Shown here in pieces: positions 1 to 44,958 of a stretch of 44,958 nt of DNA. The position numbers were made by a program, and so were the translations under genes. This DNA is from a virus. The notes under the pieces are model-generated. The model was not told the origin of the DNA, did not search any database, and saw only the letters and a list, made by a program, of their open reading frames with translations. Each line of letters opens with the position of its first letter. Positions within the stretch are counted from its first letter, which is position 1. The stretch lies in IMG/VR virus record IMGVR_UViG_3300027969_000163, positions 1-44,958 of that record; one strand, given 5' to 3'.

Positions 1-285
1 ACGGCGCGGGCGCTTTTGATGATTGAACTGGAGCATACGTATCTACCCGGTGTTTTACGTAACTGCCCCGGCTTGATTACTGACGTTCGGAAGTGCAATG
101 CCATCGTAGATTTCTGCTACAACTTAGGCACGGGGCGCTTGCAAACAAGCACGTTAAAGAGGAAAATCAATGCCAATGATTGGGAAGGGGCAAAAGAACA
201 ACTTATGCTCTGGACTAAGGGTGGCGGCAAGGTTTTGCCGGGACTGTTAAAACGCCGCACGGCTGAGTGCGCCTTACTGGATTGA
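1..285 (+). CDS. Endolysin, GH24 lysozyme (3' part only)
   Basis: The frame is open from base 1, so the gene begins outside the window; the visible TTG/ATG near base 16-19 is internal. The roughly 94 visible residues match the C-terminal half of phage-type lysozymes that cleave peptidoglycan: a CPGL segment, then AIVDFCYNLGTG, the conserved helix of the T4/lambdoid lysozyme fold, then an LKRRTAECALL tail close to the usual RRxxExxLF ending. The catalytic Glu-Asp-Thr region would lie upstream and cannot be checked. It sits 3 bases before the gp10-like gene, so lysis and late structural genes share one transcript. Confidence 0.85.
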   Translation, partial: TARALLMIELEHTYLPGVLRNCPGLITDVRKCNAIVDFCYNLGTGRLQTSTLKRKINANDWEGAKEQLMLWTKGGGKVLPGLLKRRTAECALLD

Positions 286-288
286 TTA

Positions 289-2172
289 ATGACACTAAAA
301 AAACTTCAGTTGAAAGCCGGTGTCAATAAAGAAAACACTCGCTATACCAACGAGAACGGTTGGTACGTTTCCGATAAAGTTCGGTTTCGTCAGGGTACGC
401 CAGAAAAAATTGGCGGCTGGGATCGTATTTCAGCGTACACATTCCTAGGTGTTTGCCGTTCATTGTGGAACTGGATTACTTTAGGTGGTTTAAACCTTGT
501 AGGTGTAGGCACTAACTTAAAGTTCTACATTGAAAGAGGTGGGTACTACAACGACATCACTCCCATCCGAGCCAGCAGCACAATCAACAATAACCCATTT
601 GTAGCTACAAATGCTTCTGCAACCATCACTGTTACAGACACGGCTCATGGTGGCGTGACGGGCGACTTTGTTACATTTAGTGGGGCAGTAGGGCTTGGTG
701 GAAATATCACGGCAGCCGTTTTAAACGCCGAGTATCAAATTACAGTAACAGGGGCTAATACTTACACGTTCACCGCATCAGCCACGGCAAATGCTACCGA
801 TGCTTCAGGATCCCCCGGTGGCGGGGCTTCTGTTGTAGCTGCTTACCAAGTTAACGTCGGCCCAGCCTACGCAATTCCTTTGGTTGGATGGGGTGCTGGC
901 TCTTGGGGGTCTGGAACATGGGGCACAGGTGGGACTAACTTAAGTAGTTTGCGTATTTGGAATCAACAAAACTTTGGTGAAGATTTAGTCTTTGGCCCAC
1001 GCGGTGGTGCGCTGTATTATTGGGATGCCACAAGTGGTGTAACCAGTCGAGGTGTTTTAGTATCTAGTTTGACTGGAGCATCCGAAGTGCCCTTGATGCA
1101 AAACTTCCTGATTATTTCTGATGCTAGTCGGTTTGTGTTTGCATTTGGAACTAATGATTATGGGGACACTGTTCAAAATCCCATGTTAATTCGTTGGTCA
1201 GATCAAGAATCTGTAGTTAACTGGACGGTATCTGCAAGCAGCCAAGCTGGTAGCGCACAGTTGTCGCACGGTTCTGAAATTATTACAGCCATTCAAACTC
1301 GCCAAGAGATTGTGGTTTTTACTGATTCATCGTTGTATTCATTGCAATACCAAGGCCCACCAGCAATCTGGAGCACCCAGCTTCTGGGCGATAACATTTC
1401 AATCATAGGCTCTAATGCTGCTGTTATTGCTTCTGGCGTGGTGTATTGGATGGGCGTAGATAAGTTCTATAAATACGATGGTCGGGTTCAAACTTTACGT
1501 TGCGATCTTCGTCAGCACATTTATGGTGACATTAATCTTGGCCAAGCTGAACAAGTATTTGCTGGAACTAATGAGGGCTTCAATGAAGTATGGTGGTTCT
1601 ATTGTTCCGCCGGAAGCTATGAAGTTGATCTGTATGTAACGTACAACTACGCAGAAGATGTGTGGGCGTATGGAACCCTAAAAAGAACTGCATGGCTGGA
1701 TTCTGGTTTGCGGGATTACCCAGTTGCGGCTACCTACAGCTACAACCTTGTTAACCACGAATACGGCGTTGACAATAATGAATCAGGCACAGCGGTTGCA
1801 ATTAACGCCATCATTGGTTCTGCTGAGTTTGACATTGATGACGGTGACAACTTTGGCTTTGTCTGGAGAATGCTGCCAGACATTACATTCCGTGGATCTG
1901 ATGCTGCATCACCAAACGTGACCATGACCTTGATCCCCATGCAAAATTCCGGCTCTGGATACAACGATCCAATCTCTTTAGGTGGAAATCCTACAGCTAC
2001 GGTAACTCGCACAGCCACAGCTGTGATTGAGGAGTTTACGGGTCAGGTGTATATCAGGGTGCGTGGCCGCCAGATGATTCTTCAAATTGAATCAAACCAA
2101 ATTGGATGTGCATGGCAGTTGGGTAGCCCGCGTATTGACATCAAGCAAGACGGCAGAAGGGGTAACTCATGA
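289..2172 (+). CDS. Packaged-DNA stabilisation protein, P22 gp10-like
   Basis: 627 residues. The opening (KLQLKAGVNKENTRYTNENG, then GWYVSDKVRFRQG and LWNWITLGGLNLVGVGTN) is the start I associate with a conserved virion protein of aquatic podovirus-like phages, related to P22 gp10, which closes the portal channel after packaging. The many short beta-strand and Gly/Trp-rich repeats suit a beta-propeller. Residues about 100-185 look like an inserted Ig-like beta domain (TVTDTAHGGVTGDFVTFSGA, then LNAEYQITVTG). The start ATG lies 3 bases after the lysozyme stop. The family is fairly sure; the exact tail role is inferred. Confidence 0.7.
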   Translation: MTLKKLQLKAGVNKENTRYTNENGWYVSDKVRFRQGTPEKIGGWDRISAYTFLGVCRSLWNWITLGGLNLVGVGTNLKFYIERGGYYNDITPIRASSTINNNPFVATNASATITVTDTAHGGVTGDFVTFSGAVGLGGNITAAVLNAEYQITVTGANTYTFTASATANATDASGSPGGGASVVAAYQVNVGPAYAIPLVGWGAGSWGSGTWGTGGTNLSSLRIWNQQNFGEDLVFGPRGGALYYWDATSGVTSRGVLVSSLTGASEVPLMQNFLIISDASRFVFAFGTNDYGDTVQNPMLIRWSDQESVVNWTVSASSQAGSAQLSHGSEIITAIQTRQEIVVFTDSSLYSLQYQGPPAIWSTQLLGDNISIIGSNAAVIASGVVYWMGVDKFYKYDGRVQTLRCDLRQHIYGDINLGQAEQVFAGTNEGFNEVWWFYCSAGSYEVDLYVTYNYAEDVWAYGTLKRTAWLDSGLRDYPVAATYSYNLVNHEYGVDNNESGTAVAINAIIGSAEFDIDDGDNFGFVWRMLPDITFRGSDAASPNVTMTLIPMQNSGSGYNDPISLGGNPTATVTRTATAVIEEFTGQVYIRVRGRQMILQIESNQIGCAWQLGSPRIDIKQDGRRGNS

Positions 2173-2510
2173 TTGTTACTTCAGAATTTGAACTGAATCA
2201 GGTTGCCGCACCTAACCTTCCGTTAGCTCCTATTGAATACAATGAGCAGTATCAGAATCAACTGAGCAATGTGCTTCGTTTGTATTTCAACAGGGTCGAT
2301 GCTATTTTGGCTCAGTTAAAAGCAGACTCCATTATTCCTGCACTTACAAACTATACAGTGGCAACGTTGCCAAGTGCTAGTACATCAGGTAAGGGTGCAA
2401 GGTCTTTTGTAACAGATGCGTCTACCCCCACATTTGGGTCAACGGTATCAGGTGGCGGTGCAGTAGCAACCCCCGTATACTCTGACGGCACAGATTGGAA
2501 AGTTGGATAA
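2169..2510 (+). CDS. Conserved small virion-associated protein
   Basis: 113 residues, joined to the gp10-like gene by an ATGA overlap. The N-terminal half is helical (PLAPIEYNEQYQNQLSNVLR, then LYFNRVDAILAQLK) and resembles a small protein that follows the gp10-like gene in related aquatic phages. The second half (VATLPSASTSGKGARSFVTD, then ASTPTFGSTVSGGG and VYSDGTDWKVG) is a motif often found at the ends of phage fibre or structural proteins, where it describes a short beta segment. The role is probably in the tail or an appendage; this is pattern recognition only. Confidence 0.65.
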   Translation: MIVTSEFELNQVAAPNLPLAPIEYNEQYQNQLSNVLRLYFNRVDAILAQLKADSIIPALTNYTVATLPSASTSGKGARSFVTDASTPTFGSTVSGGGAVATPVYSDGTDWKVG

Positions 2511-5500
2511 TGGCAATATCAGACAAAGACATATTTGATTACTTTGCATCGCCAGATAAAAAGTCTGATGAGCAAATTGCTCGTGACATGGATACTTACC
2601 GTGTAACGCCAGAAGATGTTGCTCGCGTTACTGGTGCAGACCTTGGAAATGTACAGTCTCGTTATCAAGCGGCTTCTGCTCCAGCTAATCCAGCAGGTCT
2701 TGCTTCACTTCCCGGCGCAAATATTACTGCAAACAATACAACTTCTGGATTAGGTTCTTTAGCTGCAACTAAAGGTACGGATTTAATAACAGATAGTGCT
2801 ACAGATTTAAATTCAAACATCACAAAAGTAGTCACAAATCCTTATGACTCTATTACTTCAGCACTAAATAAAGGTGCTTACGATACAGTTGGTGGTCTAC
2901 TTAATAGTACTGGATTAACTGAATCTCAGTTTAAGTCTTACTATAATTTTGATGACAATCTTGCAGATTTTGTATTTGGACGGGGAAGTTATGCGCCCAA
3001 GGTAATAGATACAGTTGTCGGTGCTGCGGGTAACGATACTTTGGTTGGTGCAAAAGGTAACGATACAGTTGTTGGTACTAAAGGTATTGATACTTTAGTT
3101 GGTGCTGTTGGTAACGATACTCTAGTTGGTGCTGCGGGTAACGATACAGTTGTTGGCGCTACAGGAAGCAATAATTTAAATAATGTTTTTACACAAATTT
3201 CAAATGCGTGGGTCAACGGTGACTATGAAGAAACAGCAAAGCTATTAAAAGCCAATAACATAACGCCAAAGCAGCTTCAAGATCATTATCAACTTGGTGA
3301 TTCAACATTAGACTTTGTTTTACAACAAGGAGTATATGGGCCTAAAGTAAGTACTTTTGTATCTCCAGTAGTTTCTGTTTCACCAAAAACTATTGATAGT
3401 TTATTTGTTACTGGTAGTGATGGGAAACTGCTAGACGTTCCCGGTTATGGTGAAGTCAATGCTTCTACCCTTAACACATGGGAGCCTTGGCGCTTAGAAA
3501 TTCTGGGTATTACCAAGAATGCTGATGGTACTTTTGGTTATACCGGTGGCCCAGCTTGGACAACTGCTACAGGTACAAATAAATCTTTGTTTGACCAGAT
3601 TAACAACATCTCTAATCTTGAAGGGATGAATAGTCTTTTTACAGGCGGCGCATTAGGAAAAGACAAAGGCGGCTTAGGTTCTAAAGAAGCTGTTCTGTGG
3701 GACTTTGCAAATAAGTTAGCTGCCGAAGATATTACAAGTCTTGCTGATATTGGCAAACGCACAGTTACAAAAACCAGAGAAACTGAATCTGGCACAGAAG
3801 AATATCAAGAAGAAGAAATCTATAACAAAAAAACTGGCAAAGCTTTTAACATTCAAGGTACAACGTTAGGTAATAACGAAACCAACTATGGGTTTACGTT
3901 TACCAATACTGGTTTAGCTATTCCTACAACTACAGAAGTTAAGAATGGCTGGGCTGACTTTAAAGAGAACACTCTTCCAGTAGTTTTAACTGCTGTATCT
4001 TTAGCATACCCACCAGCAGCCCCTTACATTCAAGCTTACAACGCTGCCAAGGCTGCACAGAATGGCCAGTGGGCTTCTGCTGCTTTTAGTGCATTAACTT
4101 CAGCTTCAGGGTTTGCTGCTGATGTTACTTCGGAGATCAATGCTCTTATTAAAGCAGGTGATCTTGCCGGCGCAGAACAGCTTTATAACAATAGCTGGTT
4201 AGCTCAAAATGTTGGTAATATAAAAACAGCCAAAGATGCGGCATCAGTAATTAATGCTCTTGATACCAAGAACCTAGCTGGTGTAATCAATTCCGGTATG
4301 AACTTAGCAGGCACAACACTGCCACCAGAAATTCGTACTGCTGTTAACTGGGCTAACCTTGGTAACGCCATAGCCAACAATGACTATGCAGGTATGGCTA
4401 ATGCGGCTAGTACTCTGACAGGTAGTAGTGATTTAAAGATAGCGGCATCTGCTGCAAACTTTATAAAAGCATTTAACTCTGGCAACTTGTCTGCTATAGC
4501 ATCCGCCGGTACAAACTTTGGCGATACGATTAAAGGTTTTGGCAATGCCACTGATACATCAACTACAAAAGTAGCTTCAACAGGATCTAACATTGTTGTT
4601 GGAATAGATGCTGATGGAAAACCTGTAACTTTAGATCAAATTGAATCTTTATTTACTGGGAGCTATCCAACATCTTTAGCAACTGCTGCGGCAGGTACAG
4701 GTTTTGTATCAGATTCTGGAACTGGCTTTTCACAAGTTTATCAAATACCAAATACATCTAAACAGGGTGATGTAGCGTATGGCTGGAAATACTATTCAGA
4801 TGGAACAGCTATTTCACCAACTGGTCAGGTGTACCAAGATAATCAAGCTGTCACTTTAACTGAAGCAGAAAAAATACCATATACAAATACTGGTGTTGGT
4901 GGCGGTGCTACTGCTGCATATTTACTATCAAATAGCCCACAAATTTATAGTAACTTAGCTAACAAAATTTCTGAATCTGCAATACCAGTTGCAATAAATA
5001 CATTAAAGAACTGGTGGGAAATTAATCCAGCTTCTCAATATAAAAATGTTAATGAAGTAGATACTGACGCATTTAGAAGTTATTTAAAAGCTCAAGGCAT
5101 ATCAGATTCTAATATTGATTATGTTGTTGATGCAGCTAAGAGTGCTGTTGGTGATCTTATTTCTAAAACTAATGTAGATGTAGATACATCTACGGCTAAA
5201 GCTAAAACTATCTTAGATACTATTGGTACTAAGGTTGCTGTAACTGAGGCAGATGCAGCTACAAGCGCGGCCAATATTGTTAAAGCTCTTAGTACAAATT
5301 CATTAAGTGCTTCTAATGATGCAGAAGTTAAAGCAAAAGCATACCTTTTAGAACTTGCTCAAAAGAGCGGTCAAGGTGGTTATGTTAATGCTAGTTTTAT
5401 TAATAGTATTGCAGATGCAATTACGGATGTTGCAAAAAGTGGATCTACAAACCCAATTAAAATTGTAGAAAACTTACTGAAAAGTGCTGACTTTACTCAG

Positions 5501-7420
5501 TTGACTGGTTATAAACAAGGTGCTTTTGATGATTTCATGGGCATTATTACATCGCCTTATGCTACTGAAGGTACTCAGACTGTATTTAGACAGCAGTTAA
5601 ATAATGCAATTCTTACTAATCCCGAAGATGCAAATTTACAGTCAGAGTATGCAAAACTATATGGCAATGAATGGTCTGAATCAGATGCTGGCCAAGCATG
5701 GATAGCTTTAAATTCTCTTCAAACTGGAAATACTGGTGTTGGTAAAGTTAATTCAATTTTAGATGCAAAAGGAAATGTTTTATATAGCGTGCCTGTAACT
5801 TTTGATACTAAAGCTGGTGGTAATGAAGAAACTTATGGCGCTTTTTATAATCCAGCCACTGGAGAAACTAGATATTCTCTAAAAATTGCTGGGAGTTCCG
5901 CATCAATACCTGACTTTAATTCATTAAGTACTGTTAAGCCATATTTAAATGAAGATGGTGAATTAACTCAAGAAGTTAAAACAGTTCAAGCAACTCCTGC
6001 TGTTACTGGAAGTAAAACAATATTGTTTTATGACGAGGATGGTAAGCCTGTTTATAAAGATGACTTAGACAAGATTACTTCTTTTGATCCAGCAGTAACA
6101 ACTACTCCTGCTGTTACAGCTACTCCAGTTGTTTCTGTTTCACCTGCTGTTACTCCATCAGTTAGTGCATCTATTAAAGTTGTTCCAACGGTAGTGACTA
6201 CACCTGTTGTTAGTCCTGATGTAACTCCAGAAGTAACCCCTGTTGTAACACCGGGCGTATCGGTTACACCAGTGGTCACACCAAATGTATCAGTTACACC
6301 AGAAGTATCTGTTACTCCCATAGTTACTCCAAATGTTTCCGTAACACCAGTAGTGACTCCAGATGTATCGGTAACTCCCGTGGTCACACCTGAAATATCT
6401 GTCACTCCAGTTGTAACACCTGAAATATCTGTTACTCCTATTGTTACACCAGAGATTTCCGTAACGCCCGTGATTACTCCGGAAGTGTCCGTAACTCCAG
6501 TTGTAACCCCGGAAGTATCTGTTACGCCAGTTGTAACGCCTGTGGTGTCAGTAACTCCAGAAGTTACACCTGTTGTTTCTGTAACTCCGGTAGTCTCTCC
6601 AGTAGTGTCCGTCACACCAGAAGTTACTCCAGTGGTATCTGTGACACCAGAGGTTACGCCCGTGGTTTCTGTGACCCCAGAAGTTACGCCTGTAGTATCT
6701 GTAACTCCAGAGGTAACTCCGGTTGTATCTGTGACCCCTGAAATAACACCAGTTGTATCGGTTACCCCAACTGTGGTTCCATCAGTAACGCCTACTGTAT
6801 CCGTAAAACCTACAGTTACTCCTAGCGTATCTGTTGTACCTACACCAAGTGTATCTATTACGCCTACGGTTACTCCTAGCGTATCTGTAACTCCAACTGT
6901 TACGCCATCGGTGTCTATTACACCTACGCCTAGCATTAAACCTACGCCAAGTATTACCCCAAGTGTTTCTGTAACGCCGACGGTTACACCTACGCCTAGT
7001 ATTACACCGACTCCAAGCGTATCTGTAACACCTACTCCAAGTATTACACCTACGCCTAGTATTACACCGACAGTGCGAATTAGTCTGACACCTACTAAGT
7101 CTGTTGAGCCGTTCACAATGCCTCAAGCACAGAACATTGCTGCTGCTTTTGGCCTACCTCAACTGGCTAATGTCTTCTACTACGGTAAAGAGTTTGGCTC
7201 TAAGAAGCAAAAGTTAAATAAAAAGGGTGAACTTGAGGATGAAGATTACCGCGCTCTCAGTGTGACTAAAGCGGGAGCACAGGGAGAACTTATGGAAGAC
7301 ATTGCCGAAGAGAAGAAAAACAAGGAAAATAGCACTGATGACGCATTGGATTTGGTGTTAGGTAAATCTAGTGATTCAATGTCTTTTGAAGACTTAATTA
7401 ATATTGTGAAGGGTGGCTGA
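2510..7420 (+). CDS. Very large repeat-rich appendage-like virion protein
   Basis: 1636 residues from ATG 2510, whose A is the last base of the previous stop; an in-frame ATG 15 bases upstream is less likely because it would deepen the overlap. Visible modules, in order: a helical module at about residues 5-56 (DIFDYFASPDKKSDEQIARD, ending VQSRY); two related modules ending FVFGRGSYAPKV and FVLQQGVYGPKV; between them six GNDT-VVGA repeats; a long Ala/Asn/Thr-rich helical middle; a stalk of about 340 residues made of VTPxVSVTP repeats (about 1190-1540); and a charged C-terminus. There is no signal peptide. The architecture fits a fibre, appendage or long virion protein. I do not recognise a precise family. 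Confidence 0.75.
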   Translation: MAISDKDIFDYFASPDKKSDEQIARDMDTYRVTPEDVARVTGADLGNVQSRYQAASAPANPAGLASLPGANITANNTTSGLGSLAATKGTDLITDSATDLNSNITKVVTNPYDSITSALNKGAYDTVGGLLNSTGLTESQFKSYYNFDDNLADFVFGRGSYAPKVIDTVVGAAGNDTLVGAKGNDTVVGTKGIDTLVGAVGNDTLVGAAGNDTVVGATGSNNLNNVFTQISNAWVNGDYEETAKLLKANNITPKQLQDHYQLGDSTLDFVLQQGVYGPKVSTFVSPVVSVSPKTIDSLFVTGSDGKLLDVPGYGEVNASTLNTWEPWRLEILGITKNADGTFGYTGGPAWTTATGTNKSLFDQINNISNLEGMNSLFTGGALGKDKGGLGSKEAVLWDFANKLAAEDITSLADIGKRTVTKTRETESGTEEYQEEEIYNKKTGKAFNIQGTTLGNNETNYGFTFTNTGLAIPTTTEVKNGWADFKENTLPVVLTAVSLAYPPAAPYIQAYNAAKAAQNGQWASAAFSALTSASGFAADVTSEINALIKAGDLAGAEQLYNNSWLAQNVGNIKTAKDAASVINALDTKNLAGVINSGMNLAGTTLPPEIRTAVNWANLGNAIANNDYAGMANAASTLTGSSDLKIAASAANFIKAFNSGNLSAIASAGTNFGDTIKGFGNATDTSTTKVASTGSNIVVGIDADGKPVTLDQIESLFTGSYPTSLATAAAGTGFVSDSGTGFSQVYQIPNTSKQGDVAYGWKYYSDGTAISPTGQVYQDNQAVTLTEAEKIPYTNTGVGGGATAAYLLSNSPQIYSNLANKISESAIPVAINTLKNWWEINPASQYKNVNEVDTDAFRSYLKAQGISDSNIDYVVDAAKSAVGDLISKTNVDVDTSTAKAKTILDTIGTKVAVTEADAATSAANIVKALSTNSLSASNDAEVKAKAYLLELAQKSGQGGYVNASFINSIADAITDVAKSGSTNPIKIVENLLKSADFTQLTGYKQGAFDDFMGIITSPYATEGTQTVFRQQLNNAILTNPEDANLQSEYAKLYGNEWSESDAGQAWIALNSLQTGNTGVGKVNSILDAKGNVLYSVPVTFDTKAGGNEETYGAFYNPATGETRYSLKIAGSSASIPDFNSLSTVKPYLNEDGELTQEVKTVQATPAVTGSKTILFYDEDGKPVYKDDLDKITSFDPAVTTTPAVTATPVVSVSPAVTPSVSASIKVVPTVVTTPVVSPDVTPEVTPVVTPGVSVTPVVTPNVSVTPEVSVTPIVTPNVSVTPVVTPDVSVTPVVTPEISVTPVVTPEISVTPIVTPEISVTPVITPEVSVTPVVTPEVSVTPVVTPVVSVTPEVTPVVSVTPVVSPVVSVTPEVTPVVSVTPEVTPVVSVTPEVTPVVSVTPEVTPVVSVTPEITPVVSVTPTVVPSVTPTVSVKPTVTPSVSVVPTPSVSITPTVTPSVSVTPTVTPSVSITPTPSIKPTPSITPSVSVTPTVTPTPSITPTPSVSVTPTPSITPTPSITPTVRISLTPTKSVEPFTMPQAQNIAAAFGLPQLANVFYYGKEFGSKKQKLNKKGELEDEDYRALSVTKAGAQGELMEDIAEEKKNKENSTDDALDLVLGKSSDSMSFEDLINIVKGG
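3009..3171 (+). repeat. Six short tandem repeats coding GNDT-VVGA units
   Basis: Roughly 30-base units (core GGTAACGATAC, then AGTTGTTGGTGC) repeat about six times and encode ten-residue units of the type VVGAAGNDTLVGAKGNDT. They join two related helical modules of the appendage-like protein. The units lack the nine-residue GGxGxDxUx spacing of RTX calcium-binding repeats. Confidence 0.75.
6103..7095 (+). repeat. Low-complexity VTP/VSVTP coding repeat (stalk)
   Basis: About 1 kb codes for degenerate repeats of V-T-P-x-V-S-V-T-P, changing near base 6770 into TPSxSxTPT repeats. Synonymous codons vary strongly (gtt, gta, gtg, gtc; act, aca, acg, acc) while the peptide pattern is kept. That indicates selection on the protein rather than very recent DNA-level expansion. 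The antisense frame is open throughout only as a by-product. Confidence 0.85.
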
Positions 7421-7421
7421 G

Positions 7422-8426
7422 ATGGCTGGTTACTACAATGAAATGACTGGAGATTGGGTTGATCTTGGGGGGACTGACCCTACTGGGTTAGATACTGGAT
7501 CAACTCCTAGTTTTAGTCAGTTGGACAATACATCTGGCACCAATCAATTAACTGGTTGGACATACAAAGATGGTGTGTGGACTGATTCTCAGGGTCAGAC
7601 GTTTGATACTAGGACTGGTACGGGATCTTTAGCTGACTTGTTTAAAGGCGGCGGTATTGGTAGCGTTGTAGGTATGGCTGGTGCCGCTGGTTTGCTTAAC
7701 CAAATTATGGGTGGCGGTAGCAGTGGATATGCTGGTTACAAAGGTGGTATTCCTCAATACACAGCAGAGCGTAGGCAATATGCAGTTCCTTTAACCTCTG
7801 CTCCTTATACATCTAAGTTAAGCAATCAAGATATTAAAGACTTTATTTCTCGTCCCAACATGACAGAAGCTATGATTGCTCGTGGGATGAATGAATATGG
7901 AATCAGTCCTGAACGGGTAGCTGGAATTGTTAACCTTCCTACTGCAACTGTTCAATCTAAATACCAAGAGGCTCTTGGCCCTAACTATATGGCTCGCCGC
8001 CCCGGCTCTGGTGGTGTGACTTATTTTAGTCCAACGACATACCAACCAGTTACGGCTAATACAACAGTAGCCCCTCCTCCAGCAAATTCTACTGTTACAC
8101 CTCCTGCAAATCAAATAATAGAACCCGGATATGCACAAGGCGGAATAGCTAGTTTAGGAGGATACTCAGATGGTGGACAACTACTACGTGGCCCCGGTGA
8201 CGGTGTATCTGATGACATCCCTGCAACCATTGGTGATAAGCAACCCGCACGTTTGGCTGACGGTGAGTTTGTTGTACCTGCTCGTATTGTTTCTGAACTG
8301 GGCAATGGATCTACAGAGGCTGGAGCACGTAAACTCTACGCCATGATGGATCGCATTAAAGCTAGCCGCGCCAAGGCTAAAAACATTGCAGCTAATACAA
8401 AAGCTGATAAACATCTTCCCGCTTAA
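7422..8426 (+). CDS. Virion-associated protein sharing a module with its neighbour
   Basis: 334 residues from ATG 7422, with AAGGGTGG just upstream; a GTG at 7413 is the alternative. A Gly-rich segment (VVGMAGAAGLLNQIMGGGSS) looks able to associate with membrane. Residues about 130-190 (NQDIKDFISRPNMTEAMIAR, ending VQSKYQEA) repeat the N-terminal module of the 1636-residue protein upstream. The C-terminus carries LLRGPGDGVSDDIPATIGDK, then LADGEFVVPARIVSELGNGS, a signature I recognise from many podovirus-like phages next to internal or tail proteins. Function unknown; a structural or ejected protein is the best guess. Confidence 0.7.
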   Translation: MAGYYNEMTGDWVDLGGTDPTGLDTGSTPSFSQLDNTSGTNQLTGWTYKDGVWTDSQGQTFDTRTGTGSLADLFKGGGIGSVVGMAGAAGLLNQIMGGGSSGYAGYKGGIPQYTAERRQYAVPLTSAPYTSKLSNQDIKDFISRPNMTEAMIARGMNEYGISPERVAGIVNLPTATVQSKYQEALGPNYMARRPGSGGVTYFSPTTYQPVTANTTVAPPPANSTVTPPANQIIEPGYAQGGIASLGGYSDGGQLLRGPGDGVSDDIPATIGDKQPARLADGEFVVPARIVSELGNGSTEAGARKLYAMMDRIKASRAKAKNIAANTKADKHLPA

Positions 8427-8434
8427 GGATTAAC

Positions 8435-9256
8435 ATGGCTACTATACCAGCACCCGGAACCTCCTCACAGTCCACACTATCCGACTGGGCGGGTGGTTAT
8501 GTAACGGACATGCTTGGAAAAGCTCAGGCTATTTCCAATCAACCCTATCAGGTTTACCAAGGCCCAATGACGGCTGGTGAATCAGGATTGCAAAGTAATG
8601 TATTTAAAGGTCTTGGAAGCCTTAACTTTCCAAGTCAACTTGGTCAATCATTTAGCTCCACTGGTGCATATCAACTGCCAAACATGAATGCTCCTTCTGG
8701 ATCTGCCCCTGCCGGCCCATCAGGTATTGCCGCGCAGTACATGAACCCATATTTGCAGTCAGTACTTAATCCACAACTGGATGAGTTACGCCGTCAAAAT
8801 GATATTACCAACATGAACACCAACGCTAAAATGACTCAGGCTGGTGGTTTTGGTGGTGGTCGTCAAGCAATCATGAATGCAGAAAACAACCGCAACATGA
8901 TGCAAGAGATGAACAAGACTGTTGGTCAAGGTTACTCTAACGCTTACGACAAAGCTATGGGTCAGTTTAATACTGAGCAAGGTCAGGCTAAGACTTTGGC
9001 TGACATGATGTCTACTGCTGGGGCACAGCAACGCGGTATTGAACAAGAAGGTATCACTGCTGACTACAACGAGTTCTTGGCTCAGCGTGACTACCCAATG
9101 AAACAGACTCAATACTTGCAGTCTATGCTTCAAGGTTTACCAATCTCTACAGTTTCTACTTCTCCCGCTTCACAAACAGGCTTGGGATCATTGCAGTCTA
9201 CATTGGGTACACTAGGATCTACTTATGACTTGCTTAAGAAACTTGGTCTTTTTTAA
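8435..9256 (+). CDS. Probable internal virion or tail protein
   Basis: 273 residues, start supported by AAGGATTAAC before the ATG. It is Gln/Asn/Met/Gly-rich, with a central stretch MNPYLQSVLNPQLDELRRQN, then GGFGGGRQAIMNAEN, that recurs in proteins encoded just before the large ejection proteins of aquatic podovirus-like phages. No signal peptide or enzyme motif is visible. The helical, small-residue-rich composition fits a protein packed in the capsid and ejected with the DNA. The role is inferred from composition and position. Confidence 0.65.
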   Translation: MATIPAPGTSSQSTLSDWAGGYVTDMLGKAQAISNQPYQVYQGPMTAGESGLQSNVFKGLGSLNFPSQLGQSFSSTGAYQLPNMNAPSGSAPAGPSGIAAQYMNPYLQSVLNPQLDELRRQNDITNMNTNAKMTQAGGFGGGRQAIMNAENNRNMMQEMNKTVGQGYSNAYDKAMGQFNTEQGQAKTLADMMSTAGAQQRGIEQEGITADYNEFLAQRDYPMKQTQYLQSMLQGLPISTVSTSPASQTGLGSLQSTLGTLGSTYDLLKKLGLF

Positions 9257-9265
9257 GGATAAGAC

Positions 9266-10972
9266 ATGAATCTCGTTCAAATACAAGAGCGTTTAAAGGA
9301 TATGCCTACACAGGCAATCATGTCCTATGCAAATGGCATGAACCCAGAGGTTCCTCCTTACTTGGCTTTAGGCGAGTTAAACCGCCGTAAGCAGATGGAG
9401 CAAAAGTCTGCTCAAGCTCCCACTGGTACTGTCAAAGAAAACATTGAACAGCAAATGGGTGTCATGCAGTTGCAAGCTGCTAAGCAAAGACAGATGGCTC
9501 AGCAAATGGCACAGCAAGGTTCTCAAGCTCAGATGCCTGTTCCGCCCGGTGTGCCTGAGCCGCAGATGCAAGCCATGCCAGAAGACTCTGGAGTGGCAAC
9601 GTTGCCAACTGGAGAGATGAACTTTGGCTCTGGCGGTATTGTTGCGTTTGCCAATAAAGAAGGTAAGCAGTTGGTTGAGGATGAAGATCTTCCAATATGG
9701 GCGCGTCAGACTCGTAGAGAACGTTTGGAACGTCAACGTAAATTAGACGAATCGCGTGATAAAAATATGGCGGCAGTAGCCAATGAAGGATTTATCAATC
9801 CCGGAATGGAAAATGATCCACGTTTAGTGGGTAGAACTCCTCCTGCCGAAACTCTTGGAACAATGCCTCCTCCTAAGCCCGAGGTAAGAAACATTCCACC
9901 CGGCGGTATAGTTAATGCTATGCCTCCACAAATGACGCAACAGAATGCACCTGTTGCACCACCTGTTGCACCACCACAACCGCAACAAGCGGCACCAGCA
10001 TCTCCTTTGCTTGACATGCTTAAAACAAGAATTGCTGAGCCTACGCCAACGCTTCCTGACTATGAGACTGAACGTGCTGCTGCTGCCGTTAAAAATCCTT
10101 TGTTAAATATGAAGCAGGGTCAGAAGCTTGAAGAAGGCATTGCAGGTCTGCGTCAGGGCTACGACAAACAGCAAGCTGCCTTTGACCAAGCTGAAAAAGA
10201 TCGTGCTCGTGCTTCTTTGTGGCAAGGTTTAATTGAGGGTGGTGAGTCTACCCGTGGTATCCGTGGCCGTGGCTTAGCTGGTCTAGGTACTGGTGCTGGT
10301 AAGTCCTTCCTAGCTTCTATGGAAGGTGCCCGTGCTCGTGAGTTGTCTCAGCAAGAGTTGGTAACACAGCGTAACTTTAATCTTACAAAGATGGAGAGTG
10401 AACTTGAGAATGCCCGTATTGCTGATGCAAAGGGTGACTTTAAAGCCGCTTTCGATCACAAGAATAAAGCTGCTGAGTTTAAACAAAACGCTGCTAAAGA
10501 TAACAATCTATTACTTAGCCAAGGTGCTCAGGTTGAAAGTGCTGACAACCGCGAAATTATGCGTCTGCGTAATGAGAAAGAGTTAGCTGCTCTTCGGTTT
10601 GATTATGAGAAGAGGCTTAAGAATATTCCTCAAGCTCAACGTGCTTCCTTTGAAGAACAGTTTGTTGCAGAGGCTGTTAAAGCTGGCATACCTAGACTGG
10701 ATGCTATGCGTGAGGCTAAGACTCTTGGAGTTGCTGCTAAAGGTCAACTTACCTATGGCCAAGCTGCGGATGATGTGGATAATTTCCTAAAGAATAATCC
10801 GGGTTATATTGCAAGTCAGAGGAAAGCGGCCAAAGATGCTAAGCAGCCTATACCTGATGATTTCACCATTCGTAAGACTCTTATTGACCAACAAATGCAA
10901 CAATCAGGTAGCAAAAACGCACCTAAAAGTGATTTACTTAAAGCGGCAGATGCAATTGTTGGAGTGAAGTAA
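9266..10972 (+). CDS. Probable internal or ejection protein, Gln/Pro-rich
   Basis: 568 residues, with AAGGATAAGAC before the ATG. The N-terminus (MNLVQIQERLKDMPTQAIMS, then YANGMNPEVPPYLALGELNR) is a recurring start of phage internal proteins next to polyvalent ejection proteins. A segment QAKQRQMAQQMAQQ-like, then proline-rich linkers (VAPPVAPPQPQQAAP), precede a long alpha-helical coiled-coil half (residues about 270-540) rich in Glu, Lys and Arg. Its stop overlaps the start of the 1757-residue gene by one base. Transfer into the host with the DNA is an inference. Confidence 0.65.
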   Translation: MNLVQIQERLKDMPTQAIMSYANGMNPEVPPYLALGELNRRKQMEQKSAQAPTGTVKENIEQQMGVMQLQAAKQRQMAQQMAQQGSQAQMPVPPGVPEPQMQAMPEDSGVATLPTGEMNFGSGGIVAFANKEGKQLVEDEDLPIWARQTRRERLERQRKLDESRDKNMAAVANEGFINPGMENDPRLVGRTPPAETLGTMPPPKPEVRNIPPGGIVNAMPPQMTQQNAPVAPPVAPPQPQQAAPASPLLDMLKTRIAEPTPTLPDYETERAAAAVKNPLLNMKQGQKLEEGIAGLRQGYDKQQAAFDQAEKDRARASLWQGLIEGGESTRGIRGRGLAGLGTGAGKSFLASMEGARARELSQQELVTQRNFNLTKMESELENARIADAKGDFKAAFDHKNKAAEFKQNAAKDNNLLLSQGAQVESADNREIMRLRNEKELAALRFDYEKRLKNIPQAQRASFEEQFVAEAVKAGIPRLDAMREAKTLGVAAKGQLTYGQAADDVDNFLKNNPGYIASQRKAAKDAKQPIPDDFTIRKTLIDQQMQQSGSKNAPKSDLLKAADAIVGVK

Positions 10973-13900
10973 TGGCAACAGCAGAACAGTATGCACAGTG
11001 GTTAGTACAGAACCAAGATAAAAAGGGGTCACCTGATTTTGATACGGTTGCCTCTGCATACCGTTCGCTTAGGACTGCTCCCGCTCCTGTAGCTCCTTCT
11101 ACGGAAAGAACATACGGAGAAGCTGCTAAAGACATTGGTGCTGGTGTCGTTGGCGGTATTGGATCTCTTGTTCAACTGCCCGGCCAGCTTTATGGCTTAG
11201 CTACTGGAGACTTCTCTAAGACTGGTGCTTTGGGTGCTGGTGAGGGAATTTCTAAGTACGCTGAAGAGATGAAGTCTGCTGGCCTTAAAGCTCGTGAGGC
11301 TGAGCGGTCTAGGAAAGTTGCTGAGTCTGCTAAGGAAGGTCAGTTCCAAGCGTTCGGTACTGCACTTAGTGAGACTGTTAAAGATCCCGGATTACTGTTG
11401 TCTTTCATTGCAGAGCAAGCTCCTCAGTTGTTAATTCCTTTTGGTGCTGCTCGCGGCGTAGGCATGGCGGCTAGGGGTCTTGGTGCGGCTGAAGCTACTG
11501 CCGGTAAAGCGGCTGTCGCCGGCGCTGTCGGTGCTGGTGGTGTACAGCAGGGTGCTGACGTAGGTGCTGGTGCATACGAGAACATTTATAAAGAACTGGT
11601 TAGTAAGGGTGCTAGTCCCGCAGAAGCCGCAGAAGGCTCTTTAAGATTAGCCCGTCAAGCTGGTGCCGCCGCAGGTACTATTTCTCTGTTGGCTCAGCGT
11701 CTACCCGGTGCTCGTCAGCTTGAGGAAGTATTGGCTGGTGTCCCCGGTAAAGGTATTGCTGGCCTTGGTGGTCGTCTTAGAACTGCTGGTAGTACCGCTG
11801 CTGGTGAAACCCTTGGTGAGATTCCTGAAGAAGTTGGTGGCAAGTTTGTTTCTAACTTGGCTATGCAACAAGTCAAACCTGAGCAGAGTTTGACTGAAGG
11901 TCTGGGTGAAGCTGCGGCTATGGCCACTATTGGTGGCGTAGGTTTGGGTGGTGCGGCTGGATTGGCTCGACGACCCGGTGCCGTTGCTCCACCTCCACCT
12001 AAATCTGAGTTTGATCCTAACAATTTATCTTCTGACATTGTTAAACAGATTGAATCTATCGTTGGTATCAAACCAGAGCAAGAACAACAACCAATGCTCA
12101 ATGCTGAAGAAGCCGCACAACAGCGTGTTAACTTGCTTGCAAAAAAAGTTAATGCTGATGAGCAGGCACAGATTGAGAAGGCTGCAAAAGAAGGTATTCC
12201 TCCTCAAGTCCCAGAGGTTCCTACGCCAGATACTAGCAAGCCTAGTTTGGCGGAACAGGTTCCTGTAGCTACACCTCGTGAGGATTTAGAAGCCAAGCAA
12301 GCTCAAGTTGACCAATTGCGTTTAGACGCTGGCCTACCTACTGGTGAGTCCTCTAAGACTCCGGGCGTACAGCCAGAGGTTGCTCAGGTTCAAGAGACAC
12401 CTGTTCCCAAAATTGTGGACACAAGAGCATTAGATGAACGTGCCGCGCAGAACCGTTTACTGGTTATGCAGAACATGCTTAAGAACCAAGGCGGTGATCC
12501 TGATAGCTTGACAATTATTCCTCATCCACAAATTGAAGGTAAGTTTTCTATTCAATCTTTGGACGTTCCGGTTAAGTTTACTAAGGATCTTCCTGAGACA
12601 GCAATTAATCGCCCTGAGACTCCTAAGATCATTGATCCTATTGAGGCTTACCTTGAGGTGGCTAAGCGTACTAATACGCCTGCCTCTATGCGCCTAATCC
12701 GTGATTACGAAGCTGGCATTGTTACTAAAGAAGACATTCAAGCTGCTGTTGATGCTGAGCGTAAAGCTAATCAGCCTCTACCAATTAATTACAAAGGTAA
12801 TGGTGAGCCTTGGTTTGTTGCGCCTGACAAGTACCGTATCAAGGGTGATAGGGGTGAGCGTTACGTTCCTTTGTTTGATGAGTCTAAGATTGCTGAAGAG
12901 CCGTTTAGACCACCGCCACCTAAGACTAAGAATGAACTGCCAAAGAATCTTGGTGAGTACAAGCTTCGTATGCCAAGGGCTTATGACAATCCTGTATATC
13001 GTCAGGCAAATCAGCAGAGTAACTTTAAGATGCTGGCGGATGCTATGTCTACCAGCCCCAATCCAATCTATAAACGCATTGGTGAACTGAGTCAGAAGAT
13101 TGCTAGTAAAGTAACGCTTCACAAACCCGGCGCTTTGCAAAAAAGAAGCTGGCTGGGTCAGTACGATCCCAATGACAACTCAATCAAGATGCGTCCATCA
13201 CATGCTGGTGATGAATGGACTAACGTGCATGAGTCAGTTCATGCTTTGACTGTTTATGCTCAACGTAATCCTACTCCCGCGCAGAAGCCTTATGTTGACC
13301 AGATTAATAATCTTTTTGAACATGTCAAAAAAGAGCTTAAGAAAAAAGGTTACAACAAAAATAACATCTATGGTTTGACTGATCCTTTGGAGTTCACTGC
13401 GGAAGCGATGAGTAACGTAGAGTTCCAGTACATGCTGATGCAGATTCCTTATCCGGGTAAGAAGTCTACATGGACTAAGTTTGTAGAACTGGTTGCTGAT
13501 CTGTTGGGTATTACAGATACCAATGCGCTAACCGAAGTAATGAACTTGGTGGATAAACTAGGCCAAAAAGCTGGTGGAAGAAACAGCACAATTACTCCTA
13601 TGGAAGTAATGGGTTCTGAAGAAGCTCCATCTAGAGTAGAAAAAGTTAAACAGAAAGCTTCTGAATTCTTACAGAAGAACAAGCCTTTGACCTCTGAGAA
13701 TCTTCCCGGCCTGCCACCTGAGTTTGTTACTGCCTCTAACAACGTATTCAAGCCACAGAGCAGAACGATTGTTGAGAAGATCACTGACATGCAGGATCGT
13801 TTCTGGCAGCGTCTGGCTCAGGGTATTGCTGACCAGTACCGCACGATCAAAGACTACTCGCCTGTCGGCTACATGCAAGCCCGCCTGTCTAAGACTGTTG

Positions 13901-16245
13901 ACGGTGCACTGGAAGGCATCATGTTCCACGGCCATGTCTTTAACGACGGTGGTGCATTGAACATTAAACCTAACACCAAGGGTTTGATTGAAGCTTTACA
14001 ACCTTTGGGTAATGAGGTTGACCGTTACCAGATGTGGGTTGCACTGAACCGCGAAGCTCGCCTGCCAGAAGAGAAGCGTTCACGCAATGAAGACATGGAT
14101 TACTTGGTGCCTAACCGTGCCAAGTTAGCTGAAGGTACTATTAACGGTAAGTCAAGACTTGATCTGTACAACTCTGTTCTTAATGACATGAACGGAATTA
14201 ACAAGTCAGTGCTTGATGTAGCTTTGGATCAAGGTCTAATAGATCAGGCAAGCTACGACAACTTTGCTGGTGACATGTACTACATTCCTTTCTATCGTCA
14301 GATGGAAGAGGACGTTAAAGGTGGTAAGACTCCTTCGGGCTTGACCCGTCAGAACTTCTCTAAAGCTTTGAAGGGTGGTAGTGATCGTCCGTTTGGTGAT
14401 TTGATGGAGAACACTCTGCGTAACTGGAGTCACATCCTGTCTGCGTCGATGAAGAACCAAGCTGCTGTTACGACGATTAAAGATGCAGCCAAGTTGGGTG
14501 CTGTTGAACCTGCGTCTGAGCCGGGTAACGATACAGTTGTTGTTAAAGTCAATGGTGAGAACCAATACTTTAAGATCTTAGATCCTCTCTTGCTTGAGTC
14601 AATTTCATCTATCGGTTATTTAGGGCCGCAGTCTAAGTTCTTAGATGTGTCTCGTAACTTTAAGAACCTGTTGCAGTACGGCGTTACGATGTCTCCTGCG
14701 TTCAAGGTAAACAACTTGTTCCGTGACTCGGTTCAGGCTATGGCTGTGTCCGGCTTGAAAAAAGATCCTGTTAGCAACGTGATGCGTGGCTGGGCTGATT
14801 CTGACAAGAACAACCCTGCACACATTTCTGCTCTGGCCGGCGGTGCTATCTTTAACTTTGGTACAGCTTATGAGGGTAATCAATCCAAGCTGATTAAGAG
14901 GTTGATTGAAAAGGGTGTCAAAGAGTCTGACATTCTTGACACACCAAGCAAAATCAAAGATGGTCTGGCTAAGTTATTTGAGAAGTATGAAGAACTTGGT
15001 AACAAGTCTGAGGCAGCTAACCGCATGGCGTTGTACACACAACTGCGAGAGCAGGGACTGACGCACCTCCAAGCATCGTTTGAAGCTCGTGACTTGATGG
15101 ACTTTTCCATGCAAGGATCGTTCGGAGCTTTCCGTTATTTGACTCAGGTCGTACCTTTTATGAATGCACGTATTCAAGGCTTGTACAAGCTGGGTCGTGA
15201 CGGCATTCTTCCTACGAGCCGTGTGTTCTACAACTCACTGACTGGTAAAGAGATTGACCTTGACGATAAGAAGAAGGCTCAGGCTTTCTCTATCATTACA
15301 AGTGCAGTCTGCCTTGCTTCGCTTGCGCTGTACGGTGCATTCAAAGACGACGAAGAGTTCCAGAAGCGCAGTGACTGGGATAGAGATAACTTCTGGTGGA
15401 TCCGTCTGCCCGGCATGGAAGCGGCTCTTCGTATACCTAAGCCGTTTGAGATTGGTGCTTTGGGTACAGTGGCCGAGCGCACAGCCGAGCAGATCTTTGA
15501 TGCCGACTCAGAAGGTAAGCAGTTCACAAATGCTCTTACCCGCATGATGTTTGACACATTTGCGATGAACCCAATGCCGCAGCTTATTAAGCCAGTGGTT
15601 GACCTGTACGCTAATAAAGATAGCTTTACTGGTGCGCCTATTGAGACTGCTGGAATGGAAGCCTTGTCTAAAGCTGAGCGTAAGGCTGACACCACAAGTC
15701 CTTTGGCTCTGGCTCTATCTCCTTTGCTGAACATAGCTTTGCCAGAAAAAGCAGAGTTAAGCCCAGTTCAGGTGGATTATGCTATTAAGGGCTACTTAGG
15801 TTGGCTAGGTGGAACAATTGCTACTACTTCTATGTACGCTGTCATGCCGTTCAAAGAGGGTGCTTACCCAGATACTCAGTGGATGGATAAGGCCAGCCTT
15901 GGATTTGTCAAGACTCTTCCGGCCAACATGTCTCAGTACACAACTGCGTTCTATGAGAACAACAAGCAGATCCAACAAGCATTTGCTGACATGCGTCACT
16001 ATTCTGCAATTGGCGAGATGGATAAAGTCCAAGAGATCATGGAAGAGAAGGGTGACAAGATTGCTCTTCAGAAGATGTACACCCAGACCTCTAAGCAAAT
16101 GGCTAACATCCGTCAGCAGATCTCTGTTGTAACTAACGACAAGTCTATGGACGGAGCAACCAAACGTGAGGAGATTGACCGCATGAAAGAGTTGATCTCC
16201 ATGCTAGCTAAACAAGCTGAAGATACCCGTAAATTAATGAAGTAG
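10972..16245 (+). CDS. Giant polyvalent ejection protein with metallopeptidase motif
   Basis: 1757 residues, starting inside the previous stop. N-terminus about 1-340: Gly/Ala-rich helices (VVGGIGSLVQLPGQLYGLA, AGAVGAGGVQQGADVGAGAY) that could cross or disturb membrane. Middle: a Pro-rich linker, then a zincin-like site H753-E754-S-V-H757, with E811 (FTAEAMSN) as the likely third zinc ligand; its helix context VHESVHALT matches the gluzincin pattern. From about 1230 on, NLLQYGVTMSPAFKVNNLFR, then VPFMNARIQGLYKLGRDG, resembles the C-terminal domain of large phage and plasmid polyvalent proteins (LPD38 type). Such proteins are injected with DNA and act in the host cell. The protease activity and its target are inferred. 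The stop TAG lies in a 24-base palindrome. Confidence 0.8.
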   Translation: MATAEQYAQWLVQNQDKKGSPDFDTVASAYRSLRTAPAPVAPSTERTYGEAAKDIGAGVVGGIGSLVQLPGQLYGLATGDFSKTGALGAGEGISKYAEEMKSAGLKAREAERSRKVAESAKEGQFQAFGTALSETVKDPGLLLSFIAEQAPQLLIPFGAARGVGMAARGLGAAEATAGKAAVAGAVGAGGVQQGADVGAGAYENIYKELVSKGASPAEAAEGSLRLARQAGAAAGTISLLAQRLPGARQLEEVLAGVPGKGIAGLGGRLRTAGSTAAGETLGEIPEEVGGKFVSNLAMQQVKPEQSLTEGLGEAAAMATIGGVGLGGAAGLARRPGAVAPPPPKSEFDPNNLSSDIVKQIESIVGIKPEQEQQPMLNAEEAAQQRVNLLAKKVNADEQAQIEKAAKEGIPPQVPEVPTPDTSKPSLAEQVPVATPREDLEAKQAQVDQLRLDAGLPTGESSKTPGVQPEVAQVQETPVPKIVDTRALDERAAQNRLLVMQNMLKNQGGDPDSLTIIPHPQIEGKFSIQSLDVPVKFTKDLPETAINRPETPKIIDPIEAYLEVAKRTNTPASMRLIRDYEAGIVTKEDIQAAVDAERKANQPLPINYKGNGEPWFVAPDKYRIKGDRGERYVPLFDESKIAEEPFRPPPPKTKNELPKNLGEYKLRMPRAYDNPVYRQANQQSNFKMLADAMSTSPNPIYKRIGELSQKIASKVTLHKPGALQKRSWLGQYDPNDNSIKMRPSHAGDEWTNVHESVHALTVYAQRNPTPAQKPYVDQINNLFEHVKKELKKKGYNKNNIYGLTDPLEFTAEAMSNVEFQYMLMQIPYPGKKSTWTKFVELVADLLGITDTNALTEVMNLVDKLGQKAGGRNSTITPMEVMGSEEAPSRVEKVKQKASEFLQKNKPLTSENLPGLPPEFVTASNNVFKPQSRTIVEKITDMQDRFWQRLAQGIADQYRTIKDYSPVGYMQARLSKTVDGALEGIMFHGHVFNDGGALNIKPNTKGLIEALQPLGNEVDRYQMWVALNREARLPEEKRSRNEDMDYLVPNRAKLAEGTINGKSRLDLYNSVLNDMNGINKSVLDVALDQGLIDQASYDNFAGDMYYIPFYRQMEEDVKGGKTPSGLTRQNFSKALKGGSDRPFGDLMENTLRNWSHILSASMKNQAAVTTIKDAAKLGAVEPASEPGNDTVVVKVNGENQYFKILDPLLLESISSIGYLGPQSKFLDVSRNFKNLLQYGVTMSPAFKVNNLFRDSVQAMAVSGLKKDPVSNVMRGWADSDKNNPAHISALAGGAIFNFGTAYEGNQSKLIKRLIEKGVKESDILDTPSKIKDGLAKLFEKYEELGNKSEAANRMALYTQLREQGLTHLQASFEARDLMDFSMQGSFGAFRYLTQVVPFMNARIQGLYKLGRDGILPTSRVFYNSLTGKEIDLDDKKKAQAFSIITSAVCLASLALYGAFKDDEEFQKRSDWDRDNFWWIRLPGMEAALRIPKPFEIGALGTVAERTAEQIFDADSEGKQFTNALTRMMFDTFAMNPMPQLIKPVVDLYANKDSFTGAPIETAGMEALSKAERKADTTSPLALALSPLLNIALPEKAELSPVQVDYAIKGYLGWLGGTIATTSMYAVMPFKEGAYPDTQWMDKASLGFVKTLPANMSQYTTAFYENNKQIQQAFADMRHYSAIGEMDKVQEIMEEKGDKIALQKMYTQTSKQMANIRQQISVVTNDKSMDGATKREEIDRMKELISMLAKQAEDTRKLMK

Positions 16246-16265
16246 AAAAATTTAAAGTTTTCTAC
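16242..16265. repeat. 24-base palindrome, copy 1, at a convergent junction
   Basis: Half-sites GTAGAAAAATTT and AAAGTTTTCTAC form an inverted repeat with one mismatched pair. Bases 16243-16245 are the stop TAG of the polyvalent protein, and 16262-16264 read on the minus strand are the stop TAG of the glycosyltransferase. The two convergent genes therefore end inside the element. It could act as a two-way terminator, although the stem is almost all A-T, or as a protein-binding site. Confidence 0.8.
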
Positions 16266-16915
16266 GATTTGCTGGTTCCTTGTATGTCGGCTGTAGATTT
16301 GCCCCAGCCTGTATGTTTTACGTAGCCATCTTCTTTGTTGGAGATGGCTGCTCTGAATCCTTTACGCATGTAGTGCTTACCTGCTGCGGCTTCGCCATCG
16401 ACCATCTCATAGTCCTTTAACCTGCGTAGTCCGGGGTTCCAAGTAAACCCATGCCACCAATCGGCATATCCAAGTTTCATCAATGGGTACTCCAGATCCT
16501 TTAACTTCTCTATTGGATGGCCATTGGTATCGTTGTGCGCTCTTAACCAAACTGTGATGATCCAAGGATTACTCTGCATTATTAGTGCAGATTCTTCTAT
16601 GAATCCGGGTGCATAGAACTCCCAATCATCCTCAATGTGGAAGATGTACTCTGTTTCTACGTGGAAGTAAGCCCAATCTATTGACCTAGTTTGTCCAATA
16701 TTGTGCTCGTTTGCTATGACTATGAACTCTGGTGGCTCATGAATCTTGATCTTGTCTATCATTTCTTTGATAGTTATTGCCGCATTTATATACCCTGAGT
16801 CATCAATAATGATGAACTGCTTGATGGGAAATGTGTTGAACTCAAAGAAAGAACGCAGAGTTCTATCTAGAAGTTCAAACCTACCGCATGAAGTAAGCAC
16901 ACAAGTTACCTGCAT
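16262..16915 (-). CDS. Glycosyltransferase, GT-A fold
   Basis: 217 residues. The N-terminus VTCVLTSCGRFELLDRTLRS, then IIIDDS at 35-40, is the nucleotide-sugar binding start of family 2-like transferases. NEHNIGQTRSIDWAY, then IEDDWEF at 94-100, gives the metal-binding acidic motif (D96, D97). The Trp-rich end (ADWWHGFTWNPGLRR) may form the acceptor site. No membrane segment is seen. It is the last gene of the minus-strand recombination operon and overlaps its upstream neighbour by 10 bases. It may glycosylate phage DNA, virion or host surface; the acceptor cannot be deduced. Confidence 0.8.
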   Translation of the reverse strand: MQVTCVLTSCGRFELLDRTLRSFFEFNTFPIKQFIIIDDSGYINAAITIKEMIDKIKIHEPPEFIVIANEHNIGQTRSIDWAYFHVETEYIFHIEDDWEFYAPGFIEESALIMQSNPWIITVWLRAHNDTNGHPIEKLKDLEYPLMKLGYADWWHGFTWNPGLRRLKDYEMVDGEAAAGKHYMRKGFRAAISNKEDGYVKHTGWGKSTADIQGTSKS

Positions 16916-17187
16916 TCCAATAGTCTTTCTATGGTGACTGCTAAAGCGTCTAACTCGTCCATCTTTTTAATTAACCACATCCGTTTCTGGCCGTGCCAGC
17001 CATTGAAACTTCCTTGGTGACAGTCAGTACACAAAGCTACCACTGTGTATTGCTGATGCTGTTTAACGTGGTGGGCGGCGCTAGGAGGAGGAGCATCACA
17101 GACAGAGCAAGGTAGTTCCTTGACTCTGCCTATGTGTTCTCGCTGTTTAGCCGTTAGTTTATTGTTCACCAGATACCCTGTGTTCAA
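16906..17187 (-). CDS. Ref-like HNH nuclease
   Basis: 93 residues from TTG 17187; a GTG at 17169 giving 87 residues is equally possible and overlaps the upstream gene less. The pattern LPCSVCDAPPPSAAHHVKQH, then ALCTDCHQGSFNGWHGQK, has zinc cysteines at 27, 30, 53 and 56 and the paired His (39-40) of the Ref (recombination enhancement function) family known from phage P1. Ref is a RecA-dependent nuclease. The ending MWLIKKMDELDALAVTIERL also matches that family. It lies in the same operon as ERF and a RecB-type nuclease, which fits a recombination role. Confidence 0.75.
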   Translation of the reverse strand: MNTGYLVNNKLTAKQREHIGRVKELPCSVCDAPPPSAAHHVKQHQQYTVVALCTDCHQGSFNGWHGQKRMWLIKKMDELDALAVTIERLLECR

Positions 17188-17377
17188 TCATGGCATCGGC
17201 TACCGTATAAGAATCGCGGCAAAGATCAAAAACATTAGGATGTATGCCTCCATGAATAAAAGACTGCATTGCATGGATAGCTATGTAGTCTCTGAGAGAC
17301 ATGCCCTCATCAAAGGGTGCGCCGTGGCCAGTATTGGGTATGGGGAAGGCCATCTTCCCACCGTAGATTACTGTCAT
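17159..17377 (-). CDS. Conserved small phage protein (SLRDYIAIHAMQ type)
   Basis: 72 residues. It carries GMSLRDYIAIHAMQSFI and, near the end, SYTVADAMIEHR. I recognise this MSLRDYFAxxA...YxxADAMLxxR pattern from many phage accessory proteins of unknown function. It overlaps the genes on both sides (ATGA with the upstream one), so it is translationally coupled. No enzyme motif is seen. Confidence 0.7.
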   Translation of the reverse strand: MTVIYGGKMAFPIPNTGHGAPFDEGMSLRDYIAIHAMQSFIHGGIHPNVFDLCRDSYTVADAMIEHRVSGEQ

Positions 17378-17595
17378 TCTTTGCTCCTAAATCTTGTTAA
17401 TTCTGCTTTTGCATCAAGCCACGGCTGTATGTAGGCCATCCTGCGTTCGTGGTTCTTATTCCATTCGTTGATGGCTATGAAAGGATTACGAGCAGAGTTC
17501 CACTCCTCCATCCAAATACTTTCTTGCGCGGCCATAGCACGGTGAGCATCGCTAATAGCACGTTCAAGTATCTCAATCTGAGTTTTCTTGTTCAT
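17374..17595 (-). CDS. Hypothetical helical protein
   Basis: 73 residues, predicted helical, rich in charged residues (KKTQIEILERAISDAHRAMA, then NEWNKNHERRMAYIQPWLDA). It is coupled to both neighbours by 4-base overlaps. I do not recognise a family. A coiled-coil or adaptor role is possible, but nothing in the sequence defines it. Confidence 0.6.
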   Translation of the reverse strand: MNKKTQIEILERAISDAHRAMAAQESIWMEEWNSARNPFIAINEWNKNHERRMAYIQPWLDAKAELTRFRSKE

Positions 17596-17786
17596 CTTTC
17601 CATCCTTTCTAACATCATCTCCTCCGCTTGGTCGTATGCTTGTTGAGCGTTATGGTGCATGTCTTCTCCGCCGGCCAAACCCATCAGGACAAAGGCTGCA
17701 AAAAAATCAAGCATAGTAATCTGGTCAAGGGAGACAGGCTCCAACTTAACCAGACTCTTTACACCTTCAGGCTTTTTTCTTGCCAT
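17592..17786 (-). CDS. Hypothetical small protein
   Basis: 64 residues from ATG 17786, chosen because AAAGGT lies 8 bases upstream; a longer reading from 17816 has no such site. It has a basic N-terminus (MARKKPEGVK), then a hydrophobic stretch LDFFAAFVLMGLAGG and a Met/Glu-rich acidic end (AEEMMLERMER). The stretch is short for a membrane segment. It overlaps the preceding gene by 20 bases and the next one by 4. Family unknown. Confidence 0.6.
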   Translation of the reverse strand: MARKKPEGVKSLVKLEPVSLDQITMLDFFAAFVLMGLAGGEDMHHNAQQAYDQAEEMMLERMER

Positions 17787-18087
17787 TTGATTTACCTTTT
17801 GTATTCTGAGAAACAATCATCTCTAATAGTTTCTCGGCCAGCAGATCGGCAACAGTCTCGCCGTTGTATGCAATAGCTGTGGCCAGTTCGTCCTCACCGA
17901 TCACAGAGATCGCATCGCGGATACCTTTGTTGTATCCACCATTGAACTCGTCATCGCCTTCAACGATCATCGTAATAGCATCACGCACGAGGGCGGAAGC
18001 TTTGCGCTGACCAGCGGCTAGCTTTAGTTTGTCGTACACCTCTCGTTTGAGATGTACTGAGTAAGGGACTAAGCGGTTATCTTCCAT
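17767..18087 (-). CDS. Ribbon-helix-helix-like DNA-binding protein
   Basis: 106 residues from ATG 18087, which has AGGAG 8 bases upstream. An upstream in-frame ATG at 18186 would run through the end of the previous gene and is rejected. Residues 5-45 (RLVPYSVHLKREVYDKLKLA, then RKASALVRDAITMIVEG) show the beta-strand, helix, helix pattern of ribbon-helix-helix proteins, with alternating residues in PYSVHLK as the DNA-contacting strand. The C-terminus ends in a Lys-rich tail (KGKSNGKKKA). It may regulate this operon; no operator could be assigned. Confidence 0.65.
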   Translation of the reverse strand: MEDNRLVPYSVHLKREVYDKLKLAAGQRKASALVRDAITMIVEGDDEFNGGYNKGIRDAISVIGEDELATAIAYNGETVADLLAEKLLEMIVSQNTKGKSNGKKKA

Positions 18088-18488
18088 GCTGAAAACTCCT
18101 GTGTTATGCCACGTAGCTTTTCTTGAGCACGGGCACTGTCTTTTATTTCTGTTCTTGAATTTATATCCAAGTACTCTTTCATCCAACTGGTTGCCTCTTC
18201 CTCATTAGCAATGAAGATGTGGCCACCGTCGTAGAGAAACTTGTGGAACTGGGGATCTCTACAGAGCATCCCAGCCGTTCGAACGCCATCGTTAGAGTGT
18301 TCCTGATCTCTATTCATTGGACGTTCTTCGTTATTAAGTCGCACCATAACTACTTGGTATCGAGCACCAACAAAGTCGCGTAATATTTCCTCTGGCAAGT
18401 CGTCTGGGTGTATTGAGAGTGTCAATACAAACCCAGTCTTATCTTGCTTAAGAGCTACCTTGACGCTTTCAAACTGGCTCGTTTGCAT
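18069..18488 (-). CDS. Conserved phage protein beside SSB-like gene
   Basis: 139 residues. The N-terminal part KVALKQDKTGFVLTLSIHPD, then DLPEEILRDFVGARYQVVMV, recurs in phage proteins next to ERF and SSB genes. The C-terminal half is helical, with IANEEEATSWMKEYL and SRAQ-like segments. Its start ATG overlaps the SSB-like stop by one base. The small beta-rich N-terminal domain may bind DNA or partner with recombination proteins, but this is inferred from location only. Confidence 0.65.
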   Translation of the reverse strand: MQTSQFESVKVALKQDKTGFVLTLSIHPDDLPEEILRDFVGARYQVVMVRLNNEERPMNRDQEHSNDGVRTAGMLCRDPQFHKFLYDGGHIFIANEEEATSWMKEYLDINSRTEIKDSARAQEKLRGITQEFSAWKITA

Positions 18489-18778
18489 CAGAAGGGAATG
18501 TCTTCGTCATCTACTGGAAGCTTGTTCTGCACGGGTGCATTAGTCTTCTTGTAGTTGTTAACTTTGATGCTGAAGAACTTTCCGTACTGTCCTTCTTTGA
18601 TCCAAGCACCGAGCTTCATGTTGATAGAGTCAGCGCCCTCTTGACGGGCATCTTCTAACATCTCTTTGATGAGAGAGATGTCAACATCAATACTTCCAGT
18701 GTAGTCTGGTGATTGTGGGTTGATCTTAGGCTGCTTAGCTTTGCCGAGCATTCCTGAGTTTGGGTACTTCGTGGCCAT
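18488..18778 (-). CDS. SSB-like protein with acidic tip
   Basis: 96 residues, shorter than bacterial SSB (about 170). AAAGGATAATC precedes the ATG. The last residues DDEDIPF match the conserved C-terminal tip of bacterial SSB, which docks RecO, exonuclease I, PriA and other repair proteins. The core MKLGAWIKEGQYGKFFSIKV resembles one strand pair of an OB fold. It lies next to ERF, whose annealing such a protein would assist. Binding of single-stranded DNA is inferred from tip, fold pattern and neighbours. Confidence 0.75.
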   Translation of the reverse strand: MATKYPNSGMLGKAKQPKINPQSPDYTGSIDVDISLIKEMLEDARQEGADSINMKLGAWIKEGQYGKFFSIKVNNYKKTNAPVQNKLPVDDEDIPF

Positions 18779-18780
18779 GA

Positions 18781-19464
18781 TTATCCTTTCAGTTCTTCTT
18801 TACGGGTTTTGAATGCGCCCATGAGCGCGGTATATCTCTCAACGTCTTCTAACTTCAGACGATCAAAGATAATTCTGTTATTGGTAAACAGCTTCATGAC
18901 TTCAGCTTCATCGTGAGTCTCTGCTAGACCCATCTTCGTGATGTCTACTACTGCTGTGATCCAAGATTCTGATGAGTCTCCGGGTTCCTTCTCTACGATG
19001 AGGTGCCAAGACTTATCGTCACGGCCTTCCATCTTTAAAGGAACTGGTGTCTTCTTAACTGGTTCTGGTTTAGGCTCAAGCTTAGGCTCAGCCGACGGAG
19101 CAGAATCAATGATGTCATGCTCGACTATCTCCATCGCCGTCATCCAGAGGTAGCGACGTTGATACGACTCTACGGCTCCAAGATTTTGTATGGGGTGAGC
19201 GCCTTTAAGATTTGCCTCGGCCATCGGTGAGGTAACAACAATGACTGTGCCGTCATCTACGTCTGTGATACACAGAGTTGCATACTCAGTATTGAAAGAG
19301 ACAACACCACACAGTCCAATATCATTGAAGATAGTTTGGATGTGAGGGATGAAGTCACCCAACTCGAAGTAGCTATAGCCTGCAAATTTATTAAGGCCAG
19401 ACTTCTTCATCTCTGTGGATTGAAGCTTGACCCTAGCTTGCATTAGTTTTTTATGTACGCTCAT
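18781..19464 (-). CDS. erf: ERF-family single-strand annealing protein
   Basis: 227 residues. ERF proteins anneal complementary single strands in phage recombination. The family pattern is seen in KFAGYSYFELGDFIPHIQTI (26-45) and especially IQNLGAVESYQRRYLWMTAM (92-111), the Q-x-x-G-A/S-x-x-Y-x-x-R-Y core, then EIVEHDIID. Residues about 121-145 form a Pro/Lys/Glu linker (EPKLEPKPEPVKKTPVPLKM), followed by a small C-terminal domain. The ribosome site is weak. The gene lies between the SSB-like gene and a RecB-type nuclease, a typical phage recombination order. Confidence 0.85.
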   Translation of the reverse strand: MSVHKKLMQARVKLQSTEMKKSGLNKFAGYSYFELGDFIPHIQTIFNDIGLCGVVSFNTEYATLCITDVDDGTVIVVTSPMAEANLKGAHPIQNLGAVESYQRRYLWMTAMEIVEHDIIDSAPSAEPKLEPKPEPVKKTPVPLKMEGRDDKSWHLIVEKEPGDSSESWITAVVDITKMGLAETHDEAEVMKLFTNNRIIFDRLKLEDVERYTALMGAFKTRKEELKG

Positions 19465-19475
19465 TTTTTACTTTC

Positions 19476-19709
19476 TTAAAATCCAACTGGACGACCGGGT
19501 TTTTTCTTGGGAGTACCGTCTTTCTTTAGACCGTACTTCTGTGCGGGCGCAACAGTCACTGTGTTGGTAGGCATCTGTTGCTGAGAGATAGCAATCTCAT
19601 GGTCGATGTAATGAACTAACTGATTGACTTGCTTGAACGGCATCTCAATCAATGCACGTAGGATTAACTCTGCGCTTTCGCGTGTAAGGGATAGGCTAAC
19701 TGGCTTCAT
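19476..19709 (-). CDS. Hypothetical protein with basic tail
   Basis: 77 residues from ATG 19709, which has AAAGGA 7 bases upstream; longer readings start inside the nuclease gene. A helical body (SLTRESAELILRALIEMPFK, then QVNQLVHYIDHEIAISQQQ) is followed by a flexible segment and a basic end KKDGTPKKKPGRPVGF, whose GRP core resembles an AT-hook. Minor-groove DNA binding is therefore possible. It sits between ERF and the nuclease. Family not recognised. Confidence 0.65.
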   Translation of the reverse strand: MKPVSLSLTRESAELILRALIEMPFKQVNQLVHYIDHEIAISQQQMPTNTVTVAPAQKYGLKKDGTPKKKPGRPVGF

Positions 19710-20602
19710 GGTATTTCCTTTAAGTAGTTTTGATATTGAGTGCAGAACGGTGACACTTGGCAGTAGCTTCTGCATCTAGTTCTTTCTCCTTGTCTTACTT
19801 CAATTGCAAACTTCTCGTTTTTCTTGGCTGTCTCTTCGGACTTAGCCAGTGCTTTCTCGGCATCCTCAAGTGTCTCGTGAACACTCTTGGCCCTCACGTT
19901 CCCGTCCTTCTTTAAGGCATAGGATGTTTTCTTTTCCCACATCTCTTCGGGTGTGCAGTCTGGCATCTCGCCATCTGTCTCCATCTCAAAGAGTGCTGTG
20001 CCGTGGTCGTAGATTCGTTTCGTGATAAATGCTTCACGCTCTTCAAATGTCCACAGTGGAATATCTATCGTCGCTACTGGTGACTGTGGGTAGCCTTCCT
20101 TAGAAGCCGCATCGCGGGCAGACCAGTCACGAATGATGGCGATGATCTGTAGTTTCCCAACGGGTACCTTCTTAACCTTCTCCACCATCCAACCATAAAT
20201 ATTTAATTGGCGGTGCCAGTCATCCTTCTCATTCATCACTGCCCATGCACCAGTAACTTTGTAGTCACTGACTGTAATCGTGCCATTTGGTTCTACTTCT
20301 TGTAGATCAATAGCACCAGATATATTCCATCCTTCAAACTCAAGGTGGAGTCTCTCTTCAACAATGTGATTCTTATCTTTGCCGTGTTCAAGAATGTTGT
20401 GAACAGCAGAACCAAACAGTGACCACACCATCTCGCTCGCGTCTTGCTCAATGTCATCCCAGTGTTTCTTCTTTAACTGGACGATGCGAGGTGAGTTGAT
20501 GATCTCAGTTGCAGAGATATGAGCTTTACCTTTGGAGTACGTTGGCCGATGTATTACATTGACGAACGTCTGAGGTAAGTTAAACTTGTTTGTAAATTTC
20601 AT
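19706..20602 (-). CDS. RecB/Cas4-type PD-(D/E)XK exonuclease
   Basis: 298 residues. Nuclease motifs in order: FGSAVHNILEHG (H68), SGAIDL (D99), ITVSDYKVT (D113, K115), and RQLNIYGWMVEK (the QxxxY motif at 132-136). The C-terminus has GERTRCRSYCQVSPFCTQY with C277, C281 and C287; together with an earlier residue this could hold an iron-sulfur cluster as in Cas4 and AddB, though only three cysteines are clear. It would degrade one DNA strand to give ERF its substrate. It is coupled to both neighbours by 4-base overlaps. Confidence 0.8.
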   Translation of the reverse strand: MKFTNKFNLPQTFVNVIHRPTYSKGKAHISATEIINSPRIVQLKKKHWDDIEQDASEMVWSLFGSAVHNILEHGKDKNHIVEERLHLEFEGWNISGAIDLQEVEPNGTITVSDYKVTGAWAVMNEKDDWHRQLNIYGWMVEKVKKVPVGKLQIIAIIRDWSARDAASKEGYPQSPVATIDIPLWTFEEREAFITKRIYDHGTALFEMETDGEMPDCTPEEMWEKKTSYALKKDGNVRAKSVHETLEDAEKALAKSEETAKKNEKFAIEVRQGERTRCRSYCQVSPFCTQYQNYLKEIP

Positions 20603-20967
20603 GAGAACAATTCCTTGTTTGCTTTTGGTAGTGGCCTGCCGTCAAATATGTTGCTTCTCCACAAGGTAACTTCGGGCATGTGGTTGTGTGACTTAGATGG
20701 AATAACTTTTTTAATTGGTGTGATCCATCCCAATGTGTTGAGAGTCTTAACACCAGAGACCCAAGTGTTGTGATGCAGCTTAGCGGGGCGGAACAGCATG
20801 TTCTCGCGGCAGTAATCTCTGAACTCATCACCAAGAACTTCACGCTTAGATGACAACAACTCTTCAGCCAGTTCAAGGTAGCGTTCAACAAACTCAGGGT
20901 TAGCAGTCATGGCCTTACCCCAGCACTTCTCTGCTAGCTTAATTGCGTTCTCCATTCTGTCTGTCAT
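20599..20967 (-). CDS. First gene of recombination operon, hypothetical
   Basis: 122 residues from ATG 20967. Three consecutive possible starts (GTG 20973, ATG 20970, ATG 20967) follow AGGAG at 20977-20973; only 20967 has a normal 5-base spacing. The middle (GDEFRDYCRENMLFRPAKLH, then HNTWVSGVKTLNTLGWI) has the look of a winged-helix or similar domain known from phage replication-associated proteins. It is the promoter-proximal gene of the minus-strand operon, just after an overlapping divergent promoter. Function unknown. Confidence 0.65.
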   Translation of the reverse strand: MTDRMENAIKLAEKCWGKAMTANPEFVERYLELAEELLSSKREVLGDEFRDYCRENMLFRPAKLHHNTWVSGVKTLNTLGWITPIKKVIPSKSHNHMPEVTLWRSNIFDGRPLPKANKELFS

Positions 20968-20989
20968 CATCACTCCTGTGTGTTAGTGT

Positions 20990-21018
20990 TTGAGTGATTG
21001 TACCTGCTACATTTTAAT
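20990..21018 (+). promoter_or_regulatory. Rightward promoter candidate, overlapping the leftward one
   Basis: TTGAGT (20990-20995), a 17-base spacer and TTTAAT (21013-21018) match consensus at 4 of 6 and 5 of 6. Transcription would start near 21025, about 40 bases before ATG 21065. The two promoters share most of their bases, so polymerase can hold only one at a time. Confidence 0.5.
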
Positions 21019-21025
21019 TTTGCAA
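20997..21025 (-). promoter_or_regulatory. Leftward sigma-70-type promoter for recombination operon
   Basis: On the minus strand, TTGCAA (21025-21020) is followed by a 17-base spacer and TACAAT (21002-20997). Matches to consensus are 4 of 6 and 5 of 6. The predicted start near 20990 gives a leader of about 20 bases to ATG 20967. The element overlaps the rightward promoter candidate. Confidence 0.65.
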
Positions 21026-21064
21026 TAGGTAGGTTAAAATATTTTGCATCAGGTAGGAGAGAAC

Positions 21065-21706
21065 ATGATTCCAAAGGTAATTCACATGGTTTGGATAGGG
21101 GATGAATCCAAGCGTCCAGATAACTGTATTGATACTTGGAGGGAAATGAACCCGTCATACGAGTTACGTGTATGGGGAAATAAAGAATTTGATAATACAA
21201 ATTGGATCAACGCCAAGCACATTAAAGAGATGTACAAAAAAGAGTTGAACGGGGTAGCCGACATGATGCGGTACGAAATACTGTACACCCACGGAGGTAT
21301 TGCTTTTGATGCTGATTCATTCTGTATCAGACCATTAGAGGATTGGCTACTTGAACCTTTAGAAATTGCATGTTGGGAAAATGAAACAAAAAGGCCGGGG
21401 TTAATTGCATGTAATTGTTTAGGTTCCGTCCCCAAATCAAAATTTTACGAAAAGGTAATCCAATACATTAAAGATAAAGACACCGTGGTAGACCGTGATG
21501 CGTGGAAATCTGTTGGGCCACAGGCTATGACGGATGTGTGGAAAAGCACAGAGCATCCATTGACCATATACCCCAGTCATTACTTCGTACCAAATCATTT
21601 CGCCAGTAATCAATACAGCGGTACGGGTCAGGTCTTTAGCCGGCAGTTTTGGGCTAGTACTTTTAACAAGAACGACACCCTACACACAGAGAAAGTTAAG
21701 CCATGA
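21065..21706 (+). CDS. DXD-type glycosyltransferase (Gly_transf_sug/OCH1-like)
   Basis: 213 residues from ATG 21065, chosen for GTAGGAGAG just upstream. The start IPKVIHMVWIG, then NPSYELRVW (30-37), and GVADMMRYEILYTHGGIAFD with ADS (63-85, DxD at 82-84) are the standard marks of the DXD sugar-transferase family related to OCH1 and capsular transferases, which use a nucleotide-sugar and a divalent metal. There is no membrane segment, so it acts in the cytoplasm. It is unusual as the first gene of an early operon. Target unknown: host surface sugars or phage parts are both possible. Confidence 0.85.
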   Translation: MIPKVIHMVWIGDESKRPDNCIDTWREMNPSYELRVWGNKEFDNTNWINAKHIKEMYKKELNGVADMMRYEILYTHGGIAFDADSFCIRPLEDWLLEPLEIACWENETKRPGLIACNCLGSVPKSKFYEKVIQYIKDKDTVVDRDAWKSVGPQAMTDVWKSTEHPLTIYPSHYFVPNHFASNQYSGTGQVFSRQFWASTFNKNDTLHTEKVKP

Positions 21707-21990
21707 GAAGAGCCAACAGAATCGACGCTAACCAGAACAAAATCGTGGACGCATTACGGGGCGCAGGAGCGGTCGTAAGGGTGATCTCGCAGGGTGATGG
21801 CATCCCTGATCTTTTGGTGGCTTACAAGGGCTATACGGTGCTTATGGAGGTAAAGGACGGGGATAAAGTGCCGTCAGCTAGGAAACTTACCGAGGCCGAG
21901 CAGAAATTCTTCGACGAGTGGACAGGTGGGATGCTAGTAGTAGTTAATTCTGTAGGGGAAGCACTTGAAATTCTTAAACGCTGCGAGTAA
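21703..21990 (+). CDS. VRR-NUC domain nuclease
   Basis: 95 residues, coupled to the glycosyltransferase by ATGA. Nearly the whole protein is one VRR-NUC domain: Q11 (NQNKIVDALRGAGA), GIPDLLVAYKG (D36) and VLMEVKDG (E49, K51), the PD-(D/E)XK catalytic residues, then TEAEQKFFDEW. Single-domain versions are frequent in phages and may resolve branched DNA. It is followed by an intrinsic terminator at 22051. Confidence 0.85.
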   Translation: MRRANRIDANQNKIVDALRGAGAVVRVISQGDGIPDLLVAYKGYTVLMEVKDGDKVPSARKLTEAEQKFFDEWTGGMLVVVNSVGEALEILKRCE

Positions 21991-22050
21991 TATGGTGGCA
22001 ATCCAGAGGGCTGGTTGTTTTGTGAGTTGCTTTTTTCCTTTGATTGTTTT

Positions 22051-22081
22051 AGTGGCCTCGTAACTGGGGCCACTTTTTTTT
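22051..22081 (+). terminator. Intrinsic terminator after the VRR nuclease gene
   Basis: AGTGGCC (22051-22057) pairs with GGCCACT (22068-22074) around a 10-base loop, followed by a run of T to 22081. It separates the glycosyltransferase/VRR unit from the RNA region that follows. Confidence 0.85.
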
Positions 22082-22111
22082 GGGGCAAATGGGGCAATGT
22101 GGTTTTGCCCC
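22082..22111. other. GGGGCAA/TTGCCCC inverted repeat
   Basis: Seven-base perfect arms (22082-22088 and 22105-22111) flank a 16-base loop that repeats ggggcaa. It lies between the terminator and palindrome copy 2, upstream of the RNA promoter. It may be a protein site or a second hairpin. Confidence 0.45.
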
Positions 22112-22118
22112 AACAGTT

Positions 22119-22142
22119 GCAGAAAACTTTTAAATTTTCTAC
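22119..22142. repeat. 24-base palindrome, copy 2, beside the RNA promoter
   Basis: Half-sites GCAGAAAACTTT and TAAATTTTCTAC. It ends 5 bases before the -35 box at 22148, a usual place for an upstream activator or repressor site. Its best match to the other copies is in reverse orientation. Confidence 0.75.
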
Positions 22143-22147
22143 GGGTA

Positions 22148-22177
22148 TTGCAAAGCCGGAACAGTTGTGCTTATAAT
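22148..22177 (+). promoter_or_regulatory. Strong sigma-70-type promoter for the RNA region
   Basis: TTGCAA (22148-22153), an 18-base spacer and a perfect TATAAT (22172-22177). Transcription would begin near 22184. This is one of the best promoter matches I found in the window, and no gene follows for more than 600 bases. Confidence 0.75.
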
Positions 22178-22183
22178 CCGCTC

Positions 22184-22304
22184 GTTGCTGTAGTGAGCAA
22201 TGAATTTAGGCCGTTTACACATGCGTTTCGCCTTACCTAATGACCCTGTTGGAAAGTCATTAGGCAAGGTCACTACCGAATCGCAGTTGTAAACGGCCTT
22301 TTTT
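22184..22304 (+). ncRNA. Candidate rod-shaped small RNA, about 120 nt
   Basis: The transcript from the promoter would run to a terminator. After a short hairpin (TTGCT/AGCAA, 22185-22200) almost everything folds into one rod. AGGCCGTTTACA (22208-22219) pairs with TGTAAACGGCCT (22288-22299), 12 pairs. GCGTTTCG (22223-22230) pairs with CGAATCGC (22277-22284), one mismatch. CCTTACCTAATGAC (22231-22244) pairs with GTCATTAGGCAAGG (22256-22269), one mismatch, with an 11-base loop and a 7-base bulge at 22270-22276. Six T follow. No reading frame of note is present. The shape is loosely like 6S RNA, but I cannot show relation. It may instead be the first domain of a larger RNA. Confidence 0.6.
22208..22304 (+). 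terminator. Intrinsic terminator formed by the rod hairpin
   Basis: The 12-pair base of the rod (22208-22219 with 22288-22299) has four consecutive G-C pairs near its foot and is followed at once by six T (22299-22304), then G and five more T. This should stop most transcripts. Read-through or another promoter would be needed to make RNA from the next 480 bases. Confidence 0.65.
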
Positions 22305-22310
22305 GTTTTT

Positions 22311-22790
22311 GAGACTGGGATTGTGTTGCGGGTTAGCGCCGCAAGCTCCTAAAGTGGACGAATGTTTTGATGAAACACTGCTTCATGTGAGCAGTCCCAG
22401 TCTCTCCTCCTACAGTAGCTTGCCTCAAGAAACTATCGGGTTTTGGGTTGGCACGAGGGAAGCGTAGGAAGCCGTAAGGTGTAGTCCGCAGTCCACCAAC
22501 CCTACAACGTTCCGTCTTGGGGCGAGAGCACTGGAAGATGCAAGGTGCAATCGGGGGAGTTCCGTTGTTGTCCGTGGTTCAGTCTGCGGGTGGCGGCAAC
22601 GGGCTGAATGGCCGAGCTAGACGTTGCCAAGCGACGGAAAGCATTCAGAGGTGACACAAGCTGGATTGATGTCACTCCACACGATACTAAGCTACGGCTC
22701 CGGGGATGTGGATAAACGCCTAGGTGGAGATACTCTCTCCCCTAGGCAGAGTCTTGCCCAGCCGAGCCTAGCACCCACCAAGGATGTGAA
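22311..22790 (+). ncRNA. Candidate large structured RNA or very long structured leader
   Basis: About 480 bases without an open frame of note on either strand, GC-richer to the eye than its surroundings. Paired segments: GAGACTGGGA (22311-22320) with TCCCAGTCTC (22395-22404), enclosing three hairpins (22326-22344, 22363-22377, 22378-22394); GGGTTGG (22445-22451) with CCAACCC (22496-22502); TTCCGTC-TTGG (22510-22520) with CCAA-gc-GACGGAA (22627-22639), enclosing TTCAG/CTGAA (22578-22608); GTGACA/TGTCAC (22651-22675); GCCTAGG-t-GGAGA with TCTCC-CCTAGGC (22718-22747). There is no terminal T run, so the 3' end is unknown; the HNH start follows at 22791. It recalls giant phage RNAs (GOLLD, ROOL) in size and location, but no family was confirmed. 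Confidence 0.5.
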
Positions 22791-23144
22791 ATGAACCTTT
22801 CCAATAAGTTGAAACGCAAGGCGGTGAAACTAGCTTGGGCGGTACGGGCTTCGTCCATGACAGATAACGAGGTAGCAGACGAACTGCGTAAGACGGCAGA
22901 CCCGTTCCTGTACACGGATGAGTGGAGGAAGCTTCGCCGAGAAGCTGCCGAGAGGTACGGGCTGGTGTGTTTTAAATGTGGGAGAGAGAACAGTCGCAAG
23001 TTCCCTATCAACATGGATCACATCAAACCACGTAAGTACTACCCTGAACTGTCTTTGGACATTGATAACCTACAGCCGCTTTGCGGCCCTTGCAATAAGG
23101 CTAAAGGTAACAAAGTTACAGGCGTATTTAAAACGCAACATTAG
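22791..23144 (+). CDS. HNH endonuclease
   Basis: 117 residues, AAGGATGTGA before ATG. The N-terminal helices (LKRKAVKLAWAVRASSMTDN, then EWRKLRREAAERYGLVC) lead into a zinc-supported HNH fold: C60-F-K-C63, MDHIKPRKYYPELSLD with D76-H77 as catalytic pair, DNLQPLCGPCNKAKGNK with N93, C98, C101. The form is typical of small free-standing phage HNH enzymes, which act in homing or DNA processing. Here it directly follows the structured RNA region and not a terminase. A weak terminator lies just after it. Confidence 0.85.
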   Translation: MNLSNKLKRKAVKLAWAVRASSMTDNEVADELRKTADPFLYTDEWRKLRREAAERYGLVCFKCGRENSRKFPINMDHIKPRKYYPELSLDIDNLQPLCGPCNKAKGNKVTGVFKTQH

Positions 23145-23166
23145 GGAAAGTCCCTACCACCTTTTT
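23142..23166 (+). terminator. Possible weak terminator after the HNH gene
   Basis: TAGGGA (23142-23147) pairs with TCCCTA (23151-23156) around a 3-base loop; after CCACC comes a five-T run. The T run is offset from the stem, so efficiency is doubtful. Confidence 0.4.
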
Positions 23167-23240
23167 ACAACACACGGCACAAACTGCCAGAACTGTGCAA
23201 TAATTACATAAAACATAGCAGGTATAACAGGAGATAAGCA

Positions 23241-23441
23241 ATGAGGTATAACGAAGAGAATCTAACGCATGGTGGAGCAAGAAAAGGGTCGGGTCGTCCT
23301 GCTACACAAGTGGATAAACGCAGGGTTGAGGTTCTTATGAATGAGGGTCTTTCGGGTAAAGCTATTGCTGAGAGATTTGGAGTAACGCCGGCGGTTATCA
23401 AGAGAGTAATCAGGGAGATAAAGAATGGACAGACCAAGTAA
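23241..23441 (+). CDS. Small helix-turn-helix protein
   Basis: 66 residues, CAGGAGATAAGC before ATG. GGARKGSGRPATQVDKRRVE is a basic arm, and SGKAIAERFGVTPAVIKRVI is a clear helix-turn-helix of the resolvase/Hin type (short helix, tight turn, recognition helix). It has no other domain. It starts the early gene array and may regulate it; the operator was not found. Confidence 0.75.
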   Translation: MRYNEENLTHGGARKGSGRPATQVDKRRVEVLMNEGLSGKAIAERFGVTPAVIKRVIREIKNGQTK

Positions 23442-23733
23442 AGACACATGCCTGACGATGGCCAAGTACCAACATGGTTGCATGAACGAAGAGTTCATGT
23501 GGCGGTGGCTGTTTGAGTGGGCTACATGGGAGGACGACATGCAGTGCCATGTAGAGAAAAGAAAGATTAAACAAAGGAGATCAGTAATGACCAAAGAGCA
23601 GATAGAGAGATTCAACCAGACATTCCCAGAGTTCGACAACATCCTTGGCAGAACGATGGTGGCGTGGGTGGAGGCTGAGGTAACTCAGAAGTTGGTGGAG
23701 CAGTTTGATGAGATCTTTGAGGATACGAAATGA
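23425..23733 (+). CDS. Hypothetical early protein with an internal second start
   Basis: 102 residues, overlapping the HTH gene by 17 bases with AGGGAG before its ATG. Within the same frame a second ATG at 23587 has an excellent AAAGGAGATCAGTA site, which would give a separate 48-residue product (MTKEQIERFNQTFPEF onward). The two halves differ: the first is rich in Cys, Trp and Met (MDRPSKDTCLTMAKYQHGCM), the second is plain helical and acidic. It could be two genes fused in frame or one gene with two products. Family unknown. Confidence 0.55.
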   Translation: MDRPSKDTCLTMAKYQHGCMNEEFMWRWLFEWATWEDDMQCHVEKRKIKQRRSVMTKEQIERFNQTFPEFDNILGRTMVAWVEAEVTQKLVEQFDEIFEDTK

Positions 23734-24014
23734 CTTACGAAGAATTTTTAGAATTTGTCCCAGCCAAATGTATGCACGAAACTATTTACGAGGATAGCGA
23801 AGGCCGACTAATCCTTGTTATTGAGATGCTTGATGCTTATAGCTTGATAAACAAAGTAAATGTAGAGCCATGTTGCGGTGAGTTTAATAATTGCTTCAAA
23901 GTTTGTATGCCTAGAGCCAAACATGACGAGCGTGAGGCTATTCTTGCAGTCATTGGCGACAATCAATGCGAGTGCCGATGTTCAGAGGTTGTGAGAGATA
24001 GGGGACAAGCATGA
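23730..24014 (+). CDS. Hypothetical Cys-rich early protein
   Basis: 94 residues, coupled by ATGA to the previous gene. It has an acidic N-terminal half and several cysteines (VEPCCGEFNNCFKVCMP, later QCECRCSEV) that might bind metal, though the spacing fits no zinc motif I know. Its end overlaps the next start by 4 bases. Function unknown. Confidence 0.6.
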   Translation: MTYEEFLEFVPAKCMHETIYEDSEGRLILVIEMLDAYSLINKVNVEPCCGEFNNCFKVCMPRAKHDEREAILAVIGDNQCECRCSEVVRDRGQA

Positions 24015-24253
24015 CCGATGACGATGACATCCAAGAATACTCTCGCCCCTGCCCGAACTGTGAGTACCACAGGAAACGAGCACAATTTTGGCGTGATGAA
24101 GCCTACAAGCAAGCAGGGCATCCGTTGCCTGAGCGTGAGTGGGTAGGGCTGACGGAAGATGATAAGAACTTTTTATTCCCACATGGGAAATCTGTATGGG
24201 TTCAAGAAACAGTAAAAATCATTGAAGCCAAACTCAAGGAGAAGAACACATGA
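24011..24253 (+). CDS. Small zinc-motif early protein with cassette tail
   Basis: 80 residues. A possible metal site is RPCPNCEYHRKRAQFWRDEA (CPxC then H). The middle EWVGLTEDDKNFLFPHGKS, and the end VKIIEAKLKEKNT, resemble a short protein common in phage early arrays. Its last codons (EAKLKEKNT) contain the AAGGAGAAGAACAC ribosome site of the next gene and are part of a 31-base direct repeat. Confidence 0.65.
   Translation: MTDDDDIQEYSRPCPNCEYHRKRAQFWRDEAYKQAGHPLPEREWVGLTEDDKNFLFPHGKSVWVQETVKIIEAKLKEKNT
24223..24253 (+). repeat. 31-base gene-junction repeat, copy A
   Basis: A stretch ending AAGGAGAAGAACACATGA is identical to copy B at 24456-24486, 233 bases later. It codes for the C-terminal EAKLKEKNT of one gene and at the same time supplies the ribosome site and start of the next. 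Confidence 0.9.
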
Positions 24254-24486
24254 CCCCTGTATTTGTCATTACTTTTGGCGATGTGTTTGGATTGATTGCA
24301 CTTGCCGTTTTCTTGTTGGTGGTTGGTGTTGTTTATGCAAGACAAGCATGGAGGCAATCAAGATGCAAGCACGATGGTGGAGTTAACGAAACTATGGCTT
24401 GTGATGCTATCTGCAAACAATGCGACAAGAATCTTGGATTTATTGGCAAGTGGCGTGAAGCCAAACTCAAGGAGAAGAACACATGA
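24250..24486 (+). CDS. Membrane protein with zinc-ribbon-like domain
   Basis: 78 residues. Residues about 4-29 (FVITFGDVFGLIALAVFLLV, then VGVVYARQ) form one membrane helix followed by positive charges, so the C-terminus should face the cytoplasm. There RCKHDGGVNETMACDAICKQ, then CDKNLGFIGKW, has a Cys-His ... Cys ... Cys-x2-Cys set, likely binding zinc. The C-terminal EAKLKEKNT is identical to that of the upstream gene. Similar membrane-anchored zinc proteins occur in other phages; the role is unknown. Confidence 0.65.
   Translation: MTPVFVITFGDVFGLIALAVFLLVVGVVYARQAWRQSRCKHDGGVNETMACDAICKQCDKNLGFIGKWREAKLKEKNT
24456..24486 (+). repeat. 31-base gene-junction repeat, copy B
   Basis: Identical to 24223-24253. 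A diverged third version (AAACTTAAGGAGAAGAACGG, followed by ATG) occurs at 24795-24814, and shorter versions (AAGGAGAAGC before ATG) at about 24974 and 25643. Confidence 0.9.
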
Positions 24487-24818
24487 GCGACTGGATGACT
24501 GAAGAACATGGAATCCCACATAAGAATGGGCACGTGCGTTTTTATGTAATTGGCTTTGGCGAGGATATGTTTGCATATCTTGGTTGGTACGACATGACCA
24601 ACTGGGATAAGGGGTGGAAAAAGGTTTGGGGTGACGCACTGAAAGCCCACAACATTAATCCTGACGAAGAAAACTTTCAAGTGCTGCGCCACGACCAGTT
24701 ATTGGATTTAAAGAGTAATGTGGATTGGGCATTGCAAGAAGCATTAGAAGATAAAGATGAAACCACAATGATGTGGTGGTGGAGACAAGAAAAACTTAAG
24801 GAGAAGAACGGATGCTAG
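24483..24818 (+). CDS. Hypothetical Trp-rich early protein
   Basis: 111 residues, starting in junction copy B. It is rich in Trp, Asp and Tyr (FYVIGFGEDMFAYLGWYDMT, then NWDKGWKKVWGDALKAHNI) and ends with WWWRQEKLKEKNGC, a diverged form of the cassette tail. No motif recognised. It overlaps the next gene by 7 bases. Confidence 0.6.
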   Translation: MSDWMTEEHGIPHKNGHVRFYVIGFGEDMFAYLGWYDMTNWDKGWKKVWGDALKAHNINPDEENFQVLRHDQLLDLKSNVDWALQEALEDKDETTMMWWWRQEKLKEKNGC

Positions 24819-25006
24819 TCCGTAAAGTCAGAGGCGAAAACAAAATTGGCAAGATCATTATGTTGGCGGCTGAAATAGCAGTGGTTCGCAAGTTGGGAAT
24901 ACCTGTTGAGAAATACGTGAAGGTAAGGCTTATACAGATTGCCAAAGAGCGCAGATGGAAATGGTTCTTTAACAAGGAGAAGCATGAGCAAACCAAAGAC
25001 ACCTGA
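24812..25006 (+). CDS. Hypothetical basic early protein
   Basis: 64 residues, basic, mostly helical (NKIGKIIMLAAEIAVVRKLG, then KERRWKWFFNKEKHEQTK). The ribosome site is the AAGGAGAAGAACGG at the end of the previous gene. Its own 3' end carries AAGGAGAAGC for the next gene. Family unknown; the charge would allow nucleic-acid binding. Confidence 0.55.
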   Translation: MLVRKVRGENKIGKIIMLAAEIAVVRKLGIPVEKYVKVRLIQIAKERRWKWFFNKEKHEQTKDT

Positions 25007-25217
25007 ACCACTGTACAGGCAGTTCACGCCAGAAGAAGATCGTGGCAAGACAATGGTCAGTAAATATTACAGGGTTAATCAAAACATGGATGGGTTGGGT
25101 GTAAGCCTGCATCCATATCTTGTCGAGTGCAATATACGAATTGACTTTGGCTTGGATGGTGGCATCTACAAAGTCGAGTGGAGCAATGAAGTTCTTAGTG
25201 AAAGGAAGAACAAATGA
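24984..25217 (+). CDS. Hypothetical early protein
   Basis: 77 residues from ATG 24984, preceded by AAGGAGAAGC; an upstream in-frame start lacks a ribosome site. The N-terminus (SKPKTPEPLYRQFTPEEDRG) is polar, and the rest is beta-rich (YLVECNIRIDFGLDGGIYKV). It overlaps its neighbours by 23 and 4 bases. No family recognised. Confidence 0.55.
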   Translation: MSKPKTPEPLYRQFTPEEDRGKTMVSKYYRVNQNMDGLGVSLHPYLVECNIRIDFGLDGGIYKVEWSNEVLSERKNK

Positions 25218-25657
25218 GTGACCAAAAAAACTGGGATGCAGCAGTCATAAGCACATGGCGTAGGGCGGGAAGTGTTCAAGACGCAGTGCTTTTGTTTAGG
25301 GACTTGTCTGGGAAGCAGTTAACAGATTGTGATCCACCATTAAAACGAGTGCCGCCGATGGGGTATCCGTGGAAGATTGGTATCAGAGTATTTGTTGCCG
25401 CTCATTTGTCAAAGATTAGCAAGCGGTTGTGGGAGCAGACTCCTGATAAAGACATACTTCTTCTCCGCAAATTAGAAACAAGTTCTTATGACACCGAGAA
25501 AGACATGATTAATGACCTAAATCTTGCAAGGGAGCGGGGGCAGGACTCACGCAATCGTAAGAAGGTTGCAATGAGTATGCTTGAATATTCCAACCGTAAC
25601 CAAGCTACAGATTGGGGAGTTAATAAAGGTTCAGCAAGGATAAGGAGAAGCAAATGA
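25214..25657 (+). CDS. Hypothetical early protein
   Basis: 147 residues, one of the larger genes of the array, with AAAGGAAGAACAA before ATG. Helical and charged; recognisable stretches are VISTWRRAGSVQDAVLLFRD and PPMGYPWKIGIRVFVAAHLS. It ends in a basic tail (GSARIRRSK) whose codons again contain AAGGAGAAGCAA, the next ribosome site. No known domain. Confidence 0.6.
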   Translation: MSDQKNWDAAVISTWRRAGSVQDAVLLFRDLSGKQLTDCDPPLKRVPPMGYPWKIGIRVFVAAHLSKISKRLWEQTPDKDILLLRKLETSSYDTEKDMINDLNLARERGQDSRNRKKVAMSMLEYSNRNQATDWGVNKGSARIRRSK

Positions 25658-25809
25658 TTGAATTAGTTTGGGATGATGAAGTGGGAGAGGGTCAAGTGAA
25701 GATCACCAAGGAGTTTATGGTTGCCGACCGCATAGTCCAGTTGGATGCTCTTGTCGATTGGATGGCAGAGCTTCAAGAAATCTACGATGCGATGGTGGTA
25801 ATACCATGA
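25654..25809 (+). CDS. Small acidic early protein, 51 aa
   Basis: 51 residues, ATGA overlap at both ends and AAGGAGAAGCAA upstream. The sequence is acidic and amphipathic (MIELVWDDEVGEGQVKITKE, later LDALVDWMAELQEIYDAM). Supported only by frame, coupling and ribosome site. Function unknown. Confidence 0.55.
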   Translation: MIELVWDDEVGEGQVKITKEFMVADRIVQLDALVDWMAELQEIYDAMVVIP

Positions 25810-25991
25810 AGGTCAGAACTATCCGCAAAAGAAACCTGACAAAACTTCGTTACAACAAGACAACGACATGGTTTCTTGCACCGATCCTTGCGAGGTCGGC
25901 AAAGATTAAAGAACGAAATGACCGGATCAAAGCGCAAGTAGACAAAATGTTTCCAGAATTGAAAGGAATTCCATGTCAGAACCTGAATTAA
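25806..25991 (+). CDS. Small basic early protein, 61 aa
   Basis: 61 residues from ATG 25806, which overlaps the preceding stop (ATGA). Strongly basic N-terminus (MKVRTIRKRNLTKLRYNK), then helical (ILARSAKIKERNDRIKAQVD). Its composition suits nucleic-acid binding, but no motif is present. It overlaps the next gene by 19 bases. Confidence 0.55.
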   Translation: MKVRTIRKRNLTKLRYNKTTTWFLAPILARSAKIKERNDRIKAQVDKMFPELKGIPCQNLN

Positions 25992-26173
25992 ATATATGGG
26001 AGAAGGCGATGGGCTGGCGCAAGCGGCAGATGGTCAAGGCTCAGATCAATGAGGTGTCGGAGAAGATAAGAAACGACACGCTAGAGGAGGTAGCTAAAGA
26101 GTTTGACAAGATGAAGCCATTTGGCGACACGGCTCAAAGCTTTGCCACTTATGTGAGGATGATGAAACGATGA
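25973..26173 (+). CDS. Conserved small phage protein (ND-TLEEVAKEFDKM type)
   Basis: 66 residues, AAAGGAATTCC before ATG. It contains IRNDTLEEVAKEFDKMKPFG, then DTAQSFATYVRMMKR, a pattern I recognise from many phage early regions without known function. It is coupled to the next gene by ATGA. Confidence 0.65.
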   Translation: MSEPELNIWEKAMGWRKRQMVKAQINEVSEKIRNDTLEEVAKEFDKMKPFGDTAQSFATYVRMMKR

Positions 26174-26409
26174 TTAAGTACGAAGGATATGACGAAGCCA
26201 TCCTTGGCCCTGCATATATCTGGCGTGAAAGACAACAGGTTCAAGTGCTTGTCTATGACGCAGAAAAGATACGTGAAATTCTTATGCGGGACGGCTCGGA
26301 TGCCGATGAAGCTAGAGAGTTTATTGAGTTCAACATTGAAGGCGGTTACTTAGGGATTGAAACACCCGTACTGGTATGGCCTGACGATATATGGGATGAA
26401 GAAGAATGA
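26170..26409 (+). CDS. Conserved phage protein (YDEAILGPAYIW type)
   Basis: 79 residues. YEGYDEAILGPAYIWRERQQ, then REFIEFNIEGGYLGIETPVL, recurs in a widely spread acidic phage protein of about 80 residues, usually inside early operons. It is acidic overall, ending DDIWDEEE. Acidic small early phage proteins sometimes mimic DNA; that is only a possibility here. ATGA overlaps at both ends. Confidence 0.7.
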   Translation: MIKYEGYDEAILGPAYIWRERQQVQVLVYDAEKIREILMRDGSDADEAREFIEFNIEGGYLGIETPVLVWPDDIWDEEE

Positions 26410-26579
26410 ATGGATTTGTAGCGCAACAGTTGACGCTTGGAAGCAAGCAGCCTTATCACCAACTTAAAAAATGTGACAAGTGTAAAGAAGAGAAGCCGCC
26501 AGAGGGAGGCATCCAGATGTCACCTAACAAATGGCATTGTGCAAACTGCTGGACTAGAAGAGCAATCAGGAGATCGTAA
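26406..26579 (+). CDS. Small zinc-ribbon protein, 57 aa
   Basis: 57 residues. KKCDKCKEEKPPEGGIQMSP, then WHCANCWTRRA, gives two CxxC knuckles about 20 residues apart, a treble-clef or zinc-ribbon pattern. It is coupled by ATGA to the upstream gene and by a one-base stop/start overlap to the next. It may bind nucleic acid or protein. Confidence 0.65.
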   Translation: MNGFVAQQLTLGSKQPYHQLKKCDKCKEEKPPEGGIQMSPNKWHCANCWTRRAIRRS

Positions 26580-26689
26580 TGGAAGAACTAAAAGCAAAAC
26601 TGGAATGGGAAAAGCAATACAGCAAGATGTTGGAGGAGTTAATAGCTCACTACCAACGAGAGATTAACTATTTGAAAGCCAACACATGA
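26579..26689 (+). CDS. Very small coiled-coil protein, 36 aa
   Basis: 36 residues starting in TAATG of the previous stop, with AGGAG upstream. It is almost wholly one helix with heptad-like leucines (MEELKAKLEWEKQYSKMLEE, then LIAHYQREINYL). Support is coupling and ribosome site only. Confidence 0.5.
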   Translation: MEELKAKLEWEKQYSKMLEELIAHYQREINYLKANT

Positions 26690-26841
26690 ACGAAGCACGA
26701 CAGGCGTTTGAGTCTTACATGGCCACCAAAGGCAGAAGCATTGCTGACGTTTGGAATGGTAAGCGGTACACCAATATCAACATCAATACAAAGTGGTGTT
26801 ACTTTTTAATAGGATGGACAATGAGAGGACAAGGCAAATGA
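26686..26841 (+). CDS. Conserved small phage protein, 51 aa
   Basis: 51 residues. NEARQAFESYMATKGRSIAD, then NINTKWCYFLIGWTMRG, fits a short family seen across phage early arrays in which an ARxxFE start is followed by Trp-x-x-Phe-x-x-Gly-Trp near the end. It is coupled to both neighbours by 4-base overlaps. Function unknown. Confidence 0.6.
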   Translation: MNEARQAFESYMATKGRSIADVWNGKRYTNININTKWCYFLIGWTMRGQGK

Positions 26842-27599
26842 AACTTAATCAACTAACAATAGATGGCGGTACGCAGTCACGGGTCAAGATTATTCAAGAG
26901 GCGGTAGATGAATACTCAGAGTCGCTTAAGGGTGGCGCGAGGTTTCCTCCGGTGCTTGTGTACTACGACGGCATTAAATATTACTTAACCGACGGTTTTC
27001 ATCGTTACTTTGCTCATCAAAAGGCGGGGATCAGGGACATTGAGGTTCAAATTGTTAATGGCACACTAAGAGATGCGATCCTAAGATCCTTTAGTGTCAA
27101 CGCAGAGAACGGACGGCATCGTAACAACAAGGACAAACGCAACGCAGTTCAAGCGATGCTTGATGATTTTGAGTGGCAGTTCTGGAACAGTACAGAAATA
27201 GCTAAAGCGTGTCGTGTGTCTGTGACTTTAGTCGAGTCAGTCCGTGGTGGTGTGAAGCCAGAGGTGGTGAAGGTCACTCGCAATGGTAGGGTTTTTGAGC
27301 GGCAGGCAAAGTATGTCAAGCCTGAAGTAGAAGAATCGGAGCATGATTCATCAAGCGATGTGATTAAGTCATTGGCTGATGAGAACGACAAGCTGAAGGA
27401 TCGTCTGGCGGTAGCAGTCTATGCGGCTGACGAGTCAGAGAAAAAGTTAGCTGAGAACACTATCGCGCAGTTGCGTGAGGATATTCGTTTGTTAGAGATC
27501 GAATTGAAGTCTACCCGTATCAGTCGTGACACATTGCTTAATGAAAATGCGGCAATGAAAAAGCAAATCGCAGCGATGCAGAGACAGCTTAAGAAGTAA
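26838..27599 (+). CDS. ParB-like nuclease/NTPase-fold protein with coiled coil
   Basis: 253 residues from ATG 26838, taken over upstream starts because it forms the usual ATGA coupling. Residues 1-75 carry a ParB/sulfiredoxin-like fold: QSRV near the start and YYLTDGFHRYFAHQKAG at 48-64, the conserved G-x-H-R motif. Residues about 115-145 resemble the ParB helix-turn-helix (NSTEIAKACRVSVTLVESVR). From about 185 on it is one coiled coil (ENDKLKDRLAVAVYAADESE, then LREDIRLLEIELKS). Phage ParB-like proteins can nick DNA or regulate; segregation is unlikely here as there is no ParA. Confidence 0.75.
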   Translation: MKLNQLTIDGGTQSRVKIIQEAVDEYSESLKGGARFPPVLVYYDGIKYYLTDGFHRYFAHQKAGIRDIEVQIVNGTLRDAILRSFSVNAENGRHRNNKDKRNAVQAMLDDFEWQFWNSTEIAKACRVSVTLVESVRGGVKPEVVKVTRNGRVFERQAKYVKPEVEESEHDSSSDVIKSLADENDKLKDRLAVAVYAADESEKKLAENTIAQLREDIRLLEIELKSTRISRDTLLNENAAMKKQIAAMQRQLKK

Positions 27600-27611
27600 A
27601 TAAAGCCTAAG

Positions 27612-27631
27612 CCCACAGGCTAATGTGTGGG
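27612..27631 (+). other. Small hairpin between ParB-like and helicase genes
   Basis: CCCACA (27612-27617) pairs with TGTGGG (27626-27631); AGC upstream and GCT downstream can extend it. It lies 17 bases before the helicase ATG and could tune its translation. There is no T run. Confidence 0.35.
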
Positions 27632-27647
27632 TAGCTGGAGAAACAAT

Positions 27648-29123
27648 ATGGGATTAGAGTTACGGCCTTATCAGAAGGCTACGCTAGAGGCATTGCGTAA
27701 GGGGTTTGCATCAGGCAAGAAAAGCTTGATGCTTTATGCACCTACGGGAGCAGGCAAGACAGAGATGGCTATTGCTTTGCTTGAGGCCACAAAGATGAAG
27801 GGTAATCGGGCGGCAATGGTCTTAGACAGGATCATTCTGTGCGATCAGACCAGTCAACGGCTAGACAAATACAAGATTGAGCATGGAGTTTTACAGTCAG
27901 GTCACTGGCGTAATCTCCCATCGGAGAAGATACAAATCTGCTCGGCTCAGACGTTGGAAAGACGGGATGAGTTTCCCAATCTAAACCTACTCATCATTGA
28001 CGAAGCCCACCAGACACGGGCGGCAACAGTTGAGTTCATCAAGAACAATCCAGAGATCAGAGTCATAGGTCTGAGTGCTACGCCATTTACCAAGGGGTTA
28101 GCTAAGGTGTATGAGGATGTGGTCTCTACTGTAACTACACGGGATTTAGTGGATGACAAGGTGCTTGTTCCGCTAAAAGTATTTATTGCCAAAGAAATAA
28201 ACATGGAGGGGGCTAAGAAGGTGGCGGGCGAGTGGTCTCCTGTTGAGACTACCAAGAGGGGGATGCAGATCACAGGGGATATTGTGGTGGAGTGGGAGAA
28301 AAAGACCCATGAAATCTTTGGTAAGCCGGCTAAGACGATTGTTTTCTGCTCAGGCGTAGCTCATGGTGCTGACTTGGCGCAGAAGTTTGGTGATCGTGGA
28401 TATAACTTTATCAACATTAGTTATCGGGATGACGATCAGTATAAGAAGGATGTGATCGAGGAGTTTAGTAAGCCGGACACAGAGATTCAAGGGCTGATAG
28501 CTACTGACATCTTGACTAAGGGATTCGATGTATCAGATGTGATGATTGGAGTATCGGCTAGGCCGTTCTCTAAGTCCTTGTCCTCTCACATTCAACAGAT
28601 GGGACGGGTTATGCGTGGTCATGAGGGGAAAGAGTTTGCCGTGTGGCTAGATCATTCCGGTAACTATCTTAGATTCCGTGAGAATTGGGATGAGGTGTTC
28701 GGTGGTGGTGTTAGTGAACTAGATGACGGGGCGGAAAAGACTAAGAAAGAACCAAGCGAGAAGGAAAAAGAGTTAGCTAAATGTCCTGCGTGTGGTGCTT
28801 TGTGGCCTTTGAACTCTGATATGTGCAAGTCGTGTGGTCATATCCGGCAGAGAAAGACCAAGGTCGAGGCGGTAGCGGGTGAGATGGAAGAACTCACAGG
28901 AACTATGACCCGTGACGATAAGCAGGTGTGGTGGTCAATGATGAACTGGTACATCAAATATAACGGATGGTCTAAGGGACGGGCGGCTAACGTGTACCGA
29001 GAGAAGTTCGGAGTCTGGCCTCGCGGGTTAGAGGATAGACCAGTCATGCCGGATGCCAAGGTCGCTAAGTTCGTGCAGGATGGAATCAATAGATACGTTA
29101 AGTCAATCAGGAGGATGCGGTAA
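27648..29123 (+). CDS. SF2 DNA helicase with C-terminal zinc knuckle
   Basis: 491 residues from ATG 27648, with GGAGAAACAAT upstream. Motifs: LRPYQ (Q motif, 5-9), APTGAGKTEMA with Walker A 32-38, DEAH at 118-121, SATPF 143-147, FCSGVAHGADLAQ (motif IV region), ATDILTKGFDVSDV (motif V, 285-298), QQMGRVMRG (motif VI, 316-324). Residues 379-396 hold CPACGALWPLNSDMCKSCG, a four-cysteine zinc knuckle. It resembles the type III restriction Res/UvsW-like group of phage helicases used in replication or branch migration. It overlaps the primase start by one base, so the two are likely made together. Confidence 0.9.
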   Translation: MGLELRPYQKATLEALRKGFASGKKSLMLYAPTGAGKTEMAIALLEATKMKGNRAAMVLDRIILCDQTSQRLDKYKIEHGVLQSGHWRNLPSEKIQICSAQTLERRDEFPNLNLLIIDEAHQTRAATVEFIKNNPEIRVIGLSATPFTKGLAKVYEDVVSTVTTRDLVDDKVLVPLKVFIAKEINMEGAKKVAGEWSPVETTKRGMQITGDIVVEWEKKTHEIFGKPAKTIVFCSGVAHGADLAQKFGDRGYNFINISYRDDDQYKKDVIEEFSKPDTEIQGLIATDILTKGFDVSDVMIGVSARPFSKSLSSHIQQMGRVMRGHEGKEFAVWLDHSGNYLRFRENWDEVFGGGVSELDDGAEKTKKEPSEKEKELAKCPACGALWPLNSDMCKSCGHIRQRKTKVEAVAGEMEELTGTMTRDDKQVWWSMMNWYIKYNGWSKGRAANVYREKFGVWPRGLEDRPVMPDAKVAKFVQDGINRYVKSIRRMR

Positions 29124-29947
29124 TGGAATTCATTTCATTTTGCAGGGCGCATGGCATCTTGATCGACATCCCTCCACCGATAGGAGTTTGGAGAAGATAC
29201 CCAACGGATGACCATCCAAGGAAGCGCAACGGGGCAGTCAAGTTTATGGGAGATCATGGCTTTGTGCAGAACCATGCAACAGATACAGAGGTATCTTTGT
29301 GGCAGACAGAGACACCTATCAAGGTGGACAGAAAGAAGATTGCTCGGGACATGCGGGAAGCTGACGATAAGCGGTTGGCTGACCAAGCGGATGCAGTCAA
29401 GCGGGCAGCGTTCATCTTAAGTCAGACAGTCTTAGGCAAGCATGAGTATCTCAACACAAAGGGATTTGTCGGGTCGGAGGACATGATCTGGGGGCATGAG
29501 GGTAAGCGAACTTTGGTAGTTCCTATGCGGGTGGATGGACACTTAGTCGGTTGTCAACTGATTGAGGAGGACGGCTCAAAGAAGTTTCTGTATGGACAAC
29601 GCACCAGTAACGCAGAGTTAGTGATTGATAACAAGGGTGTGCATATTCTCTGTGAGGGATACGCTACGGCTTTGTCAATTAAAGAGGCATTGGTCAAGAT
29701 GAGTCGCAGGTACACCATTCATGTGTGCTTCAGCGCGGGGAACATGAAGAAGGTAGCGCAAGGCTTACCGGATGGCCTCATCATTGCGGATAACGATAAA
29801 AGCGGGACAGGCGAGCGTGTCGCAAAGGAGATTGGATGGAAGTATTGGATGAGCGATGTGGTGGGGGAGGACGCAAACGATACGCACCAAAGGATAGGCG
29901 TACTGAAGCTAGGTCTAAGCCTCGTTGCGTCATTGAAACTGGTCTGA
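29123..29947 (+). CDS. TOPRIM-domain primase
   Basis: 274 residues, starting in the helicase stop. The order fits phage and plasmid DnaG-like primases without zinc finger: an N-terminal DNA-binding part, TLVVPMRVDGHLVGCQLIEE (130-149), then TOPRIM with ILCEGYATALSI (E178) and LIIADNDKSGTGE (D223, D225). It would make primers at forks opened by the upstream helicase. No polymerase is visible in the window, so a host enzyme may extend the primers. The gene end overlaps the convergent minus-strand gene by 18 bases. Confidence 0.85.
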   Translation: MEFISFCRAHGILIDIPPPIGVWRRYPTDDHPRKRNGAVKFMGDHGFVQNHATDTEVSLWQTETPIKVDRKKIARDMREADDKRLADQADAVKRAAFILSQTVLGKHEYLNTKGFVGSEDMIWGHEGKRTLVVPMRVDGHLVGCQLIEEDGSKKFLYGQRTSNAELVIDNKGVHILCEGYATALSIKEALVKMSRRYTIHVCFSAGNMKKVAQGLPDGLIIADNDKSGTGERVAKEIGWKYWMSDVVGEDANDTHQRIGVLKLGLSLVASLKLV

Positions 29948-30130
29948 GTAATACATATAGTCAACGCTCAAGACTTCGGGGTTTAAAGCCTCTGCCATCT
30001 TGAGGTTGGCTAGTATCTCTAGGCCGATCTCGTAACTCATCATGCCGTGGCCTATGTGGTCAGACTTGACAGTTACGAAACCGGATTCATCTTCTACGAG
30101 ATAGATTGCGAACAAAGTTTTCTTTTTCAT
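29930..30130 (-). CDS. Hypothetical last gene of the minus array
   Basis: 66 residues from ATG 30130 (TAATG overlap). It looks like a small alpha/beta protein (KKTLFAIYLVEDESGFVTVK, then GMMSYEIGLEILANLKMAEA). Its 3' end overlaps the primase gene tail to tail by 18 bases, with no terminator visible between the two operons. Family unknown. Confidence 0.55.
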   Translation of the reverse strand: MKKKTLFAIYLVEDESGFVTVKSDHIGHGMMSYEIGLEILANLKMAEALNPEVLSVDYMYYSDQFQ

Positions 30131-30312
30131 TAAAAGATTTTGCCAAGAATGTAGCCGATTGCAATACAAACTGCGGCTAATTGTATGGTCTCTTGCCAGT
30201 AAGTCGGACGATCTCCTGTGATTTGGATAGCGCATCCGTAGCGGGCGCGGTGCTCGGGGTCATCGGGAAAAGCCTCGGCTAAGGTGCGGGGAAAGGTGCG
30301 AGTTGTTTCCAT
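30130..30312 (-). CDS. Small membrane protein (RTFPRTLAEAFP type)
   Basis: 60 residues. The N-terminus METTRTFPRTLAEAFPDDPE is a motif I know from many phage small proteins. The C-terminal AAVCIAIGYILGKIF with the preceding residues can form one membrane helix, giving a tail-anchored protein with its soluble part inside the cell. Function unknown. Confidence 0.65.
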   Translation of the reverse strand: METTRTFPRTLAEAFPDDPEHRARYGCAIQITGDRPTYWQETIQLAAVCIAIGYILGKIF

Positions 30313-30314
30313 GA

Positions 30315-30479
30315 TTAGTCCAGTGATTCTTTTACTTGTATGAGTTCTTCGAGGGTGTCGATAATAAAGCCGTAGAGGTCTATCACTTCGGGGGGTTTAC
30401 CCTCGGCAAAAGCCCTGCGTTCCATGTCTCGGAATATGTCCAGCTTCTCATCGTCCCAGTAGCTTGATTGGTAATTCAT
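30315..30479 (-). CDS. Small acidic protein, 54 aa
   Basis: 54 residues. ATG 30479 overlaps the preceding stop (ATGA). Acidic helical sequence (YWDDEKLDIFRDMERRAFAE, then IIDTLEELIQVKESLD). Supported by coupling and dense packing only. Confidence 0.5.
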   Translation of the reverse strand: MNYQSSYWDDEKLDIFRDMERRAFAEGKPPEVIDLYGFIIDTLEELIQVKESLD

Positions 30480-30646
30480 GGTGTCACCTCATAAACTTCG
30501 TAAATATCCCAGTCACCATAGCCGGAGTCTGTAAAAACCTCTCCGTCTAATTCTTTTGCTATATCCCATGCTTTTTGTTCGTCTTCTGCCTCGATAAATG
30601 TTTCAACATAGCTCGTGTATTTTGCGATTACTTTGTAGCTTTTCAT
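30476..30646 (-). CDS. Small acidic alpha/beta protein, 56 aa
   Basis: 56 residues. MKSYKVIAKYTSYVETFIEA, then EDEQKAWDIAKELDGEVF, has the beta-helix rhythm of a short phage family with xxEAEDExxAxxIAxxL. It overlaps the upstream gene (ending 30643) and the downstream one by 4 bases each. Confidence 0.55.
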   Translation of the reverse strand: MKSYKVIAKYTSYVETFIEAEDEQKAWDIAKELDGEVFTDSGYGDWDIYEVYEVTP

Positions 30647-30834
30647 GATTGTTTCCTTTTCCAGTTTTCGTAGTTATGTTTTAAACACCATTCAACCCCA
30701 TTGGTGGGTACATGGTTCTCCCATTTCTTGATGTAGGCGAGTCGTTCTTTCTCTGTTTTTGGTTCGTAATAAAACTCAGGGGGACTTTTCCCAAAGTATT
30801 TATCGTGCCAAGGGTCGGTTGTCCATTCGCTCAT
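30643..30834 (-). CDS. Hypothetical small protein, 63 aa
   Basis: 63 residues, starting with one of the repeated CATCGGATGG junctions (AAAGGAGGCCATCCG before its neighbour's stop/ATG). It is rich in aromatic residues and lysine (MSEWTTDPWHDKYFGKSPPE, then WCLKHNYENWKRK). Family unknown. Confidence 0.55.
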   Translation of the reverse strand: MSEWTTDPWHDKYFGKSPPEFYYEPKTEKERLAYIKKWENHVPTNGVEWCLKHNYENWKRKQS

Positions 30835-30989
30835 CGGATGGCCTCCTTTTCTAATTCTTTAAGTGCGTCATTTATGGCTATGTTCAGCACTTGATAAGTA
30901 CCAATAGATTTGTAACACTCGGGATAATCGTTAAAGAGTGCCAAGGCTTCTAAGCAGGCATCAAATAATTGTTCGTTTACTGTGTTCAT
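30831..30989 (-). CDS. Hypothetical small acidic protein, 52 aa
   Basis: 52 residues with TAAGGAGACCATCCG directly before ATG. Helical (NEQLFDACLEALALFNDYPE, then YQVLNIAINDALKELEKEA). Its end codes for the AAAAGGAGGCCATCCG site of the next gene. Family unknown. Confidence 0.55.
   Translation of the reverse strand: MNTVNEQLFDACLEALALFNDYPECYKSIGTYQVLNIAINDALKELEKEAIR
30832..30848 (-). repeat. Minus-strand start-junction repeat, copy 1
   Basis: Reads AGGAGGCCATCCGATG on the minus strand: ribosome site, spacer and start codon. One base differs from copies 2-4. Confidence 0.75.
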
Positions 30990-31005
30990 CGGATGGTCTC
31001 CTTAA
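30987..31005 (-). repeat. Minus-strand start-junction repeat, copy 2
   Basis: Reads TTAAGGAGACCATCCGATG on the minus strand, before the 52-residue gene. Confidence 0.8.
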
Positions 31006-31163
31006 TCGTCTGTGTCTGTGTTTAGTTCAACGAATGGTTGTTCGTCATGGATAAATGAGTCGTCAACGCTCGCAATTTTGCTGCGATTTCCGGCATCCCA
31101 CACCATTACGTCAAGGTGCGGGGGCAGTTCGCTTAGGTGGGCGATTAGTTCTGATACTTTCAT
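31002..31163 (-). CDS. Conserved small phage protein, 53 aa
   Basis: 53 residues. MKVSELIAHLSELPPHLDVM, then VWDAGNRS, fits a short family often found in phage arrays (MKVxELIxxLxxLPxxAxVxVW). It ends acidic (ELNTDTDD). ATGA overlap with the upstream gene. Function unknown. Confidence 0.6.
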   Translation of the reverse strand: MKVSELIAHLSELPPHLDVMVWDAGNRSKIASVDDSFIHDEQPFVELNTDTDD

Positions 31164-31504
31164 TTTATAAATGTCTCCTTGATGTAGTCGTTAGCTTCTT
31201 CCTCGGTATCAAAGCCGAGATACTCTCCGTTCTCGTCTATCCATTCGTCCGTTGTATTGCCGTAGATAACCCAAATGTCATCGGACTGCTCAACGTGCCA
31301 ACAGTTCGAGTCGTTGAATCTCTCCATGTAAAGCTCATGCACAATCTTTTTGCAAGTCGTGTCATCTGCACCTGTCAAACGTGCCAGTTCTGCCGGATGG
31401 TTTTCGTTTAACAGTTCAATGATCTCGGCTTTCAAAAGTTCTTTTTCTTCCATAGCTTTGGTCTCCCACATTTTGTCAATGCGTTCATAAGAATCGTCTT
31501 TCAT
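31160..31504 (-). CDS. Hypothetical acidic protein, 114 aa
   Basis: 114 residues, helical N-terminal half (AMEEKELLKAEIIELLNENH) and a beta-rich acidic C-terminal half (VIYGNTTDEWIDENGEYLGF, then DTEEEANDYIKE). The latter ends like small domains with an E-A-x-x-Y-I motif. Coupled to both neighbours by 4-base overlaps. Family unknown. Confidence 0.6.
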   Translation of the reverse strand: MKDDSYERIDKMWETKAMEEKELLKAEIIELLNENHPAELARLTGADDTTCKKIVHELYMERFNDSNCWHVEQSDDIWVIYGNTTDEWIDENGEYLGFDTEEEANDYIKETFIK

Positions 31505-31716
31505 GATGTAACCCTTTCAAAATGTTTCTTTGTGCTCTCAATAAATCCCGCCACTTGGTCACAAGTGCAGTCCTCTACCACTTCCCAAACTGTGATGTCA
31601 TCCGCGCACCATGTGTTCTCAGGGTCGCGCAAAATAGTTATTACTTGGTCATAGGTCAGGTTGTCGGGGTAGTCTGACAACCATTCGTCAAGTGCAAAGT
31701 GTTCGGATGTTTTCAT
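31501..31716 (-). CDS. Hypothetical acidic protein, 71 aa
   Basis: 71 residues. ALDEWLSDYPDNLTYDQVIT, then WEVVEDCTCDQVAGFIESTK. It is acidic, with one Cys-x-Cys. The stop of the upstream gene lies 3 bases before its ATG. Family unknown. Confidence 0.55.
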   Translation of the reverse strand: MKTSEHFALDEWLSDYPDNLTYDQVITILRDPENTWCADDITVWEVVEDCTCDQVAGFIESTKKHFERVTS

Positions 31717-31718
31717 TT

Positions 31719-31886
31719 TTAATCCTCTGTTTCGTGTTCAAGTTCAGCGTGTATCGGGTCGGAATAGGCTTGCAGTTTTGTATCTAACTTAAAAACGTAA
31801 TCCAGTTCTTCCGTTAAATTGTTTATTGCATCTAGTCTGTTATCACCGGCAACAAAAACATCTATGTTTACTTTCCAGACTTTCAT
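31719..31886 (-). CDS. Hypothetical protein, 55 aa
   Basis: 55 residues from ATG 31886, which has a GGAGG 7 bases upstream; a longer reading from 31907 has no site. MKVWKVNIDVFVAGDNRLDA, then INNLTEELDYVFKL, is an alpha/beta pattern resembling the 56-residue gene at 30476. ATGA overlap with the upstream gene. Confidence 0.55.
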   Translation of the reverse strand: MKVWKVNIDVFVAGDNRLDAINNLTEELDYVFKLDTKLQAYSDPIHAELEHETED

Positions 31887-32137
31887 TTTGTTTCCTCCTG
31901 TTTCCATTCCATTGCTAACTCTTGGGCATAGTCGAGATAGTCCGTTATGTCCACATCAAACCTACGGCAGACATTCGCCAGTGCTTCGTTAAGGATGTAA
32001 TCGGATGGCATCTCTACAATCTCCATGCCTCCGTTTATCCTGTCTTTTAAGTCGTCAGTGTGCAAAAGGGCAACACAATGCCAACCCAGTTTTTCCAACT
32101 CTTTCAAGTGGTGATTGAGTCCGTCATTCTTTTTCAT
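31883..32137 (-). CDS. Hypothetical protein, 84 aa
   Basis: 84 residues with AAAGGAGACCATCCG before ATG. Sequence KKNDGLNHHLKELEKLGWHC, then VCRRFDVDITDYLDYAQELA. Its end contains CAGGAGGAAACAAA, the site for the next gene. Family unknown. Confidence 0.55.
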   Translation of the reverse strand: MKKNDGLNHHLKELEKLGWHCVALLHTDDLKDRINGGMEIVEMPSDYILNEALANVCRRFDVDITDYLDYAQELAMEWKQEETK

Positions 32138-32154
32138 CGGATGGTCTCCTTTAG
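32135..32154 (-). repeat. Minus-strand start-junction repeat, copy 3
   Basis: Reads TAAAGGAGACCATCCGATG on the minus strand. Confidence 0.8.
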
Positions 32155-32462
32155 TTTATGGTTGCGTAATGGTGGTTTACTGTGTCGCGGATAACGTCCA
32201 AATTCTGCAAGGCTTGGGCGTGTTGGGTCTCTAATGCTTTGGGTGTGCATCGGGCGACACGGCTCGTCAAAAGCGTTTTGTTGTAGTCGTGAAACATTCG
32301 ATGCGAGAAAAACTGACCCTCTCGGATGGTCACAACTGCGGTGGTCGTCAGGTTGCCGGATGATCTTTTCATCGTGGTAAGCGATAACTGCATTGAGTCG
32401 CTCAATAGGATGTTGGTCTCGGTCATGTAGCCGCTTGGTGTTTTGCGTGTGCGTGTGTTCAT
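32151..32462 (-). CDS. Hypothetical protein, 103 aa
   Basis: 103 residues, Thr/Ser/His-rich (TRTRKTPSGYMTETNILLSD, then FFSHRMFHDYNKTLLTSRVA). No motif recognised. ATGA overlap with the upstream gene. It overlaps the junction repeat by its last few bases. Confidence 0.55.
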   Translation of the reverse strand: MNTRTRKTPSGYMTETNILLSDSMQLSLTTMKRSSGNLTTTAVVTIREGQFFSHRMFHDYNKTLLTSRVARCTPKALETQHAQALQNLDVIRDTVNHHYATIN

Positions 32463-32767
32463 CTTGTTGCCTCTTGAATGTATGTTCTAACTGTGTTCAT
32501 ATCCTCGTCGCTGACTGTGTAGATGTCGCGCTGACCCCCGTCAAGGCACAATCCGCCCGTAGGGTCGCCCCCATAAAAGCCCTCATGCCCGAGTAGCGTC
32601 CCGACGTAATAACGGCTCACAAACCCGCCCCGCCCGTCACTGGTCGGATGATTCGAGTCGTAGAATTCAACCATTGGTCGGTCGTCGTCATGGGTCAGGC
32701 AATCATCGCGCCCGAAGCGGTCGCCCTTTCGCACAATCCTGACGTTGTATTTGTTAACTTTTATCAT
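32459..32767 (-). CDS. Hypothetical Gly/Asp-rich protein, 102 aa
   Basis: 102 residues. VRIVRKGDRFGRDDCLTHDD, then MVEFYDSNHPTSDGRGGFVS and RYYVGTLL, is a beta-rich pattern similar to a phage family that ends in a YY-x-x-T-L-L segment. GDPTGGLCLDGGQRDIYTVS follows. Start preceded by AAAGGAAAAGCA. Function unknown. Confidence 0.6.
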   Translation of the reverse strand: MIKVNKYNVRIVRKGDRFGRDDCLTHDDDRPMVEFYDSNHPTSDGRGGFVSRYYVGTLLGHEGFYGGDPTGGLCLDGGQRDIYTVSDEDMNTVRTYIQEATR

Positions 32768-32780
32768 TGCTTTTCCTTTG

Positions 32781-32957
32781 TTATTTTGAAATTAACTCGA
32801 CAAATTCATCATCATCAAAGGTCGCTAGTTGCCCAGTGTGATAGTTGCCCCCGCTTAAAAATTCTGCGGCATTGCCACAAACTTTTGAATAATCCTCCGC
32901 AGTATTCGGGTCGAAGAATCGTTCACCAACTTCAATGTCTTTAAATCGTGTTTGCAT
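32781..32957 (-). CDS. Hypothetical small acidic protein, 58 aa
   Basis: 58 residues with AAGGAGAAAACTAA before ATG. MQTRFKDIEVGERFFDPNTA resembles short phage proteins with FKDLKVGDRF starts, likely a small beta-barrel. The C-terminal half is acidic (FDDDEFVELISK). Confidence 0.55.
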   Translation of the reverse strand: MQTRFKDIEVGERFFDPNTAEDYSKVCGNAAEFLSGGNYHTGQLATFDDDEFVELISK

Positions 32958-32989
32958 TTAGTTTTCTCCTTAGCGGGCAAAAGTACCCT

Positions 32990-33017
32990 CCAAAGCCCTC
33001 AGAAAAGGGCTTCAGGC
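32990..33017 (-). repeat. AAGCCCT/AGGGCTT hairpin repeat, copy 1
   Basis: AAGCCCT and AGGGCTT arms around 6 bases. On the minus strand it begins 2 bases after the stop of the 57-residue gene. It is nearly identical to 34301-34328 (25 of 28 bases; only the 3-base loop centre differs). It may act as an attenuator or an RNA-processing site, since the T run is short. Confidence 0.7.
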
Positions 33018-33019
33018 GG

Positions 33020-33193
33020 TTATCTAGCCTCTGACCTACCTATCTCAAACAATCGGACGATCTCCAAGCGGTTGGCGCGGTCTTGGGCGGTGGCATTGGC
33101 TAGCCAAGTGCGGTAAAAATTCGCGCGGGTGCTGCTTTTTGTGCGCTCAAATTTGTAACCCATGTCGATGATGTAAGCGGGTGGGTAGTTCAT
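33020..33193 (-). CDS. Hypothetical small basic protein, 57 aa
   Basis: 57 residues, basic: MNYPPAYIIDMGYKFERTKS, then ANRLEIVRLFEIGRSEAR. ATGA overlap with the upstream gene; followed by the hairpin repeat. Family unknown. Confidence 0.55.
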   Translation of the reverse strand: MNYPPAYIIDMGYKFERTKSSTRANFYRTWLANATAQDRANRLEIVRLFEIGRSEAR

Positions 33194-33339
33194 CCTGTAA
33201 CCCCCTCAATGACAGAGAAAATGCGGTCTAATTCCTCGTTGCTTAGATCAAGCTCGCGGGCGATCAGGTCGCCAGTTGCTTGGTGAGACAAAGCTACTCG
33301 GGCGATCTCTAAAATTGTTTGTAAATCTGATTTGCTCAT
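33190..33339 (-). CDS. Hypothetical helical protein, 49 aa
   Basis: 49 residues from ATG 33339, preceded by AAAGGAGACAAC; a longer reading is rejected because it begins inside the previous gene without a site. All helical (SKSDLQTILEIARVALSHQA, then LDLSNEELDRIFSVIEGV). Confidence 0.55.
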   Translation of the reverse strand: MSKSDLQTILEIARVALSHQATGDLIARELDLSNEELDRIFSVIEGVTG

Positions 33340-33623
33340 GTTGTCTCCTTTTGCACTGAGTAAATGCCCGCCATGTATGCCGCGATAAGGTCGCTTAGTT
33401 GTCGTGCGCTTACATGACCACAAGAAAAGATGTCAGAACACCCGCCCGATTCGCCTACCATGCGGTAAAGGGCAAAGCCCCCATAAGCCCCGTCTAGGTG
33501 GTAGTTGCCGATATTGGCAAAGTGTTTCCCGTTCTCGGTGCGGTAGGCATCTAAAGGGTTGCCCGTCATGCGGTTAAGCGTATCAATGCGGGCTTCTAAA
33601 AATTTGCGTGTGATTCTTTGCAT
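33336..33623 (-). CDS. Conserved phage protein (FSCGHVSARQL type)
   Basis: 95 residues. ITRKFLEARIDTLNRMTGNP, then GNYHLDGAYGGFALYRM and GCSDIFSCGHVSARQLSDLI, is a pattern I recognise from a widely spread phage early protein of about 90 residues with unknown role. It is probably a small compact alpha/beta fold. Start preceded by GGAAACATC. Confidence 0.7.
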   Translation of the reverse strand: MQRITRKFLEARIDTLNRMTGNPLDAYRTENGKHFANIGNYHLDGAYGGFALYRMVGESGGCSDIFSCGHVSARQLSDLIAAYMAGIYSVQKETT

Positions 33624-33632
33624 GATGTTTCC

Positions 33633-33833
33633 TTACTTGGTTGATTCGAGGTGTGCGTGTAGTTGCTCAAGGACTTGGGCGCGTGTGCCTGTGTAGCCCT
33701 CGTTTTTGAGGATTTTGTAAGCTGAATCTCCGCGCTTTTTCATTCCCGCAATCTCAAGCCGCAAGGCGGCTCGGAGGGTCAAAAGGCGGTAGCGGGCTAT
33801 TTGCTCGGGTGTGTCTAAAACAATGGCAGTCAT
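33633..33833 (-). CDS. Conserved small phage protein, 66 aa
   Basis: 66 residues from ATG 33833, which carries AAAGGAGACCATCCG; a much longer reading from 33992 runs through the previous gene. YRLLTLRAALRLEIAGMKKR, then SAYKILKNEGYTGTRAQVLE, is a helical pattern found in many phages. Role unknown. Confidence 0.65.
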   Translation of the reverse strand: MTAIVLDTPEQIARYRLLTLRAALRLEIAGMKKRGDSAYKILKNEGYTGTRAQVLEQLHAHLESTK

Positions 33834-33849
33834 CGGATGGTCTCCTTTA
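33831..33849 (-). repeat. Minus-strand start-junction repeat, copy 4
   Basis: Reads TAAAGGAGACCATCCGATG on the minus strand; its first TAA is also the stop of the upstream 58-residue gene. Confidence 0.8.
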
Positions 33850-34023
33850 TTCATCGGTTTCGGGTTGGTCTTTTTCAATGGCGGTGTGCAGTCGGTCATG
33901 CTCGCGCATGGCTTTTGTGCGTCTGTCGATCTCGGCTTGTTCTGCCGGAGTTCGTGACGGGTTGCGAAATCCGTCAAGGTTTTCGGCTTCAAGTTCGCCC
34001 ATTGTTTTTTGGGTGGTGGTCAT
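33847..34023 (-). CDS. Hypothetical small protein, 58 aa
   Basis: 58 residues, polar and charged (TMGELEAENLDGFRNPSRTP, then EIDRRTKAMREHDRLHTAIE). Its stop TAA is the beginning of the ribosome-site junction for the next gene. Family unknown. Confidence 0.5.
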   Translation of the reverse strand: MTTTQKTMGELEAENLDGFRNPSRTPAEQAEIDRRTKAMREHDRLHTAIEKDQPETDE

Positions 34024-34032
34024 GGTTTTTCC

Positions 34033-34269
34033 TTATGCGTAGTTATTGCGGATTAAAAAGGCGATCAGTTCTGAGCGAGTACCCTCGCGGTATTTCCCGC
34101 CCACTGGGAAAACGTAAAGCTTGCCGGAGTTCAATTCCCCGATCATTTGGTTTGCGATAGCCTCGCGTTTTTCAAGGCGGGCGAGATAGCGATCCTCGTT
34201 CGCAAATCTGCGGCTGAGGCGAGCTTGCGCCCTGCGCTCGTCTTTAAGTTCGGATGGTGTCATGTGCAT
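34033..34269 (-). CDS. Hypothetical basic helical protein, 78 aa
   Basis: 78 residues with AAAGGAGAAACC before ATG; a second ATG two codons later is possible. Arg/Lys-rich helices (LKDERRAQARLSRRFANEDR, then EKREAIANQMIGELNSGKLY), then a small beta end with GGKYREGTRSELIAFLIRN. Possibly nucleic-acid binding; not shown. Confidence 0.55.
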   Translation of the reverse strand: MHMTPSELKDERRAQARLSRRFANEDRYLARLEKREAIANQMIGELNSGKLYVFPVGGKYREGTRSELIAFLIRNNYA

Positions 34270-34300
34270 GGTTTCTCCTTTGGTTGGTGGTAAGTAATCC

Positions 34301-34328
34301 CCAAAGCCCTCACATAAGGGCTTCAGGC
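34301..34328 (-). repeat. AAGCCCT/AGGGCTT hairpin repeat, copy 2
   Basis: Same arms as 32990-33017, in the gap between the 78-residue genes at 34334 and 34033. On the minus strand it begins 5 bases after a stop codon. Confidence 0.7.
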
Positions 34329-34333
34329 AGTGC

Positions 34334-34570
34334 TTAACGCTTCGCTTTAGGCTCGAAGAACCCTACCCACTGAGTGCCCTCTACTTGGGGCTGATACATC
34401 TTGATTTCATAGGACGCGTCGTGCGGTACAGGCACAAGGTACAAGCTGTATGGGTAGCCCTCTTTTTCCATGTGCTTGAGTAGTTGCACAAGGTTTCTTT
34501 TTTCGTTTGTGGTAATCCAAGTGCAAACGGACGAAGCGTAGAAGTGAGTCGTTTCGGGATGGTTTTTCAT
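34334..34570 (-). CDS. Hypothetical protein, 78 aa
   Basis: 78 residues. VCTWITTNEKRNLVQLLKHM, then YPYSLYLVPVPHDASYEIKM and VEGTQWVGFFEPK, look like a small alpha/beta domain known from phage arrays of this kind. It is followed by the hairpin repeat. Ribosome site weak (GGAATC). Function unknown. Confidence 0.6.
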   Translation of the reverse strand: MKNHPETTHFYASSVCTWITTNEKRNLVQLLKHMEKEGYPYSLYLVPVPHDASYEIKMYQPQVEGTQWVGFFEPKAKR

Positions 34571-34573
34571 GGT

Positions 34574-34765
34574 TTAGATTCCTTGAATAGATGGTGAGTC
34601 GGTGCAAATACAGGCGATACGTTCGAACTTAGGTGCATTTTCCAAAGTGCAAGCAATGACATTTCGCCCAGTGTGGGTGTAACTTTCAACCCGCATATCG
34701 CGCCCTTGAACTTTTATAACTTGACCAATTTTGTATTGGGCTTTTGGAATGAAAGCAAATCGCAT
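34574..34765 (-). CDS. First gene of the minus array, 63 aa
   Basis: 63 residues from ATG 34765 with AAAAGGACTATC upstream; a longer reading from 34873 would start inside the promoter region. MRFAFIPKAQYKIGQVIKVQ, then GRDMRVESYTHTGRNVIACT, is beta-rich, like a small OB or SH3-type barrel. Function unknown. Confidence 0.6.
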   Translation of the reverse strand: MRFAFIPKAQYKIGQVIKVQGRDMRVESYTHTGRNVIACTLENAPKFERIACICTDSPSIQGI

Positions 34766-34827
34766 GATAGTCCTTTTGTAAGTTGGTGCAAAGCAGTGTA
34801 ACGAAATGTTGTGCCTTACACTATATA

Positions 34828-34855
34828 AGCATAATAGAATCGTGCCATGTATCAA
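34828..34855 (-). promoter_or_regulatory. Candidate leftward promoter of the small-gene array
   Basis: On the minus strand TTGATA (34855-34850), a 16-base spacer and TATGCT (34833-34828). The -35 is 5 of 6, the -10 only 4 of 6. It is the best match upstream of ATG 34765 in an AT-rich stretch. Confidence 0.4.
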
Positions 34856-34977
34856 AAAAGCCTTTAAAATCAACGCTAGGTATTTTCCCTATGTAATCCT
34901 TTTGGTTTCAAAAGTGCAGTGATTCAATAATTCATTTTGAACACAAAATAATTACAAAAACAAGCTGCCTAAAAGGG

Positions 34978-35001
34978 GTAGAAAACTTTAAATTTTTCTG
35001 T
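34978..35001. repeat. 24-base palindrome, copy 3, between array and terminase
   Basis: Half-sites GTAGAAAACTTT and AAATTTTTCTGT. Its reverse complement matches copy 1 except at the outer two bases. It lies between the leftward promoter candidate and terS, in the gene-free interval 34766-35081. Confidence 0.75.
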
Positions 35002-35025
35002 TCCAATCGCGCCCGTAAGGAACTA

Positions 35026-35045
35026 GCGAAGCGGGGCGGCTTTGC
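35026..35045 (+). other. GC-rich hairpin before terS
   Basis: GCGAAGC (35026-35032) pairs with GCTTTGC (35039-35045), one G-U pair, loop of six. It lies 36 bases before the terS ATG. It could be a leader structure or part of a packaging site; nothing decides between them. Confidence 0.35.
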
Positions 35046-35081
35046 TTCCCATTCCCCCAATCAAGTAGGAGAGACACAGAG

Positions 35082-35807
35082 ATGAAAACACTAAGCAGAA
35101 AGCAGATAAGGGAAGGACTAGAACAAGTCCCAATGACCGAGCTTTTAGGCGTAGCGGGTAAAGCGTTAACAGGGAAGCAACAAGCGTTCGCCCGCGAGCT
35201 TGCGAAGGGGACAAGCAAGGCAGAGTCGTACAGAAGGGCTTACAAGCAAGATGCCAAGCCAAGCAGTCTGGCCAAAGATCCTTATACGCTAGCCAAAGAT
35301 CCAAGGATCATCCTAGAGGCCGAGCATTACAAGCTGGCTTTAGAGGGGGCTAAACATCGTACCCCTGCGGCTTTACGCGAGCTTGTAATCCAATCCCTCG
35401 TGCAAGTAGTGATTGACCCAAAGGCCAAACAATCCACCAAAGTAGCGGCGGCTAAGGTACTCGGCACAGTGACAGAGGTCGCGGCTTTCACTGAGCGTAA
35501 GGAGATCAGGACGATACGCTCAAGCGAGGACACCAAAGCCAAGATCATGGGGCAACTGCGGGAGATGCTGAACGCGGGCGCGGAGGATGTCACGTTCGTA
35601 GAGGCGGACACCCTTTTGCGCGAGCTAGCGGGCGAGACCCACCCACTCCCGACCCCCCCGAATGGCGTTGCGGAGTCCCAAGATCCTATACATACTATTC
35701 CACCCGAATCAACCCAACAAGATTTGATTATTGATGAGTCCCCACCCCCAGAAAAAGTTTCCAGCGGGACACCCACCCACCCTTTTAGGGGAGACACCCC
35801 GGCCTAG
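35082..35807 (+). CDS. terS: Terminase small subunit
   Basis: 241 residues, with AGTAGGAGAGACACAG before ATG. GKALTGKQQAFARELAKGTS, then KAESYRRAYKQDAK (27-60), is the N-terminal DNA-binding helix-turn-helix start of small terminases (Terminase_2 type). A helical oligomerisation part follows (RTPAALRELVIQSLVQVVID, then STKVAAAKVLGTVTEV). The C-terminal 60 residues are Pro/Ser/Thr-rich and disordered. It should recognise the packaging site and load the large subunit, whose gene follows after the palindrome cluster and the winged-helix gene. Confidence 0.85.
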   Translation: MKTLSRKQIREGLEQVPMTELLGVAGKALTGKQQAFARELAKGTSKAESYRRAYKQDAKPSSLAKDPYTLAKDPRIILEAEHYKLALEGAKHRTPAALRELVIQSLVQVVIDPKAKQSTKVAAAKVLGTVTEVAAFTERKEIRTIRSSEDTKAKIMGQLREMLNAGAEDVTFVEADTLLRELAGETHPLPTPPNGVAESQDPIHTIPPESTQQDLIIDESPPPEKVSSGTPTHPFRGDTPA

Positions 35808-35827
35808 AAAAATTAAAAGTTTTCTAC
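35804..35827. repeat. 24-base palindrome, copy 4 (cluster)
   Basis: Half-sites CTAGAAAAATTA and AAAGTTTTCTAC. Its first bases overlap the terS stop codon TAG. Confidence 0.8.
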
Positions 35828-35836
35828 AAAAAATTT

Positions 35837-35860
35837 CTAGAAAAATTTAAAGTTTTCTAG
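35837..35860. repeat. 24-base palindrome, copy 5 (cluster)
   Basis: Half-sites CTAGAAAAATTT and AAAGTTTTCTAG; ten of twelve pairs at the ends are perfect, with one inner mismatch pair. Confidence 0.8.
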
Positions 35861-35863
35861 GAT

Positions 35864-35887
35864 GTAGAAAAATTAAAAGTTTTCTAG
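35864..35887. repeat. 24-base palindrome, copy 6 (cluster)
   Basis: Half-sites GTAGAAAAATTA and AAAGTTTTCTAG. Its last four bases are the first four of copy 7. Confidence 0.8.
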
Positions 35888-35903
35888 AAAAATTTAAAGT
35901 TTT
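35884..35903. repeat. 24-base palindrome, copy 7, incomplete (cluster)
   Basis: CTAGAAAAATTT then AAAGTTTT; the expected CTAG end is replaced by ATGC, so the right arm is cut short. Confidence 0.7.
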
Positions 35904-35940
35904 ATGCGGTTTTTAAAAGTACAGATAAATAAGAAAATGG

Positions 35941-35958
35941 TGTCACGTAAAAGTGACA
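35941..35958. promoter_or_regulatory. TGTCAC-N6-GTGACA operator-like inverted repeat
   Basis: Perfect six-base arms (35941-35946, 35953-35958) around GTAAAA, in the leader 30 bases before the winged-helix start at 35988. The geometry fits a dimeric repressor site. It would also form a hairpin in RNA. Confidence 0.55.
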
Positions 35959-35987
35959 TGACGTTCAATGAATGTATGGAGGTAGAT

Positions 35988-36212
35988 ATGACCCCGGTGC
36001 AGAAGGAAGTGTTTTTGATTATTGATGAGTGGTGGAAGAGGTATGGGTTTAGTCCCAGTCTTAAGGATATAGCTCATCAGAGGGGCAAGATGAGTATGTC
36101 AAATACTTCTAAGATAATTAAGCGGCTTGTGAATATAGGTGTTATAAAGAAGGTGGATAGACAGGGCAGGACGATTAGACCTGTGTATATAAACTTCAGG
36201 AACCTTGAGTGA
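35988..36212 (+). CDS. LexA-type winged-helix DNA-binding protein
   Basis: 74 residues from ATG 35988, chosen for GGAGGT 4 bases upstream; an in-frame ATG at 35904 would add 28 residues with no homology-like character and lies in the palindrome cluster. MTPVQKEVFLIIDEWWKRYG, then FSPSLKDIAHQRGKMSMSNT and IKRLVNIGVIKKVDRQGRTI, follows the LexA N-terminal domain almost position by position. There is no cleavage or protease domain, so it cannot self-cleave like LexA. It sits in the late operon, and its start/stop GTGA overlaps terL. A repressor or switch protein acting at the nearby sites is the obvious hypothesis. Confidence 0.75.
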   Translation: MTPVQKEVFLIIDEWWKRYGFSPSLKDIAHQRGKMSMSNTSKIIKRLVNIGVIKKVDRQGRTIRPVYINFRNLE

Positions 36213-37699
36213 AGCTGGAAGAATTGATTGATAGTTTGCCGGAGAACGAGAAGGATTTGTTCTTAGCGGAGGTGGAGGACTATAAGAGTGCGCTTGTGCG
36301 GGAGAAGGCGCAGGTGTCTTTTATGGACTATATCAAGACGATGTGGCCCGGTTTCGTTTCTGGAAGACACCATTCTTTAATGGCTAAGAAGTTTGAGGAC
36401 GTTGCTAATGGGAAGATTAAGAGATTAATTATTAACATGGCTCCTCGGCATACAAAGTCAGAGTTTGCTAGTTACCTGCTCCCGTCGTGGTTTCTTGGGA
36501 AGTTTCCTAATAAGAAGGTTATTCAATGTTCAAACACGGCTGATCTAGCTGTGGGCTTTGGCCGGAAGGTTAGGAACTTAGTTGATTCTGAACAGTACTC
36601 AAAGATCTTTCCTAATGTAAGTTTGAGACAGGACAGTAAAGCTGCTGGTAGGTGGGCTACTAATGGCGGCGGAGAATACTTCGCTATTGGCGTTGGAGGA
36701 ACTGTTACTGGTAAGGGTGCGGATCTTTTGATTATTGACGATCCGCATTCTGAACAAGAAGCGGCTTTAGCTCAGGGAGACCCGACGGTCTTTGACAAGA
36801 TTTATGAATGGTATACCTCTGGCCCTAGACAACGACTCCAACCGGGAGGTACTATTGTTGTCGTAATGACCAGATGGTCGGAGAAAGACCTGACTGGTAG
36901 GATCATTAAGGATGCAGCAAGTAGGGATAAAGGTGAAGAGTGGGAGGTTATAGAGCTACCTGCGATCATGCCTAGTGGTAATCCTTTATGGCCAGAGTTT
37001 TGGAGCTTAGAAGAACTCTCTGCTTTGAGAGATGAGCTTCCTCCTAGTAAGTGGAATGCTCAGTATCAGCAGAACCCTACGGGAGAAGAGGGTGCTTTAG
37101 TTAAGCGAGAGTGGTGGAAGATTTGGGAGCATGAGGATCCTCCTAAGTGTGAATTTATTATTCAGAGTTGGGATACGGCTTTTACTAAGAATGAGCGATC
37201 AGACTATTCCGCCTGCGTGACCCTTGGCGTTTTTCACTTAAATGAGAACCCAGAGGATATAAATATTATTTTGTTGGATGCTTTCCAAAAGCGGATGGAG
37301 TTTCCTGAACTGAAGGAAAAGGCATTTAATCATTATAAAGATTGGGAGCCGGATGCTTTTGTTGTGGAGGCTAAGGCCGCAGGAGCACCGTTGATATTTG
37401 AATTAAGACGGATGGGGATTGTGGTGAGTGAATACACCCCGTCTAGAGGAAATGACAAGTTTGTGCGTTTAAATTCGGTGACTGATTTGTTCAAGTCGGG
37501 TAAAGTATGGGCACCTGATACGAGGTGGGCGCACGAGTTAGTTGAGCAGATGGCGGCGTTTCCGAACGCAGACCATGATGACTTGGTTGATGCTTGTGTA
37601 CAAGGACTAATTCGTTTCAGACAAGGTGGATTTTTGCGGCTCGATTCGGATGAGCGTGAAGATCTAATCGGCTTCAGAAAGAAGCACGTTTACTATTGA
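36209..37699 (+). CDS. terL: Terminase large subunit
   Basis: 496 residues from GTG 36209, preceded by CAGGAACCT. ATPase part: APRHTKSE at 78-85 as an unusual Walker A (no GK[ST]), LLIIDDPHS at 173-181 as Walker B, VVVMTRWSEKD at 217-227 as coupling motif. Nuclease part: IQSWDTAF (D322), VVEAKAAG (E387) and NADHDDLVDA (D457, D458), the RNase H-like metal triad. It pumps DNA through the portal and cuts it. The deviant Walker A with H and T is typical of this group of terminases. The portal gene follows after 7 bases. Confidence 0.95.
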   Translation: MKLEELIDSLPENEKDLFLAEVEDYKSALVREKAQVSFMDYIKTMWPGFVSGRHHSLMAKKFEDVANGKIKRLIINMAPRHTKSEFASYLLPSWFLGKFPNKKVIQCSNTADLAVGFGRKVRNLVDSEQYSKIFPNVSLRQDSKAAGRWATNGGGEYFAIGVGGTVTGKGADLLIIDDPHSEQEAALAQGDPTVFDKIYEWYTSGPRQRLQPGGTIVVVMTRWSEKDLTGRIIKDAASRDKGEEWEVIELPAIMPSGNPLWPEFWSLEELSALRDELPPSKWNAQYQQNPTGEEGALVKREWWKIWEHEDPPKCEFIIQSWDTAFTKNERSDYSACVTLGVFHLNENPEDINIILLDAFQKRMEFPELKEKAFNHYKDWEPDAFVVEAKAAGAPLIFELRRMGIVVSEYTPSRGNDKFVRLNSVTDLFKSGKVWAPDTRWAHELVEQMAAFPNADHDDLVDACVQGLIRFRQGGFLRLDSDEREDLIGFRKKHVYY

Positions 37700-37706
37700 G
37701 GCTCTC

Positions 37707-40073
37707 ATGGAAAAATCTTTATACGAAATGCCACAGGGTATTGAAGCTCTGGAAGGCCCAGAAATTGAAATCGAAGTTGAAAATCCTGAATCTATGTCTA
37801 TTGAGATAGATGGGATTGAGATTGATTTGACTCCTCCGTCTGGTGGTGGGGATGAGTTTGACGACAACTTAGCTGAATTTATAGATGACAGCGTACTAGC
37901 TACGATTGGCTCTGATCTGGTAGAAGAGGTGTCTAGTGATGTGACATCTCGTAAAGACTGGGTGGAGATGTATGTCAAGGGTTTAGATGTTTTGGGGATG
38001 AAGTATGAAGAGAGGACTGAGCCTTGGAATGGCGCTTGTGGCGTATTCTCAACCATACTCACCGAGGCGGCTGTTCGTTTCCAAAGTGAGACTATCATTG
38101 AAACGTTCCCAGCTGCTGGCCCGGTCAAAACAGAAATTATCGGTGCAATTGACCGTCTTAAAACTGAGGCGGCTGCTCGCGTCCAAGAGGACATGAACTA
38201 CAAGCTTACAGAGGAGATGCCTGAGTATCGCCCTGAGCACGAGAGAATGTTGTTTAATTTAGGATTAGCCGGCTCAGCTTTTAAGAAGGTTTACTACGAC
38301 CCCTCTTTAGGAAGACAAACCTCTGTCTATGTTCCTGCCGAGGATGTGATTATTCCTTATGGCTCTAGTAGTTCTAGGACTGCTGAGAGAGTTACGCACA
38401 TCATGCGTAAGTCTAAGAATGAGTTAAAGAAACTACAGGTTGCAGGTTTTTATACTGATGTAGATCTTGGAGAGCCTAGTAACTTACATACTGATGTAGA
38501 AAAAAAGAAAGCGGATGAACAGGGTTACTCAGTAACCGATGACGACCGCTACCAGATTTATGAGATTCAAGTTGACTATGACTTACCCGGCTATGAAGAT
38601 GAAGACGGTATTGCATTACCTTACATCATCACGATTGACGTTGGGACTAATAAAGTTCTGTCTATTTATAGGAACTGGAATGAATCAGATAAGAAGCGTC
38701 TTAAACGTCAACACTTTGTTCAGTACGATTATGTACCCGGCTTTGGTGCTTATGGCTTTGGTTTCATACATCTTATTGGTGGTTATGCCCGGGCCGGCAC
38801 TTCTCTTATTAGGCAACTCATTGATGCTGGCACATTAAGCAATCTGCCCGGCGGCTTAAAGTCTAGAGGTCTCCGAGTTAAAGGTGACGACACACCTATT
38901 GCTCCCGGCGAGTTCAGGGATGTAGACGTACCTAGTGGGTCTATCAAAGACAACATCATGATGCTTCCTTATAAGGAGCCATCACAAGTATTGTCTATGT
39001 TGTTGGATAAGGTCACTGAAGAGGGTAGACGTTTGGGATCTATTGCTGATATGAACATCAGTGATATGTCTGCTAATTCTCCTGTGGGTACGACGTTAGC
39101 TTTGTTAGAGCGTCAGTTGAAAACGATGTCTGCTGTTCAGGCGCGGGTTCACTACGCTATGAAGCAAGAGTTTAAGATCTTAAAAGCGATCATTCGTGAC
39201 TACGCTCCTACAGAGTATGAGTACGAACCTACTTCTGGCACGAGGATGGCTAAGCAGGAAGACTATGACATGGTGGATGTCATTCCTGTATCAGATCCTA
39301 ATAGCTCGACGATGGCTCAGAGGATCATGCAGTATCAAGCTGTGATGCAAATGGCGCAGCAAGCTCCTCAGATTTACAACTTACCTAATCTTCATAGACA
39401 AATGATTGAGGTTTTGGGTATTAAGAATGGTGAGAAATTGGTTCCGACTCCAGATGATGAAGAGCCAAGAGATCCTATTAGCGAAAACATGGCGTTCTTG
39501 AAGGGCGAACCTACTAAAGCGTTTATCTATCAGGATCAAGATGCTCACATTGCAGCTCATACTACGTTTATGCAAGACCCAATGATCGCTGCAACGATGG
39601 GGCAGAACCCTATGGCTCAACAAATGATGGCGGCTATTCAAGCTCACATCGCTGAACACTTAGGATTCTTGTACAGACGCAAGATTGAAGAGCAAATGGG
39701 CGTTCCACTGCCTCCTCCAAACGAAAAACTGCCAGAAGATGTGGAAGTTCAGTTGTCAAAGCTCATTGCAGAGGCAAGTGCCCAGCTTTTACAGAGCAAT
39801 ACGGCTCAAGCTCAGCAGAAACAGGCTCAACAACAAGCTCAGGATCCGCTTATTCAGATGCAACAGGCTGAATTGCAGATAAAAGCAGAGGAACTTAAGC
39901 GCAAAACTGCAAAAGATCAGGCTGATATGGCTTTAGCTCAGGCTAGATTGGCCATTGATGCTGAGAGGATCAAGGCAGAGAGCGAAAGAGAGTCTATGAG
40001 ACTGCAATCCCAGCAGAAACAGACTGAACAAAAGCTTAAAGCTGATGTTATTACCAAAATGACACGAGGCTAA
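37707..40073 (+). CDS. Portal protein, P22-like
   Basis: 788 residues, near the 725 of P22 gp1. It has an acidic N-terminal tail of about 65 residues, then the portal core with RKDWVEMYVKGLDVLGMKYE, YVPAEDVIIPYGSS, and GFGFIHLIGGYARAGTSLIR, segments typical of podovirus portals. The end is a long Gln/Ala-rich helix (AQQKQAQQQAQDPLIQMQQA, then LKRKTAKDQADMALAQARLA) like the P22 barrel that projects into the capsid. It forms the dodecameric vertex that docks terminase. The stop TAA is followed directly by the ATG of a glycosyltransferase. Confidence 0.9.
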   Translation: MEKSLYEMPQGIEALEGPEIEIEVENPESMSIEIDGIEIDLTPPSGGGDEFDDNLAEFIDDSVLATIGSDLVEEVSSDVTSRKDWVEMYVKGLDVLGMKYEERTEPWNGACGVFSTILTEAAVRFQSETIIETFPAAGPVKTEIIGAIDRLKTEAAARVQEDMNYKLTEEMPEYRPEHERMLFNLGLAGSAFKKVYYDPSLGRQTSVYVPAEDVIIPYGSSSSRTAERVTHIMRKSKNELKKLQVAGFYTDVDLGEPSNLHTDVEKKKADEQGYSVTDDDRYQIYEIQVDYDLPGYEDEDGIALPYIITIDVGTNKVLSIYRNWNESDKKRLKRQHFVQYDYVPGFGAYGFGFIHLIGGYARAGTSLIRQLIDAGTLSNLPGGLKSRGLRVKGDDTPIAPGEFRDVDVPSGSIKDNIMMLPYKEPSQVLSMLLDKVTEEGRRLGSIADMNISDMSANSPVGTTLALLERQLKTMSAVQARVHYAMKQEFKILKAIIRDYAPTEYEYEPTSGTRMAKQEDYDMVDVIPVSDPNSSTMAQRIMQYQAVMQMAQQAPQIYNLPNLHRQMIEVLGIKNGEKLVPTPDDEEPRDPISENMAFLKGEPTKAFIYQDQDAHIAAHTTFMQDPMIAATMGQNPMAQQMMAAIQAHIAEHLGFLYRRKIEEQMGVPLPPPNEKLPEDVEVQLSKLIAEASAQLLQSNTAQAQQKQAQQQAQDPLIQMQQAELQIKAEELKRKTAKDQADMALAQARLAIDAERIKAESERESMRLQSQQKQTEQKLKADVITKMTRG

Positions 40074-40859
40074 ATGACTAAACCGCTAGTTTCCCTACTA
40101 ATGGCTGCGTATAACAACGTGGCTTACATCAAAAACGCTATAGATAGCGCAAAAAAGCAGACTTATAAGAATTGGGAACTGATAATTCTTGATGATGGGT
40201 CTACTGATGGTACTTGGGAGCTAGCGGAGGTGTTATCTAGGGGTGATAAACGCATAAAAGTCCACAAAAATGGGGTAAATATTGGCTATAACAGCACAAT
40301 GTTGAAGCTTTCTGGGCTTGCAAAAGGGGACTTTTATGCTCATTTTGACAGCGATGACATGCTTGAAAGGTATGCCATTGAGGAGATGATGCTGGCTTTT
40401 GACCAGCTACCAGACGTTAAATTCATTTACTCAGACTTTGCCCAGATAGGTAAGAAGGGTGAAGTCGAGCACTATTCCCCAAGTCCTACATTTGATCCCA
40501 ACAAATTACATCAACACGGGTGGAGACATTTTGGAATGTACCGCTCAGATGTAATGCAGCACATCCAAGGTTACAACGAGAAGCTGGCTAGTACTAATGG
40601 CTGTGCAGATGGCGATTTGTTTATGCAAATTGTTGAGAAGTTTCCTGCGGCGCGATTACCTAAAGTTCTTTATTTATACAGAAACCACGGAAATAACATT
40701 AGTACGAAAAATGCCAAGTGCGAGGCGTGTCCATTAAGAATGGACTGCAACTTTGCACGAGTATGGTGTAAGTCGGCTAACTACGACATTACTACTTTTA
40801 AACCAATAGAGGTGCATCATGGAATTGAAGATATTCGAAGTCTTGAACCAAAAAATTAA
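40074..40859 (+). CDS. Family 2 glycosyltransferase inside the head module
   Basis: 261 residues. PLVSLLMAAYNNVAYIKNAI, then LDDGSTDGTW at 39-48 (nucleotide binding) and HFDSDDMLERYA at 90-101 (DxD metal motif) are standard GT2. DGDLFMQIVEKF at 179-190 fits the catalytic base region. The C-terminus has four cysteines (C216, C219, C225, C232 in CEACPLRMDCNF and VWC), suggesting a metal-binding end not usual in the family. No membrane helix. Its place between portal and cochaperonin, with only 40 bases of overlap to the next gene, marks it as a late-expressed insertion, perhaps sugar-coating virions. Confidence 0.85.
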   Translation: MTKPLVSLLMAAYNNVAYIKNAIDSAKKQTYKNWELIILDDGSTDGTWELAEVLSRGDKRIKVHKNGVNIGYNSTMLKLSGLAKGDFYAHFDSDDMLERYAIEEMMLAFDQLPDVKFIYSDFAQIGKKGEVEHYSPSPTFDPNKLHQHGWRHFGMYRSDVMQHIQGYNEKLASTNGCADGDLFMQIVEKFPAARLPKVLYLYRNHGNNISTKNAKCEACPLRMDCNFARVWCKSANYDITTFKPIEVHHGIEDIRSLEPKN

Positions 40860-41016
40860 TGAGCGGGTTCAAGATGTAACTGGGTCTTTATGTGACGGCG
40901 TGGCTAAAGACTACGCTGATTACAAGGGAATGTGCGGAGTAATTAAGGGTCTACGAACCGCGCAGTATGAGTTGAATGACCTTTTAAGAAAAATTAAGGA
41001 TGATGACGATGAGTGA
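40819..41016 (+). CDS. Conserved small late protein, 65 aa
   Basis: 65 residues, GAGGTGCATC before ATG, overlapping the glycosyltransferase by 41 bases. SLCDGVAKDYADYKGMCGVI, then KGLRTAQYELNDLLRKIKDD, is a helical protein I recall at this place in related aquatic phages. It may be a head-assembly helper. Function unknown. Confidence 0.65.
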   Translation: MELKIFEVLNQKINERVQDVTGSLCDGVAKDYADYKGMCGVIKGLRTAQYELNDLLRKIKDDDDE

Positions 41017-41416
41017 ATTTGATGTGTCTGCTGTTGATCTGTCTGGGCTTTTAAACAAAGAACCAGAAGAAAAAGCACGACAAGTGCCCGATCCCGCTAC
41101 TTATCACATACTTTGCATGCTTCCAAAAGCAGAAGATGAATATAGCGAAACTGGCATTTTAAAGTCTTCTACCGCAATGCAACATGAAGAATTGCTTTCT
41201 CCCGTCTTGTTTGTGGCCAAAATTGGCCCTGACGCTTTTAAAGACGAAAAACGATTTCCTTCAGGAGCTTCATGCAAAGTTGGAGATTTCATCATTACGC
41301 GACCTAATACTGGGACGCGAATGAAAATACACGGTACCGAGTGGCGACTAATCAACGATGACAGCGTTGAGGCAGTTGTTCAGGATCCCCGTGGAATTCA
41401 GCGACCTAACTATTAA
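41009..41416 (+). CDS. GroES-like cochaperonin
   Basis: 135 residues from ATG 41009, 8 bases after AAGGA (ATGs at 41000 and 41003 are too close). DPATYHILCMLPKAEDEYSE, then TGIL, matches the GroES opening and mobile-loop region (K-x-x-GIxLP type, here ETGILKSS). LFVAKIGPDAFKDEKRFPSG, then CKVGDFIITRPNTGTRMKIH and WRLINDDSVEAVVQD, matches the rest of the barrel (VGDxVxxxxxxGTxVxxxGxxYxxxxExDVxAV). Like T4 gp31 it may adapt host GroEL for capsid folding. It sits three genes before the capsid gene and just before the scaffold. Confidence 0.75.
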   Translation: MSEFDVSAVDLSGLLNKEPEEKARQVPDPATYHILCMLPKAEDEYSETGILKSSTAMQHEELLSPVLFVAKIGPDAFKDEKRFPSGASCKVGDFIITRPNTGTRMKIHGTEWRLINDDSVEAVVQDPRGIQRPNY

Positions 41417-41426
41417 GGAGTAGTCT

Positions 41427-42344
41427 ATGGAAAATCTTAATAAAGAAGAATTCTCTTTTCCTGATGAAGAAAAGAAACCTGCCGTTGAGGACGATGGTGG
41501 AGTAGATGTAGAGATTCAAGTCTCTAATAAAAAAGAATCTGACAAAGATGATGATGAACTGGAAAAGTATGACGAAAAGGTAAAGAAGCGTATAGCTGAC
41601 CTTCAGTCTGGTTTTCACAGTGAGCGTCGCCGTGCTGAGGAAGCTGCTCGCGAGCGGGAGGAGGCTATTGCTTTTGCCCAATCTGTGGCCGAAGAGAATA
41701 AAAAGCTCAAAGGTTCATTATCTGAGGGGCAGTCAGCATTATTAGAGCAGGCTAAAAAGGTAGTTTCTAATGAGGTAGACGAAGCCAAACGACGCTATAA
41801 AAATGCTTATGAATCAGGTGATTCTGACGCTTTAGTTGAGGCTCAGGAGTTATTAACTTCTGCCAAAATTAAAATGGAAAGAGTAAATAATTTTCGACCT
41901 GCTTTACAAAAGGAAGAAAATGAAGTAAAAATCGCACCTAGGGAAGTCCCTCGTCAACCACAAGCAGACCCTAAAGCTGCTAGATGGCAAAGCGAGAATT
42001 CTTGGTTCGGCAGCGATGATGAGATGACCAGCTTTGCTCTGGGCTTGCATACCAAGCTCATTAAGAATGGCATTGACCCTAGTTCCGACGAATATTACAC
42101 GCGACTTAATTCGCGTATTCGCCAAGTGTTTCCAGAGAACTTCGGTCTGGACAACAACGAATCGGACACTCAACAGAGTCAATCCGCTCCTCGTCAAAAA
42201 TCGAATGTCGTCGCACCTGCGACACGGAGCACCTCATCTTCCAAGATTCGGCTCACTCCATTTCAGGTAACGATGGCTAAAAAGTTCGGCGTATCCCACG
42301 AACTAATGGCTCAAAAAATTGCAGAATTAAGAAAAGGTGAATGA
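41427..42344 (+). CDS. Scaffolding protein
   Basis: 305 residues, AAGGAGTAGTCT before ATG. Very acidic first 50 residues (EEKKPAVEDDGGVDVEIQVS), then a long coiled coil (RIADLQSGFHSERRRAEEAA, then REREEAIAFAQSVAEENKK), a flexible Gln/Ser region, and a basic C-terminus (QVTMAKKFGVSHELMAQKIA). This charge layout and the place between portal and capsid are typical of phage scaffolds, which use a basic helix-turn-helix end to bind the capsid protein. Confidence 0.8.
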   Translation: MENLNKEEFSFPDEEKKPAVEDDGGVDVEIQVSNKKESDKDDDELEKYDEKVKKRIADLQSGFHSERRRAEEAAREREEAIAFAQSVAEENKKLKGSLSEGQSALLEQAKKVVSNEVDEAKRRYKNAYESGDSDALVEAQELLTSAKIKMERVNNFRPALQKEENEVKIAPREVPRQPQADPKAARWQSENSWFGSDDEMTSFALGLHTKLIKNGIDPSSDEYYTRLNSRIRQVFPENFGLDNNESDTQQSQSAPRQKSNVVAPATRSTSSSKIRLTPFQVTMAKKFGVSHELMAQKIAELRKGE

Positions 42345-42345
42345 T

Positions 42346-42804
42346 ATGTCTGAAACTCAAACTCGTGCTAAACGTGATACTGAAAGCCGTGAGGCTGTTG
42401 CCCGTCCAAAACATTGGATGCCGCCCCAGCTTTTGCCTGATCCTCATCCAGAGCCGGGCTATGCTTTCCGTTGGATCCGTGTTAGCTCCTTGAATAAAGC
42501 AGACGCTACCAACATCTCTTCAAAACTGCGTGAAGGCTGGGAACCTGTAAAGGCTTCTGACCATCCTGAAATCCGTTTGTTTGGATCTAGCGGCAACGCA
42601 CAGTTTCCAGATAGCGTTGAAGTCGGTGGTTTATTACTTTGCAAAACCCCAGTAGAGTTTACTGAACAGCGAAATGAGTACTACCGGCAACAGTCGGAAG
42701 CTCAAATGGCTTCAGTAGATAATACTTACATGCGCGAAAATGATCCACGGATGCCTATGTTCAAAGAACGTAAGTCCACAGTCACTTTCGGAAAAGGTCT
42801 TTAA
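42346..42804 (+). CDS. Conserved head-module protein
   Basis: 152 residues from ATG 42346 (AAAGGTG upstream; a GTG 3 codons earlier is possible). KHWMPPQLLPDPHPEPGYAF, then RWIRVSSL and REGWEPVKASDHPEI, is a pattern I know between scaffold and capsid genes in aquatic podovirus-like phages. It may be a minor capsid or assembly protein. The C-terminus ends MFKERKSTVTFGKGL. Confidence 0.65.
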   Translation: MSETQTRAKRDTESREAVARPKHWMPPQLLPDPHPEPGYAFRWIRVSSLNKADATNISSKLREGWEPVKASDHPEIRLFGSSGNAQFPDSVEVGGLLLCKTPVEFTEQRNEYYRQQSEAQMASVDNTYMRENDPRMPMFKERKSTVTFGKGL

Positions 42805-42821
42805 TCTTCTTGGAGTCTTAA

Positions 42822-43436
42822 ATGGCATATCCCACGATTGATAAGACGTATGGTTTCAAGCCAGTCAACCGACTGGATGGTCTACCCTACGCCGGAGCGA
42901 TCCGTCAAATCCCAATCGCACCTTCCTACGCTACTGCAATCTTGAACGGTGATACCGTGCAAGTGGACACAAGCGGTTACATCGTTGCAGCGAATACTAC
43001 CGATTCCGGTAAGATCGTTGGCGTGTTGGTTGGTTGTTCTTACATCAACTCTTTGAGTCAGCCTACGTTCGCACAGAACTACCCTGCTTCTACTTCAACT
43101 TCAACAAACATGGCTTTGGCTTTTGTTGTGGATGATCCTAGTGCAGCGTTCCGTGTTTGCGCTACTGTCGCTGGTTCCACCACTCCTACGGCTTATGCCC
43201 GCACGATTGTTGGTTCTAACGTGGCTTTGGTTGCTAACGTTGGTTCTACAACCACTGGCGATTCGTACTATGGTATTGACGGTTCTTCCGCCAACACTAC
43301 TAATACATTGCCTATTCGCGTGATTGATGTCGTACCTGACACAGCCACAGGCCCTGCAACAACTGCCGCTACGACTTATTACGAGTTCATCGTAAAGATC
43401 AACACAGCGCAGTACAACAACACCACTGGTGTTTAA
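42822..43436 (+). CDS. Probable head decoration protein
   Basis: 204 residues, start by TTGGAGTCTTAA. The start MAYPTIDKTYGFKPVNRLDG, then LPYAGAIRQIPIAPSYATAI, occurs next to capsid genes of many phages of this kind. Rich in Ala, Thr and Val, beta-type, with no membrane part. The likely role is decoration or stabilisation of the capsid lattice. Confidence 0.7.
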   Translation: MAYPTIDKTYGFKPVNRLDGLPYAGAIRQIPIAPSYATAILNGDTVQVDTSGYIVAANTTDSGKIVGVLVGCSYINSLSQPTFAQNYPASTSTSTNMALAFVVDDPSAAFRVCATVAGSTTPTAYARTIVGSNVALVANVGSTTTGDSYYGIDGSSANTTNTLPIRVIDVVPDTATGPATTAATTYYEFIVKINTAQYNNTTGV

Positions 43437-43446
43437 GGAGTAACAA

Positions 43447-44355
43447 ATGGCTATTTCACGCGCACAGCTACTTAAAGAGTTGCTCCCCGGCTTGAATGCT
43501 TTGTTTGGCTTAGAGTATGCTAAATACGGCGAAGAGCACAAAGAGATCTACGAAACTGAGACATCAGAGCGTAGCTTCGAAGAAGAGACAAAACTGTCAG
43601 GTTTCTCTGCTGCACCAGTCAAAAACGAGGGTTCTGCCATCGCTTATGACAATGCACAGGAAGCATGGACTGCACGTTATGTCCACGAAACCATTGCGAT
43701 GGGCTTCTCCATCACAGAGGAAGCCGTGGAAGATAACTTGTACGACAGCCTGTCTTCACGTTATACCAAGGCTTTGGCCCGTGGTATGGCTTACACCAAG
43801 CAAGTTAAAGCTGCTTATGTGTTGAACAACGCTTTTAGCGGTGGCCCAACATACGGCGACGGCGTGGTGCTTTGCTCTACTGCTCACCCCTTGGTTTCTG
43901 GTGGTACTAACAGTAACACTCCATCTACCGCTGCTGACTTGAATGAAACATCGTTGGAAAACGCTGTTATTCAGATCGCTGCTTGGACAGATGAGCGTAG
44001 TTTGCTGATCGCCGCTAAGCCTAAGAAGTTGATTGTTCCTCCTTCTTTGATGTTCGTTGCTACTCGTTTGTTGGAAACCGAACTCCGTGTTTCTACAGCC
44101 GACAATGACATCAACGCATTGAAGAACAATGGTTCAATTCCTGAAGGCTATACCGTTAACCACTTCTTGACAGACACCAATGCTTGGTTCCTGTTGACAG
44201 ATGTGCCTAACGGCTTGAAGCACTTTGTGCGTACTCCCATGTCTACTGGCATGGATGGTGACTTTGACACAGGTAACGTTCGTTACAAAGCCCGTGAGCG
44301 TTATAGCTTCGGTGTGTCAGATCCTTTGGGCATCTTCGGTTCACCCGGAGCCTAA
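43447..44355 (+). CDS. Major capsid protein, HK97 fold
   Basis: 302 residues, AAGGAGTAACAA before ATG. The N-terminal LLPGLNALFGLEYAKYGEEH, then ETETSERSFEEETKLSGF, the central MGFSITEEAVEDNLYDSLSS (spine helix region), and SLMFVATRLLETELRVSTAD with TDTNAWFLLTDVP, match the Mu gpT-like group of HK97-fold capsid proteins. No long N-terminal scaffold domain is present, in agreement with a separate scaffold gene. It is followed 17 bases on by a strong terminator. Confidence 0.9.
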   Translation: MAISRAQLLKELLPGLNALFGLEYAKYGEEHKEIYETETSERSFEEETKLSGFSAAPVKNEGSAIAYDNAQEAWTARYVHETIAMGFSITEEAVEDNLYDSLSSRYTKALARGMAYTKQVKAAYVLNNAFSGGPTYGDGVVLCSTAHPLVSGGTNSNTPSTAADLNETSLENAVIQIAAWTDERSLLIAAKPKKLIVPPSLMFVATRLLETELRVSTADNDINALKNNGSIPEGYTVNHFLTDTNAWFLLTDVPNGLKHFVRTPMSTGMDGDFDTGNVRYKARERYSFGVSDPLGIFGSPGA

Positions 44356-44362
44356 TAGGTCT

Positions 44363-44394
44363 AAAAAAAGAGGGAGCTTCGGCTCCCTTTTTTC
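44363..44394 (+). terminator. Strong intrinsic terminator after the capsid gene
   Basis: GGGAGC (44372-44377), a TTCG tetraloop and GCTCCC (44382-44387), extended by A-T pairs, then TTTTTT. This is the best terminator in the window and separates the capsid unit from the next gene. Confidence 0.9.
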
Positions 44395-44423
44395 TTGCAT
44401 TAGATTTATTGTGGTGGTATAAA
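44395..44423 (+). promoter_or_regulatory. Extended -10 promoter downstream of the terminator
   Basis: TTGCAT (44395-44400), a 17-base spacer and TATAAA (44418-44423) preceded by TGG (extended -10). The -35 is weak. A start near 44430 leaves an 85-base leader. Confidence 0.55.
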
Positions 44424-44432
44424 CATATTAAT

Positions 44433-44500
44433 CCGGGCTTTCCGGTGCATTAGACAGTCCCGGCTGACGACATACAGACTAATGCACTTAACTTGTATGT
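44433..44500 (+). other. Structured leader before the last virion gene
   Basis: CCGGG (44433-44437) can pair with CCCGG (44459-44463). GTGCATTAG (44445-44453) pairs with CTAATGCAC (44479-44487). ACATAC (44470-44475) pairs with GTATGT (44495-44500). These cannot all form together, so the leader has alternative folds just before the ribosome site AAGGACAC. Confidence 0.5.
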
Positions 44501-44513
44501 AAGGACACATATC

Positions 44514-44958
44514 ATGGCACGTACCACGTTTCAAGGCCCAGTTCGTTCATTGGGCGGCATTTATCAACAAGGCCCAGCTACTACTGTTGAAATCACAGCA
44601 AGTACCACATTAAGCCCAGAGGCTCATGGTGGTCGCATCATTTCTATTGGTGGTTCTTTGGCAGCGGCACTGACATTGACTTTGCCCGCAATCAATGTTT
44701 CATCTAACCCCGTTACATCCGGCCCCGGCCAAGACCCCAACACAATCAATAACGAAGGCGTTGTTTACACTATCTGGGTTCCTACTACCATCTCTACAAG
44801 CTCCTTAAAGATTGGTACTAACGGCACTGACAAATACATTGGCACAATCGTTATGAATGACGTTGATTCAGACGGAGCCGCTTTGGTTGGCTTTTCAGCC
44901 GCCGCCGCTAACGACTTTATCAACTTAAACGGCACGACCACTGGTGGTGTTGCTGGCT
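44514..44958 (+). CDS. Virion structural protein, 3' end outside the window
   Basis: The frame from ATG 44514 (AAGGACACATATC upstream) stays open for 148 codons to the edge. MARTTFQGPVRSLGGIYQQG, then EAHGGRIISIGGSLAAALTL, is a start I associate with a beta-rich protein encoded just after the capsid gene in related phages, often called a structural or decoration protein. The Ala/Thr/Gly composition fits. It has its own promoter and leader, so its amount may be set apart from that of the capsid protein. Confidence 0.75.
   Translation, partial: MARTTFQGPVRSLGGIYQQGPATTVEITASTTLSPEAHGGRIISIGGSLAAALTLTLPAINVSSNPVTSGPGQDPNTINNEGVVYTIWVPTTISTSSLKIGTNGTDKYIGTIVMNDVDSDGAALVGFSAAAANDFINLNGTTTGGVAG

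Follow-up and report, generated by a model that had tools for sequence, protein, structure and literature searches.

The window, by which we mean the whole stretch of DNA that was analysed (44,958 bases), is a virus contig carrying terminase, portal, ParB-like, helicase and primase genes. The element described here (22148-22304) is flanked by a gene for a 95-aa endonuclease-like protein and by an HNH gene, and early genes lie downstream of it. No open reading frame of at least 60 aa runs across the 22148-22304 region. The features of the locus are the following:

22121..22142, no strand assigned: AT-rich palindrome AGAAAACTTTTAAATTTTCTAC, from a repeat search, just upstream of the -35; probable operator and a genus-level feature
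22148..22177, + strand: sigma70-type promoter TTGCAA-18-TATAAT, from the match score and homologous sites
22184..22201, + strand: 5' hairpin P1, with stem 22184-22188/22197-22201 and a loop holding GTAGTGA (22190-22196); cells 100% paired in 45 sequences
22208..22299, + strand: rod, from the fold and the 45-sequence alignment
22208-22219/22288-22299, 22222-22225/22282-22285, 22227-22230/22277-22280, 22231-22234/22266-22269 and 22236-22244/22256-22264, + strand: stems of the rod
22270..22276, + strand: bulge TCACTAC, with 7 Watson-Crick pairs to the P1 loop (pseudoknot or kissing helix)
22299..22304, + strand: T-run, an intrinsic-terminator-like end, from the sequence; a T-run of at least 4 in 124/124 of the homologous sites listed
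22311..22417, + strand: linker module c, a long-range stem GAGACTGGGATTGT / GCAGTCCCAGTCTC around two hairpins, present in 17 contigs
22419..22790, + strand: 3' domain of the large RNA, class d, found in 34 loci
22791..23144, + strand: HNH endonuclease gene, with Pfam HNH and PHROG HNH matches, adjoining the large RNA

The HNH gene follows the class-d RNA in some phages only (the window, L012, L048 and L107), with weaker relatives in L104 and L156, and the endonuclease is possibly a homing passenger.

Relatives were gathered via the helicase and the neighbouring endonuclease-like protein, and BLAST and alignment placed the element, with its promoter conserved, in 25 further distinct sequences. 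A motif scan found 47 viral contigs and a looser motif at least 120. The observation made in the first-pass annotation, that of a small-RNA gene with a near-perfect promoter and a rod-like fold, was confirmed and had been understated. The element recurs in at least 120 viral contigs, and its fold lies well beyond chance, with a z score of -7.4. Divergent members are present in cultured phages of Pseudoalteromonas and Vibrio, the carriers being Pseudoalteromonas phages BS5, HS2, HS1, HS5 and Pq0 and Vibrio phages NF, 1.085.O and kin. When the window RNA was compared by BLAST with cultured phage and plasmid sequences, chance matches of 19-20 bases were all that it gave. Among bacterial and archaeal chromosomes (84,980 species genomes) the strict motif had 0 matches and the loose motif four, which have no T-run and no promoter and look like chance occurrences within coding sequence. 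The gene settings of the element vary among phages and include early genes, head genes and tRNAs. A tRNA-Pro/His or tRNA-Met gene was observed 110-260 bases upstream of it in L081, L083, L088, L095, L041 and L144.

The TTGCAA-18-TATAAT promoter claimed in the first-pass annotation was borne out at 22148-22177. Its score of 10/12 is the highest of 15 matches between 16000 and 35000, tied with one other, and it is the only strong promoter-like match on the + strand between 22178 and 29932. Among the matches listed, 82% of 120 homologous sites have a promoter scoring at least 9/12, compared with 2% of control positions, and in 109/120 of these listed sites the end of the -10 sits 6-7 nt before the first base of the P1 hairpin. 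Given this fixed register, the first paired base of P1 is very probably also the first base of the RNA, which in the window would place the transcription start at 22184. The 22-bp AT-rich palindrome just upstream, about TAGAAAACTTTAAATTTTTCTA, occurs in seven intergenic copies (16243-16265, 22121-22142, 34978-34999 and 35805-35903), four of which cluster at 35805-35903 beside a small protein gene (35904-36212) whose product has a LexA-type DNA-binding domain (Pfam, 29.7 bits). The palindromes are probably operators of this LexA-type protein, with one placed directly upstream of the RNA promoter; in the alignment close relatives keep a variant at this position and distant ones have none.

The perfect 12-pair stem and six T of the earlier claim were likewise recovered within 22208-22304, the stem being formed by AGGCCGTTTACA (22208-22219) and TGTAAACGGCCT (22288-22299). 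Minimum-energy folding also upheld the rod: the segment 22184-22306 has a folding energy of -53.7 kcal/mol, whereas shuffled sequences average -28.4 (z -7.41), and 0/200 shuffles were as good. Homologous rods come in two forms, a long one of about 122 nt and a short one of about 100 nt, and above the bulge both sequence and length vary freely. Among the matches listed, 4-9 T come directly after the rod at 124/124 sites, and T-runs also follow rods of unrelated sequence; that the U-run is kept by all members, including those with unrelated rods, speaks for termination being used. With its own promoter, a stem plus U-run and no open reading frame, the locus has the sequence features expected of an intrinsically terminated sRNA gene, and the proposal of an RNA gene without coding function is supported.

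The 7-base bulge described in the first-pass annotation is present (TCACTAC) and is not free: it is exactly complementary to, and pairs with, the loop of P1, a 5' hairpin that had been overlooked. In 45 aligned sequences all 315/315 cells of this kissing helix are paired, every one by a Watson-Crick pair and none by G-U, with 86 double changes and no one-sided change, a count that overstates the number of independent events because the sequences share ancestry. The helix scores 0.717 compared with 0.195 when shuffled, and slid partners are 15-47% paired. Covariation in related phages, which had been proposed as a check, was found over the whole fold: in the 45 homologues 97.9% of the cells of the full 5' structure are paired and 28/45 pairs show double changes, with 0/500 shuffles as good and slid controls 33-43% paired. 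The contact was also evident in 124 sites that were picked by a motif using neither promoter, loop, bulge nor T-run. Among these listed matches the longest complement between loop and bulge is exactly 7 nt in 116/124 sites, its mean length is 7.0 vs 4.9 with swapped partners, and 32 different longest complements occur, nearly all of them 7-mers. The distance from the rod base to the bulge is 22-24 nt on each strand, which equals two helical turns and would suit a side-by-side docking of P1 on its own rod, to which it is joined by a linker of 5-10 nt. The kissing contact could also form between two molecules instead of within one.

This pairing bears directly on the suggestion of a 6S-like RNA. 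6S RNA is likewise a long rod with its own promoter, but it has a large unpaired central bubble that mimics an open promoter, whereas the element has no open bubble and its 7-nt bulge is paired in 45/45 sequences. As, in addition, no Rfam 6S match was found at the gathering threshold or at E up to 10, 6S is excluded. For the wider proposal, that the RNA mimics DNA in another way or titrates a protein, the long rod and the strong promoter would be suitable, but the rod is free to vary in sequence and length above the bulge, and we regard such a role as very improbable.

A noncoding stretch follows the T-run, about 400-470 bases long in annotated cultured phages and 487 in the window, and wherever enough sequence exists it holds a conserved structured RNA (22311-22790 in the window). 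Among the matches listed, 111/120 downstream stretches link in one similarity network, while in profile searches the 3' parts fall into one large class and several small ones, so that homology is not proven for all. Class d recurs in 34 loci, and in those where the element was found by sequence 110-244 bases separate the two; in the class-d consensus structure 96.2% of the cells are paired and 44/69 pairs have double changes, with 0/500 shuffles as good. Reading the upstream sequence of class-d loci that lack a BLAST or profile match to the element disclosed an upstream hairpin, a loop-complementary bulge in a rod, and a T-run. The same architecture with unrelated sequence was found in L045, L096, L105, L099, L010 and L086, the pairing in L105 being less clear than in the others; hence it is the plan, not the sequence, that is kept. 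Module c is missing from some phages and is replaced by tRNAs in Vibrio phage 1.085.O (L283 5104-5251), where tRNA-Trp starts at the end of the T-run without a gap and is followed by tRNA-Arg and then by the downstream RNA, the two tRNA genes filling the slot of module c. The sequence 'AAGGTGTAGTCCG' had prompted the idea that the 3' region is a group I intron, which was dropped as no Rfam match was found.

In the interval separating the T-run from the downstream RNA, promoter-like signals do not rise above background (7.18 vs 7.28 in controls). Because they have no promoter of their own, and because tRNA-Trp directly adjoins the T-run in Vibrio phage 1.085.O, the downstream RNA and the tRNAs most likely rely on read-through of the terminator. 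The term autonomous used in the first-pass annotation therefore holds as regards promoter and terminator, and fails in that a large promoterless noncoding stretch follows in every homologue with enough sequence.

That the 3' RNA always follows, that tRNA-Trp begins exactly where the U-run ends, and that the final U's form part of the following stem in marine phages would all suit a rod that never terminates and forms the first domain of one continuous RNA of ~600 nt, with the U-run as a linker or a processing point for RNase E or RNase P. The run of 4-9 T right after a strong stem, at every one of the listed sites and after unrelated rods too, is however the signature of intrinsic termination, and we consider a wholly continuous RNA improbable. 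The opposite extreme is a pure cis attenuator: regulated termination would serve the early operon or the large RNA, and the short RNA would be a roleless by-product. The early genes downstream in the window, the lack of another strong + strand promoter-like match before 29932 and the promoterless 3' RNA agree with this, but the genes that follow are wholly different between phages (head scaffold, adaptor, tRNA, replication), so the constant linkage to one downstream gene type expected of a riboswitch or attenuator was not found. By eye, moreover, the gene just past the large RNA seems in several relatives (L064, L093, L116, L142, L182 and L194) to have a TTGACA-type promoter of its own, which suggests separate units, and no conserved alternative antiterminator pairing was noticed. 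We hold attenuation as the sole function to be unlikely, while the guess of a terminator that controls how much transcription passes into the large structured region is upheld as one component of the whole.

ColE1 RNA II is a structured primer of ~550 nt. The similar total length, and the position of the element ahead of the ParB-like protein, helicase and primase in the window, could point to a replication preprimer or origin RNA of this kind. In Pseudoalteromonas phages, though, the element lies among head genes, and R-loop or primer evidence was not found; we give this reading hardly any weight.

From comparative sequence evidence we thus favour, with a probability of roughly 0.62, the reading that 22148-22304 comprises the promoter and the 5' pseudoknotted terminator domain of a new class of large phage RNA, from which a short RNA and a read-through RNA would be made. 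In this model the host sigma70 polymerase would start at 22184, the first paired base of P1, and as the rod emerges the P1 loop would pair with the bulge two helical turns up and lock the hairpin alongside the rod. The rod would then close on the U-run, where most transcripts probably stop, giving a very stable RNA of ~121 nt with no free 5' end. In a fraction of cases transcription would continue across the linker, be it module c or tRNAs, and the 3' domain, to yield an RNA of ~600 nt or several RNAs made from it by processing. The 5' domain presumably acts through its fold and not its sequence, as phages with unrelated sequence keep the plan. Partial termination, with both a short, stable RNA and a longer product, appears to be the simplest joint reading; strong termination at the U-run would starve the tRNAs and the 3' RNA, none would leave no short RNA, and either would count against the model.

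The element is, as judged from its sequence, an uncatalogued RNA of many aquatic bacterial viruses that matches no Rfam family. A scan of the whole window, ten relatives and five cultured-phage regions against the Rfam families (cmscan) gave tRNAs only; microRNA matches at E 0.02-0.03 were far below the cut-off and reflect any long hairpin. A literature search found no description of the element, one large catalogue of viral structured RNAs that might list part of it (that of Fremin and colleagues) lying outside its scope.

In setting the element resembles most GOLLD (RF02032), a large ornate RNA of phages and prophages with a variable 5' region, a conserved 3' region and tRNAs nearby or in the linker (PMC12286853). 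The variable 5' region, the conserved 3' region and the tRNAs are found here too, whereas the present RNA is shorter and opens with a pseudoknotted, terminator-like domain that has its own promoter in a conserved register. The GOLLD model matched 0/18 contigs even at E 10, and the whole-Rfam cmscan was silent too. ROOL (RF03087) is also a phage-borne large RNA, found near tRNA islands and containing kissing loops (PMC12286853), and it shares these features with the element but differs in sequence and layout. The ROOL model gave no match, a weak negative because the control was silent too, and the whole-Rfam cmscan had none at the gathering threshold. The RNA may therefore work like both but is not filed with them, and a GOLLD- or ROOL-like structural or scaffolding role of the long RNA is our best guess.

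Two phage transcript leaders also invite comparison. In the lambda pR' (6S) leader a strong promoter is followed by a terminator about 100-200 nt downstream, so that a short RNA is made unless polymerase reads through. The promoter and early terminator are alike, but the lambda leader leads into late protein genes and is not known to form a covarying pseudoknot, whereas here a structured RNA follows. The put RNAs of HK022 are two simple hairpins without a terminator of their own. Like the element, they form structure early in a phage transcript that may influence whether polymerase passes a terminator; they differ from its pseudoknot with a terminator-like end.

A broader reading, to which we give somewhat less than even odds, is that, across aquatic tailed phages, a portable, fold-defined cassette of promoter, pseudoknot and terminator stands at the head of large structured RNAs of several classes unrelated in sequence. 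If true, the element would be the start module of an undescribed phage RNA guild comparable to GOLLD and ROOL, and the locked terminator would set the ratio of short to long RNA. To our knowledge the purpose of GOLLD, ROOL and such large phage RNAs is unknown, and the present RNAs would add a further group with an unusually clear front module, in which promoter, start site, pseudoknot and terminator are each predicted to the base. As there are cultured carriers and published stranded RNA-seq of Pseudoalteromonas infected by HS2 (PMC7082346), whose genome KF302036 has the element near 18272-18500, expression, termination and read-through are testable at once.

Some further repeats were observed elsewhere in the window. 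A 1641-aa open reading frame, probably of a virion or fibre protein, contains in-frame tandem repeats of 30 and 27 bases at 6245-7070 and 3005-3193, with threonine/proline/valine-rich units. The sequence TCATCGGATGGTCTCCTT, the reverse complement of a ribosome-binding/start-stop junction, is repeated at 30831, 30986, 32134 and 33830 ahead of several leftward small genes, and a gene-junction repeat, TGAAGCCAAACTCAAGGAGAAGAACACATGA, has near-identical copies at 24223, 24456 and 24785 between small early genes.
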